DNA of 64,000 nt. It comes from a bacterium. GTDB taxonomy: Bacteria; Desulfobacterota_D; UBA1144. Made by a program: the position numbers and the translations under genes. Below the pieces are notes generated by a model that was not told where the DNA came from, did no database searches, and was given only the letters and a program-made list of their open reading frames with translations. The stretch spans positions 35,882 through 99,881 of the forward strand of contig JABILG010000016.1 in the NCBI GenBank assembly GCA_018654605.1, in the 5' to 3' direction. This document shows positions 1-64,000 of the stretch, piece by piece; the first letter of the stretch is position 1; every line of letters begins with the position of its first letter.

Positions 1-1
1 T

Positions 2-469
2 GTAATTGAACCCCCTTCAGCTGCTCTACTAATTAAAGAAATATGCAATAAAGTGGATTTTATTAGTATTGGTACCAATGATTTAATCCAATATACCATC
101 GCTGCAGATAGGACAAATGAAACACTTGGGGATATTATCTCACACTATCAGCCATCAGTCCTTAGAATGTTAAAATTAATAAGCAACGAGATACCTGATA
201 ACACTTATGTTTCTATATGTGGTGAAATGGCTAATGATGTAAACTGCCTTCCAATATTTATCGCAATGGGGGTCAAGGAATTGAGTATGAATTATTATTC
301 AATACCTAAAATTAAAGGTGTTATTCACGACCTCTCTTTTAAGGATTGTAATGAAATTTTTAATGAATGTTTGAAATATACCTGCCCAAAAGAAGTTAAG
401 AAGGAGCTTGTAGGTCTGATAAAAAACAAAATGCCTTCATATAGCTCGATAATTAATTATGAAATCTAG
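2..469 (+). CDS. ptsI: phosphoenolpyruvate-protein phosphotransferase (PTS enzyme I), C-terminal part, truncated by window edge
   Basis: Frame is open from the edge: VIEPPSAALLIKEICNKVDFISIGTNDLIQYTIAADR, matching the EI C-terminal motif (MIEVPSAA...FFSIGTNDLIQY). Confidence 0.85.
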   Translation, partial: VIEPPSAALLIKEICNKVDFISIGTNDLIQYTIAADRTNETLGDIISHYQPSVLRMLKLISNEIPDNTYVSICGEMANDVNCLPIFIAMGVKELSMNYYSIPKIKGVIHDLSFKDCNEIFNECLKYTCPKEVKKELVGLIKNKMPSYSSIINYEI

Positions 470-544
470 TGGCCCGCTCATGAGGACTCGAACCCCAATT
501 ACTTGATCCGAAGTCAAGCGTGTTATCCATTACACTATGAGCGG
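470..544 (-). tRNA. tRNA-Arg (anticodon TCG), CCA encoded
   Basis: Minus strand: acceptor CCGCTCA/TGAGCGG, anticodon arm CTTGA-CTTCGGA-TCAAG, T-arm TTCGAGT, discriminator G followed by CCA. Confidence 0.93.
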
Positions 545-581
545 ATTGAAATACTCTATCATTAATAGTTACAATACTTTA

Positions 582-920
582 ATGGGGAATAAGCTTTATA
601 TAGATAAATCGTGCAGAATCTGTTCGACTTATGCAACATATATCAATTCAAATAAATCAATTAAGCTCGATATTAAAGATATTAATAATTCAAAAAATAG
701 TCTAGAAACAAAGAACCAAATTGTATTCGAATATAATAAAAAATGTTTTTATGGCGCAGAGGGCATAATGAGGTCTCTGGAAGTAACAAAAAAACATACT
801 GTATGGTATAAGATACTAAACCTCGCACCAAAGTTTCTTGTAAATTATATTTATAAATTGATTTCTGAGAATAGATATAAAATCAGCAAATTACTTAGTA
901 TAATCAAACCAAAATCTTAA
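582..920 (+). CDS. DCC-family (DUF393) thiol-disulfide oxidoreductase-like protein
   Basis: YIDKSCRICSTYATYI CxxC motif near N-terminus. The ATG at 582 is preferred because the listed start (537) overlaps the tRNA. Confidence 0.6.
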   Translation: MGNKLYIDKSCRICSTYATYINSNKSIKLDIKDINNSKNSLETKNQIVFEYNKKCFYGAEGIMRSLEVTKKHTVWYKILNLAPKFLVNYIYKLISENRYKISKLLSIIKPKS

Positions 921-2000
921 ACGATTTTTAAATAAATTATATGATGTTAACTTTTTTACTTCATTCTTTGACAAAGGTCGATTAGGATTACTCTTAGAAT
1001 TAAAATATAGTTGGGCTTTAAATACATCTTCTTTCTCACGTGCCTTGAGTACATTAGCAGCAACAAAATATATATCTTTTTTAAGAATTATGACCCTAGG
1101 AAACGTCTTATATTTTTTTATATGATTAACAATTTCCCCTTTCAAACTTCTACTAACAATTAAAGGCGCTTCACCGCAATAAAGAAATTGATCGGGGCTT
1201 AAAGGTTTCTTGAAACTTTTTGAATTTTTTAATGAAATATTATTCTGAATATAGGAGTCCTCACTATAATAACAGGTTAAATTTTTATAAGAGCAATTCC
1301 AGAGTATTTCAGAAATTTTAGTTGTCATCTTATAACGATTAAGATCCATTTTTAAATAATCCTCAAATTTACTGACAAACCTTTCAACAGTATCAATTAA
1401 TTCTGATTTGCTAGATGCAGAACAAATCAGACCATGATTCTCTAGGAAAAAAATCACTGTTTTATACTCCCTAAATGCTTTCTGCTCTTTAGAAATGACC
1501 TTATTTATTTCATTAGCAAGCACTATCCCAGGTTGGTAATATCCGATGTGGAATATGCCCTCATCTTTCTTCCTTTTAGCGACAATCTTATTAAATATCT
1601 CTTCAGACTTCTTATCAACAGACACCATATTTATGGCAATAGGATGAATATGAATCGTAAATTTCTTTAACAATGTATGGGTATATGTCTCAATTGAAGG
1701 ACCTGATCCATAAAGGACAGATTCTTTTAAAGCTGTAGAAGACTTTCTATCAATACTTTTGGTAACTTTTTTATTCCTAATCTTATCCAGAAAGCTTATG
1801 AGTTCATCATTATTGAGAATCGCGTAACCATTCTCAGAGCTCACCTCTGACAAAGAATAGCCACTTGATTTGATATACATTTGATTTCCTATCTTTATAG
1901 AAGAATTACCACCTGCTGCTTGATTTAAATCAAACCTTTGTCCAAAATATTTGGAAATTTCAACGAACTCTTTTAGGATACTTTTATTTTTTTTAACCAT
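891..2000 (-). CDS. class II aldolase/adducin family protein
   Basis: NQAAGGNSSIKIGNQMYIKSSG and IHPIAINMV...ENHGLICSA class II aldolase motifs. Confidence 0.8.
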   Translation of the reverse strand: MVKKNKSILKEFVEISKYFGQRFDLNQAAGGNSSIKIGNQMYIKSSGYSLSEVSSENGYAILNNDELISFLDKIRNKKVTKSIDRKSSTALKESVLYGSGPSIETYTHTLLKKFTIHIHPIAINMVSVDKKSEEIFNKIVAKRKKDEGIFHIGYYQPGIVLANEINKVISKEQKAFREYKTVIFFLENHGLICSASSKSELIDTVERFVSKFEDYLKMDLNRYKMTTKISEILWNCSYKNLTCYYSEDSYIQNNISLKNSKSFKKPLSPDQFLYCGEAPLIVSRSLKGEIVNHIKKYKTFPRVIILKKDIYFVAANVLKAREKEDVFKAQLYFNSKSNPNRPLSKNEVKKLTSYNLFKNRLRFWFDYTK

Positions 2001-2959
2001 TTATTATTACTAATATGCCAATTGTAAGTGTTAAGCATACCTTGCATTAAATCTGTCTTAGGCTCCCAGTTCATTATCCTCTTTGTTTTACTAATATCAG
2101 CTGAGGTATAGAATACATCTTCTGGAGTAGAAGGCTTATCAAATCTTTTAATTTTTTTATTAGAAAACTTAGAGATTATTTTAATAAGATTATTAATAGA
2201 AACTGGTTTATTGTTACCTAGATTTAGATAATTAAGCCCCTTTAACTTTGATGACTTATATATCCCATCCACAATATCATCTACGTAAGTAAAATCTCTT
2301 TTTTGCTTACCAGTACCAAAGACGTTAATAGATCTGTTGTTAATCGCGGCGTCTGTAAAAATAAAGGGTGCCATATCTGGTCTTCCACATGGTCCATAAA
2401 CTGTGAAAAAACGTAGAATGGATATATTCTGCCCGTACAATGCATGATAGGCATGTAAAAGAACTTCTGAAGCCTTTTTTGAAGCAGCATAAATAGAATC
2501 AGGTTTGCTGGTTTCACTATTAATCTTAAAACTTTTCTCTTTACTGTCACCATAGACACTAGAAGTAGAGGCTTGAACAAAAGATTTAACCGCAAACTTC
2601 CTAGATAATTTAATTAAATTTAAGGCACCAAGCAGATTAGACTCGTAGTATGAATTCGGATATTGAGTAGATTTCCTAACACCAGTACCCGCTGCCAGGT
2701 TAATAATAGTATCTAGTTTATTTTTCTTAACAAACTTATCAAAGTAAGTAATAAGTCTTTTTTCTGATGAGATATCAACCTTATGAAATATGAAACACTT
2801 ATTCTTTTTGAGCTCTAAACTTCTCCATTGCTTTAATTTTACATCATAACCATCACTATGATTATCTATACCAAAGACACGAAATCCTTTTCTTAAATAT
2901 AATAAAGAAAGATGATAGCCAATGAACCCTGAAGACCCAGTAATTAAAACATTTTTCAT
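1973..2959 (-). CDS. NAD-dependent epimerase/dehydratase (nucleotide-sugar epimerase)
   Basis: Rossmann motif TGSSGFIGYHL, YAASKKASE catalytic motif, VYGPCGRPDMAPF. Confidence 0.92.
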   Translation of the reverse strand: MKNVLITGSSGFIGYHLSLLYLRKGFRVFGIDNHSDGYDVKLKQWRSLELKKNKCFIFHKVDISSEKRLITYFDKFVKKNKLDTIINLAAGTGVRKSTQYPNSYYESNLLGALNLIKLSRKFAVKSFVQASTSSVYGDSKEKSFKINSETSKPDSIYAASKKASEVLLHAYHALYGQNISILRFFTVYGPCGRPDMAPFIFTDAAINNRSINVFGTGKQKRDFTYVDDIVDGIYKSSKLKGLNYLNLGNNKPVSINNLIKIISKFSNKKIKRFDKPSTPEDVFYTSADISKTKRIMNWEPKTDLMQGMLNTYNWHISNNKWLKKIKVS

Positions 2960-2978
2960 ATTGTTTAGAATATAATAC

Positions 2979-3386
2979 CTATTTTACTCGATTTTTAAAA
3001 ACCCATAGTCTTTGGCCAAAATACCCAATTATCACAGAAACAAATAAAGCTATAAAATAGGCCTGATCAATATCCTGGACAACCTTAAATGCAAAATTAT
3101 TAACAACGACATTAACCAGGATTGCTATAACATATAACGCAATATATCTTTTTAAATCATCCAAATAAGCTGATTCAGATTTAAATGTCCAAAGTCTATT
3201 GAAATGGAAAGATATATTTACACCAAGGAAAGTAGAAGCAGCTTTAGCCATATCCATACCTATCTTGTCTAATAAGAAATTATACAACAAGTAATCACAT
3301 ATGAGCGCCAAAATACCTATAGCAGCCCATTTATATGTTTTTTGGTCTTTTAATAGCATTATTATATATCTAATGATTTTTAGCAT
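2979..3386 (-). CDS. GtrA family membrane protein
   Basis: About 135 aa, four predicted TM segments, FLGVNISFHFNRLWTF motif. Confidence 0.8.
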   Translation of the reverse strand: MLKIIRYIIMLLKDQKTYKWAAIGILALICDYLLYNFLLDKIGMDMAKAASTFLGVNISFHFNRLWTFKSESAYLDDLKRYIALYVIAILVNVVVNNFAFKVVQDIDQAYFIALFVSVIIGYFGQRLWVFKNRVK

Positions 3387-3465
3387 TTATTTGAAAGGGA
3401 TGATAAATTTAATTGATTGATTAGTCAAACTATAATACTGTAATCTAAAGTTAGATTAGTAATTA

Positions 3466-5040
3466 ATGATAATGTTGAAAATAATTCCAAATATAAATTT
3501 TAAAGATAAAGAAATATACTTTTTTATCGCTACATTCGTAATAATTGCTTTATCAATCCTTACAAATAGCTTTGTAGATACTAATGGCTATCTGACTACA
3601 GATTCTACTCACTTCTTAAAGCTTGCTAAGTCATTTACTGAGAATGGAAGCTTATATGTTTACTCATGGACAAATAGCGGGGAAACAACCTTCTTTAGCA
3701 TGTGGCCTCTAGGTTACCCACTCCTAATATCGTTAATATCGAAGCTAACCTTTCTTGATGTCTTTTGGTCTTCAAAATTGCTAAACATCTTATCGGTCTT
3801 TGCAATCTTTTTAATGATTTACAAAAATACGCCATTTGGATATTCGCTAATTGGTCTACTATTCCTTGCTGGTAGCTTTATAAATATATTTTCTTATACA
3901 CTAACAGAAAATTTATTTATCGTTGGGCTAATCTCCTATGCTTATTCAACTCACAATTTAACAGTTCAGACTGGGAAAAAATATATATTAATAGCTACTC
4001 TCTCATTTATAATTGCATTTTCTTCAAGATACGTAGGTGGCTATCTATTAGTATTCAACTTCTTCTTAATTCTTAAATCAATAAAAAATAAGGAGGCGAA
4101 CACTAGGAACCTAATTGTGCTTCTTCTTGGGTCAGGGGCATACATGGTTGGATACCTTTGTATGAATGAATATTTCACGGGATTCTTAACCTATCCTCAT
4201 GCATACATCACTTATGAATCATCGACTGAAATCATACTACATTTTATAAAAAAGGTTTTTGAGGAATTAAACCTTGTAATGGCCAGCGTTAGATTCAATA
4301 TGAGTCCTATATTTTCAATAATTTCGTCATTCATTTCAGCTATCTTTGTCTCACTAGTTACCTTTTACTGTATAAAAACTCCTATTAGAAACGAGAAACT
4401 TAACACCATAGCTGGCAACTTTTTATATATGTCATTATTTTATATAGCTATAGTTCTTTTATGGAGACTAACGATTTGGTTTTCCCCCTTTTCCTATAGG
4501 ATCTTGTTTCCCGCATCAATTCTTATGATGATAGGATTCGCCTATAAAGTGTTGTCTAGGACAAATATAAATTTTGATGGTATAAAAAATATATACTTAG
4601 CATTAGTTGTTATTGGATTTTTATCAATTGGATATAATGTTATATATAAACAAATCTCATTTAAAGGAAAATCCTACACGGAAAACATAGAAAAAATAAG
4701 AAAGAAATACGCTCTACTTAAGAAGGGGAGTTCAATTATTTTTGGGGAACGTCAGATAGACTATCTGAGAACAGACCTTGTTCCTTTAAAACCTTATTAC
4801 CTTCCTTTATTTGCCAAAAGTGAATCCTTGGGTGACTTTAACAAAAGAATAAAAAAATTTGAACCAATATTTTTAAATATCCCTGAGATATGTAAAAAGC
4901 CATATCAAACTTTATCGGGAGATAGAGATTTAAATTGCATATCCTTAAACAAGAAAATCCATTTTTTTGATAACCGAATTATGGACTACATTAAGAAAAA
5001 TAAGACTCTTGGGTTGCATAAAGTAAGTGAGATTGAATGA
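3466..5040 (+). CDS. multi-TM glycosyltransferase-like membrane protein (GT39/ArnT-like)
   Basis: Polytopic protein with a periplasmic D-S-x-x-F-L motif and WPLGYPLL; C-terminal soluble tail. Confidence 0.55.
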   Translation: MIMLKIIPNINFKDKEIYFFIATFVIIALSILTNSFVDTNGYLTTDSTHFLKLAKSFTENGSLYVYSWTNSGETTFFSMWPLGYPLLISLISKLTFLDVFWSSKLLNILSVFAIFLMIYKNTPFGYSLIGLLFLAGSFINIFSYTLTENLFIVGLISYAYSTHNLTVQTGKKYILIATLSFIIAFSSRYVGGYLLVFNFFLILKSIKNKEANTRNLIVLLLGSGAYMVGYLCMNEYFTGFLTYPHAYITYESSTEIILHFIKKVFEELNLVMASVRFNMSPIFSIISSFISAIFVSLVTFYCIKTPIRNEKLNTIAGNFLYMSLFYIAIVLLWRLTIWFSPFSYRILFPASILMMIGFAYKVLSRTNINFDGIKNIYLALVVIGFLSIGYNVIYKQISFKGKSYTENIEKIRKKYALLKKGSSIIFGERQIDYLRTDLVPLKPYYLPLFAKSESLGDFNKRIKKFEPIFLNIPEICKKPYQTLSGDRDLNCISLNKKIHFFDNRIMDYIKKNKTLGLHKVSEIE

Positions 5041-6335
5041 GCTATAAAGAGTTAACAGATAGAATCAAAAAAAATTTTAAAATCCTTAGTATAGGAAAAA
5101 TTTCTGGAGGAATATTCTCCGCCCTGACTCTACTTCTAATAGGTAGGTCACTTGGAGTAGAAAAATTCGGCACATTCTCAATGTTAATATCAGCAGTAGA
5201 AGTTTGCAATATACTTCTTAGTTTTAGAATCTGGGATACTACCGTAAAATTTATCGGTCAGAATCTCAAACAAAAGGAAGTTGTATCTAAATATTTAACC
5301 TTAAGCTTCTATCTTAGTCTTGGTTCATCAACAATCTCTTTCTTACTAATATATCTTATTACGAATCTTTATGCTGACAGACTCTTTGCTTCTGAAGTCA
5401 ATCCAAAACAATTAATCTTTACTTATTCTATAGTGGTCTTATTTATTACACTAAATGAGATAATAGATGGAACTCTAAGAGTTTTTGATAATTATAGTTC
5501 AATCCTAAAAATTAATATTTACCAAAATTTACTTAGGTTCTTGCTCATAGTAAGTTCTTTTCTATTATTTAATCTTAATATAGAGAATGTAATAAATTGT
5601 TTTGTCATTAGCTATTTAGCAGGCTTTCTTCTCAGGTTTTTTTATTTAAAAAAGACTCTAAAGCTAAATTCTATAATCATTAAATATCCAGACCTACCAG
5701 ACTCAAGATCATCTCTGGAATTTATAAAGTTCATGCTAAATGCACATTTCTCAAACATATTAAATATTGCTAATGATAAAAACTTAGGTGTCTTAGCTGT
5801 AGGATACCTAACCACACCTTACTATGCTGGTCTCTATAGGGCTGCAAGAGCTATCGTTAAAATAATTAGACGAATAATGGACCCTTTACTTGAGATAATG
5901 TTCCCTGAACTAGTTAAATTATATTCCGAGAAAAAATTCAAAATATATAAAAGAATTATTTACGACTCAACGAAGCTAATCTTATTAGTCTCGTTTGCTT
6001 TAGGAGCAATAATTTTCTATTTTTCAAATAGCATAATTCTAATATTCTTTGGGGAGCAATATATTGAAACTATCTTCGCATTGAGAATTTTAATAGGAGC
6101 AATGATAATTCACAACCTTGCATATTGGGTTAACCCTTCCTTTTTATCTTCTGGAAATGCCAAATTCTTATCAATCACGACTATAGCAACAACAGTGATT
6201 TATTGCATCTCGCTTATCTATTTTATCCATCAAGCAAACCATGAAGGTGCAGCAATCGCATTACTAATTAAGAACTTGTCAACTTTATTACTAGGTCTTA
6301 TATTTTATTTTAAATTTTTAAAAAATAAGAACTAA
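5037..6335 (+). CDS. oligosaccharide flippase (Wzx/polysaccharide biosynthesis family)
   Basis: Polytopic; SGGIFSALTLLLIGRSLGVEKFGTFSMLIS N-terminal motif typical of flippases; ATGA overlap with the upstream gene. Confidence 0.8.
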   Translation: MSYKELTDRIKKNFKILSIGKISGGIFSALTLLLIGRSLGVEKFGTFSMLISAVEVCNILLSFRIWDTTVKFIGQNLKQKEVVSKYLTLSFYLSLGSSTISFLLIYLITNLYADRLFASEVNPKQLIFTYSIVVLFITLNEIIDGTLRVFDNYSSILKINIYQNLLRFLLIVSSFLLFNLNIENVINCFVISYLAGFLLRFFYLKKTLKLNSIIIKYPDLPDSRSSLEFIKFMLNAHFSNILNIANDKNLGVLAVGYLTTPYYAGLYRAARAIVKIIRRIMDPLLEIMFPELVKLYSEKKFKIYKRIIYDSTKLILLVSFALGAIIFYFSNSIILIFFGEQYIETIFALRILIGAMIIHNLAYWVNPSFLSSGNAKFLSITTIATTVIYCISLIYFIHQANHEGAAIALLIKNLSTLLLGLIFYFKFLKNKN

Positions 6336-7354
6336 GATGGTGTAGGCTTTGTTTTAGTATTAGAAAAAGGTTGGTCTAGAGAGCTTGAATGCTTGTCTAA
6401 CCACAAAGTCTCTATTTTACTAATTTCTTCCTCCGAAAAAGGGGGCAAGTCTGAAACATCACTATACTCATCAATTTCATCATGAGTTGTAAAATTGGGC
6501 AAGACAGTACAGATATTTGGAGCTGACAACGGAAAAAGAATAGCGGCTTGGCCGATTGTTCTATTCTTTTCGTTATATAAAAACTCAAAATCATCTCTGG
6601 CATCTAAACCGGCTTCCATCCACTTTTGTCTTCGATGACTTCTATGGTCATCCTTAGAGTAGACTTTATCTTTAGTAAAACTGCCGTCCATAATACCAGA
6701 AGCATGTGGAACCCTTGATATCAAACCAGTTTGGGTTTCTAATGCTTTTTTAAATAAAGACTTAGATGGTTCTTGCTCTAAAAGATTATAAATAATCTGT
6801 AAACCTACAGGAGAATAGTTCATCGAATCGAGCCCCTCATCTAACCATCCAATATCTGGACCTAAGGCCATAGCATAGGATCTAATCTTTCCTTCATCAA
6901 TTAACCTTTCTAGAGCTTCCAAAACTTCATCATTATTAATAAAATCCATACGTGGGTTATGAAGCTGATAAATATCTATATAATCAGTCCCGAGTCGTTT
7001 TAAACTCTGCTCACAAGAAAACTTTATATCTTTAGCAGAAAATTTCTGAGGCATCTCCGTGTGACCCTTTCTTTCACCAGCGTTAGAGTATATATCATAA
7101 CCAAATTTCGTTGCATAAATTCTTTTGTCTCTAGATCTTGGAAAAGCTTTAGCTAATATTTCTTCTCCGTAACCGTTTCCATAAACATCTGCTGTATCAT
7201 AAAAATTTATTCCTTTATCAAAAGCATGGTGCAACAAAGATAATGATAATTTCTCATCAGTTACCCCCCACCACTTTGTTGCTACAGACCATACACCAAA
7301 CCCAACCTCTGAAACATTTAAATCTTTATTCTTAGGAAAAGTTCTATAATTCAT
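6332..7354 (-). CDS. aldo/keto reductase
   Basis: GINFYDTADVYGNGYGEEILAKAF, YIDIYQLHNP motifs. Start taken at MNYRTFPKNKDL. Confidence 0.9.
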   Translation of the reverse strand: MNYRTFPKNKDLNVSEVGFGVWSVATKWWGVTDEKLSLSLLHHAFDKGINFYDTADVYGNGYGEEILAKAFPRSRDKRIYATKFGYDIYSNAGERKGHTEMPQKFSAKDIKFSCEQSLKRLGTDYIDIYQLHNPRMDFINNDEVLEALERLIDEGKIRSYAMALGPDIGWLDEGLDSMNYSPVGLQIIYNLLEQEPSKSLFKKALETQTGLISRVPHASGIMDGSFTKDKVYSKDDHRSHRRQKWMEAGLDARDDFEFLYNEKNRTIGQAAILFPLSAPNICTVLPNFTTHDEIDEYSDVSDLPPFSEEEISKIETLWLDKHSSSLDQPFSNTKTKPTPS

Positions 7355-8321
7355 GCTTTTGCTCCAAAAATCTTTCCGCATCAATAGCTGCCATACAACC
7401 AGAGCCTGCGGCAGTTATTGCTTGTCTATAAATACTATCTTGAACATCTCCGGAGGCGAAAACACCTTCTATGTTCGTTCGAGATGACTTACCTGCAGTT
7501 ATGAGATATCCATTTTGGTCTATCTTTAACACATCCTTAAAGAGATTCGTATTAGGATTGTGACCAATCGCTATAAATACGCCATCGGTATCAATTTGAG
7601 CCTTTCTTTCAGTTTTAGAATCTTTATAAACTATAGCATGTAAACCCTTCTCTTCGTTCCCTATGAATTCAATCGGCTCAGCATTCCATAAGAAATCAAT
7701 CTTTTTATTATTCAAAGCTCTATCAGCCATTATTTTAGAAGCTCGTAAAACATCTCTCCTGTGGACTATAGTTACTTTGGATGCAAATTTTGTTAAAAAA
7801 ATTGCTTCCTCCATAGCGCTATCACCTCCACCGATAACATGAATTGACTTATTTTTATAAAAGAACCCATCACAAGTTGCACAAGTTGAAAGGCCTCTTC
7901 CTACAAATTCGACTTCGCCTTTTATGCCTAAGAGTTTTGCTGAAGCTCCAGTAGAGATTATCACTGAATCTGACTCTATTATTTCATTATCTGTCATCAG
8001 CTTAAAGGGGTAAGTATTAAAGTCTACCTTATCAATCTGCTTCATTATGCATTTTGCACCAAATTTCTGCGCTTGCGTTCTCAATAAATCCATCAAATTT
8101 GGGCCCATTACACCTTCGGGGAAACCAGGAAAATTTTCAACATCTGTAGTCATTGTTAGCTGTCCACCGGCCAGAAATCCTTCAAATACGACCGGTTCAA
8201 GATTCGCTCTTGCGCAATAAATTGCCGCCGTAAGCCCTGCGGGGCCCGAGCCAATAATTACGACTTTATTTTTTTTAGGATAATCCATTATGACCTCTTG
8301 TAAATATAAATTTAATAACAA
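7344..8321 (-). CDS. trxB: thioredoxin reductase
   Basis: GSGPAGLTAAIYCARA, CATCDGFFYKNK redox motif, GVFASGDVQD. Confidence 0.95.
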   Translation of the reverse strand: MLLNLYLQEVIMDYPKKNKVVIIGSGPAGLTAAIYCARANLEPVVFEGFLAGGQLTMTTDVENFPGFPEGVMGPNLMDLLRTQAQKFGAKCIMKQIDKVDFNTYPFKLMTDNEIIESDSVIISTGASAKLLGIKGEVEFVGRGLSTCATCDGFFYKNKSIHVIGGGDSAMEEAIFLTKFASKVTIVHRRDVLRASKIMADRALNNKKIDFLWNAEPIEFIGNEEKGLHAIVYKDSKTERKAQIDTDGVFIAIGHNPNTNLFKDVLKIDQNGYLITAGKSSRTNIEGVFASGDVQDSIYRQAITAAGSGCMAAIDAERFLEQKHEL

Positions 8322-8409
8322 GTTTTATATATGTTACCAGTTGTGTTAATTATTATGTACTTTATACGAATAAGGTAAAGAGAGGAATTTTTTTAATAAG
8401 ATTAGCACA

Positions 8410-9306
8410 ATGATAGTAAAAAATCTTAATGATATATTTAATAATGGAAAATTCATATTTCTACAAGAGAGTAAATCCATATTGCTCTTAAAAGGTCAGG
8501 AATCATTTAAATTCATCAATAGCATCTCTTCAAATGAAGTCTTAAACACTAAAGGCAAACTCTCTGTTAGTACATTAATGCTTAACAATAAAGGTAGATT
8601 AATCTTTGATGTTGAAGTTTACTCAAAGTCTGCTGATTCACTCTTTCTTTTGTGTAATCTTTCACAAAAAGATGAGCTTATAATGTATCTAGAAAATTAC
8701 AGGATGTCTTATAAAGTTGAGATTATTGACTATAACGGCAAGCTCTATCCATTCAAAGGAATGAATGTCGGAATCTCAGAGAAGAAAAATAAATTTTTTT
8801 CAGCACTGACACTAGAAGAAGGTTTCGTAAACTACTTCTTAAATAAAAGAAATCTTCCAAAGGCTAACGAGTCTAAAGTTAACGAACTTGATTACAAAAA
8901 ATGGAAAATTTTATCTGGATCTCCAAGCTTCCCTAACGAATTAAATGCCAAACTAATACCTATAGAAGCGGATATGTGGTCATCAATATCTTTTACAAAA
9001 GGATGCTATATTGGACAAGAAACAATAGCAAGAATAAAGTATAGGGGAAAAGTAAAAAGAACTCTTGCTTGCTTTGAAATATACGGATTAGTCGAGGATG
9101 AAAGAGAGATACAAGTGACACCAGATAAGAATATTGGGTCTATTACTAGCTATTTTCACTCTAAAGAGATGATGATAACTTTTGCGATAGGTTTTATTAA
9201 CAATGAAGAGAATTTTGTTAACAATGAAATTAAAATCGGTCCTTTAGAGGGCAAAGTAATTGTAAATTTGCATATGGAAGAGAACAGAAGGCTTCTTAAA
9301 GAATGA
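8410..9306 (+). CDS. ygfZ: folate-binding protein YgfZ/GcvT-like
   Basis: FTKGCYIGQETIARIKYRGKVKR matches the K-G-C-Y-x-G-Q-E signature. Confidence 0.9.
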   Translation: MIVKNLNDIFNNGKFIFLQESKSILLLKGQESFKFINSISSNEVLNTKGKLSVSTLMLNNKGRLIFDVEVYSKSADSLFLLCNLSQKDELIMYLENYRMSYKVEIIDYNGKLYPFKGMNVGISEKKNKFFSALTLEEGFVNYFLNKRNLPKANESKVNELDYKKWKILSGSPSFPNELNAKLIPIEADMWSSISFTKGCYIGQETIARIKYRGKVKRTLACFEIYGLVEDEREIQVTPDKNIGSITSYFHSKEMMITFAIGFINNEENFVNNEIKIGPLEGKVIVNLHMEENRRLLKE

Positions 9307-9309
9307 GTA

Positions 9310-9528
9310 TTATTCGACCGACTTATCTATAACTAACTTAATCTGATTTTCAAATTCGCTAAGACCTTCTATGGGAACAACAATGCTAGACCTGCCCCCA
9401 CTTTGCTCTGTAATCCTCAAGTATCTACCCTTGTGATTCTCTTTAATATCAAAGAAGAATCTTTTAGTCTGGATATCTACTTGAGAACTATATAAATCTT
9501 TCGATTGATTGTTTTTTTCAATTGTCAT
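9310..9528 (-). CDS. PUR/DUF3276-like ssDNA/RNA-binding protein
   Basis: VDIQTKRFFFDIKENHKGRYLRITEQSGGRSSIVVPIEGLSEF resembles the PUR repeat (F-F-D-x-K-E-N-x-x-G-R-Y-L-R-I). Confidence 0.75.
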   Translation of the reverse strand: MTIEKNNQSKDLYSSQVDIQTKRFFFDIKENHKGRYLRITEQSGGRSSIVVPIEGLSEFENQIKLVIDKSVE

Positions 9529-9538
9529 TAACTATCCG

Positions 9539-10720
9539 CTACACTTTAGGGTTTTCTATAACCATAGCAATACCCATACCACCACCAACACATAATGAAA
9601 CTAAACCTCTCTTTACTTTACGTCTTTGCATTTCATGAAGAAGTTTAACAACTAAAACAGTTCCTGAAGCTCCAATTGGATGTCCAAGAGCAACTGCTCC
9701 GCCGTTAACATTTAGTTTTTCAGCAGGTATAGGAAAATCACTTAAAACAGCTAAAGATTGAACTGCGAAAGCTTCGTTTAATTCAACCAAATCAATGTCA
9801 TCAATTGTTAATCCAGCTTTAGCCAGAGCCTTATTCATTGCGGGTACTGGACCTATGCCCATAACTGAAGGCTCAACGCCTGCAACTGCATAAGAAATAA
9901 CCTCACCAACTGGATCTAGACCTAACTCTTTAGCTTTTTCTTCAGAAGATACGACCATATAAGCAGCACCATCATTGATACCAGACGCATTTCCGGCAGT
10001 AACTGACCCTTCTGGGGTAAACACAGGCTTAAGTCTGCTTAAGGCTGCCATTGAAACTTCTCTTGGATGTTCATCTATATCAAATACACCTTTTTTTAAT
10101 TGAACAGGAACAATTTCCTTCTTAAACGTTCCGGCTCTTTGCGCTTTTTTAGCCTTACCTTGACTCTCAATAGCAAACTTATCTTGGTCTTCTCTAGAAA
10201 TATTATATTTTTCAGCCAAATTTTCTGCTGTCATACCCATATGATAGTTATTAAAAATATCCCACAATCCATCATATACCATTCCATCAAGCACAGTATC
10301 TTTGGCTTCTAAAGCCATTCTATAACCGTATCTTGCTTTTGGCATTATAAATGGAGCCAAGTTCATATTCTCGATACCACCAGCCAACACAACACCAGCG
10401 TCTCCGGCTTTAATAGCTTGAGCAGCGTTTGCTATTGATTGAACACCTGATGCACAAACTCTGTTTAGACTATATGCAGGAGTATCATAATCAAGACCAG
10501 CTCCTAGAGCTACTTGTCTAGAAGGGTTCTGACCCTGTCCCGCACCTAAAATATTACCAGTAACAACTTCATCAATATGAGTTGGATCTATACCAGTTCT
10601 GCTTAAAATTTCTTTAACTACTGTGACACCAAGTTCAACAGCTGGAGTATCCTGGAGAGTTCCCCCGAATGTTCCAATAGCCGTCCTTAAAGGCTCACTT
10701 AACACTACTTTTGTAGACAT
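9539..10720 (-). CDS. acetyl-CoA acetyltransferase (thiolase)
   Basis: [41 protein letters not shown] thiolase signatures. Confidence 0.95.
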
Positions 10721-10840
10721 TGTTTATTCCCCCTTTTCTTTAACTTTTAATTAGAAATTATAAAAATTTTAATCTACATATTGTACCAAAGTATAAAGAA
10801 ATAATAAACTTTTAATTAATTTGATAGTATTATTCATTCC

Positions 10841-11959
10841 ATGAGGAAAAAAGTATGTATTATCTTTGGTGGTGAATCAGTTGAACATGAAATATCAATA
10901 ATTTCAGCAAATTCAATTTTAAATAATATAGATAAGAGAAAATATAAGGTTTTTGGAATTTTTATTTCTAAAGATGGTGAATTTCACGAGGCTGTATATA
11001 AGATCAACAAATCTTTAAAGTACAATTTTATAATTAAAAAACGGAATAAAATCTTATTTTCATCAAATGTAAACAGGAATATAGTAATAATGAACAAAAA
11101 CGAGGTTCAATCTAAGACCAAAATTGATATATTTTTCCCAATGGTTCATGGCACTGGTGGAGAAGATGGAAAAATACAAGGGCTTTTGGAGCTTCTTAAT
11201 AAACCCTATGTTGGATGCGATGTAGGAAGCTCATCAATGTGTATGGACAAAATACTAACAAAAGAAACACTGTCTAACAAGTTGATTCGTACGACAGGGT
11301 TTATACATTTCTCAAGAAATGAATGGAAGGATAATGAGTCAGCTATTACAAAAAGGATTGCGAAAAAGATTGATTTCCCATGCTTTGTGAAAGCCTCTAA
11401 CCTAGGGTCCAGTGTTGGAGTCTACAAGATTAGAAACAAGAAAGAATTAAAGGATAAAGTCAGGGCTGCTTTTAAATTTTCAGAAAGGATTCTTGTTGAG
11501 GAAGCTGTACTAAATCCCGAGGAAATAGAAGTAAGCGTCCTTGAGGACAAAAAAATTATTGCATCTACTCCTGGCAGAGTTTTTCCATCTGATGATTTTT
11601 ATAGCTACAACGCGAAATATGTAGATGGAAAATCAACAATAGAAATACCCTACAAGAGAGCAATGAATGTTCCATCTCTGATGCGAGAGCTTGAACTCAC
11701 ATCAAAAAAAGTGTTTCAAATTCTACTATGTTCAGGGATGGCTAGAGTTGATTTCTTGTTTGGATCCACAAAGAGGGTAAAGAAACCTATGCTTTATCTG
11801 AGCGAAGTTAACACAATTCCTGGTTTTACTGAGATTAGTATGTTCCCAAAACTTCTAAATAATGAAGGTCTAAAATTAAAGAAAATTATTGATATATTAA
11901 TTAAGTCTGCAGAAGCTAAGTTCAAAAAAAGAAGTAAAATAATTACCGACTACTACTGA
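10841..11959 (+). CDS. ddl: D-alanine--D-alanine ligase
   Basis: GGESVEHEISIISA, FPMVHGTGGEDGKIQGLLELLNKPYVG, LSEVNTIPGFTEISMFPKL. Confidence 0.95.
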   Translation: MRKKVCIIFGGESVEHEISIISANSILNNIDKRKYKVFGIFISKDGEFHEAVYKINKSLKYNFIIKKRNKILFSSNVNRNIVIMNKNEVQSKTKIDIFFPMVHGTGGEDGKIQGLLELLNKPYVGCDVGSSSMCMDKILTKETLSNKLIRTTGFIHFSRNEWKDNESAITKRIAKKIDFPCFVKASNLGSSVGVYKIRNKKELKDKVRAAFKFSERILVEEAVLNPEEIEVSVLEDKKIIASTPGRVFPSDDFYSYNAKYVDGKSTIEIPYKRAMNVPSLMRELELTSKKVFQILLCSGMARVDFLFGSTKRVKKPMLYLSEVNTIPGFTEISMFPKLLNNEGLKLKKIIDILIKSAEAKFKKRSKIITDYY

Positions 11960-12867
11960 TTACCTTTTTCCTTTCTAAAGATAAGGAGGAAAATAACCCC
12001 TATTATTATCAAGGACCCACCTATAAGCTTTAATGGACTAGGAACTGTATCAAAGAATAAAAAAGTTAGCAATACAACGAAGACGGCTTCTAAAGGTGTT
12101 AAAGCTGTTGTTCTTGATACATCTACTAATTTAATTGCCTGGAATTGTAATGCCTTCCCAATATAAGCTCCACATGTTCCTCCAATCAACATGTAAACCA
12201 AATCAATGTTATTCGGAAGCTGGAACCTACCACTAAGCACCAAATACAGTATCCCAATAACTGAAACTCCTAGGGATCTTAAAGTTGCAACCATCATCAT
12301 ATTTAAATCTGATCCCTTCTTTCTTACAATGATAAAAAGACACGAATAACAGAATGCTGCCATCACAGCATAAAATGCTCCATGGAGCTCAAAGGACGAG
12401 GTATCATATGTGATTACCAAGCCCCCAAATATTGTAAGAAAAATTCCGAATATTTCTAATTTCCTAAGTCTTTCCTTTAAAAAAAATGCACCAAGCATTA
12501 CTGAAAAAACAACTTGAAATTTCATCAGAAAAGAAGTAACCGGGGGGCCTGCTGATCTAAGTGCAATAACCCAGAATGCTACCCCGAAGACTGTGACAAT
12601 AGATGATATAACCATAAGCTCTTTATATTTCCAAAGATCCGACAGAGAAACCCTGAATCTTGTTCCAAATACCCCAAAAAGTAGTCTCTTGAGTACCGCA
12701 AATAAAAAAGCACCAAAGAACCAATAGAATGCTACGGTTTCTGGATACAATTCTTCAGAAACTTTTTTCCCAAAAATGTAGGAGAAGGCCGTAAAGAAAG
12801 CTGTTCCAGCAACAAGGATATAACCAAGCAATATATTAGATTTCTTATTGAACAAATTGGTCTTCAA
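11953..12867 (-). CDS. EamA/DMT family transporter
   Basis: Ten-TM hydrophobic pattern with internal repeat; SFLMKFQVVFSVMLGAFFLKERL. Confidence 0.85.
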   Translation of the reverse strand: MKTNLFNKKSNILLGYILVAGTAFFTAFSYIFGKKVSEELYPETVAFYWFFGAFLFAVLKRLLFGVFGTRFRVSLSDLWKYKELMVISSIVTVFGVAFWVIALRSAGPPVTSFLMKFQVVFSVMLGAFFLKERLRKLEIFGIFLTIFGGLVITYDTSSFELHGAFYAVMAAFCYSCLFIIVRKKGSDLNMMMVATLRSLGVSVIGILYLVLSGRFQLPNNIDLVYMLIGGTCGAYIGKALQFQAIKLVDVSRTTALTPLEAVFVVLLTFLFFDTVPSPLKLIGGSLIIIGVIFLLIFRKEKGNQ

Positions 12868-12912
12868 ACTATCTTGCTCCTTATAGTATTCCTAACATTA
12901 TCAATGGGTGAA

Positions 12913-13311
12913 TTAATCTTGTTTCTTGACTGCTATTCCTAGCTTGTTAAATCCGGATTTCTTAATTAAGTCCATCACCTGAACAACAAACCCATGGTCA
13001 ATTACTTCATCTGCCTTAATTACTACTACTTTATCTTTACTTATATCATCAAGATAATTTGGAATTTGATCAATAAATAATTTTTTATCATTAATATAAA
13101 TCTTATTTCCTTTTTCTATACTCACAACTACTTGTTTCTCTGTTACAACTTCAGAGCTTTTAGCTTTTGGCAATTTAATATTAATGCTAGATGTAACTTG
13201 AGAAAAATTTAGCGATAGAGCAAAGAAGATTAAGAGGTTAAAAACTACGTCAACAATAGGAGTTAGGTCCATTAATGCATCTTCAGTATTAATTCTTTTG
13301 TTAAAGTTCAT
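12913..13311 (-). CDS. ExbD/TolR family biopolymer transport protein
   Basis: LMDLTPIVDVVFNLLIFF N-terminal TM motif. Confidence 0.9.
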   Translation of the reverse strand: MNFNKRINTEDALMDLTPIVDVVFNLLIFFALSLNFSQVTSSINIKLPKAKSSEVVTEKQVVVSIEKGNKIYINDKKLFIDQIPNYLDDISKDKVVVIKADEVIDHGFVVQVMDLIKKSGFNKLGIAVKKQD

Positions 13312-13940
13312 TTGGATTCTATAATTCTTACTAGCTCAGAAATTAATTTTTGGGCCTCTTCTTGGAGCTTGTTAGAAATCTCGCTAACTCTGTTGTTAAT
13401 AAACTTGTATCCAATAAAAATAGGTATAGCTACAATCAAACCTAACGCTGTAGTATAAAGTGCTTCAGAAATACCGCCTGCTAAGCTTGGTGGATCTACC
13501 ACGGTCTGAGTTGAGATAACCTGGAAAACGGTAATCATTCCTGAAATTGTCCCTAGAAGACCCAGCAAAGTGCTAATGTTACTTAATGCTCCCAGGAGAT
13601 CATTTGATTGTGATAGTCGAAAAACTTGCCTCGCTCCTTCGTCCTCTGCGATTCTTTCGATTTCCTTCCTTGTCTTACCTTGAGATAAAAGAATAGATTG
13701 CGCGACTTTTGAATAAACATTATTACTATTCTTACATAGAATGATTGCTTCAGAAATCTTGCCAAGAGAGACAAGGTTATTTAATTTATTTAAGAAAATC
13801 TTAGGCAATACGTTGTTATCCTTTGTTAAAAAGAGCTTTTTCAAAAAGATTGCCAAGGCAACCACGGAACAGGCTAAGATGGGATAGACAAAAAATCCAC
13901 CTTTAGAAAGTATTGAAAGAATAAATGGTTCATTAGTCAT
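13308..13940 (-). CDS. MotA/TolQ/ExbB proton channel family protein
   Basis: LLGLLGTISGMITVFQ and ALYTTALGLIVAIP motifs; adjacent to exbD. Confidence 0.92.
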   Translation of the reverse strand: MTNEPFILSILSKGGFFVYPILACSVVALAIFLKKLFLTKDNNVLPKIFLNKLNNLVSLGKISEAIILCKNSNNVYSKVAQSILLSQGKTRKEIERIAEDEGARQVFRLSQSNDLLGALSNISTLLGLLGTISGMITVFQVISTQTVVDPPSLAGGISEALYTTALGLIVAIPIFIGYKFINNRVSEISNKLQEEAQKLISELVRIIESK

Positions 13941-15183
13941 CTATGATTACCTCGTTCTGCAAGAGTTGATCAATAGTTTCTTTCTTTTTTATTGTATAAC
14001 TAGTCTTACCTGACACTAAGACTTCGGGGACCTTGGGTCTTGAATTATAGTTTGAAGACATTACAGAACCGTATGCTCCTGCAGAATGTATCACAAGGTT
14101 TTCTCCCAACTTTATATCATTCAATGCTACATCATAAGATAGAACGTCACCTGTTTCGCAAATTGGTCCTACAATATCGTATACCTTCTTATTCTTTGAA
14201 GACGATATAGACTTAGAAATTTTATGATAGGCGCTGTAAAGTGAAGGTCTAAGAATATCATTCATTCCTGCATCAACTATTAAAAAGTTTTTTTTATTAC
14301 TCTTCTTCTCGTAGACAACTTTAGTAATTAAATATCCTGCATTTCCAACCAATGACCTTCCAGGTTCTAGGACCAAATTGCAATTAATATTCTTCATTAT
14401 CTTAATTATTTTTGAAGCAAAATCTGCCTTGGTTGGAGGAATATCGTCATCTTTATACTTAATTCCAAGTCCTCCACCTATATCAATGAATTGAATGTTT
14501 ATTCCCATATCTCTCAACTTATAAAAGAGATTCTCTAACCTTGCAAGAGAGTCTTCAAAAGGTTGTAAATCGAAAATCTGAGACCCTATGTGCGCATCAA
14601 TTCCAACAACCTGAATATTATTCATCTTAGATGCTTCGATATAAGCATCAAGAGAGTCTTCTATGGCTATTCCAAACTTGCTAGTCTTTAAACCTGTAGA
14701 TATGTATGGATGAGTCTTAGGGTCAATATCTGGATTTACCCTAATAGAGACTCTAGCCTTAGTTCCGAGATCTTCAGATATTCTATTAATTGCTAATAAT
14801 TCATCAAAAGACTCAACATTGAAAAAGCATATTCCAAACTCTATAGCTTTGGCAATCTCTGAATCTGACTTTGCAACACCTGAGAAAACTACCTTTTTAG
14901 GGTCTGCCCCTATCTTTATAATCCTATCGAGTTCTCCTTCTGAAACGATATCAAAACCTGACCCAAGAGAGTTAAAAATCTTTAATATCGATAGATTAGA
15001 ATTAGCTTTGACCGAATAACAAATAGTTGTTTTAGAATAACCCTTAAAGGCATCCTGATAATCAAGGAATTCATTGACCAGTGCTGCTTTACTGTAAATA
15101 TAGCAAGGGGTCCCATGTACTCCCGCTAAATACTCAAAACTTACATCTTCCACAAATAGCTTATTGTCGATTACATTTAACAT
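13933..15183 (-). CDS. lysA: diaminopimelate decarboxylase
   Basis: CYSVKANSNLSILK, DIGGGLGIKY, GPICETGDVLS signatures. Confidence 0.95.
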   Translation of the reverse strand: MLNVIDNKLFVEDVSFEYLAGVHGTPCYIYSKAALVNEFLDYQDAFKGYSKTTICYSVKANSNLSILKIFNSLGSGFDIVSEGELDRIIKIGADPKKVVFSGVAKSDSEIAKAIEFGICFFNVESFDELLAINRISEDLGTKARVSIRVNPDIDPKTHPYISTGLKTSKFGIAIEDSLDAYIEASKMNNIQVVGIDAHIGSQIFDLQPFEDSLARLENLFYKLRDMGINIQFIDIGGGLGIKYKDDDIPPTKADFASKIIKIMKNINCNLVLEPGRSLVGNAGYLITKVVYEKKSNKKNFLIVDAGMNDILRPSLYSAYHKISKSISSSKNKKVYDIVGPICETGDVLSYDVALNDIKLGENLVIHSAGAYGSVMSSNYNSRPKVPEVLVSGKTSYTIKKKETIDQLLQNEVIIDD

Positions 15184-15237
15184 TTAAATTATTATATACA
15201 CAAGGTATGATTTTGATAAGGAGATTTGAATTTTAGA

Positions 15238-15525
15238 ATGAATAAAGTTCACAAGGTAACGTTTACTAATACGGGTGCGTCCTATAATATAGAGCAAGGG
15301 GAATCAATAGTTAAAAGCTCTAACAATCAAGGGGCTTCTCTTCCTTTTAGCTGCATGCAAGGGATGTGTACTACTTGTGTTGCTAAAATCATCGATGGTG
15401 ACTTCAAATATATAGAAGAGCCTGAGCTTGGTATCCTAACCGAAAGCGAAATTAAGAATAACGTTGTTTTACTATGCGTTGCCACCCCTATAACTGACCT
15501 AACTATAAGCTCTTATAATGAATAA
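15238..15525 (+). CDS. 2Fe-2S ferredoxin-like protein
   Basis: LPFSCMQGMCTTCVAK...VVLLCVATP: plant-type CX4CX2C...C motif. The in-frame TTG at 15226 is an alternative start. Confidence 0.85.
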   Translation: MNKVHKVTFTNTGASYNIEQGESIVKSSNNQGASLPFSCMQGMCTTCVAKIIDGDFKYIEEPELGILTESEIKNNVVLLCVATPITDLTISSYNE

Positions 15526-15535
15526 TATTAAGTTG

Positions 15536-15564
15536 TTGAATTAAAAATTTTGTTTTGATACAAT
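15536..15564 (+). promoter_or_regulatory. putative sigma70 promoter for the 66-aa ORF
   Basis: TTGAAT (15536-15541), 17-nt spacer, TACAAT (15559-15564). Confidence 0.6.
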
Positions 15565-15590
15565 TAATATATCAATAATGGAGGTGCAAT

Positions 15591-15791
15591 ATGCCAGATC
15601 AACAAAATTCACCAATGAGAAATTGGGCAAGACAAGTAAGTAAAGATACTGCTGTTTCTGCTCATGACCCTCAGAAAGCACTTGGATATGCAGGACATGT
15701 CAGTGGTTTTCAAAACTGGGCTGCGAAAGTAGGTACAGACTTTGGACGACCTGAAAGTCAGTCAAGACATAGAAGAGCTGTAAACCAATAG
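15591..15791 (+). CDS. small hypothetical protein with internal NWA-x2-V-x2-D repeat
   Basis: Strong SD (ggaggtg) ahead of ATG; NWARQVSKDT and NWAAKVGTDF repeats; own promoter and terminator. Confidence 0.75.
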   Translation: MPDQQNSPMRNWARQVSKDTAVSAHDPQKALGYAGHVSGFQNWAAKVGTDFGRPESQSRHRRAVNQ

Positions 15792-15805
15792 GACTAATTT
15801 TATAG

Positions 15806-15846
15806 AAATGACCAGAAGAAGAGTTTCTTTGTCTGGTCATTTTCTA
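15806..15846 (+). terminator. intrinsic terminator after the 66-aa ORF
   Basis: Perfect 11-bp stem AAATGACCAGA...TCTGGTCATTT followed by a T-rich run. Confidence 0.8.
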
Positions 15847-15881
15847 ATTTCTTAAATCTAACTTATATCGTATAATTTAAT

Positions 15882-16289
15882 ATGTCGCTTTTGAATATTT
15901 ACTTTTTAATTGGTTCATTTTTGGGCATTGTTTTTGTTTATTTATTCTATGCAAGCACTTTTTATCCCTTTGAAGGAACTAATATTATCTTTTATATTGA
16001 ATATATAAATTACTATTTAACAAAAAATAAGTTAAGCCCTTACCTTCTTCTATATCTCATTTCATTAATTTTGGCTTCAATATATTACTTCTTTTTTAAA
16101 CGAATTAAGTTTGGGATCTTGCTTAAGGGGGTGATAGTATCTCTAATTGTTTTTGTCATATATGTTTTAATACTTTTGATCATTTTTGGTCTAGATAGGT
16201 TAAATTATATGCAGATATATGTTCTACAGGACTTAATTGCATTAATTATTTTTTATTTAACATTGTCTTTAATTTATAGGAGAGTATAA
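15882..16289 (+). CDS. hypothetical multi-TM membrane protein
   Basis: 135 aa, about four hydrophobic helices; start is close to the downstream grx gene. Confidence 0.6.
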   Translation: MSLLNIYFLIGSFLGIVFVYLFYASTFYPFEGTNIIFYIEYINYYLTKNKLSPYLLLYLISLILASIYYFFFKRIKFGILLKGVIVSLIVFVIYVLILLIIFGLDRLNYMQIYVLQDLIALIIFYLTLSLIYRRV

Positions 16290-16290
16290 G

Positions 16291-16527
16291 TTGAAAATTA
16301 AAGTTTATACAACAATATCTTGTCCATTCTGTGTCGCAGCTAAGAATCTTCTAACAAGCAAGAACTTAGACTTTACGGAAATCGATTTAACATCTGACCT
16401 AGAGTTAAGACTTGAAGTGTCGACTAAATATAATTGGAGGACAGTTCCTATCATTATTATAGACGATGAACTTATTGGTGGGTTTGATGATCTAAGCAAA
16501 CTTAACCTAGATGGGGACTTAGCCTAA
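16291..16527 (+). CDS. grxC: glutaredoxin
   Basis: KVYTTISCPFCVAAKNLL...WRTVPIIIIDDELIGGFDDL. Confidence 0.9.
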   Translation: MKIKVYTTISCPFCVAAKNLLTSKNLDFTEIDLTSDLELRLEVSTKYNWRTVPIIIIDDELIGGFDDLSKLNLDGDLA

Positions 16528-17021
16528 TACTTCTTATACAGGTCAGCACAGGCTATCCTTTTCCCACCTTGAACACTCTCATGGATAATTATTGAAGATC
16601 TATTATTGTCCATAATAGTAAATTCGGAATCAGGATCTAGATGAATATTCCTAAGAAAGATTGTTTGACTAAACTTCTTCAATTTCCCAGTGTACTTACT
16701 TAGTTCATTCTTCACATAAATAGGATTAAAGTCGCCATAGAAATCACCATCTTTCTTCATTCCATGGTGCCCGCCAGAAGTTAGGAAATCAGGATATGCA
16801 CACTCCCCTTTCTCGTGAATATGCATTGCATAAGAGCCGGGCTTTAAAGTATCAATATGTATTCTAAAGTTTGAACCATCTCCTTGCTGAACTATTTCAA
16901 CAGTTCCTATGTTAACATTTGCTTGATTTACAAAGACTCCTTCCGCTTGATATACTTCATTGCTTGAATTACAAGAGAACAATGCCAAAAGTATAATAAA
17001 CAAGAACTTCTTACTCTCCAA
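16524..17021 (-). CDS. Cu/Zn superoxide dismutase-family lipoprotein, atypical metal site
   Basis: MHIHEKGEC, GGHHG, SIIIHES, GKRIACADLY; lipobox ALFSC. The likely start is TTG (17021) behind a GAGG SD; the ATG at 17072 lies inside trhO. Confidence 0.75.
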   Translation of the reverse strand: MESKKFLFIILLALFSCNSSNEVYQAEGVFVNQANVNIGTVEIVQQGDGSNFRIHIDTLKPGSYAMHIHEKGECAYPDFLTSGGHHGMKKDGDFYGDFNPIYVKNELSKYTGKLKKFSQTIFLRNIHLDPDSEFTIMDNNRSSIIIHESVQGGKRIACADLYKKY

Positions 17022-17922
17022 TGTGTACCTCGCCTCTTTCTTCAGACAGTTCAACTTGCTTTTGTCTTTCAAATAAACTTTCCATCTTTTCTTTAGTTAA
17101 ATCATCATAACATTTAGGGCATGAAACACCTTTTTTATATTTAGGATGGGCAGCCTCCTCCTTTCTTAATGGCTCCCCACAGCCATTACAATTTAAATAG
17201 TTACCCTGTTTCAAATCTTGTTCAATTGAAACTCTGTTGTCAAAAACATAACATTCACCTTCCCATCTTGATTCCTCTTCTGGTACTTTTTCCAAATACT
17301 TTATTATCCCACCCTTTAAGTGGGAGACGTCTTTGAATCCTGTCTTCAACAAATAAGCGCTAGCTTTTTCACATCTAATTCCACCAGTACAAAACATTGC
17401 AATCTTTGCATCTTTCTTAATATTATGCTTCTTAATAAAATTAGGAAATTCCTTGAAATTCTTAATAGGAGGTAAAACAGCCTGTTTAAAACTACCAATA
17501 GAAGTTTCATACTTATTTCTGGTATCCATTAAAATCAAATCACCCTTACTTATTAAATTATTCCAATCTTCTGGTTCAACATACTTGCCTACAGCTTCAT
17601 TTGGATTTGATAGCTTTGGATAACCCAGACTAATAAGTTCCTCTTTAATCTTTATCCTTAGTCTCTTAAAGGGTTTAATGTTTGATTTTGAAAATTTAAA
17701 ATCATCTATAGAGAAACCTAATTTACTAAAAAAAGATGTTGCAGTTTTTAAAGAGTCATCGTCGCCCGCCAACATTCCATTTACACCCTCTTTTGAAACA
17801 ATTATAGTTCCAAGGATTTTGGATTTCTTACATAAGACAAAAAGCATGTCTTTCAATTCATCGGGATTCTTGATTGTGATAAATTTATAAAAACTAATTA
17901 TCTCGAAACTAACTTCATCCAT
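17011..17922 (-). CDS. trhO: rhodanese-domain tRNA uridine hydroxylase TrhO (YceA family)
   Basis: KEGVNGMLAG, DTRNKYE, AMFCTGGIRCEKASAYL, CNGCGEPL. Confidence 0.92.
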   Translation of the reverse strand: MDEVSFEIISFYKFITIKNPDELKDMLFVLCKKSKILGTIIVSKEGVNGMLAGDDDSLKTATSFFSKLGFSIDDFKFSKSNIKPFKRLRIKIKEELISLGYPKLSNPNEAVGKYVEPEDWNNLISKGDLILMDTRNKYETSIGSFKQAVLPPIKNFKEFPNFIKKHNIKKDAKIAMFCTGGIRCEKASAYLLKTGFKDVSHLKGGIIKYLEKVPEEESRWEGECYVFDNRVSIEQDLKQGNYLNCNGCGEPLRKEEAAHPKYKKGVSCPKCYDDLTKEKMESLFERQKQVELSEERGEVHIGE

Positions 17923-17963
17923 GGAAAAGATAATAATATCATATTAATTTTCATAAAAAGAAC

Positions 17964-17993
17964 TTGATGTTGGAGAATATATGGTGCTATAAT
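17964..17993 (+). promoter_or_regulatory. promoter of sulfate-assimilation operon (extended -10)
   Basis: TTGATG (17964-17969), 18-nt spacer, TGC-TATAAT (17988-17993); predicted +1 at about 18000. Confidence 0.75.
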
Positions 17994-17998
17994 GACAG

Positions 17999-18050
17999 TG
18001 TCGTCATTTAACTCTACTTGCAACGACTTTAAATAACTGCTAAGGCGGGC
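17999..18050 (+). ncRNA. SAM-II-like riboswitch
   Basis: GTCGT-c-ATTTAAC-TCTAC-TTGCA-ACGAC-TTTAAATAAC-TGCTAAGG-CGGG aligns with the SAM-II core recalled from memory (AUUUAAC...UUGCAA...UAAAU...GCUAA...GGG). P1 is GTCGT(18000-18004)/ACGAC(18023-18027). Pseudoknot pairs G18020-C18040, C18021-G18039, T18018-A18043, C18017-G18044 leave U18041 in the ligand-contact position. Confidence 0.85.
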
Positions 18051-18053
18051 AAA

Positions 18054-18088
18054 AGGACTTATCAGTTCTTTTCCTCTTTGGGTTACAA
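18054..18088 (+). terminator. possible riboswitch-linked hairpin/terminator
   Basis: AAAAGGAC-ttatca-GTTCTTTT (8 bp with one G-U) followed by CCTCTTT. Confidence 0.4.
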
Positions 18089-18109
18089 ATTAATTTCAGG
18101 AGTTTTGCT

Positions 18110-18193
18110 ATGGCTAATTTAAACATTCTTTTATCTTCAAAAGGAAAAGATTCATGTTGTCTTAACTTTGCAAACTCTTGCTGTTGTGGCTAA
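18110..18193 (+). CDS. 27-aa cysteine-rich leader peptide
   Basis: ATG behind a caggag SD: MANLNILLSSKGKDSCCLNFANSCCCG stop; five Cys codons; precedes cysI; below the ORF-track size cut-off. Confidence 0.7.
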   Translation: MANLNILLSSKGKDSCCLNFANSCCCG

Positions 18194-18298
18194 TAAAAAA
18201 TCAATCTAATTTGACACTTTGGATTAAAAATTTTATCAAAATTTGATAATTTTGTTCTTTCTAGTCTTGAATTAGATTTGGACATTAATATTTAAATT

Positions 18299-20002
18299 AT
18301 GGAGAGCAAGATGAAGAAAGAAAAAAAAATAGTTAAGAATGAAGGGATAAAAGAATTTAGTGATGGATTAAGAGGTACAATTCAGGAAGAGCTGTCTAGC
18401 CAGGATTCTATTAAATTCTCTAGTGATAACGAGCAAGTACTAAAATTTCATGGAATCTATCAACAAGATGATAGGGACAAAAGAAAAGCCTTAATGAAAG
18501 CTCGCCTAGAAAAAGATTACAGCTTCATGATTAGAACAAAAAATCCAGGCGGTGGAAATATAACTGCAGAGCAGTGGCTTGTAATGGATGATATTACAAA
18601 CAAATGGTCAAATCCTACCCTTAGAATTACAACCCGAGAATGCTTTCAGTTTCATGGAATTGGCAAAAAAAACCTTAAGGAATTAGTTAAGACTTTAAAT
18701 GAAAATCTTATAACTTCTTATGGAGCTTGTGGTGACATAGTTAGAAATACTGTTGCGTCACCTATATCTGATATTAGAGAAGATTTCAGCTATGACGCAC
18801 AGTCTTTAGCTAAGAAAATTGATCAAGCCACATTAGCCAAATCAAGGGGATATTATGAAATATGGGTTGATGGCGAAAAAGTTTCAACTAAAGCAAATAG
18901 AGATAAAATCGAAGAAGATTCTCTCTATAAAAAAACATACTTACCAAGAAAATTTAAAATAGGGATAGGCCACCAATCAGATAATTCAATTGATATATAC
19001 ACACAGGATATAGGGATATTGCCTATAATTGACGGAGAAAATAAGTATTTTAATATCTTAGTAGGTGGTGGATTGGGTAGTCATCATAGACAAACACAAA
19101 CCTTTCCTAGGCTAGCTGATGAGCTCGGGATGTGCAAAGAAAGTGAGGTTCTAGAAGTTGTAAAAGGTATAATAGCAATCCAAAGAGACTACGGTGTAAG
19201 AACAGATAGGAAACAAGCAAGAATGAAATACCTATTAGAAGATTGGGGGGTAGAGAAGTTTAAGGTTGAATTAGAATCCAGAATAAATTTTAAACTAGAA
19301 AAATATATTAAAAAATCGGTAGTAAGAATAGAAAACTACTATGGATGGCATAAACAAAAACAAAAAAACAAATTCTATTGCGGAATATTTATCGAAAATG
19401 GTCGAATAAAAGATACAGAAACAGTGAAACTAAAATCAGGGCTAGCTGAAATAATTAAAAAATATAATATTGAGACTAGGCTCACTGCAACACAAGACTT
19501 AATTCTAGTAAATATTAACAAAGAAGATGTAGAAGGTGTAAGTAGCCTATTAAAAGAAAATAATATTGATACAAATGAGAAATACTCTAATTTAAGATTG
19601 GCGTCCATGGCATGCCCTGCACTTCCAACATGTAGCCTCGCAGTTGCAGAAGCTGAAAGATTCCTGCCTTCTCTCATAGATCAGCTGGACCTTAGAGGAT
19701 TTGGTAATGAGAAAATAAAAATTAGAATGAGCGGGTGTCCTAACTCCTGCTCTAGGCCTCCGGTCTCAGAAATTGGACTAATTGGTGCAACAGCTAATAA
19801 ATATAATATTTACTTAGGTGGAGATTTCTATGGGACAAGGCTTAATAGATTATTTTTAGAGCTTGTGGATGATGAAGAGCTTGCCGATAAAATATCAAAA
19901 TTAATTAACTATTGGAAAGAAAATAGAAAAAATCAGAATCAAGCATTTGGTGACTTTTGTAATATTGAGGACTTTGAAGTTCTGAGGAGAGTTGTCGTAT
20001 AA
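18299..20002 (+). CDS. cysI: nitrite/sulfite reductase, siroheme hemoprotein (CysI-like)
   Basis: MACPALPTCSLAVAEAE and IRMSGCPNSCSRPPVSEIGLIG siroheme/4Fe-4S ligand motifs. Confidence 0.92.
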   Translation: MESKMKKEKKIVKNEGIKEFSDGLRGTIQEELSSQDSIKFSSDNEQVLKFHGIYQQDDRDKRKALMKARLEKDYSFMIRTKNPGGGNITAEQWLVMDDITNKWSNPTLRITTRECFQFHGIGKKNLKELVKTLNENLITSYGACGDIVRNTVASPISDIREDFSYDAQSLAKKIDQATLAKSRGYYEIWVDGEKVSTKANRDKIEEDSLYKKTYLPRKFKIGIGHQSDNSIDIYTQDIGILPIIDGENKYFNILVGGGLGSHHRQTQTFPRLADELGMCKESEVLEVVKGIIAIQRDYGVRTDRKQARMKYLLEDWGVEKFKVELESRINFKLEKYIKKSVVRIENYYGWHKQKQKNKFYCGIFIENGRIKDTETVKLKSGLAEIIKKYNIETRLTATQDLILVNINKEDVEGVSSLLKENNIDTNEKYSNLRLASMACPALPTCSLAVAEAERFLPSLIDQLDLRGFGNEKIKIRMSGCPNSCSRPPVSEIGLIGATANKYNIYLGGDFYGTRLNRLFLELVDDEELADKISKLINYWKENRKNQNQAFGDFCNIEDFEVLRRVVV

Positions 20003-20887
20003 ATGAAAAAAAATATATATCTAAAAGAATTAGAAAGCGAGGCAATCTTTATTCTTAGAGAGGTTGTCGCAGAATTTAAGAATCCTGTAATGCTTTATTC
20101 TGTAGGTAAAGATTCAAGTGTGATGCTTCATCTTGCTAGAAAGGCTTTCTTCCCATCAAAGATTCCTTTCCCGTTGCTCCATGTAGATACAGGATATAAA
20201 TTTAGAGAGATGTATGAATTCAGAGATTCATTTACTAAAGAAATTGGTGCAAATTTAATTGTATACAGGAATGAAGAAGCCATACAAAAAGGCTTTCACC
20301 CTTCAAAGAATGGAATTGCAAAATGCTGTGGAGCATTAAAAACTCAGGCTCTGCTCGATGCGCTTAGTAAATATAATTTTAATGCAGCAATAGGTGGTGC
20401 AAGAAGAGATGAAGAAAAATCTCGAGCCAAAGAAAGAATTTTTTCTTTCCGTGACTCTTTTGGTCAATGGAATCCTAAGTCACAAAAACCAGAATTATGG
20501 AACATTTTTAACGGAGAAATTGATGAAGAAGAGTCTGTAAGAATTTTCCCTTTATCTAGTTGGACAGAAACTGATATTTGGAACTATATTAAGCATGAAG
20601 GAATAAAAATTACTCCTTTATATTTTGCAAGAAATAGAAATATGATAATCCAAGATAACAGCCTAGTCCCTTCAGACGATATCAACAACCAAGGCTCAAC
20701 TAAAGTTAAATCTAGATTTAGATCTCTCGGATGTATGCCATGTACAGGTGCTATTAGATCTGATGCAACTGATATCGACATGATAATTGAAGAAACTATT
20801 AAAGCAAAAAGAAGCGAGCGGGAGACCAGAATCATTGATCACGGTTCTAATTCTATGGAAGATAAAAAGAGGGAAGGTTACTTTTAA
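20003..20887 (+). CDS. cysD: sulfate adenylyltransferase subunit 2
   Basis: MLYSVGKDSSVMLHLARKAF, LLHVDTGYKFREM, FSFRDSFGQWNPKSQKPELWN. Confidence 0.96.
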   Translation: MKKNIYLKELESEAIFILREVVAEFKNPVMLYSVGKDSSVMLHLARKAFFPSKIPFPLLHVDTGYKFREMYEFRDSFTKEIGANLIVYRNEEAIQKGFHPSKNGIAKCCGALKTQALLDALSKYNFNAAIGGARRDEEKSRAKERIFSFRDSFGQWNPKSQKPELWNIFNGEIDEEESVRIFPLSSWTETDIWNYIKHEGIKITPLYFARNRNMIIQDNSLVPSDDINNQGSTKVKSRFRSLGCMPCTGAIRSDATDIDMIIEETIKAKRSERETRIIDHGSNSMEDKKREGYF

Positions 20888-20888
20888 T

Positions 20889-22142
20889 ATGAGTGATTCA
20901 ATCGAAATTTTAAGATTTGCTACAGCAGGAAGTGTCGATGATGGTAAATCAACACTTATAGGAAGATTATTGTATGATTCAAAAGGCATATTCCTTGATC
21001 AACTAGAAACATTAGAAAATGACTCAAAATCTAAGAACCTAAAAGAAATAGATCTTGCCCACCTGACAGATGGACTTAAAGATGAGCGAGAGCAAGGAAT
21101 TACAATTGATGTAGCATATAGATATTTTTCAACCCCTAAAAGAAAATTCATAATTGCAGATACCCCTGGTCATGAAGAATATACACGCAATATGTTTACT
21201 GGCGCTAGCAACTCTAGCTTGGCAATTATATTGATTGACTCGAGAAAAGGTGTATTAACTCAATCCAAGCGTCATCTTTATATAAGTTACCTTCTAGGTA
21301 TAAAGAATATAATTGTTGCTATAAATAAAATGGACCTTGTCGATTACAGTAGAGAAGTATTTACAAATATAAGGGAGGACTTTTTAAAATTATCTGATGA
21401 TTTATCAGTCAATTCGATTAACTTTATACCTATATCTGCTCTAAAAGGAGACATGATTGTAGATAGAGGAGTCAACCTCCCTTGGTACAAAGGGGAAACA
21501 TTAATTCACATACTTGAGAATACTAAAATATACCCCGAAGAAGATTTTAGTAGATCTTGTTTTCCTGTTCAACTCGTATCAAGAGTAGACAATGAAGAAG
21601 TTAAAGATTTTCGTGGTTATATGGGAATGGTTACATCAGGAAAATTTAAAATTGGCGACAATATTAAGATTTTGCCAGGTAAAAAAGAATCAAAGATAGA
21701 GAATATAATTGTATCCGGAGAATATAGTCAAGAGATAGATAAGAGCCAATCTGGAACATTGCTATTAAAAGATGAGCTAGAAATCTCTCGTGGGGACGTA
21801 ATTGCGTCTTTGGACTATGAATTAAAGATTAATCAGACAATATTGTCTCAAATCTGCTGGATGGGAGAGGAAGGGCTTAAATTAAAGACAAAATACATAA
21901 TGAAGCATTCCAATAAGAACTCAAAAATTATAATCAATAAAGTACTAAACAAGATAAACATTGAGTCGCTGAAAGAATTAGAATCCGATGAACCATTTCA
22001 GATGAACGATATTGGCCAGGTCGAGATAAAAATCCAAAATAACATCGTCTATGATACATATGAATCAAACAAGCAACTTGGTTCTTTTATCATTATCGAT
22101 ATTGAATCAAACAATACTGTCGCTGCAGGAATTATAAAGTAA
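20889..22142 (+). CDS. cysN: sulfate adenylyltransferase subunit 1 (no APS-kinase domain)
   Basis: ATAGSVDDGKSTLIGRLLYD, DTPGHEEYTRNM, NKMDLVDY; start MSDSIEILRF. Confidence 0.95.
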   Translation: MSDSIEILRFATAGSVDDGKSTLIGRLLYDSKGIFLDQLETLENDSKSKNLKEIDLAHLTDGLKDEREQGITIDVAYRYFSTPKRKFIIADTPGHEEYTRNMFTGASNSSLAIILIDSRKGVLTQSKRHLYISYLLGIKNIIVAINKMDLVDYSREVFTNIREDFLKLSDDLSVNSINFIPISALKGDMIVDRGVNLPWYKGETLIHILENTKIYPEEDFSRSCFPVQLVSRVDNEEVKDFRGYMGMVTSGKFKIGDNIKILPGKKESKIENIIVSGEYSQEIDKSQSGTLLLKDELEISRGDVIASLDYELKINQTILSQICWMGEEGLKLKTKYIMKHSNKNSKIIINKVLNKINIESLKELESDEPFQMNDIGQVEIKIQNNIVYDTYESNKQLGSFIIIDIESNNTVAAGIIK

Positions 22143-23125
22143 TGGAAATTGCGCTTATATCTTTTTTAAGTCTAATACTAGCGTTTAATATAGGAGCAAA
22201 TAATGCTGCATCGTCTATGTCGACAGTGTATGGCGCAAAAATGCTTTCAAAACTGGGTACAGTCTCACTAGTTTTTATATTTGTATTCCTTGGGGCTTCC
22301 TTAGGAGGAGAAAAAGTTGTTACCACCGTTGGAAAGAACTTGCTTAATATAGATTTCCTTAATTTAAAATCAAACCTAATTTATCTAGTTCTAATCATTC
22401 CAATAATTTCTATATTAGTAGCAAATAAATCAAAAGTACCTATTGCTACTACCCATATAGTTGTTTGTACTATATTCGGCATAGGATTAAGCTTAAATTC
22501 TCTAAACGTAACTAAGGCTGCTGAAATAATAGGTTGGTGGCTAATTACGCCTATAGCAATATGGCTTGTAAATTATCTAATTGGAAAGTATGTATATTTT
22601 GAAATTGTCGACAAGCTAATAAGTATGGATGGACGAAAAACTCAGAGGATATCTTTTTCTTTAAAATTTTTATTGATATCTTCTGCCTGCTTTCTGGCTC
22701 TTTTTGCAGGTGCAAACAATGCTGCCAATGCTGCTGCCCCTATTGTAGGGCTCAATGTGATAACAGCGGAAGATGCAGCACTTATATCCGGCTTTTTCAT
22801 GGCATTAGGAGCTTTAATCTTTGGTGGAGCTATTATGGAGAATATAGCAACCAAGATAACTTCTCTTTCAATAATAAGAGCGATTTCTGTTAATTTTACT
22901 AGCGGTTCTTTCCTTGCATTTGCTTCCTTCTATGGGATTCCTATTTCTATGGCAGAAATAATCACATCAGGAATAATTGGTTTTTCTTGTTCAACTTCAG
23001 GATTCAAGAAGACATTTAGAAAAAAAAGCGTAGCTCAGATTGTAACATTTTGGATTCTCGCTCCAATTATTTGTATTGTAATATCATATTTTACGACCAA
23101 CCTTATACTTGGAGAAATAAAATGA
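22142..23125 (+). CDS. PiT-family inorganic anion permease, probable sulfate permease (CysP-like)
   Basis: FNIGANNAASSMSTVYGAK and FAGANNAANAAAPIVG duplicated GANN signatures; embedded in the sulfate operon. Confidence 0.85.
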   Translation: MEIALISFLSLILAFNIGANNAASSMSTVYGAKMLSKLGTVSLVFIFVFLGASLGGEKVVTTVGKNLLNIDFLNLKSNLIYLVLIIPIISILVANKSKVPIATTHIVVCTIFGIGLSLNSLNVTKAAEIIGWWLITPIAIWLVNYLIGKYVYFEIVDKLISMDGRKTQRISFSLKFLLISSACFLALFAGANNAANAAAPIVGLNVITAEDAALISGFFMALGALIFGGAIMENIATKITSLSIIRAISVNFTSGSFLAFASFYGIPISMAEIITSGIIGFSCSTSGFKKTFRKKSVAQIVTFWILAPIICIVISYFTTNLILGEIK

Positions 23126-23745
23126 ACAAAAACATAGGGCTAAGTTCCTTAAACACTGACCTTAAAAAGAAGGCTCCTATAGATATAATTAGATGGGGGC
23201 TAAAAAAGAGTAAGAATCCAATCGTGACCACAAATTTTAGACCTTATGAGGCCGCCATATTGCATCTGGTAATTCAAGCCAAACCAGACACCAAAGTCAT
23301 ATGGTGCGATACAGGTTATAACACTAAAGCAACTTACCTTTTTGCCGAAAAAATTATATCTGAACTAAAACTCAACATACTTTTATATGTTCCGAGACAA
23401 ACGAAAGAATATCGATCCATCTTTATGGGTGATATTCCGGGGGTTATGGATCCTAAACATAAAGAATTTACTGATCAAGTTAAGCTAGAACCATTTAGAA
23501 GAGCAATGTCAGAAATAGGCCCTGATCTGTGGATTACAAATCTTAGGAAGGGTCAAACACAATTTAGAGATAGTATAGACATAGCAAGTAAAACTAAAGA
23601 TGGCTTATTAAAGCTTAGTCCTTTTTATTATTGGTCAGACAAAGATTTAGATGTTTACATGAAAGAGCATAAACTAAAAAATGAGTTTGATTATTTTGAT
23701 CCTACGAAAGTTGAAGAGAAAAGAGAATGTGGGCTGCATGATTAA
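23122..23745 (+). CDS. cysH: phosphoadenylyl-sulfate (or APS) reductase, non Fe-S type
   Basis: VIWCDTGYNTKATYLFA...RECGLHD C-terminal motif; ATGA overlap with the permease. Confidence 0.88.
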   Translation: MNKNIGLSSLNTDLKKKAPIDIIRWGLKKSKNPIVTTNFRPYEAAILHLVIQAKPDTKVIWCDTGYNTKATYLFAEKIISELKLNILLYVPRQTKEYRSIFMGDIPGVMDPKHKEFTDQVKLEPFRRAMSEIGPDLWITNLRKGQTQFRDSIDIASKTKDGLLKLSPFYYWSDKDLDVYMKEHKLKNEFDYFDPTKVEEKRECGLHD

Positions 23746-23759
23746 TGAAGTAAAAAGGG

Positions 23760-23840
23760 CGAAAAAAAAGATTGAGTTTTAGTGCTAATCTCTTAGCTTT
23801 CTACGTGAGACAAACAACTTTATCTCTAACTCAACCTGAT
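23760..23840 (-). ncRNA. candidate sRNA: three-way-junction RNA with U8 tail
   Basis: Minus strand: P1 UUGAGUU/AACUCAA, P2 GAGAUAAA-GUUG-UUUGUCUC (with U-G pair), P3 GCUAA-GAGA-UUAGC (GNRA loop), then UUUUUUUU; upstream TTGACA-17-TAGTTT. Confidence 0.65.
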
Positions 23841-23846
23841 GAATAT

Positions 23847-23875
23847 AAACTACACAATAAAAAGCTTTTTGTCAA
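23847..23875 (-). promoter_or_regulatory. putative promoter of minus-strand sRNA
   Basis: Consensus -35 TTGACA (complement 23870-23875), 17-nt spacer, TAGTTT (complement 23847-23852). Confidence 0.5.
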
Positions 23876-23881
23876 TGATTT

Positions 23882-24850
23882 TTAAATTCCTTTTGCTTCT
23901 GACAATTCTTCAGGAACAAATATAGACCCTATAGGCAACAGAATAGCATCACCTAGAACTGTTATAACTCTAAAAATTAGTATTCCAATAGTCGGGTCGT
24001 CTGGTCCATATATTGGGGATAGTAGTGCGATAACTATAAATTCCCTTATACCAATTCCGCCAGGTGCTCCAGGTATAATAAACATTCCAAGCCATGTGAT
24101 TGTAAAAAGTGAGACCACATAAAGAAAGCCTATATCCATACCCAGCAAGCTTGAAAAGACAAAGAATTCTACTGTGCCCATTCCAAGAAAGAAACAAACT
24201 AATAGAAGAGAAAGTCTAATTATCCTCATTAAGTTTTCTGAGGAAAAAGCTGATTTATAATTTTTTAGAGCCCTTACTAGATAAAAAGCTATGGCCAAAG
24301 CACCAAATATTAAGATTCCAAAGGAAAATCCTTTAACTTTTCCACCTGAGAAATCTCTTATCTTAGCAACTAGCTCGTCAGAAAGTGAGAAGTTTCCTGT
24401 ATAGACCGATATTAATACTATTACAAGTCCTATAAGTACCATAAAAACTATTTCGAGAAAATAACTTTGTACCACATTCGCCTTGGAAGGGCCAAGCTTC
24501 GTAGCAAAATATATTCTAGCAATAACATGCATTAAATTAGAAGGTATATATTTATAGATTTGAGTCTTAGTATAAATTCCTATTACTCTCCATCTAGGTA
24601 AAGCAGAACCATGAAGGAGTTCTAACATATATCTCCAACCAGTAGCCAAGAAACACATTAAAACCACATAAATTGCAATAAAAAGGAGCAATAGAGGAAT
24701 CCATGAATAGCTTAATTTTTGCTTTGCGGCTTCAAGGTCAATATTCACAACATAACGATATACAAAATACAAGGCTGCAAGGCTAACCAAGTATCCAAGT
24801 ACTTCAATTATTTTCTTTTTTATTGGTTTTTTAGACTCATTTCCGCTCAA
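23882..24850 (-). CDS. lysylphosphatidylglycerol synthase TM-region/UPF0104 (YbhN-like) protein
   Basis: Polytopic; TWLGMFIIPGAPGGIGIREFIVIALLSP motif. Confidence 0.85.
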   Translation of the reverse strand: MSGNESKKPIKKKIIEVLGYLVSLAALYFVYRYVVNIDLEAAKQKLSYSWIPLLLLFIAIYVVLMCFLATGWRYMLELLHGSALPRWRVIGIYTKTQIYKYIPSNLMHVIARIYFATKLGPSKANVVQSYFLEIVFMVLIGLVIVLISVYTGNFSLSDELVAKIRDFSGGKVKGFSFGILIFGALAIAFYLVRALKNYKSAFSSENLMRIIRLSLLLVCFFLGMGTVEFFVFSSLLGMDIGFLYVVSLFTITWLGMFIIPGAPGGIGIREFIVIALLSPIYGPDDPTIGILIFRVITVLGDAILLPIGSIFVPEELSEAKGI

Positions 24851-24949
24851 TATCCGACTCCCAACTAAGATTAACTATATGATAAAAGTAAATGTTTAAT
24901 ATATACTACTATAAAGACAGATTAAATTACAATTAGTTTTTGGTTTTAT

Positions 24950-25519
24950 ATGATTTTAAATTTGATATCATCATTATTCTTTAGCAATAAGATATATATG
25001 GCTGCTTCCCTTAATAGGCACTATATACAAGGAAGCAGAGCTTTATGTATTGTCCTGTTGGCCACTCTACTTGATGACTTTGCATATTATATGTTTGACA
25101 ATAAATATTCTTTATCAAACTTCAGTTCTATCTTTTATTTTAGCGAAATTATTATTAGTTGTTTTACACTATGTCTTCTTGGAAGAATTTTCGGAGGTTC
25201 GCCTAAACAATTATCATTTAGTTCGGTGTTTAAGGCCTTCAGCTTTACACTATCTCCAGTAATTTTTGGTTCACTTGTATTAATTCTTCTTTCTTCATTA
25301 ACGAATCTAAATGTTGAATATTATAATCAAGTAAAACTTGGGGCATACTTGATTATTACAGTCTGGATGTGGTTATGTCAGTTTATATTTATCTCAACGT
25401 ATTTTGACAGAATCACCGGTTTAAGTAAGTTGATAATGTTCATCTTAAATATAGGCATTTATTTAGGGATGGATAAGTTTAAGAAATTCTTCTATCTCTT
25501 TTTTTCTGGGCTCCAATAG
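24950..25519 (+). CDS. hypothetical multi-TM protein (Yip1-like)
   Basis: 189 aa, five hydrophobic helices. Confidence 0.55.
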   Translation: MILNLISSLFFSNKIYMAASLNRHYIQGSRALCIVLLATLLDDFAYYMFDNKYSLSNFSSIFYFSEIIISCFTLCLLGRIFGGSPKQLSFSSVFKAFSFTLSPVIFGSLVLILLSSLTNLNVEYYNQVKLGAYLIITVWMWLCQFIFISTYFDRITGLSKLIMFILNIGIYLGMDKFKKFFYLFFSGLQ

Positions 25520-26247
25520 TCTACGATTTGGAAAGTATCAACAATATATTCAAGTCTAAAACAAAATACTTTAGCATCTTTATAGATCTCCTCAGCAATA
25601 AATGGGGTCAAAAAAATATCAGTTTTATCATTTTTATTCTTAGGTAGCATATTGTGGGTTTTTGATATCACTTGTGCTGCAATACTTTCATAATTAGAAA
25701 ACCCAGTATTTAAATCAGATATTGAATACTTGGTCTCAAGCTCCAATTTTAAATCGCCACCTAAAATCTTTACCTGTTCTATCTTACGGATTATTTTTTC
25801 AAAATTCTCAACCAACCTGAAGCATCTCCTTGGTGGGTGAACCTCAAATGAGAAATAAGAGTCTTCCTTAATATACTTGTGAACAAATCCTGAATCATAA
25901 TGAAAAGAGTTAGATAGATCTCTATACCTACTTAACGCAATACCTATATTTCTAAGAAGCTGGGATAAGATCTCTGAATCTATAACTTTATTAGATTTAA
26001 CTAGCAAGCTCCTCCACCAATTTACCGTCTCTACACAAAAGGGATCCATTATGACGTTCGGATCTGCCTCAATTGACCAAAAAAGATACTTTGGCTTCTT
26101 AGTAATAAGAAATCTATTTACCAATAAATGTCTAGAGAAGCAAGTGCCTGTTTCAAGTGTTGGAGGGAAGAAAGAAAAATTATCTTGATATTTATATTTA
26201 TTTTGTAATGATTCAAAGCTTCTATATTCTAAGATCTTAGTCACCAA
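25492..26247 (-). CDS. hypothetical protein
   Basis: Long ORF on the same strand as, and 1 nt from, 26249..26833; no recognised domain. Confidence 0.6.
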   Translation of the reverse strand: MVTKILEYRSFESLQNKYKYQDNFSFFPPTLETGTCFSRHLLVNRFLITKKPKYLFWSIEADPNVIMDPFCVETVNWWRSLLVKSNKVIDSEILSQLLRNIGIALSRYRDLSNSFHYDSGFVHKYIKEDSYFSFEVHPPRRCFRLVENFEKIIRKIEQVKILGGDLKLELETKYSISDLNTGFSNYESIAAQVISKTHNMLPKNKNDKTDIFLTPFIAEEIYKDAKVFCFRLEYIVDTFQIVDYWSPEKKR

Positions 26248-26248
26248 C

Positions 26249-26833
26249 TTATTTACTAGAAACTATATAAGTACAAGAATTTTTTAACTTGATTCCATCC
26301 GATAGAAACTTGTTTAAAAAAATAAAATTATAATCATGTGATTCCCAGGATAAAGATTCGCTAATTCCATTATTAACCGTAACCATGTGATGCCTCCCTA
26401 AGTTACTAATTGATATAGCCCTCATCTTTTTACAATCAAAGTTATCGTAAGCGAAGTAACCAACAGCTTTTACCTTTTCATTAGAACCCTCAGAATAGAA
26501 AGAATAAACATTCTTTAGATCTTGTAATTTGCTCTTTCTTAAGTACAAGTTGTGATTCTTGACTCGTAACAAATTAGAAACTGTTATGTATTCAGCTGAG
26601 TCAGCAAATGAAACTTTATAAAGTGACGAATCTGCCCCGGAAGCCTCGTTAATTGGGACTCCATCAATTGAACCATTATTGTAAAAGCTATAATGAATAG
26701 AATGGTTGATCGTATTATAAAATCCTACAACTATTAGAATTAAAGACAGGTAAAAGAGCGGCATAAATACCCAACCATTGTCTCTTATAAAAGGGGCTTT
26801 GCTAATTTTTTCTAGTATTTTTCTTATATTCAT
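26249..26833 (-). CDS. hypothetical membrane-anchored protein
   Basis: Single N-terminal TM (WVFMPLFYLSLILIVVGFY). Confidence 0.6.
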   Translation of the reverse strand: MNIRKILEKISKAPFIRDNGWVFMPLFYLSLILIVVGFYNTINHSIHYSFYNNGSIDGVPINEASGADSSLYKVSFADSAEYITVSNLLRVKNHNLYLRKSKLQDLKNVYSFYSEGSNEKVKAVGYFAYDNFDCKKMRAISISNLGRHHMVTVNNGISESLSWESHDYNFIFLNKFLSDGIKLKNSCTYIVSSK

Positions 26834-26844
26834 CTAATCCTCAC

Positions 26845-27312
26845 TTAACCGTCTGTAGGAAAAACTTTAAGCATCTTATCGGGTTCTTTAACTACCCCAC
26901 TTTCATCTTCACCCTTTTTTATCTGATCGACTAAATCCATCCCCTCTTCTACTTCACCCCAAATAGTATATTGATTATTTAACCAAGAGCAATCTCCAAA
27001 GCAAATAAAGAATTGAGAATTTGCGCTATTAGGATCAGCAGACCTTGCCATTGACACGGAACCTCTTATGTGATTTTCATCAGAGAATTCCTGATTTAAA
27101 TTTGGCTTATCGGAGCTACCAGTCCCTGTTCCTGTAGGGTCCCCAGTTTGAGCCATGAAATTTGGGATTACTCTATGAAAAACAACTCCATCATAAAAAC
27201 CCTCTGCTGCTAATTCAGTAATTCTTTGTACATGATTAGGTGCAATATCAGGTCTAAGTTTTATTTTTACATTTCCCGTCTCAAGCTGAATTTCAATGTG
27301 TGTAAATGCCAT
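26845..27312 (-). CDS. peptidyl-prolyl cis-trans isomerase (cyclophilin)
   Basis: FYDGVVFHRVIPNFMAQTGDPTGTGTG, MARSADPNSANSQFFICF. Confidence 0.95.
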   Translation of the reverse strand: MAFTHIEIQLETGNVKIKLRPDIAPNHVQRITELAAEGFYDGVVFHRVIPNFMAQTGDPTGTGTGSSDKPNLNQEFSDENHIRGSVSMARSADPNSANSQFFICFGDCSWLNNQYTIWGEVEEGMDLVDQIKKGEDESGVVKEPDKMLKVFPTDG

Positions 27313-27471
27313 CATAAGCTCCTTTAATTCTTGATACATATAATATATATTTTTTTTCAATATATAAAAGTTTTTTTACTCTTTATATTCATTTTTTGCA
27401 ATGTATAATTAACATGGAGTTTAACCCCAATTTTAAACTGAAACGATATTTTACATGGAGGGTGTATAATT

Positions 27472-28632
27472 ATGTCTTTTGTTACAAGTGACCACGAAGA
27501 ATTTAGAAGTGCGGTAAGAAGATTTACTGAAGAGGAAATCGTACCTATAGCATCTGAACTTGATGCTAAAAATGCTGAAATTCCAATGGAAATAATAGCT
27601 AAGATGGCTGAACAAGGTTATTTTGGAGTTCTTTTTCCTGAAGAATATGATGGACTAGGGCTTGATAATATCACCATGACTATAGTTGCTGAAGAACTAA
27701 GTAAAGGTTGGTTAAGTGTTGGAAGCGTTATGACAAGAGGGGTTATAATGGGAACTCTTTTACAAGCCCATGGAACCGAGGAACAAAAAAAGAAATATTT
27801 GCCTGGACTTGCTACTGGAGCAGTCTTACCAGCGGCAGCATTTACTGAGCCTGATTCGGGGTCAGATTCTGCAAGTATGATAATGAAGGCTACTAAAACT
27901 GAAGGTGGATACTTATTGAATGGCGCCAAAGCTTGGTGTACATACGCAAACAGAGCAAACGTACTAATGGTTCTAGCTAGAACAAATCCTGACACTTCAA
28001 TCAGACATAAGGGTCTTAGCATGTTTTTTGTTGAAAAAGAGTCAGCTGAAAAAATAGTTCATCCAAACATACAAGGGGAACCTATTCCTACTGTCGGATA
28101 CCATGGTATGAGATCCTACAACCTTGCTTTTGATGATGTATTTGTTCCTGAAGATTCATTACTTGGTGGTGAAGAAAATAGAGGCTTTTATCAGTTAATG
28201 GTAAGTTACGAAAGTGCAAGACTTCAAACTGCAGCAAGAGCAGTGGGTGTTGCACAAGCTGCTTTTGACTTTGCTCTACAATATTCAAAGGAACGTGAAC
28301 AATTCGGTGTCCCCATATGTGAGCACCAAGCAATCAGAATGAAATTATCTGAGATGAAAGTCGAGCTTGAGGCTGCAAGACAGCTTACTTACTATGCTGC
28401 ATCATTAAAGGATTCAGGGAAAAGATGTGATCTTGAAGCTGGAATGGCAAAAGTTAAAGCTGCTAAAGCTGTGGAGTTCATAACAAGAGAAGCAATGCAA
28501 GTTCTCGGTGGTTATGGATACTCTAAAGAATTCCCGGTTGAAAGATTCTGGAGAGACGGAAGAGTAATAAGTATCTTTGAAGGTACCAGTGAAATACAAC
28601 ATGAAGTTATTGCTAAAGCTATTTTAAAATAA
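27472..28632 (+). CDS. acyl-CoA dehydrogenase
   Basis: AAFTEPDSGSDSASM, QFGVPICEHQAI, VLGGYGYSKEFPVERFWRDGR. Confidence 0.95.
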   Translation: MSFVTSDHEEFRSAVRRFTEEEIVPIASELDAKNAEIPMEIIAKMAEQGYFGVLFPEEYDGLGLDNITMTIVAEELSKGWLSVGSVMTRGVIMGTLLQAHGTEEQKKKYLPGLATGAVLPAAAFTEPDSGSDSASMIMKATKTEGGYLLNGAKAWCTYANRANVLMVLARTNPDTSIRHKGLSMFFVEKESAEKIVHPNIQGEPIPTVGYHGMRSYNLAFDDVFVPEDSLLGGEENRGFYQLMVSYESARLQTAARAVGVAQAAFDFALQYSKEREQFGVPICEHQAIRMKLSEMKVELEAARQLTYYAASLKDSGKRCDLEAGMAKVKAAKAVEFITREAMQVLGGYGYSKEFPVERFWRDGRVISIFEGTSEIQHEVIAKAILK

Positions 28633-28658
28633 AAATTTACTTTTAGGAGGAAACTATA

Positions 28659-29693
28659 TTGTTTATATTAGACGAAGGAACAAGAGTAGTAGTACCAAGA
28701 ACAGAATTGACATACCCGGGACACAACATGAAGCTTCATACAAATGCGGCTAATCCGGAGAAGACTCCAGTTGACCATGTAATGGCTGACCTAGAAGATG
28801 CGTGCCCATATGAATTCAAGGGTGACAAAAGCAGGGCTACAATGGTTGAAGCTTTAAATACATTGGATTTTGGCAAAAAGGTCATAACGGTCAGACCTAA
28901 CAATCTAAGGTCAGAATTTTTTAGAGGTGATATGGAAGCGGTTTTAAGTGGTGCCGTAGACAAATTCCATGGAATAATAATTCCTAAATGTAATGGTCCT
29001 GAAGATGTAAAACTAGTATCAGACACTTTAGATGAACTAGAAACAAAGCACGGATGGAAAACAAAACTAGCAATAGAAGCCCTAATTGAAAGACCTAGGG
29101 CTCTTGAATATGCATTTGATATGGCTAAAGCATCCCCTAGAATGGCTGGATTAATTTTTGGGATTGCCGACTATACCGCGGAATTAGGAGTTGATCCGAG
29201 TGCTTGCTTAGATATTCAAAATGAAGTTTTCTATTATGAAAAAAAGGCTGTTATAACAGCGGCGAAAGCAGCAGGTCTTCATGCCATTGACAACGTTTAT
29301 CTTGGCTTATGGAGAAAAGATGATACCCCCGAGCAAGTGGCAAAAGTTGAAGATGGTTTAAGAAAAAAAGTGGAAGGATCAGCGCTAATCGGTATGGATG
29401 GAACATGGGTAATACACCCACAACAAGCTATTATATCGAATAGTGCTTTTACACCGAACGACCAACAAATAAAAGAAGCAAAGCAACAACTAGATTTCTA
29501 CCATGAAATGGGTGGTGGCTCTATGTTTAATCCCGAAACGGGAGAAATGATCGATGAAGCAACTGCAAAGATTGCCTTAATGAGAGTTTCTAAGGCTTAT
29601 CTTGCCGGACTAGTTGACAAAGAGTACTTAGATCTAATGGCAGAAAAAAGTAAATCTATTACGGGATATGATATTTTAGGATCAAACGAATAA
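28659..29693 (+). CDS. HpcH/HpaI/CitE-family CoA-ester lyase (malyl-CoA lyase-like)
   Basis: DLEDACP, TVRPNNL, IIIPKCNGPEDV, GIADYTAELG, GTWVIHPQQA. Confidence 0.85.
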   Translation: MFILDEGTRVVVPRTELTYPGHNMKLHTNAANPEKTPVDHVMADLEDACPYEFKGDKSRATMVEALNTLDFGKKVITVRPNNLRSEFFRGDMEAVLSGAVDKFHGIIIPKCNGPEDVKLVSDTLDELETKHGWKTKLAIEALIERPRALEYAFDMAKASPRMAGLIFGIADYTAELGVDPSACLDIQNEVFYYEKKAVITAAKAAGLHAIDNVYLGLWRKDDTPEQVAKVEDGLRKKVEGSALIGMDGTWVIHPQQAIISNSAFTPNDQQIKEAKQQLDFYHEMGGGSMFNPETGEMIDEATAKIALMRVSKAYLAGLVDKEYLDLMAEKSKSITGYDILGSNE

Positions 29694-29699
29694 AGATAT

Positions 29700-31670
29700 A
29701 TGACTATAAAAAAAGATAAACCTTGGATTATGAGAACTTATGCTGGGCATAGTACAGCTGAGGAATCCAATAAACTTTTTAAAATCAATTTAAACAAAGG
29801 TCAGACTGGACTTAGTGTGGCTTTTGATCTTCCAACGCAGACTGGCTATGATTCAGATCATGTTCTTTCTGAAGGTGAGGTTGGCAAAGTTGGTGTGCCT
29901 ATATCTAACTTAGAAGATATGAATAAACTTTTTCAAGATATACCTCTTGAGCAAATGAATACATCTATGACAATTAATGCACCTGCTGCATGGTTACTGT
30001 CACTTTATTGTGCCACCGCAGAAAAGAATAAAGTGGACATCTCTAAGCTACAGGGTACAACGCAAAATGACATATTAAAGGAGTATCTCTCTCGTGGTAC
30101 ATATATATTTCCACCTAAGGAATCAATCAAACTTATCTCTGATATGATTGTTTTTTGCTATAAAGAAATACCTAAATGGAATCCTACAAATATATGTAGC
30201 TATCATCTGCAGGAAGCCGGTGCAACTCCAGTTCAAGAAATAGCTTTTGCTCTTTCTAATGCGATTTGCATCCTAGACACTGTTAAAGAATCTAACCAGA
30301 TTCCTAAAGAAGACTTCTCAAAAGTAGTTGGTAGGATTTCTTTTTTTGTAAACGCAGGGATTAGATTTATTGAGGAGCTATGCAAGATGCGGGCTTTTAC
30401 AGAAATGTGGGATGAAATATGCCAAAAGAGGTATGGAGTTGACGACCCTAAATATAGAAGATTTAGATATGGTGTTCAGGTAAATTCTCTTGGACTAACT
30501 GCTCAACAACCTGAAAATAATGTTGCTAGGATAATAATTGAAATGCTTGCGGTAACTTTAAGTAAAAATTCAAGAGCTCGTGCTGTTCAGCTACCAGGTT
30601 GGAATGAAGCTCTAGGGCTACCAAGACCTTGGGATCAGCAGTGGTCTCTTAGGTTCCAACAAATCCTAGCCTTTGAAACAGATTTATTAGAGTCTTCTGA
30701 TATTTTTGAAGGGTCCAAGGTAATAGAAAACAAGGTAGATGATTTAAAAAAGTCTGCATATGATGAAATTAAAAAGATTGACAACATGGGTGGAGCAGCG
30801 GTAGCGCTTGAGAATGGCTACATGAAGGAATCTCTAGTAGCTTCTTTAGCTAAGAGATCTCAGGAGATCGAAAGCGGTATTAAAAAAGTCATTGGAGTTA
30901 ATATTTTTGAAGAAACGGAATCTTCACCATTACAGGTAGATGAATCAATTCAAAAAGTAGACAATGAAATTGTTTCTGCAAAAATCGACTCTTTATCCCA
31001 GTACAAGAAAACGAGGAATGAAGAATTAATAAGTAAGACAATCGAGAAGCTTAAGAATGCTGTAGCAAACTCTGAAAATATAATGCCTATATCCATTGAA
31101 TCTGCCAAGAATGGTTTAACTACAGGAGAATGGGCGGGAGCCCTTCGAGAAGTATTTGGAGAATATAGACCTCCTACTGGAACAGGTATATCAACCAATA
31201 TGGACCATGATGAAATAGAGGCTGTACGAAATAAGATTAAAGTTGTCAGCAGTAAACTTGGTAGACCGATTAAAATTCTTGTAGGAAAACCAGGTCTTGA
31301 TGGTCATTCAAATGGTGCAGAACAAATTGCCGTAAGAGCAAGAGATGTTGGAATGGAAGTTATATATCATGGAATAAGACTAACACCAGAAGAAATTGTC
31401 AGTACAGTCGAACAAGAGGACGTTGACTTGGTGGGTTTAAGTATTTTATCTGGCTCTCATCTTACTGTAGTACCTAAGATTATCGAGATAATGAAAGATA
31501 AAGGTTGCGGAAACACTCCGATAATTGTCGGCGGGATAATACCGAATAAAGATCATAAAACATTAAAAGACTCAGGTGTAAGAGCTGTCTATACTCCTAA
31601 AGACTATTCGTTAAACAAAATAATGGAAGACTTTGCTAAAATCATTAGTCAAGATATTGCTAACGCTTAG
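29700..31670 (+). CDS. ecm: B12-dependent acyl-CoA mutase, probable ethylmalonyl-CoA mutase
   Basis: PWIMRTYAGHSTAEESNKLFKINLNKGQTGLSVAFDLPTQTGYDSDH...GEVGKVGVPISNLEDM resembles Ecm; C-terminal B12 motif GLDGHSNGAEQIA. Confidence 0.8.
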   Translation: MTIKKDKPWIMRTYAGHSTAEESNKLFKINLNKGQTGLSVAFDLPTQTGYDSDHVLSEGEVGKVGVPISNLEDMNKLFQDIPLEQMNTSMTINAPAAWLLSLYCATAEKNKVDISKLQGTTQNDILKEYLSRGTYIFPPKESIKLISDMIVFCYKEIPKWNPTNICSYHLQEAGATPVQEIAFALSNAICILDTVKESNQIPKEDFSKVVGRISFFVNAGIRFIEELCKMRAFTEMWDEICQKRYGVDDPKYRRFRYGVQVNSLGLTAQQPENNVARIIIEMLAVTLSKNSRARAVQLPGWNEALGLPRPWDQQWSLRFQQILAFETDLLESSDIFEGSKVIENKVDDLKKSAYDEIKKIDNMGGAAVALENGYMKESLVASLAKRSQEIESGIKKVIGVNIFEETESSPLQVDESIQKVDNEIVSAKIDSLSQYKKTRNEELISKTIEKLKNAVANSENIMPISIESAKNGLTTGEWAGALREVFGEYRPPTGTGISTNMDHDEIEAVRNKIKVVSSKLGRPIKILVGKPGLDGHSNGAEQIAVRARDVGMEVIYHGIRLTPEEIVSTVEQEDVDLVGLSILSGSHLTVVPKIIEIMKDKGCGNTPIIVGGIIPNKDHKTLKDSGVRAVYTPKDYSLNKIMEDFAKIISQDIANA

Positions 31671-32349
31671 ACTTCCCATATTTTACTTCTTCATCGTAGG
31701 TCTGATACTCGTCAATGAATTTATTCTTAAATTCTCTAAAACTCCTCGATTCTTCTAATTTAGAATTAATCTCGGTTACAAAAACCCTTTTATTCTCTTT
31801 ATCAACAGATAGAAAAACTTCAACTTCCTCATTGTTCCACTTATAGGTTTGAAATGAATATATTGAAGCTTCAGAATCCGGTGAAGAGTAGTTGTTAACA
31901 AGAATTTGATATAATGAATTTATAATTTCTTCTAAGTTTTGATCGCTGGTTGCATTAAAGGTCATTCTTGTGGACAATAGTGACCCCTCAAAGAAATTTA
32001 CAGTTGAATCTGATGAACTATAGCTGAATAGGCGAGGAGCATCAATAAGAGTGCCACCAAAACTATAGCTTAATAATTTTGCTTTCCTATCGTTCTTAGA
32101 TTTTTCATATTTTAAACCGCCAGCAGCAATATCCTTCCTTACTTCACTAGGACTCGAAAGAATACTAAATCCAGAGACTAAAAGAGTATTAGAACTATTA
32201 TTTATAGTTTGAGTGCTAGAAGTGCTAGAGTCAGGCATGAGCCAATCTGGTCTATCTTCCCATTCCTTATGAAGCCAGGAACAAGAATTCAAAAAAACCA
32301 TTACAAATGTGAGCAAAAAAAATTTCTTAATCATATTAACACCTACCAT
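31660..32349 (-). CDS. hypothetical lipoprotein
   Basis: N-terminal signal with lipobox-like VFLNSC; no recognised domain. Confidence 0.6.
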   Translation of the reverse strand: MVGVNMIKKFFLLTFVMVFLNSCSWLHKEWEDRPDWLMPDSSTSSTQTINNSSNTLLVSGFSILSSPSEVRKDIAAGGLKYEKSKNDRKAKLLSYSFGGTLIDAPRLFSYSSSDSTVNFFEGSLLSTRMTFNATSDQNLEEIINSLYQILVNNYSSPDSEASIYSFQTYKWNNEEVEVFLSVDKENKRVFVTEINSKLEESRSFREFKNKFIDEYQTYDEEVKYGKSKR

Positions 32350-32651
32350 CTTTCTCTCGGGGAACCGGGTCTTTCAGGACTACTATCTCCCTCATCTCTT
32401 ATAATCTCATGATTTCTTTTATTGATACTATTCACATGTTCACTATCTTCATTTGCCGATTCTTTAATTGGTTTTCTATTTTGAGATTTAACCTTTATTT
32501 TAATTGTGTGATGCTTAATGCTATCTTCTTTTTTTTGATAATTCCATCTTTCTCTTGGAGAGATTGTTGCATTTACTCCAAGTATTGAGAAAAGGGATAG
32601 GAAAGCGATAAAGAAAAAAAACGCTGTTTTAATCACTACATAATGATACAT
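32343..32651 (-). CDS. small secreted hypothetical protein with duplicated SPRERW motif
   Basis: Signal peptide then hydrophilic region; SPRERW after the predicted signal region and again at the C-terminus. Confidence 0.55.
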   Translation of the reverse strand: MYHYVVIKTAFFFFIAFLSLFSILGVNATISPRERWNYQKKEDSIKHHTIKIKVKSQNRKPIKESANEDSEHVNSINKRNHEIIRDEGDSSPERPGSPRERW

Positions 32652-32669
32652 TTTATTAGATAAAATAAA

Positions 32670-33449
32670 ATGAAAAAACTAGTGTTAAAAATTAAAAAAC
32701 AGAGATTCTTTGTAGTATCAATCATAATCCACATAATTATCTTTATAATTTTTCATAACTATAATCTTTTCAATAAAGTTTATCAAAAACCCTTGAAGTA
32801 TCTAGAGATAACAGAGATTAGTTCAACAGATTCAAATAAGATTCCAAACACTTCTAAGAGACTGGCAAAGAATTCTAATACAGCAGAAGAGGAAAAGATT
32901 AAGAAGGCTCCTATTAAAAATAATAATAAAAGTGCTATCAGCTCTAAGAATAGCAAGCAGATAAAGAAAGAGTCATCCAAGGAAAAGGAAGATATTAAAG
33001 ATTTTGGTGACTTGGAAGCCATCAAGAAGAAAGAAAAGGAGCAATCTAAGAAAGAATCATTTGAGAGTGATGAACGTATTTTTAGTTATGGAATAACGGA
33101 CCCAGAGAGTAATAATGAAGCTACCGTAGATTTTAACACAAAGGAATTTAAATATATTTCATATTTTTTGAGAATAAAGAGGAAAATTGAAATGACATGG
33201 TCTTACCCAAAATCCTCCCTTCAACGTGGCGAAACAGGACAAGTAAGTCTTCGAGTAACTTTAGATAAAATTGGAAGGCTAAAAGATATAAAAATAATAA
33301 AATCGTCTGGATTTATCGAACTTGATGATGAAGCTAAGGGTGCAGTGTTATCTGCATCTCCTTTTGGCCCCTTCCCTTCATCGTGGACATTAAAAAAACT
33401 TAGCATTAATATTAATTTTAACTATACGCCTAAAGGCTGGTACTACTAG
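32670..33449 (+). CDS. TonB/TolA-family energy transducer
   Basis: N-terminal TM, charged linker, TonB-type C-terminus GQVSLRVTLDKIGRLKDIKIIKSSGFIELDDEAKGAVLSASPFGPFP. Confidence 0.85.
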   Translation: MKKLVLKIKKQRFFVVSIIIHIIIFIIFHNYNLFNKVYQKPLKYLEITEISSTDSNKIPNTSKRLAKNSNTAEEEKIKKAPIKNNNKSAISSKNSKQIKKESSKEKEDIKDFGDLEAIKKKEKEQSKKESFESDERIFSYGITDPESNNEATVDFNTKEFKYISYFLRIKRKIEMTWSYPKSSLQRGETGQVSLRVTLDKIGRLKDIKIIKSSGFIELDDEAKGAVLSASPFGPFPSSWTLKKLSININFNYTPKGWYY

Positions 33450-34459
33450 ACTAGTCTGAACTCTGGCTTTTTAGTTACCTTACCCAGAACGTATATTCTT
33501 TCCTTCTTAGCTTTAAGAATCTTATCTAACAAGCTGAGGTCTCTCTCATTTATACATAAAACGAAGCCTATGCCCATATTAAAGACGCTAATCATTTCTC
33601 TTAATCTTAAATTTGAAGCTTCCTGAATCTCCCTGAAAAGCCTTACTTTGGGTAGCCTAGATTCTATAAGCTCCACTCCCATTCCATTTGGTAGAATTCT
33701 AGGAATATTTTCAACGAGTCCTCCACCAGTTATATGAGCCATACCTTTAATGTTTACTTTCTTTTTTATATGTAAAATCAAATCTGTGTAAATTCTAGTT
33801 GGCTTCATGATAGAATTTATAAATTTTGTATCTCTTTTATGCTTATTGTTCTTGTCAAAAAAAAGCTTCCTAATCAAAGAATAACCATTTGAATGGGGTC
33901 CGCTTGAGGAAATCCCAATAAGAAGTTCTCCGCCTTTTATGTTTGCTGTTTTTATTATCTTGCTCTTATCTACTATTCCAACTGCAAAACCAGCTAGATC
34001 AAAATCTTTACCTTTATACATGCCCGGCATTTCAGCTGTTTCACCACCAACTAGGGAGCAAGAAGACATCTTGCAGCCGTCAGCGATACCTTTTATAACT
34101 TCTGAATGATAGTCTACTCTTAACTTAGAAGTTGCCAAATAATCGAGAAAGAATAGTGGCTTGGCTCCAGTACATATAAGGTCATTAACAGACATTGCGA
34201 CTAAATCTATTCCTAAGCCTCGAATCCTATTCGTTTTAATACCAACTTCAATCTTGGTGCCCACGCCATCTGTGCATGAGACTAAAACGGGATTATTAAT
34301 TTTCTCTTTACTTATAGAATACAATGCAGCAAATGAAGTTGTCTTACCTATCACGTTCCTACTTAGAGTTTTTTTAACATAGGGCTGAATAGTGCTTACA
34401 AAATCATTTCCTGTCTTTACATTTACCCCTGCATCTTTATAAGTTATTTTAGACTTCAT
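33446..34459 (-). CDS. purM: phosphoribosylformylglycinamidine cyclo-ligase
   Basis: SCTDGVGTKIEVG, LVGGETAEMPGMY, GISSSGPHSNGYSLIRK, AHITGGGLVENIPR. Confidence 0.96.
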   Translation of the reverse strand: MKSKITYKDAGVNVKTGNDFVSTIQPYVKKTLSRNVIGKTTSFAALYSISKEKINNPVLVSCTDGVGTKIEVGIKTNRIRGLGIDLVAMSVNDLICTGAKPLFFLDYLATSKLRVDYHSEVIKGIADGCKMSSCSLVGGETAEMPGMYKGKDFDLAGFAVGIVDKSKIIKTANIKGGELLIGISSSGPHSNGYSLIRKLFFDKNNKHKRDTKFINSIMKPTRIYTDLILHIKKKVNIKGMAHITGGGLVENIPRILPNGMGVELIESRLPKVRLFREIQEASNLRLREMISVFNMGIGFVLCINERDLSLLDKILKAKKERIYVLGKVTKKPEFRLV

Positions 34460-34465
34460 TAAGAA

Positions 34466-34615
34466 TTAATTTATAACCCCAAAAACCTTTCTAATCAAGT
34501 TTGGAAGAAAAGGTCCCAAGAATGAAATTATTAACAAAGTTGAGATAAAGCCAAAAACACCAAGTGCAAATCCTATTGCCCCTGCAGTACCTAGCCTGTC
34601 ACTATTTTTATCCAT
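34466..34615 (-). CDS. 49-aa single-TM protein coupled to actF
   Basis: MDKNSDRLGTAGAIGFALGVFGFISTLLIISFLGPFLPNLIRKVFGVIN; ATGA overlap with the actF stop; not in the ORF track. Confidence 0.6.
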   Translation of the reverse strand: MDKNSDRLGTAGAIGFALGVFGFISTLLIISFLGPFLPNLIRKVFGVIN

Positions 34616-35880
34616 CAGTGTCCTCCTGCATTAGAAAGTTTCTTTATTAACTTTTTATCTTTAAGACCAAATATCGGAAAATAAGATAAGAACTTAGTTA
34701 TACATATTAAAAATAAGCATAAGAATCCGAAGGATATCAAGATACTTTCTAAACCAAAATGAAAATGATCGTGCATAATAGAAGGGTAAATTAATACAAT
34801 CTTTTCTACAAATAATCCTAAAAATGATATAGAAGCTATGGTGACCAATATAGGTTTAACAATCTTTGTAGTTCTAGGTATCAGAGTAACAAAAGGTATA
34901 ACAAAAACACACGTAAGTGTTACCCAAGAAAGAGACTTATATGGCTCTTCGAATACCCTGGTTGCGATATATCCTGTTTCCTCAGGCATATTTGCGTACC
35001 ATATAGGAAGAAACTGAGAAAAGAATGTATATAGCCAAAAAACACTTAAGCCAAACATTAACTTAGCAGCATCATAGTATTGAAATTGTGTAATTACAGA
35101 TTCTAATTTAAATTTAATAGTCATCATAGATGAGATAATTACAACTAACCCTAAGGCAGCTAAGACAGACGCCATAAAGTAGTAAACACCGAACAATGTA
35201 CTATAGAAATGAGGGTGAAGTGACATCATAAAATCAAAGGCAACAAAGGTCATAGATAATGAATAAGCAAATGCAATTGCTATTGAATATTTATAAAGTT
35301 TTTGATCATGATTAACTTCTTCACCTTCCGCTGGCGTAGAAGAAAGGAAAGAAAAGAATCCTTTAAATCTTCCGGTACCTTCACAATCCTGCCTTATAGA
35401 ATGATATAGATAGTAATATGTCAGTATATGCAATGTTCCCACAAGTAAAACGCTTCTTGTTAGTACAAAATTAAAGTTTAGCCAATTGGTATACTTCTTA
35501 CTTGTAATAAGATCGTAATTTTTATATTCTTCTGCAAGATATGGCAATGTTTGGTCTCCGTCTACAAAAAGGAATACCAACAAAAAGATAAAGACTACTG
35601 GCATAAAAGCTGCAAAAGATTCACAGATTCTCATCAAAGACCTGCCCCAACTTGAGCTAGTAATCCTCATAGCACATGCAAAGAGAACACCGCCATGACT
35701 AACTCCAGCCCAGAAAACAAAATTTAAATGAAAAGCTGTCCATGCCACATCTGCATGTCCATTTGAAATAGTATAAAGAAAAGTTAAGAGACCTAGAATA
35801 AATCCTCCATAAAGGAAATAGTCCAACGTTTTAGGAAACTCAATTTTTCTATTTAATAAAGCGTCAACATCTATACTCAT
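34615..35880 (-). CDS. actF: Alternative Complex III subunit ActF
   Basis: Polytopic ~420 aa protein last in an actABCDEF-ordered operon; AWTAFHLNFVFWAGVSHGGVLFA. Confidence 0.85.
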   Translation of the reverse strand: MSIDVDALLNRKIEFPKTLDYFLYGGFILGLLTFLYTISNGHADVAWTAFHLNFVFWAGVSHGGVLFACAMRITSSSWGRSLMRICESFAAFMPVVFIFLLVFLFVDGDQTLPYLAEEYKNYDLITSKKYTNWLNFNFVLTRSVLLVGTLHILTYYYLYHSIRQDCEGTGRFKGFFSFLSSTPAEGEEVNHDQKLYKYSIAIAFAYSLSMTFVAFDFMMSLHPHFYSTLFGVYYFMASVLAALGLVVIISSMMTIKFKLESVITQFQYYDAAKLMFGLSVFWLYTFFSQFLPIWYANMPEETGYIATRVFEEPYKSLSWVTLTCVFVIPFVTLIPRTTKIVKPILVTIASISFLGLFVEKIVLIYPSIMHDHFHFGLESILISFGFLCLFLICITKFLSYFPIFGLKDKKLIKKLSNAGGH

Positions 35881-35892
35881 AATAAAATTCCT

Positions 35893-36408
35893 TTATTTAA
35901 CCTTTCCTTGCAAATATCTTACATAATAAACTACATCCCATGCTTCATCTGGAGTAATTCTTCCATAAGCTGGCATCATAACTCTTCCACCGTATCGAAT
36001 ATAGGCATAAATATAGCCATCTGTTCTATTGACTGTTTGATTCTGAGTTAAATCAACTGGGTAAAAATACGAGTTAGGCCTTAAGTCATTTTTTATAACG
36101 GGGCCATCACCCAACCCCTTCATGCCATGACAAGAGTAGCAATTTGTTTCATATAGCGACTTTCCGCTAGCAATGGAATCGTCACCTCTATTCTGCCCGG
36201 TAACTATAGATTCATACTCTTCTCTTTCAAGTTCGATTGATTCATTATCTCTAAAAACAGATTTATCAGGATAATCCCTAGCTTCTTCATAAGGCTTGAT
36301 ACTAGGCTGCTCCCATAAATCTGTTGACCACGGGAGAGAAAAAGAGCTAGTAGTAGAAATAAAGAAAACAACTAAAACAAATAAAGCACAACTGCTAAAC
36401 ATTCTCAT
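35893..36408 (-). CDS. actE: Alternative Complex III monoheme cytochrome c ActE
   Basis: One CYSCH heme motif; MMPAYGRITPDEAWDVVYYVRYLQ. Confidence 0.85.
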   Translation of the reverse strand: MRMFSSCALFVLVVFFISTTSSFSLPWSTDLWEQPSIKPYEEARDYPDKSVFRDNESIELEREEYESIVTGQNRGDDSIASGKSLYETNCYSCHGMKGLGDGPVIKNDLRPNSYFYPVDLTQNQTVNRTDGYIYAYIRYGGRVMMPAYGRITPDEAWDVVYYVRYLQGKVK

Positions 36409-37028
36409 GAATCACCTTCTTTCTTTTCTTCAGTAGGTTTTTCTTCTACAACAGATTCAGTAGGTTTTTTCTCTACAGCTGGTTCAGACTCAGGAATCTT
36501 TTCCTCTAAAATCTCCCCGTTAACCTTTAATTCTTCAGAGCCAAAGTTTCTCAGAATATGCTCTACTTCTTCAAAGTCACCATTATTACATGTGACTAGC
36601 AAGCCGAACTTATCATTGCTAAACCTTTCATCATAATCTATAGGATTTACATTCCTTCTTAATCTCGAATTAATTATTAAACCTAAAAATGTTGACAAGC
36701 CGCCAATTAAGATCATACACTCAAAAATTATTATCATGTAAGGTGGTATTGAGACTATGGGCTTTGCACTCGTTACTATTGGCCAATCCATAGAAGTTAG
36801 TATTGTAAAAGCTGCTCCAACGCAAGCACCAAGGAGAGCGCCACAAAAGGTGAAATACTTAACCTTACTAGGCTCATATCCCCTATCTAGTGCGTCTTCA
36901 ATTTCATGGTTAGGAACTGGAGAAAAAGCTCTAATGTCTTCAAAGCCTTTCGCACGTAATTCTTTTATCGAATCAATTAACAAATCTACATAAGAATAGA
37001 TTCCAAGAATCTTTCTACTCTCATTCAT
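36405..37028 (-). CDS. actD: Alternative Complex III subunit ActD (DUF3341)
   Basis: ILGIYSYVDLLIDSIKELRAKGFEDIRAFSPVPNHEIEDAL; start set at MNESRK. Confidence 0.85.
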   Translation of the reverse strand: MNESRKILGIYSYVDLLIDSIKELRAKGFEDIRAFSPVPNHEIEDALDRGYEPSKVKYFTFCGALLGACVGAAFTILTSMDWPIVTSAKPIVSIPPYMIIIFECMILIGGLSTFLGLIINSRLRRNVNPIDYDERFSNDKFGLLVTCNNGDFEEVEHILRNFGSEELKVNGEILEEKIPESEPAVEKKPTESVVEEKPTEEKKEGDS

Positions 37029-38364
37029 GGTCTGAGCCTCCATTCTTTTTAGGAACAGGAAGTATTTCTTTAATTTCTGCAATAGATAAAGCAGGCAAAG
37101 TTCTAACAAAAATAAGGAAGAACATAAAGAACCATGCAAAACTACCTACTGTTATCCCAAGCTCAACCCATGAAGGCCTATAAAGTCCCCATGATCCGGG
37201 CTCAAATTCTTTTGAAAGAGAAATAACAATAATGTTAAATCTTTCAAACCACATACCGACATTAATTAATAGCGATATAATGAATAATATAACAAGGTTG
37301 TTTCTAATCTTTTTAAACCACAGTGCGTGTGGAACAATTCCATTACAGAACATCATTGTCCAATAAAAGAAAGCATAGTCACCATTAGCTCTATATAAAA
37401 ACTGATCATATTCGTACTTATTTCCACTATACCAAGCGATGAAGAACTCAATCAAATATGCATAAAACACTATACAAGAAGTTAAAATTATCATTTTAGA
37501 CATACCTTCAAAATTTTCCATTGTTATATAATCTTCTAATTTAAAAATTAACCTCAGTGGGATACATAGAGTAATAACCATCGCCAGTCCAGAAAAAATA
37601 GCACCAGCAACAAAATATGGTGGGAAAATTGTTGTATGCCACCCAGGTGTATTTGCCATTGCAAAATCCCAGGAAACAACACTATGGACGGAGATAACTA
37701 ATGGAGTAGCAAAGCAAGCAAAATAAAAATATGCTCTAGTATAATGACTCCATTCCCAGTTTGATCCTTTCCATCCTAGTGATAAAACAGAATAAAGTAC
37801 TTTTTTGGTTTTTCCGACTACACTGTCTCTGATTGCCGCAATATCAGGAATCATCCCGATAAAAAAGAAAACTGAACTAATTGTTGCATAAGTACTAACA
37901 GCAAAAACATCCCACAACAACGGAGAGTCAAAATTAACCCACAACCCTCTTTGGTTTGGATAAGGTAAAAGCCAATAGAAATTCCAAGGTCTACCAAGGT
38001 GAATTATAGGGAAAAGTCCTGCGGTTGCTACAGCAAAAACTGTCATAGCTTCTGCAATCCTATAAATAGACATTCTAAATTTTGCCCTGAATAAAAATAA
38101 AACCGCTGAAATTAGAGTTCCAGAGTGTGCTATACCAACCCAAAATACAAAATCAGTTATATAAACCCCCCACAATACTGGGTGGCTATAGCCGGCTACT
38201 CCTAAACCTTCGTAAACCTGATAAATAAAACAATAAATTCCAAAGGCAAGAAATATTAAATCAAAAATAAAGATGGCCCACCAACCGAAAGAAGGTCTGG
38301 TTAGCATATTCATAACAGCCTTATTTAAACTGGAATACTTGTCCTTTTCTGCTATCTGGCTCAT
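37021..38364 (-). CDS. actC: Alternative Complex III subunit ActC (NrfD-like)
   Basis: Polytopic; FVWVGIAHSGTLISAVLFLFRAKFR, HLGRPWNFYWLLPYPNQRGLWVNFDSPLLWD. Confidence 0.9.
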   Translation of the reverse strand: MSQIAEKDKYSSLNKAVMNMLTRPSFGWWAIFIFDLIFLAFGIYCFIYQVYEGLGVAGYSHPVLWGVYITDFVFWVGIAHSGTLISAVLFLFRAKFRMSIYRIAEAMTVFAVATAGLFPIIHLGRPWNFYWLLPYPNQRGLWVNFDSPLLWDVFAVSTYATISSVFFFIGMIPDIAAIRDSVVGKTKKVLYSVLSLGWKGSNWEWSHYTRAYFYFACFATPLVISVHSVVSWDFAMANTPGWHTTIFPPYFVAGAIFSGLAMVITLCIPLRLIFKLEDYITMENFEGMSKMIILTSCIVFYAYLIEFFIAWYSGNKYEYDQFLYRANGDYAFFYWTMMFCNGIVPHALWFKKIRNNLVILFIISLLINVGMWFERFNIIVISLSKEFEPGSWGLYRPSWVELGITVGSFAWFFMFFLIFVRTLPALSIAEIKEILPVPKKNGGSDHE

Positions 38365-41291
38365 GTTCTATCCCACTCGATTTTTTTAAGATAAGATACT
38401 GATGGTCTTGTATTAAGCTCTGCTAATAATGTATAAGATCTTTTATGTTCAACTATTTTAGATATTTCTGAATTCGGCTCATTTAGGTCTCCAAAGATAA
38501 TAGCGTTAGAACCACAAACACTTTGACATGCCGTAACTACTTCTCCATCTCTAAGCTTCCTATCCTCATCTTTTGCTACATCTTTTGCTGCGGTAATCCT
38601 ATGCAAGCAGAAATTACATTTCTCCATTACTCCTCTTGACCTAACAGTCACATCAGGATTTAACTGCATGTTTAATGGCTCAGGCATCTCATATTTAAAC
38701 CAATTAAATCTTCGAACCTTATATGAACAGTTATTAGAACAATATCTTGTTCCAACACACCTACTATAAACCATGACATTTATGCCCTCTGGATTATGAT
38801 ATGTAGCAAAAACAGGACATACAGGTTCGCATGGAGCATTCTCACATTGCTGACACATCTGAGGTATAATTCTTGTATCCACCCTTACTGACCCTAAGTA
38901 ATCTTCTTCTTCTGTTTGAAATCTCTCTAAAGTAAGCCAGGACATCCATCTTCCATTTCCTACCTGCTCTTTGCCTACAACAGGGACATTGTTCTCTGAA
39001 TAACAGGCAGTTACGCAAGCTCCGCAACCAGTGCATTTATCCAAATCTATATTCATTCCCCATTTATGAATAAAATAGTCATATTCTCTGTACATGTCTC
39101 TTTCTGCATGATGTTCACCATGGTGGTCATGGTGGTCAACAACCTCAGACAAAGCTATAGTTTGAGCAATATCTCGGTTATCTTGCGAATACGAATGTTG
39201 AACTTTTACTAACTTTTCCCAGTTGCCAGTTTTATTTATTGATACTTCCCCGGAACACCAGTTTAGATTTCCCGCATCCCCAACACTTTCCCCATCTAAT
39301 AAATCTACCGGATTAACACCTCTATCTTTTGCATACCTTCCATAAGCCGTATGCCCTTGTCCTAAGGAGATGGAAATGGTGTCGGGCCTCATTGCTTTAG
39401 ACAGATAGGCTTGTGTCGTAACTTTTCCATAATCAGTTTCTACATCAACAAAGTCGCCTTCAATAATGTTAAGTTTCTCAGCAAGTTTAGAATTTATCTC
39501 TACCCAAGAGTCCCAAACTGTAGTCGTTAACAAGTCAGGCAACTCCTGAAGCCAAGTCTTATTAGCACCTCTACCATCATAAAGCCTATAGTTTGGAGTT
39601 ATACATAGTTTAAGCTTCTTTCCTAAATCATTATCAACTTTAATCGTGAATTTTTTAGAAGTATTAAAACTAAAATCAACCTTATTAGGCACTTCGTTAA
39701 GGACTCCACCATCCTTGAGGGCTTGATTCCAAAAGGATTTAAATGAGGTAGGAGAATAAATCGACATCCATGAATTCTTTAAATACTCTAAGTAGGAATC
39801 TTCTTCTATCTTTTGATTTTTCGGTTCCAAATCATTATAAATGGACACTATAGAGTCACCAATAGACAAATTACCGTAAAGAGGCTTCATTACCGGCTGC
39901 ATTAAATATCTTGAATTTTTCTTCCCTTGATAATCACCCCATTGCTCTAAAGAATGTTGATCAGGTAAAATTAAATCTGACAACTCAGAGGTCTCATCAA
40001 GAGTTGAGGAGAAGCTTACTTTGTAATCTATTTTCTCTAATGCATTTTTGAATTCTAGAGAATTAGACAAGTTATAGACTGGATTAGCATTATGTGTAAT
40101 TAGCAGACCTACATTACCGCTTAATGCATCTTTTCTAAATTTAAGTATTTCTGAATAGTTTGAAGCATTAGAAATCATATAGTGATTATCAAAGTCGTAT
40201 TTATCCAAGTTATCAGTAATATAGTTTAGGATATTGACTGCAACTACTGTCTTAAGTTGGTCTTCCCCTGTAGAAGCAATTCCCCCAGCTATTGCCAGTG
40301 AAGACTTGGAACTAGCGAAGTCATTAGCTATCTGCTCTATTGATTCAATAGAAATACCAGTCAAGTTACTTGTTCTTTCTAAGGTAAATTCCGAAAGATT
40401 AGTAAAAGTATTCGGAACAGTTTTTTTGTTAAGTCTGTTTATTTTAATATGATTTATAATTCCTAACGCTAAAAATAAGTTAGTTCTCGGCTTAGCCGGA
40501 ACCCAATCATCAGCTTTTGCTCCAGTCAAAGTTAGCTTAGGTTCAACTTGAACAAATTTTCCTTTAGTATGATCTTTCACTGAATGCATCTTCTCAAATC
40601 TAGACTGATATTCGCTTGGTGATAGCCACGTCTCAAGGAAATCAACTCCAAAGCTAAGTAGATAATCTGTTTCATCAATTTTATAAGTAGGTATCAATCT
40701 TTTACCAAATGAAATCTCATTTGCGGCCGTAATATGTTCAAAGGAAAAAGTTTCGAATTTAATTCTTTTTGCACCAATTTTATCAGAGAACTTAGTTAAA
40801 AGCTCATCGAGTGTACCGGTTGTATTATCTGTAATTACATACCTATTCTTACTTTCTTTTTCATTCAATCTATTACTAAAAATCTCGAGTGCTGAACCCC
40901 AAGATGTTGGAGACAAGTCTCCTCTATTGTTCCTAAATAATGGTTGTTTAATCCTATCAGGGTCATACAATCCTTGCAATGAAGCTTGAGCTTCTGAGGA
41001 TACACCCCCGTTAGATACTGGGTCAAGCTTATTTCCCGAGATGAATATAGCTCTTCCTTCTCTTACCTTTACAACAACTGAGGCGCCAACTGGAGAATAA
41101 GGTAAAACTGTCGAATAATAATTTGGTATCCCAGGAACAACATCTTCTGGAGGAATAGCATAAGAGACTAATTTGTCTAATGGTTCAGGTGAGCAACCAG
41201 AAGAAACTACTGCGGCTCCGCCGATTGCTGTTAAAGCCTTTAGGAAATCTCTTCTATTAAGTGTTCCTTTTTTTTCTTTATCTTTATTCAT
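38361..41291 (-). CDS. actB: Alternative Complex III fused molybdopterin-like/Fe-S subunit ActB
   Basis: Tat-like N-terminus (RRDFLKAL), MopB-like region, ferredoxin clusters CTGCGACVTACYSENN, CQQCENAPCEPVCP. Confidence 0.92.
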   Translation of the reverse strand: MNKDKEKKGTLNRRDFLKALTAIGGAAVVSSGCSPEPLDKLVSYAIPPEDVVPGIPNYYSTVLPYSPVGASVVVKVREGRAIFISGNKLDPVSNGGVSSEAQASLQGLYDPDRIKQPLFRNNRGDLSPTSWGSALEIFSNRLNEKESKNRYVITDNTTGTLDELLTKFSDKIGAKRIKFETFSFEHITAANEISFGKRLIPTYKIDETDYLLSFGVDFLETWLSPSEYQSRFEKMHSVKDHTKGKFVQVEPKLTLTGAKADDWVPAKPRTNLFLALGIINHIKINRLNKKTVPNTFTNLSEFTLERTSNLTGISIESIEQIANDFASSKSSLAIAGGIASTGEDQLKTVVAVNILNYITDNLDKYDFDNHYMISNASNYSEILKFRKDALSGNVGLLITHNANPVYNLSNSLEFKNALEKIDYKVSFSSTLDETSELSDLILPDQHSLEQWGDYQGKKNSRYLMQPVMKPLYGNLSIGDSIVSIYNDLEPKNQKIEEDSYLEYLKNSWMSIYSPTSFKSFWNQALKDGGVLNEVPNKVDFSFNTSKKFTIKVDNDLGKKLKLCITPNYRLYDGRGANKTWLQELPDLLTTTVWDSWVEINSKLAEKLNIIEGDFVDVETDYGKVTTQAYLSKAMRPDTISISLGQGHTAYGRYAKDRGVNPVDLLDGESVGDAGNLNWCSGEVSINKTGNWEKLVKVQHSYSQDNRDIAQTIALSEVVDHHDHHGEHHAERDMYREYDYFIHKWGMNIDLDKCTGCGACVTACYSENNVPVVGKEQVGNGRWMSWLTLERFQTEEEDYLGSVRVDTRIIPQMCQQCENAPCEPVCPVFATYHNPEGINVMVYSRCVGTRYCSNNCSYKVRRFNWFKYEMPEPLNMQLNPDVTVRSRGVMEKCNFCLHRITAAKDVAKDEDRKLRDGEVVTACQSVCGSNAIIFGDLNEPNSEISKIVEHKRSYTLLAELNTRPSVSYLKKIEWDRT

Positions 41292-41312
41292 AGTCTGATT
41301 AAGAATCCTTGA

Positions 41313-42101
41313 TTAATAATGACACGTAGAACAGTCCTTCAACCAAGCTACCTCCTTATTAATGTTAATTAATTTTTCTTTTCCGGCGTTAGATTTATGT
41401 TGGTCTCCCAACTTCCTATCAAAATCTTTATACAATAACCTCGATTGAATTCTACCTGTATGCGACATAATTCGCTTATCATGATCACTTAATTTTGAAA
41501 TTCCATCATGGACTTGTTCAAGATCATCAAACTTTTTCTGCAACTTCTCTTCATGGCAACTTATACACCAGCCCATTTGTAATGTAGTTTGTGGTTTAGG
41601 AATATCAACATTTTCAACATCCCCATGGCATGTTTTACACTCTAGTCCATATCTTATATGAGGCTTATGAGGAAATTTAGCATGTTCAGGAACATAATGA
41701 TAATTGACCCATACAATTGATTCTTTTCTCTCCCAATAACCTGTTAATTTTTTTATTTCGTTTTCAAAATTAATTCTTTTTCTCCCATCATATAAATAAT
41801 TTGTGGGATCAATTGATTTATCATTAAATTTATAAATTCTTTTTGGATCCTTAGGATCATATTTACCATCTACATACTTATGACAACCCATACATTCCAT
41901 TACTGAAGGAATCCCAGGCTGTGATGACTTAGCAACATATGCGTGACAATAAGTACAGGGAATCTCATTGACTCCTGCATGAATCTTATGACTAAATGCA
42001 ATTGGCTGTTGAGGCTCATAGTCTTTAATAAATGCAAAATACGAAATTACAATTGTGGCTAATAAGGCCAATATTGTAACAATTGTAAGCTTCCTGGACA
42101 A
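41313..42101 (-). CDS. actA: Alternative Complex III pentaheme cytochrome c ActA
   Basis: Five CXXCH motifs: CTYCH, CMGCH, CKTCH, CISCH, CSTCH. Confidence 0.9.
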   Translation of the reverse strand: MSRKLTIVTILALLATIVISYFAFIKDYEPQQPIAFSHKIHAGVNEIPCTYCHAYVAKSSQPGIPSVMECMGCHKYVDGKYDPKDPKRIYKFNDKSIDPTNYLYDGRKRINFENEIKKLTGYWERKESIVWVNYHYVPEHAKFPHKPHIRYGLECKTCHGDVENVDIPKPQTTLQMGWCISCHEEKLQKKFDDLEQVHDGISKLSDHDKRIMSHTGRIQSRLLYKDFDRKLGDQHKSNAGKEKLININKEVAWLKDCSTCHY

Positions 42102-42171
42102 CTCTATACTTCCTTTTTTGCAACTCTATATCTGGGGACTGGTAAAAATGATAGCATAGTCAAAATGACTG

Positions 42172-42915
42172 TCAATTCGTGTATTTTTTTAAAAGTATTT
42201 TGAATTTTTTTAGACATTTTTCTATGAAATGAATTTGACAAAATTGACCCCCTAAATCGGGTGAGAAGAAACTTCTTAGATGGATATTTTTTGATTTTTT
42301 TAGAGAATTTGTCATTCTAGGAACAACACCTAAAATCTTGACCCTCCTAGTATTCATAAGAATTGGATTGTGTACTTCGGATATATTGGGCCTAATTGGG
42401 TATGAATTAATTATAACACCCTGCAGAAAAATCTTCCTTACTTTTAATGTCTCAATAGACATAAAAGTATGATTTAATGTCCCTAAAAAGGGAGTAACAA
42501 CCAAAATAACTTTCGCCTTTATTGATTTAATGAGGTCAACAATTTCCTTACTTTTCGTAATCGGTACTCTTAGTCCACCTGCACCTTCAATTACTAAAAG
42601 GTCGTATTCTTTTTCTAATTTCTTTATATTCTTAACTATTTGAGAATAATTAATCTTTTTTTTCTCGATTAATGACGCAGTAAGAGGGGCAACAGGTTCT
42701 TTAAATAAACTAAATTGGAAGAAATCAACTTTTTCTACTAAATTACTAAATTTTTTAACAAATGATAAATCAGATTGATTAACTTTTAAAGCTCCGCTCT
42801 CGATCGGCTTAATGTAGGCTATCTTATTATATTTTTCTGATAACGACTTAAGGAGCAAGGCTGAGACGAAAGTCTTACCTATATTAGTGTCGTTTCCTGA
42901 AATAAAAAAAATCAT
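42172..42915 (-). CDS. bioD: dethiobiotin synthetase
   Basis: FFISGNDTNIGKTFVSALLL, KPIESGA, VIEGAGGLRVPI. Confidence 0.9.
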   Translation of the reverse strand: MIFFISGNDTNIGKTFVSALLLKSLSEKYNKIAYIKPIESGALKVNQSDLSFVKKFSNLVEKVDFFQFSLFKEPVAPLTASLIEKKKINYSQIVKNIKKLEKEYDLLVIEGAGGLRVPITKSKEIVDLIKSIKAKVILVVTPFLGTLNHTFMSIETLKVRKIFLQGVIINSYPIRPNISEVHNPILMNTRRVKILGVVPRMTNSLKKSKNIHLRSFFSPDLGGQFCQIHFIEKCLKKFKILLKKYTN

Positions 42916-43364
42916 TTTTTTTCATCAAGGAACTTAAGTACTTCCTCGGCGTGTGCTTTTGTATTAACCTTAGTCCAGATATTTATAATTTTACCACTCT
43001 CGTCTATTAAAAAAGACGTCCTTCTTGCTGAGCCTTTTTCATTTAAAACCCCATATCTTGTAATTATTCTTAAATCAGGATCAGGGATAAGATTTATCTT
43101 TAAATTATATTTTTTTATGAACTTATCATGTGACAACTCATTATCCTTACTTATTCCAAAGACTTTGACTTTTTGTTTATCAAATCTTTTTATAGAAGCA
43201 CTTAATGAACATGCCTCCGATGTACAGCCTGGAGTATTATCTTTGGGGTAAAAACATATTAAAACTTTTCTACCAATATAATTCTCTAAAGAATCAGAAG
43301 ATCCATCAGCTAAATTATATCTAAATTTAGGAGCTTTTGACCCCACTATTAGAGATTTAAACAT
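42912..43364 (-). CDS. bcp: peroxiredoxin (BCP/PrxQ)
   Basis: FYPKDNTPGCTSEACSLSA. Confidence 0.93.
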   Translation of the reverse strand: MFKSLIVGSKAPKFRYNLADGSSDSLENYIGRKVLICFYPKDNTPGCTSEACSLSASIKRFDKQKVKVFGISKDNELSHDKFIKKYNLKINLIPDPDLRIITRYGVLNEKGSARRTSFLIDESGKIINIWTKVNTKAHAEEVLKFLDEKK

Positions 43365-43370
43365 GGCCTT

Positions 43371-43682
43371 TTAATCCATCCCCATACTAACTCGTGCTTC
43401 ATCGCTCATTTTCTCTGGAGTCCAAGGTGGGTCCCAGACAATTTCAACATTTGCCTCGCTTACACCCTCCATTTCACTTACTAATGTCTGTGATTCGAGG
43501 ACAATCTCTCTAGCTGATGGGCAACCAGGTGAGGTCATAGTCATTTTTAGATTAACTATGGTGCCCACAACTTCCACATCATATACAAGTCCTAAGTTAA
43601 CTATATCTATAGGAATTTCAGGATCATATACATCAGAGAGCACTTCTAGGACTTTTACCTTATTGAGACCTGAATCACTCAT
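43371..43682 (-). CDS. MIP18/DUF59 family Fe-S assembly protein (SufT/PaaD-like)
   Basis: VYDPEIPIDIVNLGLVYDVEV, MTMTSPGCPSA, WDPPWTPEKMS. Confidence 0.9.
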   Translation of the reverse strand: MSDSGLNKVKVLEVLSDVYDPEIPIDIVNLGLVYDVEVVGTIVNLKMTMTSPGCPSAREIVLESQTLVSEMEGVSEANVEIVWDPPWTPEKMSDEARVSMGMD

Positions 43683-44200
43683 TAGACTAAACTTTTTACA
43701 ACCTCTAACGCAGAATCAAAATTAGGCTCACTTGATATCTCACTAACATATTCTACATACTTTACAGTATTATCTTTATCTAATACGAATACAGCTCTTG
43801 CTAATAATCCCTTGTCCTTTATCAAGACCCCAAAAGCTTCACCAAAGGCATTGCCCCTATAATCTGAAATATTTTCAACTCTATCAATACCTTCTGCCCC
43901 ACAAAATCTTTTTTGAGCAAAAGGTAAATCAGCACTTACCGTATAAATCTTAAGGTTGCCAGATATATCTGCTGCTTCCTCATTAAACCTTCTTGTTTGC
44001 GCGGAACAAACAGGAGTATCAACTGACAAAACTACGTTGAAAACTTTTATTGAATCTCCCATGTCCGAAAGTGATATCGATGGAACTAGTCCTTGATCAC
44101 AAGTAAATTCCGGGGCTTTATCTCCAACCTTAATTTCTGGCCCCACTAAAGTAATGGGATTACCTTTTAATGTTACTGCTGCTTCTCTTTCATTGCTCAT
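43682..44200 (-). CDS. tpx: thiol peroxidase
   Basis: LSVDTPVCSAQTRRFNEEA, DLPFAQKRFCGAEGI; start at MSNEREAAV. Confidence 0.93.
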   Translation of the reverse strand: MSNEREAAVTLKGNPITLVGPEIKVGDKAPEFTCDQGLVPSISLSDMGDSIKVFNVVLSVDTPVCSAQTRRFNEEAADISGNLKIYTVSADLPFAQKRFCGAEGIDRVENISDYRGNAFGEAFGVLIKDKGLLARAVFVLDKDNTVKYVEYVSEISSEPNFDSALEVVKSLV

Positions 44201-44248
44201 AAGAACCTCCAATTGACTCTATTAAGCTAAACAGATTAAATAATGGTG

Positions 44249-45310
44249 TCAAGATATCATTGTACTTCTTATTCTTTCTATTGAATCCTTAGCAGTCATT
44301 GAATGTATTAAGTTCTCACTGTCCAAATACTTTGTTAATATTGACAAATATTTCTCACTAGCAGAATTACCCATTACAATTAATATGTTCCTTATTAATC
44401 CATCTTTCTTGACTCTCTTTAAAGGACTTTTAATTTTAATCCTATCCCAGTCCTCTTCAATTATAGAGATAAAATTCATCATATCTGGCTCTATTAATTC
44501 ATCTTTAGGATTAAATTGATTCAGTTTAGAAATAGTAGCTCTTTTATTCCAGGGACAAACTTCCTGGCAAATGTCACAACCATAAATATTGTTTCCAATC
44601 CTACTTGCCAAATAATTGTTAACATATTTTCTATTCTCAATTGTCAAATAAGATATGCATTTTCTAGCATCTATAATTTTATCACCAACGATTGCATTAG
44701 TAGGGCATGAATCTATACATTTAGTACAAGAGCCACAAAGATTCTTTGAAGGTAAATTATCAAAAGCCAAATCCTGGTCAATAAGAATATTGGAAAGAAA
44801 AACCCATGAACCTTGGTCCCTATTTATTAGGCAAGAATTTTTACCTATCCATCCTAAACCCGACATTGACGCATATGCTCTTTCTAGAACAGGTCCTGTA
44901 TCAACATAAACTCGAGAGTTAATATTCTCAACATATAAATCCTTAATCTGCGAACTTGCTATTTTTAACTTTTTTTGAATGATTTTATGATAATCATCTC
45001 CAATAGCATATCTAGAAATCCACCCTTTCCCATTCCTCATAGCATCTGAGGAATTCTTCTTTATATCAAGAGAATTATAGTTTATTGTGCAACTTATAAC
45101 TGATTTAAAGTTACGATTAATCTTTCTTACATCAGATCTTTTTTCAACATCTTCCATATATTCCATATCTGCATGAAATTTTTTCTTTATCCAATCTGAC
45201 AAAAAGGAGGAATCCTTTAATTCATGCGCCTTGGAGATTCCCACAGAATCGAAACCATTTGATAAAATTATCTTTTTAATCTGGCTAGTTAGATCAATGT
45301 ATTTCTTCAT
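44249..45310 (-). CDS. queG: epoxyqueuosine reductase
   Basis: GWIGKNSCLINRDQGSWVFLSNIL, CGSCTKCIDSCPTNAI, YGCDICQEVCPWN. Confidence 0.95.
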   Translation of the reverse strand: MKKYIDLTSQIKKIILSNGFDSVGISKAHELKDSSFLSDWIKKKFHADMEYMEDVEKRSDVRKINRNFKSVISCTINYNSLDIKKNSSDAMRNGKGWISRYAIGDDYHKIIQKKLKIASSQIKDLYVENINSRVYVDTGPVLERAYASMSGLGWIGKNSCLINRDQGSWVFLSNILIDQDLAFDNLPSKNLCGSCTKCIDSCPTNAIVGDKIIDARKCISYLTIENRKYVNNYLASRIGNNIYGCDICQEVCPWNKRATISKLNQFNPKDELIEPDMMNFISIIEEDWDRIKIKSPLKRVKKDGLIRNILIVMGNSASEKYLSILTKYLDSENLIHSMTAKDSIERIRSTMIS

Positions 45311-45813
45311 TTTTGTTTTTTGTAAAGAGAATAAATCTCATCAACAATCAACGCGGGAGAGACATTATCGGTATCTACTATGAAATCAAACGAATCATAT
45401 ATATCTTCTCGAGATTCAAAGATTTTTAAGCCCGTTGAGTAAGGGTCTTGTGTGTTAAGCAAGGGCCTTGTATTATCGTCTTTTATTCTTTCAAAGATAG
45501 TTTGATAAGAAGCCTTAAGGTATACAGAAAAATTTCGCTTAAGAATTTCCCGGTTTTGTTGTCGTAAAACAATTCCACCTCCAGTAGCAAAAATTGTTTT
45601 TTTATAATCTTCGATTTCTAAAAGTTTCTTAGTTTCTAAATCTCTAAAGTAATCTTCACCTTTAGATTCAAAAATTTCTACTATTTCTTTGCACTCTTCC
45701 TGCACTATCATTTGATCGGTGTCTTCAAAATTAAAATTAAGTTTTTTGGCTAGCAAAAAGCCAATCGTTGTTTTACCTGCCCCCATAAATCCTATCAAAA
45801 AAATATTACTCAT
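45307..45813 (-). CDS. aroK: shikimate kinase
   Basis: FLIGFMGAGKTTIGFLLAKKL, GEDYFRDLE, FATGGGIVLR. Confidence 0.95.
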   Translation of the reverse strand: MSNIFLIGFMGAGKTTIGFLLAKKLNFNFEDTDQMIVQEECKEIVEIFESKGEDYFRDLETKKLLEIEDYKKTIFATGGGIVLRQQNREILKRNFSVYLKASYQTIFERIKDDNTRPLLNTQDPYSTGLKIFESREDIYDSFDFIVDTDNVSPALIVDEIYSLYKKQK

Positions 45814-46403
45814 CTTAGCATCATCTTCTCTACGTATTTAGCAATCATATCAAACTCTAAATTTACAATTGAGCCCTTTAACCAGGCTTTAGAGATTGTA
45901 TTACTGCTAGTATGAGGAATTATATTTACAGAAAAGATACTCCCTTTTACTTCATTAACGGTCAAACTAATTCCATCTATAGTTATGGATCCTTTATTAA
46001 TTATATACTTACTAGATTTCTTGCTAATACTAAACCAGTACTGAATAGATTTACCTGAATTCTTAACTTTAGATATAACGCCTGTACAATCAATATGTCC
46101 ACTGACTATATGTCCTCCAAATCTCCCATTTACCTTCATTGCCCTTTCAAGATTTACTTTTGAACTTGTCTCTAATTTAAATAAAGAGGTTTTACTCAAA
46201 GTTTCTTTTGAAGCTAGCGTTTCAAAATAAGTCTTTGTTCTTTTTGTTACTGTTAAACAAATTCCATTAACTGAAATTGACTCACCAAGGGAAAAGCTAT
46301 CAGGCCTAAGAGACTTACATTCAATTCTAATAAGATACTCCCCAGTATCCTGGAGCTTAATACTATTTATTGCGCCAACTTTCTCAACTATTCCTGTGAA
46401 CAA
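45810..46403 (-). CDS. ribE: riboflavin synthase alpha chain
   Basis: MFTGIVEKVG, SVNGICLTV, GGHIVSGHIDCTG, TIDGISLTVNEV. Confidence 0.95.
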   Translation of the reverse strand: MFTGIVEKVGAINSIKLQDTGEYLIRIECKSLRPDSFSLGESISVNGICLTVTKRTKTYFETLASKETLSKTSLFKLETSSKVNLERAMKVNGRFGGHIVSGHIDCTGVISKVKNSGKSIQYWFSISKKSSKYIINKGSITIDGISLTVNEVKGSIFSVNIIPHTSSNTISKAWLKGSIVNLEFDMIAKYVEKMMLR

Positions 46404-46849
46404 CTCTTTTCCTCTCTAATATATTTTACTAAATATATAATAACACCAATGAGGATGAATGAATCTGCAGCATTAAATGCTGGCCAATGAATATCATAAT
46501 AATGAAAATCAATGAAATCTATCACTCCTTCTCTGAAGAATCGATCAAAAGAGTTACCTAAAGCACCTGCAAAGAACAAGAGAGCTATATATCTATATTT
46601 ATAATCCAAGAAAAGAAATCTATATATAATATAAATTGAAGCAACAAATAACCCTAAATGTACAAATAAAAGTATTAAATCTGGTAGATTAGAGAAGTAA
46701 CCAAATAGAAAGCCCCTATTGTATATAAAGATTATATTAAAAAAAGAGTTAACCTTATGTGTGGTATTTAATAGGATGGAATCCGCCACAAAATTTTTGC
46801 TTAGCTGATCTACAAGGAAAAGAGTTAGAATTATTAAAAGATTTTTCAT
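46388..46849 (-). CDS. lspA: signal peptidase II
   Basis: LVDQLSKNFV, ALGNSFDRFFREGVIDFIDF, WPAFNAADSFILIG. Confidence 0.93.
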   Translation of the reverse strand: MKNLLIILTLFLVDQLSKNFVADSILLNTTHKVNSFFNIIFIYNRGFLFGYFSNLPDLILLFVHLGLFVASIYIIYRFLFLDYKYRYIALLFFAGALGNSFDRFFREGVIDFIDFHYYDIHWPAFNAADSFILIGVIIYLVKYIREEKSCSQE

Positions 46850-47319
46850 TAAAAGATTTTATTTAATACATACTCTTTTGGGCCTGAAGGGGTTTTAACT
46901 ATAAATTCATCACCTTCTTCTCTACCTAAAACACCCCTAGCTAACGGGGACTCAATTGAGATAGATCCTTTTTCTGGGCTAGACTCCTCTGGACCTAAAA
47001 GTTGATAAACTTTTTTTTCCCCGCTATCTAAATCTTCAATTTCAAAAGAAAGTCCGAATATCAATTTTGACTTATTCTTTATATCGTTTGGATCGATTAC
47101 AACACAAGATGACAATTTGGTCTCCAGCTCATTGATTCTTTTATCATTAAAAGCTTGCCTATCTTTTGCTGTCTCATATTCAGCATTTTCAGACAAGTCC
47201 CCTAGAGATCTTGCAAATTCAATCATCTTAATAATCTTTGGTCTCTCATCATTCTTCAACCTCTTTAACTCATCTTGAAGAAAGATGAAACCATCTGGTG
47301 TTATTGGCATTTTATCCAT
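46849..47319 (-). CDS. greA: transcription elongation factor GreA
   Basis: RSLGDLSENAEYETAKDRQAF, SIESPLARGVLGREEGD. Confidence 0.95.
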   Translation of the reverse strand: MDKMPITPDGFIFLQDELKRLKNDERPKIIKMIEFARSLGDLSENAEYETAKDRQAFNDKRINELETKLSSCVVIDPNDIKNKSKLIFGLSFEIEDLDSGEKKVYQLLGPEESSPEKGSISIESPLARGVLGREEGDEFIVKTPSGPKEYVLNKIF

Positions 47320-47339
47320 AAGTTTTCTCGAACCCCCTT

Positions 47340-50300
47340 TTAGTATTCTTGCAGCGGTTTAACTTTTATTATACCTTTTTTTAGATAGTCTATTGCATCA
47401 ATTGCAGCTGTGGCTCCCGCTATAGTTGTAAAATAAGGAACTTGCTTAATCAAAGCTGTTCTTCTAATGCTAAATGACTCTAAAATCTCTTTTTTTGTGG
47501 ATGTCGTATTTACTAAGATATCAATTTCAGCATTTTTCATTAAATCAACTATGTTCCCGGAACCTTCCTTAACTTTTTTAACTATTTGAGATGAGATGTT
47601 ATTTTTCTTTAAATATTCATGTGTACCCTTCGTTGATATAATATCGAAACCCAAAGATATTAGACTTGCGCATAAAGATAAAATCTTAGCTTTATCATCA
47701 TCTTTAACGCTAACAAATGCCTTGCCAGATGTTGGGAGACTATTGCCGGAGGATATTTGAGCCTTAGCAAAAGCTGCCGGTAGGTCTAAATCAATTCCCA
47801 TAGCTTCACCAGTTGATTTCATTTCAGGACCAAGAATTGTATCTACATCAGGAAATTTGATAAATGGAAAGACAGATTCTTTAACACAATAATGATTGAT
47901 TGATATTTCGTTTAGAAAATTTAATTCGGCTAATTTACGCCCTGACATTACTTTTGCAGCTATCTTTGCAATTGGAATCCCGATTGCTTTGCTAATAAAC
48001 GGAATAGTTCTACTAGCCCTAGGATTAACTTCAATCATATATAAATCGTTTCCTTTAATAGCATATTGAATATTTATAAGACCTTTAACTTTTAATCTTA
48101 AAGCAATTTGTTTAGTTTTTTCTTTTAGCTCATTCAATAAATCTTTGGAAAGAGAGTACGGAGGCATTACCATAGTGCTATCGCCTGAATGAACACCAGC
48201 CTCTTCTATATGTTCAAGTATTCCACAAATTACAACATCAGTTTGATCACAGAGAGCATCTACATCGATCTCTTTTGCATCTTTTAAGAATTGGTCCATC
48301 AACAAAGGTCTTTTTAGAGAAATATCTACTTTTCCTTCTAAATAAGACTCTAAATCATTTCGTGAGTAAACAACTTCCATGGATCTGCCGCCTAACACAT
48401 ATGAAGGCCTGACTACCATAGGGTAAGTTATTTCTTCTGACAAATTGAGTGCCTCTTTCTTTGACTTTGCAATTCTAGATTCAGGCTGGAGTATATTAAG
48501 TTGGTCCATTAAGTCTTTAAATCTTTCCCTGTCCTCAGCTATATCAATACTATCTGCAGAAGTCCCCATAATCTTTACACCAGCATTCTCTAGGTCTAGC
48601 GCTAATTTAAGAGGCGTTTGGCCTCCCAAATGAACAATGACACCTTCGGGTTTCTCTTTCTCTAAAATAGCAAGTGTGTCTTCAACCGTCAAAGGCTCGA
48701 AGTAGAGCTTATCAGATGTATCATAGTCCGTACTAACAGTTTCAGGATTACAGTTAATCATTATTGTCTCGTAGCCTTCTTCTTTTAAAGAAAAGGAAGC
48801 GTGGACACAACAATAATCAAATTCAATTCCTTGACCTATCCTATTGGGCCCACTGCCCAAAATGGCAACCTTCTTTTTTTTGGAAGGGTTTGATTCATCT
48901 TCGGTTTGATAAGTAGAATAAAGATAAGGAGTAAATGCTTCGAACTCTGCGGAACAAGTATCTACCATCTTGTAACATGGCAAGATAGAATTTGCGCTCC
49001 TATACGCTCTTACTTCTTTCTCTTCTGTCTTTAATAAGATGGAAATCATAATGTCCGAATACCCATATTCCTTGGCATTCAAGATTAATGCGGGTTTGAT
49101 ATTAGAGATAGTCTTTTTAAGAATTCTTTTTTCTAGATCTATTATCTCTCTTATATTATTTAAAAACCATTTATCAATTTTAGTAATATTAAAGATATCG
49201 TCTACGGATATACCAAGCCTTAAAGCATCTGCCAAATACCAAAGCTTCTCAGGGTCATTAGAAGACAAGATACTAAGAACTTTACCTTTGCTCTTTTCCA
49301 TTCTATCAAAACCAATACTGTCTATCTCTAAAGATCTCATAGCCTTACCTAAAGCTTCTTTAAATGTACTTCCAATCGACATAACCTCTCCAACAGACTT
49401 CATCTGAGTACCTAGTTGAGCTTTAGTTTCAGGAAATTTCTCGAATGTAAATCTAGGAATCTTAACAACCACATAGTCAAGAGTAGGTTCAAAGGATGCT
49501 GGTGTATCTCTTGTTATATCATTAGGGAGTTCATCAAGTGAATAGCCTACAGCTAATTTTGCAGCGATTTTGGCGATAGGATATCCCGTAGCTTTAGAAG
49601 CCAGAGCCGAGCTTCTTGAAACCCTAGGATTCATTTCTATTACTACTACATCACCATTCTCAGGATTGATACCAAACTGAATATTTGACCCACCAGTATC
49701 AACTCCAATTTCTCTAATTATATCTATAGAATAGTTTCTTAATATTTGATACTGCTTGTCTGTTAAAGTTTGAGCTGGAGCGACAGTGATACTGTCACCT
49801 GTATGGACTCCCATAGGATCAAAATTCTCGATTGAACAAATTATGACTACATTGTCTTTAGTATCTCTAACCACCTCAAGTTCGAATTCCTTCCAACCTA
49901 TTATTGACTCGTCTACTTGGACTTCAGAAATGGGACTGGCCTCAAGGCCATCTTTAAGTAAAATTTTAAATTCATCATAACTATAAGCAATACTTCCTCC
50001 GGTTCCACCCAGAGTAAAAGAAGGTCTTATGATTGCTGGAAAACCTATATCCTTAATTTGTTTTAATCCTGATTCGTAATTCGAAATAATAGCACTGTTT
50101 GGTACCCTTAGACCGATTTTCTCCATTGCATTTTTAAAGCTCTCTCTCTTCTCAGCTTTCTCAATCGCCTCAATACTTGCACCTATTAGTTCAACATTAT
50201 ATTTCTTTAGAATTCCTTTAGCATCCAATTCCATAGCTAGATTTAAAGCTGTTTGACCACCAATAGTGGGCAAAATAGTATCAGGTCTTTCTTTGATAAT

Positions 50301-50531
50301 TATCTTTTCTAAAGTTTCTACATTCAAGGGCTCAATGTATGTTCTATCTGAGAAATCAGGATCTGTCATAATAGTAGCAGGATTGCTATTTACAAGAATA
50401 ACTTTATAACCTTCTTCCTTCAGAGCTTTACATGCTTGGGTTCCTGAATAATCAAATTCACATGCTTGTCCAATTACTATTGGACCTGAACCAATTACTA
50501 AAATAGATTGGATATCGACTCTCTTTGGCAT
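47340..50531 (-). CDS. carB: carbamoyl-phosphate synthase large subunit
   Basis: 1063 aa; duplicated ATP-grasp halves; [24 protein letters not shown]. Confidence 0.98.
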
Positions 50532-50551
50532 AATTTGTAAAACTTATCTAA

Positions 50552-52462
<1,911 letters not shown>

Positions 52463-52497
52463 TTACTAATTAGTTTATTTTGTAAAATAAATATCTT

Positions 52498-53523
52498 ATG
52501 ATTAAAATTAATTTCATGAATTATATAATGGGGATAGAAACATCTTGTGACGAGACTAGCGTTTCAATAATAAATTCAGAGGGTTGTGTTTTATCTAACT
52601 CTACGTTTAGTCAGATTAGTATTCACAAAAAATATGGTGGCGTTGTCCCTGAAATCGCATCTAAGAATCACTTGGAGAAAATTATACCCGTTATCGATTC
52701 GTCCTTAAAAGAGGCAAGAAAAAAAATAGAGGAAATTGATTACCTTTGTGTAACGAATGGTCCTGGGCTAGTTAATTGCCTGATGATAGGTGTAGCCACC
52801 ACAAAATCAATCGGATTACTCAAAAATATAAATGTTTTACCTATTAATCACTTAGAAGGACATGTAGCTTCTTGTTTTATTGAGAATAAAATAAATTTTC
52901 CTTCAATTTGCTTAGTAGCATCAGGGGGTCACACCAATTTATACCTACTAGAAAATGAAAAGGAGTTTCACCTTATCTCTTCCACGAGAGATGACGCAGC
53001 AGGTGAAGCTTTTGATAAGGGTGCTAAGATTTTAGGCTTAGATTACCCTGGTGGAGTTGAAATCGATAGACTCTCTAAAGATGGTAGCAAAAAATTTCAC
53101 TCCTTCCCTGTTGCTAATCTAGAAGCTAGCTTGGACTTTAGCTTTAGTGGATTAAAAACTTCTCTTAAATACTTTATTGAAAAAAATAAAGATTGGGGAA
53201 ATAATATTGAGGACATTGCCTGCTGCTATCAAGAAGCAATAGTAGAATCTCTACTTGTCAAAACAAAAAAAGCCGCAATAAAATTTAACTCAAAAAATAT
53301 ATTGTTTGCAGGTGGAGTCGCATGTAATTCTAGACTTAGAGAAACAGCAAAAGACTTTTTTGGAACTAGAGCTTTGTTTCCATCTAATCAATATTGCACA
53401 GATAACGGAGCCATGATTGCCATGCGTGGTCTTCAGAAAATCAGACTAAAAGATACAAAAGCTGACAGTAAATTCCCTGTTTTTAGTAGCAGCAAAGTAA
53501 TTGCTAACCTAAATCTGGATTAA
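52498..53523 (+). CDS. tsaD: tRNA N6-adenosine threonylcarbamoyltransferase
   Basis: MGIETSCDETSVSII, VPEIASKNHLE, NHLEGHVAS, FAGGVACNSRLR. Internal ATG at 52516 or 52528 possible. Confidence 0.96.
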   Translation: MIKINFMNYIMGIETSCDETSVSIINSEGCVLSNSTFSQISIHKKYGGVVPEIASKNHLEKIIPVIDSSLKEARKKIEEIDYLCVTNGPGLVNCLMIGVATTKSIGLLKNINVLPINHLEGHVASCFIENKINFPSICLVASGGHTNLYLLENEKEFHLISSTRDDAAGEAFDKGAKILGLDYPGGVEIDRLSKDGSKKFHSFPVANLEASLDFSFSGLKTSLKYFIEKNKDWGNNIEDIACCYQEAIVESLLVKTKKAAIKFNSKNILFAGGVACNSRLRETAKDFFGTRALFPSNQYCTDNGAMIAMRGLQKIRLKDTKADSKFPVFSSSKVIANLNLD

Positions 53524-56500
53524 TGAAATCGAAATCATCGATATTTAAACCTTTTGACTCTAACAACTTGGATATTTCCTTAGGAACAATCTTAATAAAT
53601 TGATTCTTTATGGTGTCAAATGACTCCAAAAGCATTGAAGCTTTTTTGCTACTAGTAGCACCTAAATGCTTAGTTAAGATTTCTTTAATTTTTAATAAAT
53701 CTTTAAGATTAACTTTCTCTATCGTAACCATATCTTGGTTAACTTGTTCATATATGTCCTCATTCTCATTCAATATATATGCAATGCCACCTGACATTCC
53801 AGCGCCTAAATTCTTACCTATAGGTCCAAAGATATAAACTTCGCCTCCAGTCATATATTCACATGCATGATCACCGACACCCTCTACAACTGCGACTGCT
53901 CCACTATTTCTGACACAAAATCTCTCACCTGCTGTACCTGCCGCAAACAAGTATCCAGCAGTAGCACCATATAAAACGGTATTCCCTATTATTGAATTTC
54001 CATCTGTAGAAAAATCTGACTCTCTATCTGGATAAATATTAATTCTGCCTCCATGCATTGACTTACCCACATAATCATTAGCCTCACCCTCTAAATTAAT
54101 CTTTACACCGTTAATAAGATATGCACCAAATGACTGTCCTGCATATCCTCTAAAGTTAATCGATATCGTATCACTAGGTAAGCCTTTATTGCCGAACTTT
54201 TTAGCTATTGCGGATGAAAGGATAGCTCCGACTGACCTATCTTTAGTTTTAATTAACATATCAAATGAATTCTTTTTAAATTCGTGAATACTAGAAGTAA
54301 ATATATTTATAAGTTCATAATCAATAGGGTCTTCGTTTCTGACATTTCGTTCCATGACTCTTTTTCTAGGCTTCTCATTGGAAGGATCTGGGTCAGCAAT
54401 TAGTCTGGAAAGATCGAGATTGTTGGTTTTTTGAAAATCAACATCTATATCAGGTTCCAAGAATTCTGTTCTTCCGATTATCTCATCAAGTGACTTAACT
54501 CCTATGCTGGCTAAAATCTCTCTAACCTCTGAAGCTATAGAATACAAATAGTTGATTGCGTCTTGAGGTACTCCAGGAAACTTCTTTCTTAATTCAGGCT
54601 TTTGAGACGCTATGCCGACAGGACAAGTATTAACATGGCACTGTCTAGCCATTACGCAACCAAGAGCTACTAGAACAGAGGTTCCAAAACCATACTCTTC
54701 CGCACCTAAAATTGCTGCCTTAACAACATCTGAGGCCTTCTGGAAACCTCCATCAACACTAAGACAAACTCTACCTCTTAAATCATTCATGACTAAGACT
54801 TGCTGGGTTTCAGCTAGCCCCATCTCCCAAGGTATCCCGGCATGTTTAATGGAACCCAAAGGTGAAGCCCCTGTTCCTCCTTCACAACCAGAAATCTGAA
54901 TATAATCAGAATACCCCTTTACTACACCAGCAGCTACAGTACCTACTCCGACTTCCGAAACTAATTTAACCCCGACTTTTGCGGAGGGATTTGAATGTTT
55001 TAAGTCGTAAATTAATTGGGCTAAATCTTCTATGCTGTAAATATCATGGTGCGGTGGAGGAGATATGAGCCCTACTCCAGGAGTTGATAATCTTTGCGAA
55101 GCAATCTCCTGAGTGACTTTTTCACCAGGAATTTGTCCTCCCTCTCCAGGCTTTGCTCCCTGAGCCATCTTGATCTCAATTTGTTCGGCAGAAGCCAAAT
55201 ATTCTGGGGTAACTCCAAATCTTCCTGAAGCTACTTGTTTTATTGCACTATTTCTTAAATCACCATTCTCATCTTGAGTAAACCTATCTGAATTTTCTCC
55301 GCCTTCCCCACTATTACTTTTACCCCCAATCTCATTCATTGCTATTGCAACAGCTTCGTGTGCCTCTGTACTAAGCGCACCATGAGACATTGCTCCTGTT
55401 CTAAATCTTTTCATTATCTCTTCTACGGGTTCAACATTACTTATATCGATTTGTTTCTTTGAGCTTAATTTTAACAAGTCTCTGATAAGAAAAGGAGGTC
55501 GATCTTCAGACATTTTAACGAATCTCTTATAATCATCATGAGAACCTGTCTTCGAAGCTCTTCTTATTGCTTTAAATACAGGGGGATTTAATGAGTGATA
55601 CTCACCATCTTTTCTAAATCTATAAATACCCTCTTCTTTAAGTTTATTATCGGTTTCTTTATATCCTCTTGAATGAAGAAATAGCGTGTCGAATTCAAAA
55701 TTGCTTAAAGACACACCCCCTAGTCTGCTAACAGTTCCTGGGAAGAATTCATTTGAAGTATCTTCGTCAATTCCAATAATCTCAAAAATCTGAGACCCTG
55801 TATAACTAGCTACAGTACTAATCCCCATCTTGGACATGACCTTTAAAATTCCTCTTTCTAAAGCAACTTTGTAGTTTGATTCATATTCTTTGGGGTCGCC
55901 ATCAAATTTCTTCATCCAGTCAGCAGAGCTCGCAAAAGCAAGGTAAGGGTTAACTGCAGACGCTCCATAGCCTAATAAACAACAAATGTGATGATCTTCT
56001 TTAATTTCAGCACTTTCCACTATAATAGAAACGTTCATCCTTTTACCTGAGAGTATCAACTCATTGTGAATAGCGCTAACCGCTAAGAGCATTGGTATAG
56101 GACATTTATCTTTTGATATTCCTCTGTCGGATAAAATTAAGACAGTGGTACCGTTGTCGACTTCATTAATTGCTTTTTCCTTTATATTACTTAAGGATTC
56201 TTTTAGATTATTATTCTTATTTATTTCAAATAAAGTATTTATTTTTGATACCTTAAAAGAAGCTGAGTCTAGATTGTTAATCCATGAGAATTCTTTATTT
56301 GTTAAAACCGGGGAATCGAAAAAAATATAATTATTATCATCTCCGATTTTATCGAAAAAATTTGACTTGTCACCTATTACAACCCTTAAGGACATAACGC
56401 TATCTTCTCTGTAAGGGTCGATAGGTGGATTCGTAACCTGAGCAAATCTTTGTTTAAAATAAGAAAAAACTGATTTTGGCTTAGAGGAAAGAGCGGCTAT

Positions 56501-57997
56501 AGGAGTATCATCGCCCATTGATCCAATTGGCTCTTTACCAGTCAAACTCATTGGCTCAATGAGTCTTTCCAAGTCTTCCAAGGAATACCCAAAAGCTTTT
56601 TGAAGAAGCAGCAGACTATCTTCGTTGATATGAGATTCTTCGTCAGTGGTAACTTGAGTTGATTCAATTATTTCTTTTGCACTTAGGAATTTCTCGGAAG
56701 TCCACTTAGTAAAGTTTCCACTACTAGAGATGCTTTCCTTAACTTCTTTATCAAAAAGTAAAACCTTTTCTTTTGTATCAACGGCTAATATCTTTCCTGG
56801 CCCTACTCTACCCGACCTTATTATATCCTTGGGTTGCAAATTCAACATTCCAGCTTCAGACCCCAAAACAATCATGTCGTCTTTAGTTATGTGATATCTA
56901 ATAGGTCTTAATCCATTCCTATCTAGAACAGCTCCAATGTACCTTCCATCAGTAAATACAATAGCAGAAGGTCCATCCCAAGGCTCTACTATGCAAGAAC
57001 TATAATCGTAAAAGGCTTTTGTACTTTCAGATAAGTCAGAAATTTTCTCATAAGCCTCGGGAACAAGCATGCAAATAGATTCCAATATGCTCCTTCCAGA
57101 AAGGGTCATTAACTCTAAAGCATTATCTAATTCTGAGGAGTCGCTACCGTTATCGTCCACAAATGGCTTAAGTGATTCTATGTCATCCTTCCAAACATTC
57201 GATATTGCACAATTCTCCCTAGCTTTCATCCAATTCCTATTTCCTTGGATAGTATTTATTTCTCCGTTATGGCCCAAAGTTCTGAATGGATGAGCTCTTT
57301 TCCAATCCGGGAAGGTATTAGTACTATATCTTTGGTGAAAGATGGCCATCGAAGTTTTAAAATTGGGGTTCCTTAAATCTAAATAAAATTGATCCAACTG
57401 ATGAGCTTGAAGCATTCCTTTATATAAAATAGTTTTTGAGGAAAGCGAACAACAATAATAGTCCTTAATGCTATTTAATTCTTTAGTAATAATCTTTCTT
57501 AGCTTATAAAGATCTCTTTCAAAAACATCTTGATCAATGAGATCTTTGGTAGAAATAAAGAATTGATATATTTCAGGGAGACTTTCTCTAGCAACAGTCC
57601 CTATTGAAGAAGGATTGATTGGGACCTCACGAACAGCAACAAGATTAAAATCTTTACTAATTAGATTTCTTATCTTCTTACTACATTCATCAAATTCTGC
57701 AGTTTCCTTGGGCAAGAAGAACATTCCTACAGCCAAATTTCCTAGAGTTATATCTTGAACACTGTTATAGGCAAAAAAATCATTAAATAACTCTAATGGA
57801 ATTTGAGTTAAAACACCTGCTCCATCACCAGTCTTTTTGTCTCCTCCTACAGCACCTCTATGAGTTAAGTTAACAACACCTTCAAGGGCTTTTTGAAGAA
57901 TTTTATTTGTTCTCTTACCATTGATATCTGCTACAAAACCCACTCCACATGCGTCATGCTCGAATTCTTTCTCATATAAAAGTCTATTTCTTTTCAT
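53504..57997 (-). CDS. gltB: glutamate synthase large subunit
   Basis: DACGVGFVADINGK, FHQRYSTNTFPDW, FRTGAMSHGALS, CHVNTCPVGIA. Confidence 0.97.
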   Translation of the reverse strand: MKRNRLLYEKEFEHDACGVGFVADINGKRTNKILQKALEGVVNLTHRGAVGGDKKTGDGAGVLTQIPLELFNDFFAYNSVQDITLGNLAVGMFFLPKETAEFDECSKKIRNLISKDFNLVAVREVPINPSSIGTVARESLPEIYQFFISTKDLIDQDVFERDLYKLRKIITKELNSIKDYYCCSLSSKTILYKGMLQAHQLDQFYLDLRNPNFKTSMAIFHQRYSTNTFPDWKRAHPFRTLGHNGEINTIQGNRNWMKARENCAISNVWKDDIESLKPFVDDNGSDSSELDNALELMTLSGRSILESICMLVPEAYEKISDLSESTKAFYDYSSCIVEPWDGPSAIVFTDGRYIGAVLDRNGLRPIRYHITKDDMIVLGSEAGMLNLQPKDIIRSGRVGPGKILAVDTKEKVLLFDKEVKESISSSGNFTKWTSEKFLSAKEIIESTQVTTDEESHINEDSLLLLQKAFGYSLEDLERLIEPMSLTGKEPIGSMGDDTPIAALSSKPKSVFSYFKQRFAQVTNPPIDPYREDSVMSLRVVIGDKSNFFDKIGDDNNYIFFDSPVLTNKEFSWINNLDSASFKVSKINTLFEINKNNNLKESLSNIKEKAINEVDNGTTVLILSDRGISKDKCPIPMLLAVSAIHNELILSGKRMNVSIIVESAEIKEDHHICCLLGYGASAVNPYLAFASSADWMKKFDGDPKEYESNYKVALERGILKVMSKMGISTVASYTGSQIFEIIGIDEDTSNEFFPGTVSRLGGVSLSNFEFDTLFLHSRGYKETDNKLKEEGIYRFRKDGEYHSLNPPVFKAIRRASKTGSHDDYKRFVKMSEDRPPFLIRDLLKLSSKKQIDISNVEPVEEIMKRFRTGAMSHGALSTEAHEAVAIAMNEIGGKSNSGEGGENSDRFTQDENGDLRNSAIKQVASGRFGVTPEYLASAEQIEIKMAQGAKPGEGGQIPGEKVTQEIASQRLSTPGVGLISPPPHHDIYSIEDLAQLIYDLKHSNPSAKVGVKLVSEVGVGTVAAGVVKGYSDYIQISGCEGGTGASPLGSIKHAGIPWEMGLAETQQVLVMNDLRGRVCLSVDGGFQKASDVVKAAILGAEEYGFGTSVLVALGCVMARQCHVNTCPVGIASQKPELRKKFPGVPQDAINYLYSIASEVREILASIGVKSLDEIIGRTEFLEPDIDVDFQKTNNLDLSRLIADPDPSNEKPRKRVMERNVRNEDPIDYELINIFTSSIHEFKKNSFDMLIKTKDRSVGAILSSAIAKKFGNKGLPSDTISINFRGYAGQSFGAYLINGVKINLEGEANDYVGKSMHGGRINIYPDRESDFSTDGNSIIGNTVLYGATAGYLFAAGTAGERFCVRNSGAVAVVEGVGDHACEYMTGGEVYIFGPIGKNLGAGMSGGIAYILNENEDIYEQVNQDMVTIEKVNLKDLLKIKEILTKHLGATSSKKASMLLESFDTIKNQFIKIVPKEISKLLESKGLNIDDFDFINPDLG

Positions 57998-58156
57998 AAT
58001 AAAACCAACAGGGGATAATAATATAATTTTACACTAAAAAACAGACAAATTTGAAATTTGTTAAATTGTAACAAAGGGGGCAATAATCTCTCAGAAAAAA
58101 GAAATCTAACATAATCTTTTATATAATCAAAAATCCTATACAATATTATTTAAATA

Positions 58157-58951
58157 ATGAAAAATGATATTCCTATTGTCTTATGTGTAGCTGGATCTGA
58201 TTCTGGTGGTGGAGCTGGGATACAAGCAGATATAAAAACTCTTACTACATTAAAAGTTTTTGCTACAACAGCGATAACCTGTATAACTGCACAAAATACT
58301 AGGGAAATTCTATCTATCAAGAAGGTTTCCCCAAAAATTATTTCTGACCAAATTGCAGCAGTCTTTAACGATTTTCATATCTCCGCAATCAAAGTTGGAA
58401 TGCTATATGATGCCAGCATAATGAGAGTAGTTAGTGAATCATTAATAAAATTCCCTGAAGTTCCTATCATTCTTGACCCTGTAATGATATCAAAGTCTGG
58501 TAATTATCTTTTGAAACCAGATTCAATTAAATTTTTTATAAAGAATATGATTCCAAAATCCTACTTAATCACACCAAATATTCATGAAGCATTAGAAATA
58601 ACAAAGATGGAAAGAATTCAATCTAAAGTGGAGATTGAAAAATGTTTTAATAAGTTTCTAGGTTTAGGAGCGTCTAATATTCTAATCAAAGGTGGGCACC
58701 TTGCAAACAAAAAAACTTCGACAGATTACCTTTATTTCGATAAAAAAGTTCACACCATTTCTGGTACAAGGTATCTTACAAAAAATACTCATGGTACTGG
58801 ATGTACCTTGTCAGCCGCAATTTCTGGTAATATAGCTTTAGGTATGAACTTACTTAAAGCAACAAAAAAGGCGAAAGATTTTGTAAATAAGGGAATAAAA
58901 GAATCATTTAATATAGGAGAGGGCCATGGGCCTTTAAATCATTTTTCGTAG
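58157..58951 (+). CDS. thiD: hydroxymethylpyrimidine/phosphomethylpyrimidine kinase
   Basis: AGSDSGGGAGIQADIKT, KVGMLYD, TKNTHGTGCTLSAAI. Confidence 0.95.
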   Translation: MKNDIPIVLCVAGSDSGGGAGIQADIKTLTTLKVFATTAITCITAQNTREILSIKKVSPKIISDQIAAVFNDFHISAIKVGMLYDASIMRVVSESLIKFPEVPIILDPVMISKSGNYLLKPDSIKFFIKNMIPKSYLITPNIHEALEITKMERIQSKVEIEKCFNKFLGLGASNILIKGGHLANKKTSTDYLYFDKKVHTISGTRYLTKNTHGTGCTLSAAISGNIALGMNLLKATKKAKDFVNKGIKESFNIGEGHGPLNHFS

Positions 58952-58962
58952 GAGCAAAAATA

Positions 58963-59817
58963 ATGAGTAAAAAAATAATAGACGGTAAATTAGTATCGGC
59001 AAATATTAGAGAGGAGATCAAGAAACGTACAAAAGTAATAAAAGAAAAATATTCTAGAGTACCTGGCCTTGCTGCAGTGCTTGTTGGGGAAGATCCAGCA
59101 TCACAGATTTATGTTAGAAATAAAAGAAAGTCTTGTGCTGATGTTGGTATATATTCCGAAGAGCACAAGCTTTCGGAATCCACAACTCAAGATGAATTAT
59201 TGGAATTAATTAATAAACTAAATAATGACGTTAATATCAATGGTATATTGGTGCAGCTTCCTTTGCCAAATCATATAGATGAATCGAATATCCTAAGCTC
59301 GGTTGCATCTGACAAAGATGTAGATGGATTTCATCCTATTAATGCTGGGCATCTATTTGAAGGTAAGCCAGAATTCATTCCATGCACGCCCCACGGGATT
59401 ATAAAGATGCTTGAATTCTATAATATAGATATTGAAGGAAAAAATGCTGTTGTTTTAGGTAGAAGCAATATTGTAGGGAAACCAGCGGCAATTCTATTAC
59501 TTCAAAAAAATGCGACAGTCACCATATGTCATTCTAGAACAAAAAATCTGAATCATGAATTAAAAAAAGCTGATATCATTGTAGCTGCAATTGGGAAAGC
59601 TCATTTTGTAAAGAAAGAAATGGTAAAAGAAGGTGCTGTTGTAATAGATGTTGGAATTAATAGGTTAGAAACAGGAAAACTTGCAGGAGATGTCGACTTT
59701 GATCAAGTACAAGAAATTGCGAGTTTTATAACTCCTGTACCAGGCGGAGTAGGACCTATGACAATCACTATGCTATTGTGGAACACTCTTATTTCTTTAG
59801 AGAAATCAATTGGTTGA
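58963..59817 (+). CDS. folD: methylenetetrahydrofolate dehydrogenase/cyclohydrolase
   Basis: VGEDPASQIYVRNKRKSC, GILVQLPLP, DVDGFHPINAG, GRSNIVGKP, TPVPGGVGPMT. Confidence 0.97.
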   Translation: MSKKIIDGKLVSANIREEIKKRTKVIKEKYSRVPGLAAVLVGEDPASQIYVRNKRKSCADVGIYSEEHKLSESTTQDELLELINKLNNDVNINGILVQLPLPNHIDESNILSSVASDKDVDGFHPINAGHLFEGKPEFIPCTPHGIIKMLEFYNIDIEGKNAVVLGRSNIVGKPAAILLLQKNATVTICHSRTKNLNHELKKADIIVAAIGKAHFVKKEMVKEGAVVIDVGINRLETGKLAGDVDFDQVQEIASFITPVPGGVGPMTITMLLWNTLISLEKSIG

Positions 59818-60159
59818 TTGTTTTATTATATAGTTACCTTCGGTATCTTTTCCATCAAAAATCAATTTAACCGAAGGGTGAGTAAAAGGATTCTTTTCTT
59901 CATCCTCTTCTAAGTTCTGCTGTGAGACGTAAGCTATGTAAACTGTTTTATCCTCATTCTCTGCAAGGACATGGTAGAACGGCTGATTCTTACTTGGTCT
60001 ACGGTCCTCAGGGATTCTTTCTAACCATTCATCTGTATTATTAAAGATAGGATCTACATCAAAGATTATTCCCCTGAAATTAAATTTCTTATGCTTAACC
60101 ACTAAACCTAATTTAAACTTCGCTGGTTTTACGCTCATATAAAAATGATATACATTCAT
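59806..60159 (-). CDS. hspQ: heat-shock protein HspQ/YccV-like (hemimethylated-DNA-binding family)
   Basis: FKLGLVVKHKKFNFRGIIFDVDPIF...QPFYHVLAEN...YVSQQNL. Confidence 0.85.
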   Translation of the reverse strand: MNVYHFYMSVKPAKFKLGLVVKHKKFNFRGIIFDVDPIFNNTDEWLERIPEDRRPSKNQPFYHVLAENEDKTVYIAYVSQQNLEEDEEKNPFTHPSVKLIFDGKDTEGNYIIKQSTN

Positions 60160-60168
60160 TTATAGTTT

Positions 60169-60705
60169 TCAATAACTAATACTATTCAATTTATTAATAT
60201 CTTGCTTATCTAGATTTATAAGAATTTCCTTCAAAGTTTTATCTAAGGTTGGATGAATTAATTCAGAGTCTATCTCAATCAAAGGCATAAGAACGAATGC
60301 TCTTAAGTGCAGTCGGGGATGTGGAATCTGAAGAACTCCATTATATTCCTCAAGGTCAACCAAGATATGTTTACCCATTGATTTCATAAATATTATATCA
60401 ATATCAATTATTCTGGGTTGACTAATCTCAGACAAATTCCTTCCAAAATCAGCCTCGATTCTTTTAGCTGCTTTTAGTAATCCTAAAGGATCTAAATTGG
60501 ACGTAATCTTTAAAGCGATATTTAGAAATTTAGGTTGCTCGTTATCTGGCATAGCAGAACTCTCATATACGCTTGATACATTCTCTATTAGAATATGATT
60601 ACTATCCATAAGTGTTAAACTAGTCGAAAGGCTCTTGATTGCCCTACTTAAATTAAACTCTCTATCGCCAAGATTTGACCCTAAGGATAAATAAAACTCA
60701 TTCAC
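60169..60705 (-). CDS. folK: 2-amino-4-hydroxy-6-hydroxymethyldihydropteridine pyrophosphokinase
   Basis: YLSLGSNLGDRE, FLNIALKI, PRIIDIDIIF, IPHPRLHLRAFVL. Confidence 0.93.
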   Translation of the reverse strand: MNEFYLSLGSNLGDREFNLSRAIKSLSTSLTLMDSNHILIENVSSVYESSAMPDNEQPKFLNIALKITSNLDPLGLLKAAKRIEADFGRNLSEISQPRIIDIDIIFMKSMGKHILVDLEEYNGVLQIPHPRLHLRAFVLMPLIEIDSELIHPTLDKTLKEILINLDKQDINKLNSISY

Positions 60706-60762
60706 TTTCTTATTATAGTTTATTTCTTTGACTTGTTAATATTTTCTGTTTATCTTGAGTTT

Positions 60763-61041
60763 ATGGTTAGAAAAGCAAAAGTATTATCAGACAATAAGAT
60801 TAAACAGCTTGTTCCAACCTGGGCAATAAAAAAGAAGAAGCTTTATAAGAAATTTATTTTTTCAAATTTCTCAGATGCATTGGGGTTCATTGTGCAAATA
60901 GGTATTGAATCTGAGAAACTAAATCATCATCCTACTATTTTAAATACATACAACAAGGTCGAGATATCACTATCCACTCACTCTATTGATGGCTTATCTG
61001 ACTTGGATGTGAAGCTTGCAAATAGTATTGACAATATTTAA
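60763..61041 (+). CDS. 4a-hydroxytetrahydrobiopterin dehydratase (PCD/DCoH)
   Basis: EKLNHHPTILNTYNKVEISLSTHSIDGLSDLDVKLA. Confidence 0.88.
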   Translation: MVRKAKVLSDNKIKQLVPTWAIKKKKLYKKFIFSNFSDALGFIVQIGIESEKLNHHPTILNTYNKVEISLSTHSIDGLSDLDVKLANSIDNI

Positions 61042-61250
61042 ATATCAATAACATTCGAATCATCGTCATCTTTGGATTCTGATTTATAAGGGGTATCTTG
61101 TTTTTTCTTTTTAAAAAAAAGGCTATACAGTTTGGTAATAAAGAAAATTCCTAAAACAATCAGAAAACCTAGGCCAAAAACAAAAACTAGTCCTACTATT
61201 ATTAATATGCTCAAAACAGATGATGTAGTAATCTTTATATTTCTCATCAT
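61038..61250 (-). CDS. small membrane protein with acidic tail, coupled to secA
   Basis: One TM hairpin region, KKKK, DDDD; ATGA overlap with the secA stop. Confidence 0.55.
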   Translation of the reverse strand: MMRNIKITTSSVLSILIIVGLVFVFGLGFLIVLGIFFITKLYSLFFKKKKQDTPYKSESKDDDDSNVIDI

Positions 61251-63889
61251 TTTCTCTGTTTCTTCCTTTGATTCCTTTTTTGTTTTTGCAACTCTCTCCT
61301 TTTGTTCTTTTCTTTCTGCATCTTATTCTTCGATATAAGCTTAGTCTTATTTTTATTATCTTCTTCTTTTCGTTCAAAATCTATCTTTTTTTCATCACCA
61401 ACAATTTCAGAATCGCTAAGATATTCAACTTGTTCCTGTTTATTCCTTTCTTTTTCTAATTTAGTTATTTCCTCAGGTGCCACTGGCTCTACCGCCATAA
61501 AACTTCTAATTGCATCATAATTAAATCTCTCTATCATTTCTTCAAACATATCAAAACCTTCTTTTTTATATTCATTTAAAGGATTCTTCTGCCCATAAGC
61601 TCTTAATCCGACACTATCTCTTAGATAGTCCATACTTAAAAGATGTTCTTTCCAACTCATATCTAGCGTGGTCAATAAAATATATTTTGACACCGGTTTG
61701 TATAACTCACCTAATGATAAAATCTTCTCATTTATCCTAGATTCCATTAAATTCTTTAATTCATCTAAAGTATTAAACACAATATTAGAGGGCAATCCCA
61801 GAGCAGTAATTATTGATTGACAATCAGAGTCCGACAGATTCTGTGAATTCTTATAAGACTTCTCAATGTTTAGAAAAACATTCTCAGATATATCAGATAA
61901 TATCTCAGTTATTTCCCCATCTTTGAGTAGTTTATTTCTTATACCATAAACAACTTCCCTTTGTTTGTTTTGAACATCATCATATTCCAACAAATATTTT
62001 CTCATTTCAAAATTTCTTCCCTCAACTTTCTTTTGAGCATTCTCTAAAGAACTTGTTATCATTTTATGCTCAATAGGCTCACCCTCTTTCCATCCAAATT
62101 TTGTCATCATTGATGAAATTCTTTCGGAACCAAACAACCTCATTAAATCATCTTCCATTGAGACAAAAAACTGGCTTCTACCAGGATCACCTTGTCTTCC
62201 TGACCTACCTCTTAATTGGTTATCAATTCTTCTAGACTCATGCCTCTCTGTTCCTAAAACTACCAACCCTCCTAATTCTAAGATTCTCTCCTTTTCTTTT
62301 TCTATTTGTCTTATTAAACCCTCACTATCCGCGGACTCCTCATTTAGATGATCAGAACTTCCTCCAAGTTTAATATCTGTTCCTCTACCTGCCATATTTG
62401 TAGCAATTGTTACAGCTCCTATTCTTCCAGCATCTGCTATGATTTCTGACTCGTATTCATGATTCTTTGCATTTAAGACCTTATGCTCGATTCCTTTCTT
62501 TTTTAATTCTTTACTTAATTCTTCAGATTTTTCTACTGATATTGTTCCAACAAGTATAGGATTCTTTTTAGTATTAAACTCGAGAATTGTTTCAATAACA
62601 GCGTTAAACTTTTCACTTTCTGTTCGATAAATTAAATCATTTAAATCCTCTCTTACCATGGGTGCATTAGTAGGTATGACTAATACTTTTAAATTATAAA
62701 TATTATCAAATTCTCTCGATTCCGTATCAGCTGTTCCGGTCATACCGGACAACTTATCATACATTCTAAAATAGTTCTGGATAGTTATAGAAGCAAGTGT
62801 CTGGTTTTCTTCCTCTACTTTTAATCTTTCCTTGGCTTCAACTGCCTGGTGTAACCCCTCACCCCATCTTCTTGTGGGCATTAACCGACCAGTAAATTCA
62901 TCAATTATCACAATTTTTTCATCCTGCACAATGTAATCTTTGTCCTTCTCATACATATGTATGGCCCTTAACGACTGAGTTATAGAGTGAAGAGTTATTA
63001 GATTGCTCGGATCATAAAGGTTAGATAATGATAAAGTTTCTTCTATCTTTTCTATTCCGGATTCAAGAATAAAGACTTGCTTAGTTTTTTCATCTTTTGT
63101 TACATCATCTAGAGTTAAGCTCTTTGCAACGTTATTCATTTGGGAATAATCAATAACTGAGCTGTCAGTTGGTCCTGAAATTATTAGTGGAGTCCTAGCT
63201 TCATCGATCAATATGCTGTCAACTTCATCTACGATTGCAAAAAAATGACTTGACTGGGAGACTTCATCTAATGAATACTTCATATTGTCTCTGAGATAGT
63301 CAAAACCAAATTCACTATTAGTCCCATAAACTACATCTGCCAAATAAACATCTTTCCTATTTGATTCAATCAAGACGTGCTCTCCTGAATCACTTTTATT
63401 AACTAGATAAGATACATCACTGTTTAATATACCGACTTTTAATCCTAGAGATACATAAATTGGTGACATCCAAAGAGCATCTCTTCTAGCCAAGTAGTCA
63501 TTGACTGTTATGAGATGAACGCTCTGATAAAGCGAGTTTAGAGTTACTGCCAAGGAGGCCACTAAGGTTTTACCTTCACCTGTCTTCATTTCTGAAATCT
63601 TACCTTCGTGAAGCGCAATCGCTCCTAAAAGTTGAACATCAAAAGGCCTTAAACCCAACCTCCTATTTGAAGTCTCCCTTGTAATAGCCAAGACTCTAGA
63701 AACATGTTCGTCAAGTTCCTTAGGATTATGTATTTGCAATCTAATGGAAGAAATTTCATCCTTAAGCTCTAAGTCAGTTTTATCAGCAATCTCTTTCTCT
63801 AGATTATTTATAGAATCAACCATCTTACTGATTCTAGATAGCTCTCGCTTGTTATCTGAGCCAAATATTTTTTTGATTAGATTTATCAT
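61247..63889 (-). CDS. secA: preprotein translocase ATPase SecA (no C-terminal zinc motif)
   Basis: MKTGEGKTLVASLAVTLN, VDEVDSILIDEARTPLIISG, ATNMAGRGTDIKLGG, LRGRSGRQGDPG. Confidence 0.98.
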   Translation of the reverse strand: MINLIKKIFGSDNKRELSRISKMVDSINNLEKEIADKTDLELKDEISSIRLQIHNPKELDEHVSRVLAITRETSNRRLGLRPFDVQLLGAIALHEGKISEMKTGEGKTLVASLAVTLNSLYQSVHLITVNDYLARRDALWMSPIYVSLGLKVGILNSDVSYLVNKSDSGEHVLIESNRKDVYLADVVYGTNSEFGFDYLRDNMKYSLDEVSQSSHFFAIVDEVDSILIDEARTPLIISGPTDSSVIDYSQMNNVAKSLTLDDVTKDEKTKQVFILESGIEKIEETLSLSNLYDPSNLITLHSITQSLRAIHMYEKDKDYIVQDEKIVIIDEFTGRLMPTRRWGEGLHQAVEAKERLKVEEENQTLASITIQNYFRMYDKLSGMTGTADTESREFDNIYNLKVLVIPTNAPMVREDLNDLIYRTESEKFNAVIETILEFNTKKNPILVGTISVEKSEELSKELKKKGIEHKVLNAKNHEYESEIIADAGRIGAVTIATNMAGRGTDIKLGGSSDHLNEESADSEGLIRQIEKEKERILELGGLVVLGTERHESRRIDNQLRGRSGRQGDPGRSQFFVSMEDDLMRLFGSERISSMMTKFGWKEGEPIEHKMITSSLENAQKKVEGRNFEMRKYLLEYDDVQNKQREVVYGIRNKLLKDGEITEILSDISENVFLNIEKSYKNSQNLSDSDCQSIITALGLPSNIVFNTLDELKNLMESRINEKILSLGELYKPVSKYILLTTLDMSWKEHLLSMDYLRDSVGLRAYGQKNPLNEYKKEGFDMFEEMIERFNYDAIRSFMAVEPVAPEEITKLEKERNKQEQVEYLSDSEIVGDEKKIDFERKEEDNKNKTKLISKNKMQKEKNKRRELQKQKRNQRKKQRK

Positions 63890-64000
63890 TACAAATTCAA
63901 ATCTTAAAAATTTACTCTGACAGGTCCACGGGGATAACTTCGCTTAATCCTTCTAGTTTGGACGTAATACCTATAAGTTTATTTGAAAACTTCATTGTTC

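Follow-up and report, generated by a model that had tools for sequence, protein, structure and literature searches.

A SAM-II-like aptamer followed by a cysteine-rich leader peptide before cysI: a candidate two-input sulfur leader in a small bacterial genome

The window (the whole 64,000-nt stretch of DNA that was analyzed) comes from an AT-rich genome of 1.02 Mb whose assembly contains no 16S sequence, and the family that carries the cassette described below probably comprises marine bacteria with small genomes. A leader of about 300 nt separates a promoter-like sequence from cysI, which encodes the sulfite reductase hemoprotein and is followed by four further genes of the operon. Comparison with orthologs placed the cysI start at 18311 rather than at 18299. 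The features of the locus are as follows.

17964-17993, + strand: predicted promoter, TTGATG - 18 nt - TATAAT, with the -10 element ending 6 nt before the aptamer
18000-18310, + strand: leader, 5' of cysI, cysD, cysN, a gene for a CysP-like sulfate permease, and cysH
18000-18049, + strand: SAM-II-like aptamer, with helices P1 (18000-18004/18023-18027), P2b (18018-18022/18038-18043) and P2a (18012-18014/18047-18049)
18009-18014, + strand: strand S1 (UAACUC) within the aptamer, able to pair with 18080-18085 of the relay strand if the aptamer is unfolded
18045-18049, + strand: 3' strand of P2a, with 18076-18080 as an alternative partner that extends P3 (3 of 5 pairs in the window copy)
18051-18072, + strand: hairpin P3, AAAAGGAC/GTTCTTTT, arms 18051-18058/18065-18072
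18074-18087, + strand: relay strand CTCTTTGGGTTACA (family consensus CTCTTTGAGTTACA), with two possible pairing partners, the aptamer and the downstream ORF
18099-18102, + strand: strong Shine-Dalgarno (SD) sequence GGAG of the leader ORF; 18099-18108 can pair with codons at 18170-18177
18110-18193, + strand: leader peptide ORF MANLNILLSSKGKDSCCLNFANSCCCG, 27 codons, ending SCCCG and a stop, with Cys at residues 16, 17, 24, 25 and 26
18170-18190, + strand: 3' arm of the putative sequestor P4, in which GCAAACTC pairs with the leader SD and TGTGGC (the last Cys-Gly) pairs with GGGTTACA
18203-18278, + strand: long-range stem AATCTAATT/AATTAGATT, arms 18203-18211/18270-18278, enclosing an AU-rich hairpin
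18301-18306, + strand: SD sequence GGAGAG of cysI
18311-20002, + strand: cysI (NF010029, 669.9 bits)
20003-23745, + strand: cysD, cysN, the CysP-like sulfate permease gene and cysH

The aptamer cassette occurs in 30 copies in 14 genomes of the family, with three copies besides that of the window in the window's own genome, and was absent from 44 other genomes of the phylum; the copies are related and partly paralogous, and counts over them are not counts of independent events. Viral contigs gave no match. All copies stand 5' of genes for sulfur, methionine or threonine handling. A leader ORF lies between the aptamer and cysI (n = 6), sseA (n = 6) or mtoX (n = 4); the thrC copies have no extra ORF, and in these the thrC start falls about 108 nt after the first base of the aptamer. 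In genomes G004 and G008, aptamer and Cys ORF both precede cysI and sseA, and mtoX lacks both parts; the aptamer and the peptide therefore appear to have been gained or lost together.

Individual loci vary in which parts they hold. About 100 nt 5' of mtoX in G004 (L095) there is neither an aptamer nor a Cys ORF, and the SD-adjacent hairpin of the leader-bearing copies is retained. A degenerate mtoX copy at L007:1470-1620 has neither GCUAAA nor the hairpin and retains a Cys-containing ORF, MLIISQVCSCFRLLNCFCGFNNIH. In genomes of the family, a peptide-less aptamer cassette precedes thrC together with a SAMP1-like small sulfur-carrier gene (L006:1459-3090), and this neighborhood may reflect a sulfur-carrier-based synthesis of homocysteine or cysteine. 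Two near-identical aptamer-thrC loci were found in one MAG (L035 and L039 of G008, on contigs C14 and C20), one of them near a contig end; the pair is possibly a strain mixture rather than a duplication.

With the -10 element of the window copy ending 6 nt 5' of the aptamer, transcription probably starts at about 18000, the first base of the aptamer. In 24 of the 30 copies, the best -10-like hexamer likewise lies 6-7 nt 5' of GTCGTC, with a mean match of 5.7/6 compared to 4.25 in control stretches. The aptamer therefore opens the transcript, and SAM-II has been described in the same position, just after the promoter at the transcript 5' end (PMC1273637). The first-pass annotation had called a SAM-II-like aptamer at 18000-18049, and the call held. 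No Rfam family matched the locus at gathering scores; at a relaxed threshold, SAM_alpha/SAM-II (RF00521) was the best of 4227 families for the window copy, with 22.9 bits. The gathering score of 36 bits was reached by 0 copies, the best of which (L002) scored 35.8 bits. The RF00521 model was built without these sequences, and in whole-genome searches it selected the same loci in the family's other genomes at E = 8e-7 to 7e-4. A scan of the phylum's genomes returned these loci and one other site, all below the cut-off. That site, L125 in G028, is the sole match outside the family and scored 26.7 bits. The structural hallmark of SAM-II, P1 plus the pseudoknot P2, can form across 29 copies (100% of cells paired in P1 and 90% in the P2 helix), and the core motifs AUUUAA, UUGCA and GCUAAA are conserved. 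Changes on both sides of a pair were absent from the P1 and P2 helices in the 29 copies, and four of the five P1 pairs never vary. Both strands of P1 are nearly invariant across genera, beyond what SAM-II needs, and a possible reason is an extra constraint overlapping P1, such as an operator or start-site sequence.

A transcription-factor operator at the transcription start, in place of any RNA switch, would account for some of these features: GTCGT-N18-ACGAC at +1 is almost invariant though the CysI proteins of the genera are only 68-72% identical, and P1 shows no compensatory change. An operator reading of the whole 5' block is nonetheless improbable, given that conservation reaches the SAM-II core, which is not palindromic, that the RF00521 model selects these sites from whole genomes, and that strong covariation and conserved competing pairings are found just 3' of the block.

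The window copy departs from its relatives within the core. GCUAAA is intact in 27 of 29 intact copies and reads GCUAAG in the window copy and in the copy from a sister species (L009), so that position 18044 is G in the window and A in the 27 intact relatives. Ligand sites of SAM-II are listed in PMC11508383, and alignment on GCUAAA suggests that G18044 likely occupies a SAM-contact position. P2a comprises only 3 bp in the window and L009 copies. Since a likely SAM-contact base is changed, the element is described here as SAM-II-like and SAM binding is not claimed for the window copy, whose response to SAM may be weak. These features give weight to an account in which the Cys leader peptide alone regulates cysI and the window aptamer is the decaying remnant of a riboswitch still working elsewhere. 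The altered A aligns with a listed ligand site, the score of the window copy lies well below that of L002 (22.9 against 35.8 bits), and a degenerate mtoX copy in the window's genome (L004, ORF distance 77 nt) has lost GCUAAA and the hairpin and keeps its Cys-rich ORF. However, the window copy retains P1, P2b, P3 and the relay strand in full, and the sister species carries the same GCUAAG form. For the window copy, weakening of the aptamer deserves serious consideration as an alternative, if an unlikely one.

The Cys-rich peptide proposed at 18110-18193 was also borne out, and an ORF of the same kind, preceded by an SD sequence, was found at all 16 aptamer-bearing cysI, sseA and mtoX loci; 0 of 19 aptamer-less orthologs had a comparable ORF. 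Among 43 SD-preceded short ORFs of the window, this one alone encodes at least four Cys residues. The leader ORFs span 21-33 codons, carry Cys runs near the stop and lie at the same distance from the aptamer as the thrC start. Over the 16 ORFs, 93 of 436 residues (21%) are Cys, encoded by 83 TGT and 10 TGC codons. At the 16 loci, three features typical of a cysteine leader-peptide ORF coincide: a short ORF, a Cys run near its stop and a position before sulfur or Cys genes. Translation of the ORF is likely, as judged from the SD sequence and the conservation of the frame. A wider search of the family's genomes for Cys runs gave many matches. Some Cys-rich upstream ORFs answer to copper, and the CC..CCC clusters could bind metal, so the peptide might sense a metal such as copper through its thiols instead of reporting Cys-tRNA. 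This is very improbable here: the genes downstream serve sulfur assimilation and sulfur transfer, the peptide is not conserved beyond its Cys runs, and neither the number nor the spacing of the clusters is constant.

The segment between the aptamer and the leader ORF had been described as a hairpin with a U-rich tail, of which the hairpin stood and the tail did not. P3 shows strong covariation, with compensatory changes at 5 of 7 pairs over 29 copies; the supposed terminator U-tract, CCTCTTTG, is instead a conserved pairing strand, here termed the relay strand, with the core GAGUUACA (GGGUUACA in the window). Its GAGUUA can pair with UAACUC of S1 in 29 of 29 copies, compared to 29-48% for slid two-helix controls. 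The P2a strand can pair with CUUNG, which follows P3, in 96% of cells, and A-U is replaced by G-C in 8 copies. On the downstream side, most of the thrC copies show complementarity, over up to 9 bp, between GAGUUACA and codons 2-8 of thrC, and over 14 copies this pairing is stabler than in 2000 synonymous recodings. In the leader copies, the partner of relay GUUACA is UGUAAC or a variant of it, made up of the final Cys codon plus the next codon, and CAAACUC, immediately 5' of the Cys run, pairs with the leader SD region GGAGUUUG. Both of these P4 pairings were stabler than in synonymous recodings over 14 copies. Sister copies differ by compensatory changes (GAGUUUUGC/GCAAACUC in L001 vs. GAGUUUCGU/ACAAACUC in L009), and L040 has a further one (AGUUUAA/UUAAACU). 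The SD helix gave p ~0.04 in a permutation test, and the relatedness of the copies means that the pairing figures overstate independence. A lack of conserved alternative pairing outside the aptamer had been named beforehand as a finding that would speak against the proposal; such pairings are present and conserved. The SD-proximal hairpin of the sseA and mtoX copies also carries compensatory changes, at 3 of 8 pairs. Farther 3', the proposed 9-bp long-range pair between the leader stop and cysI was recovered with its first arm 1 nt from the earlier estimate. It is kept in five orthologs, where 82% of cells are paired and covariation is present but weak and not significant.

The first-pass annotation had further assigned a first decision to SAM and a second to Cys-tRNA by way of leader translation, a scheme taken here as transcription termination at each step. 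Serial attenuation of this type, with one terminator set by each input, would agree with the behavior of most SAM-II riboswitches, which act on transcription (PMC6061858), and with the pyrimidine-rich stretch after P3. However, a search for terminator-like sites (a GC-containing stem with a T run 3' of it) returned 0 sites at 17900-18400, and intrinsic termination after either hairpin was rejected on that result. The tail of P3 is a conserved CCTCTTTGAG with pairing partners of its own, and in the thrC copies P3 lies immediately 5' of the thrC ribosome site. There is little chance that two serial terminators operate here, and the conserved pairings point to ribosome access at the leader ORF. 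Some SAM-II riboswitches are translational (PMC9373788, PMC6061858). What stands of the proposed two-input leader is its architecture, a SAM-II-like aptamer and then a Cys peptide, which recurs at three types of locus and has been conserved between species; serial transcription termination is not supported.

Computed folding was then compared between states of the leader. At equilibrium, extended P3 has a mean probability of 0.71 in the unbound state, and engagement of the relay costs the downstream structure 5-7 kcal/mol on average; equilibrium folding therefore supports competition. Pairing between CUCUU and the SD rises in the bound state, from 0.10 to 0.27. Unpairing of the first-ORF SD was unchanged between bound and unbound states, and with the relay strand engaged it fell, opposite to the predicted rise. 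A stalled ribosome, modeled at 16 loci, had no consistent effect on how open the main-gene SD was.

Collectively, these results lead us to favor, with a probability of roughly 0.55, a two-stage sulfur sensor that would be on if SAM and cysteine are both low. The parts, their conservation, the covariation of P3 and the alternative pairings can be read from the aligned sequences; from them we infer SAM binding, the direction of switching, the response to Cys and the effect on the main gene. In stage 1, the SAM-II-like aptamer at the 5' end would compete with the relay strand. Without SAM, UAACUC of the aptamer would hold the relay, with P3 lengthened by the P2a strand; with SAM, the pseudoknot would form and free the relay, which would close a structure that covers the ribosome site of the following ORF. 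That ORF would be thrC itself or the Cys-rich leader ORF before cysI, sseA and mtoX, where SAM would gate translation of the leader peptide and the Cys codons would add a cysteine input. In stage 2, scarcity of Cys-tRNA during leader translation would stall the ribosome on the terminal Cys codons, where it would cover the 3' arm of the closing structure together with the sequence as far as the stop codon. The stall would raise expression of the sulfur gene by translational attenuation or, less likely, by Rho-dependent attenuation, and the final step onto the main gene could involve translation, Rho or RNA stability. Because cysteine could be read only after the leader had been initiated, the logic would be low SAM AND low cysteine. 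Of the two putative stages, the first is better supported than the second. At somewhat less than even odds, the output of the riboswitch is access to a Cys-sensing leader peptide, in a hierarchical gate that works through a mobile relay strand and, as a portable cassette, serves three sulfur loci.

In the sulfur pathway that yields both, cysteine is an early product and SAM a late one. If the proposal is true, a leader that reads SAM and then cysteine would provide a 1-Mb genome with two-input logic in about 300 nt of RNA. The cassette occurs with the peptide (cysI, sseA, mtoX) and without it (thrC) in the same genomes, making the contribution of each part separable by comparison.

Each half of the arrangement is known separately. 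The first-pass annotation knew of no described SAM-II riboswitch combined with a poly-Cys leader peptide, and no earlier description of a SAM-II-like aptamer paired with a Cys leader was found in the open-access literature. The aptamer resembles SAM-II (SAM_alpha, RF00521; PMC1273637) in its P1 and pseudoknot P2, its AUUUAA, UUGCA and GCUAAA core and its location just after the promoter. It differs in its sub-threshold score, its expression platform, its association with cysI, sseA, mtoX and thrC, and its putative peptide ORF target. The SAM-II riboswitch of Sinorhizobium meliloti metA (PMC9373788) likewise controls translation through SD sequestration, but there the in-frame metA start is controlled and a terminator is present, whereas here the first ORF is a separate Cys-rich leader or thrC. 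The leaders of cys operons in Mycobacterium, Propionibacterium and Bifidobacterium (PMC1262725) share a short ORF, a Cys run beside the stop and the lack of an intrinsic terminator. No riboswitch has been described for these actinobacterial leaders; in the present family, a SAM-II-like aptamer precedes the ORF, whose ribosome site can pair with the ORF's own Cys-run region. For M. smegmatis, translation attenuation by a Cys leader is reported as cited in PMC13236596 (Canestrari 2020). A tandem from a marine bacterium also has SAM-II as the first of two stacked elements, the second being another SAM aptamer there and a peptide here. A parallel in logic is found in the Salmonella mgtA leader with mgtL (PMC6460261), which also joins a ligand-sensing leader RNA to an amino-acid-sensing leader peptide; that system responds to Mg2+ and proline through transcription attenuation and an unrelated RNA, whereas the inputs proposed here are SAM and cysteine.
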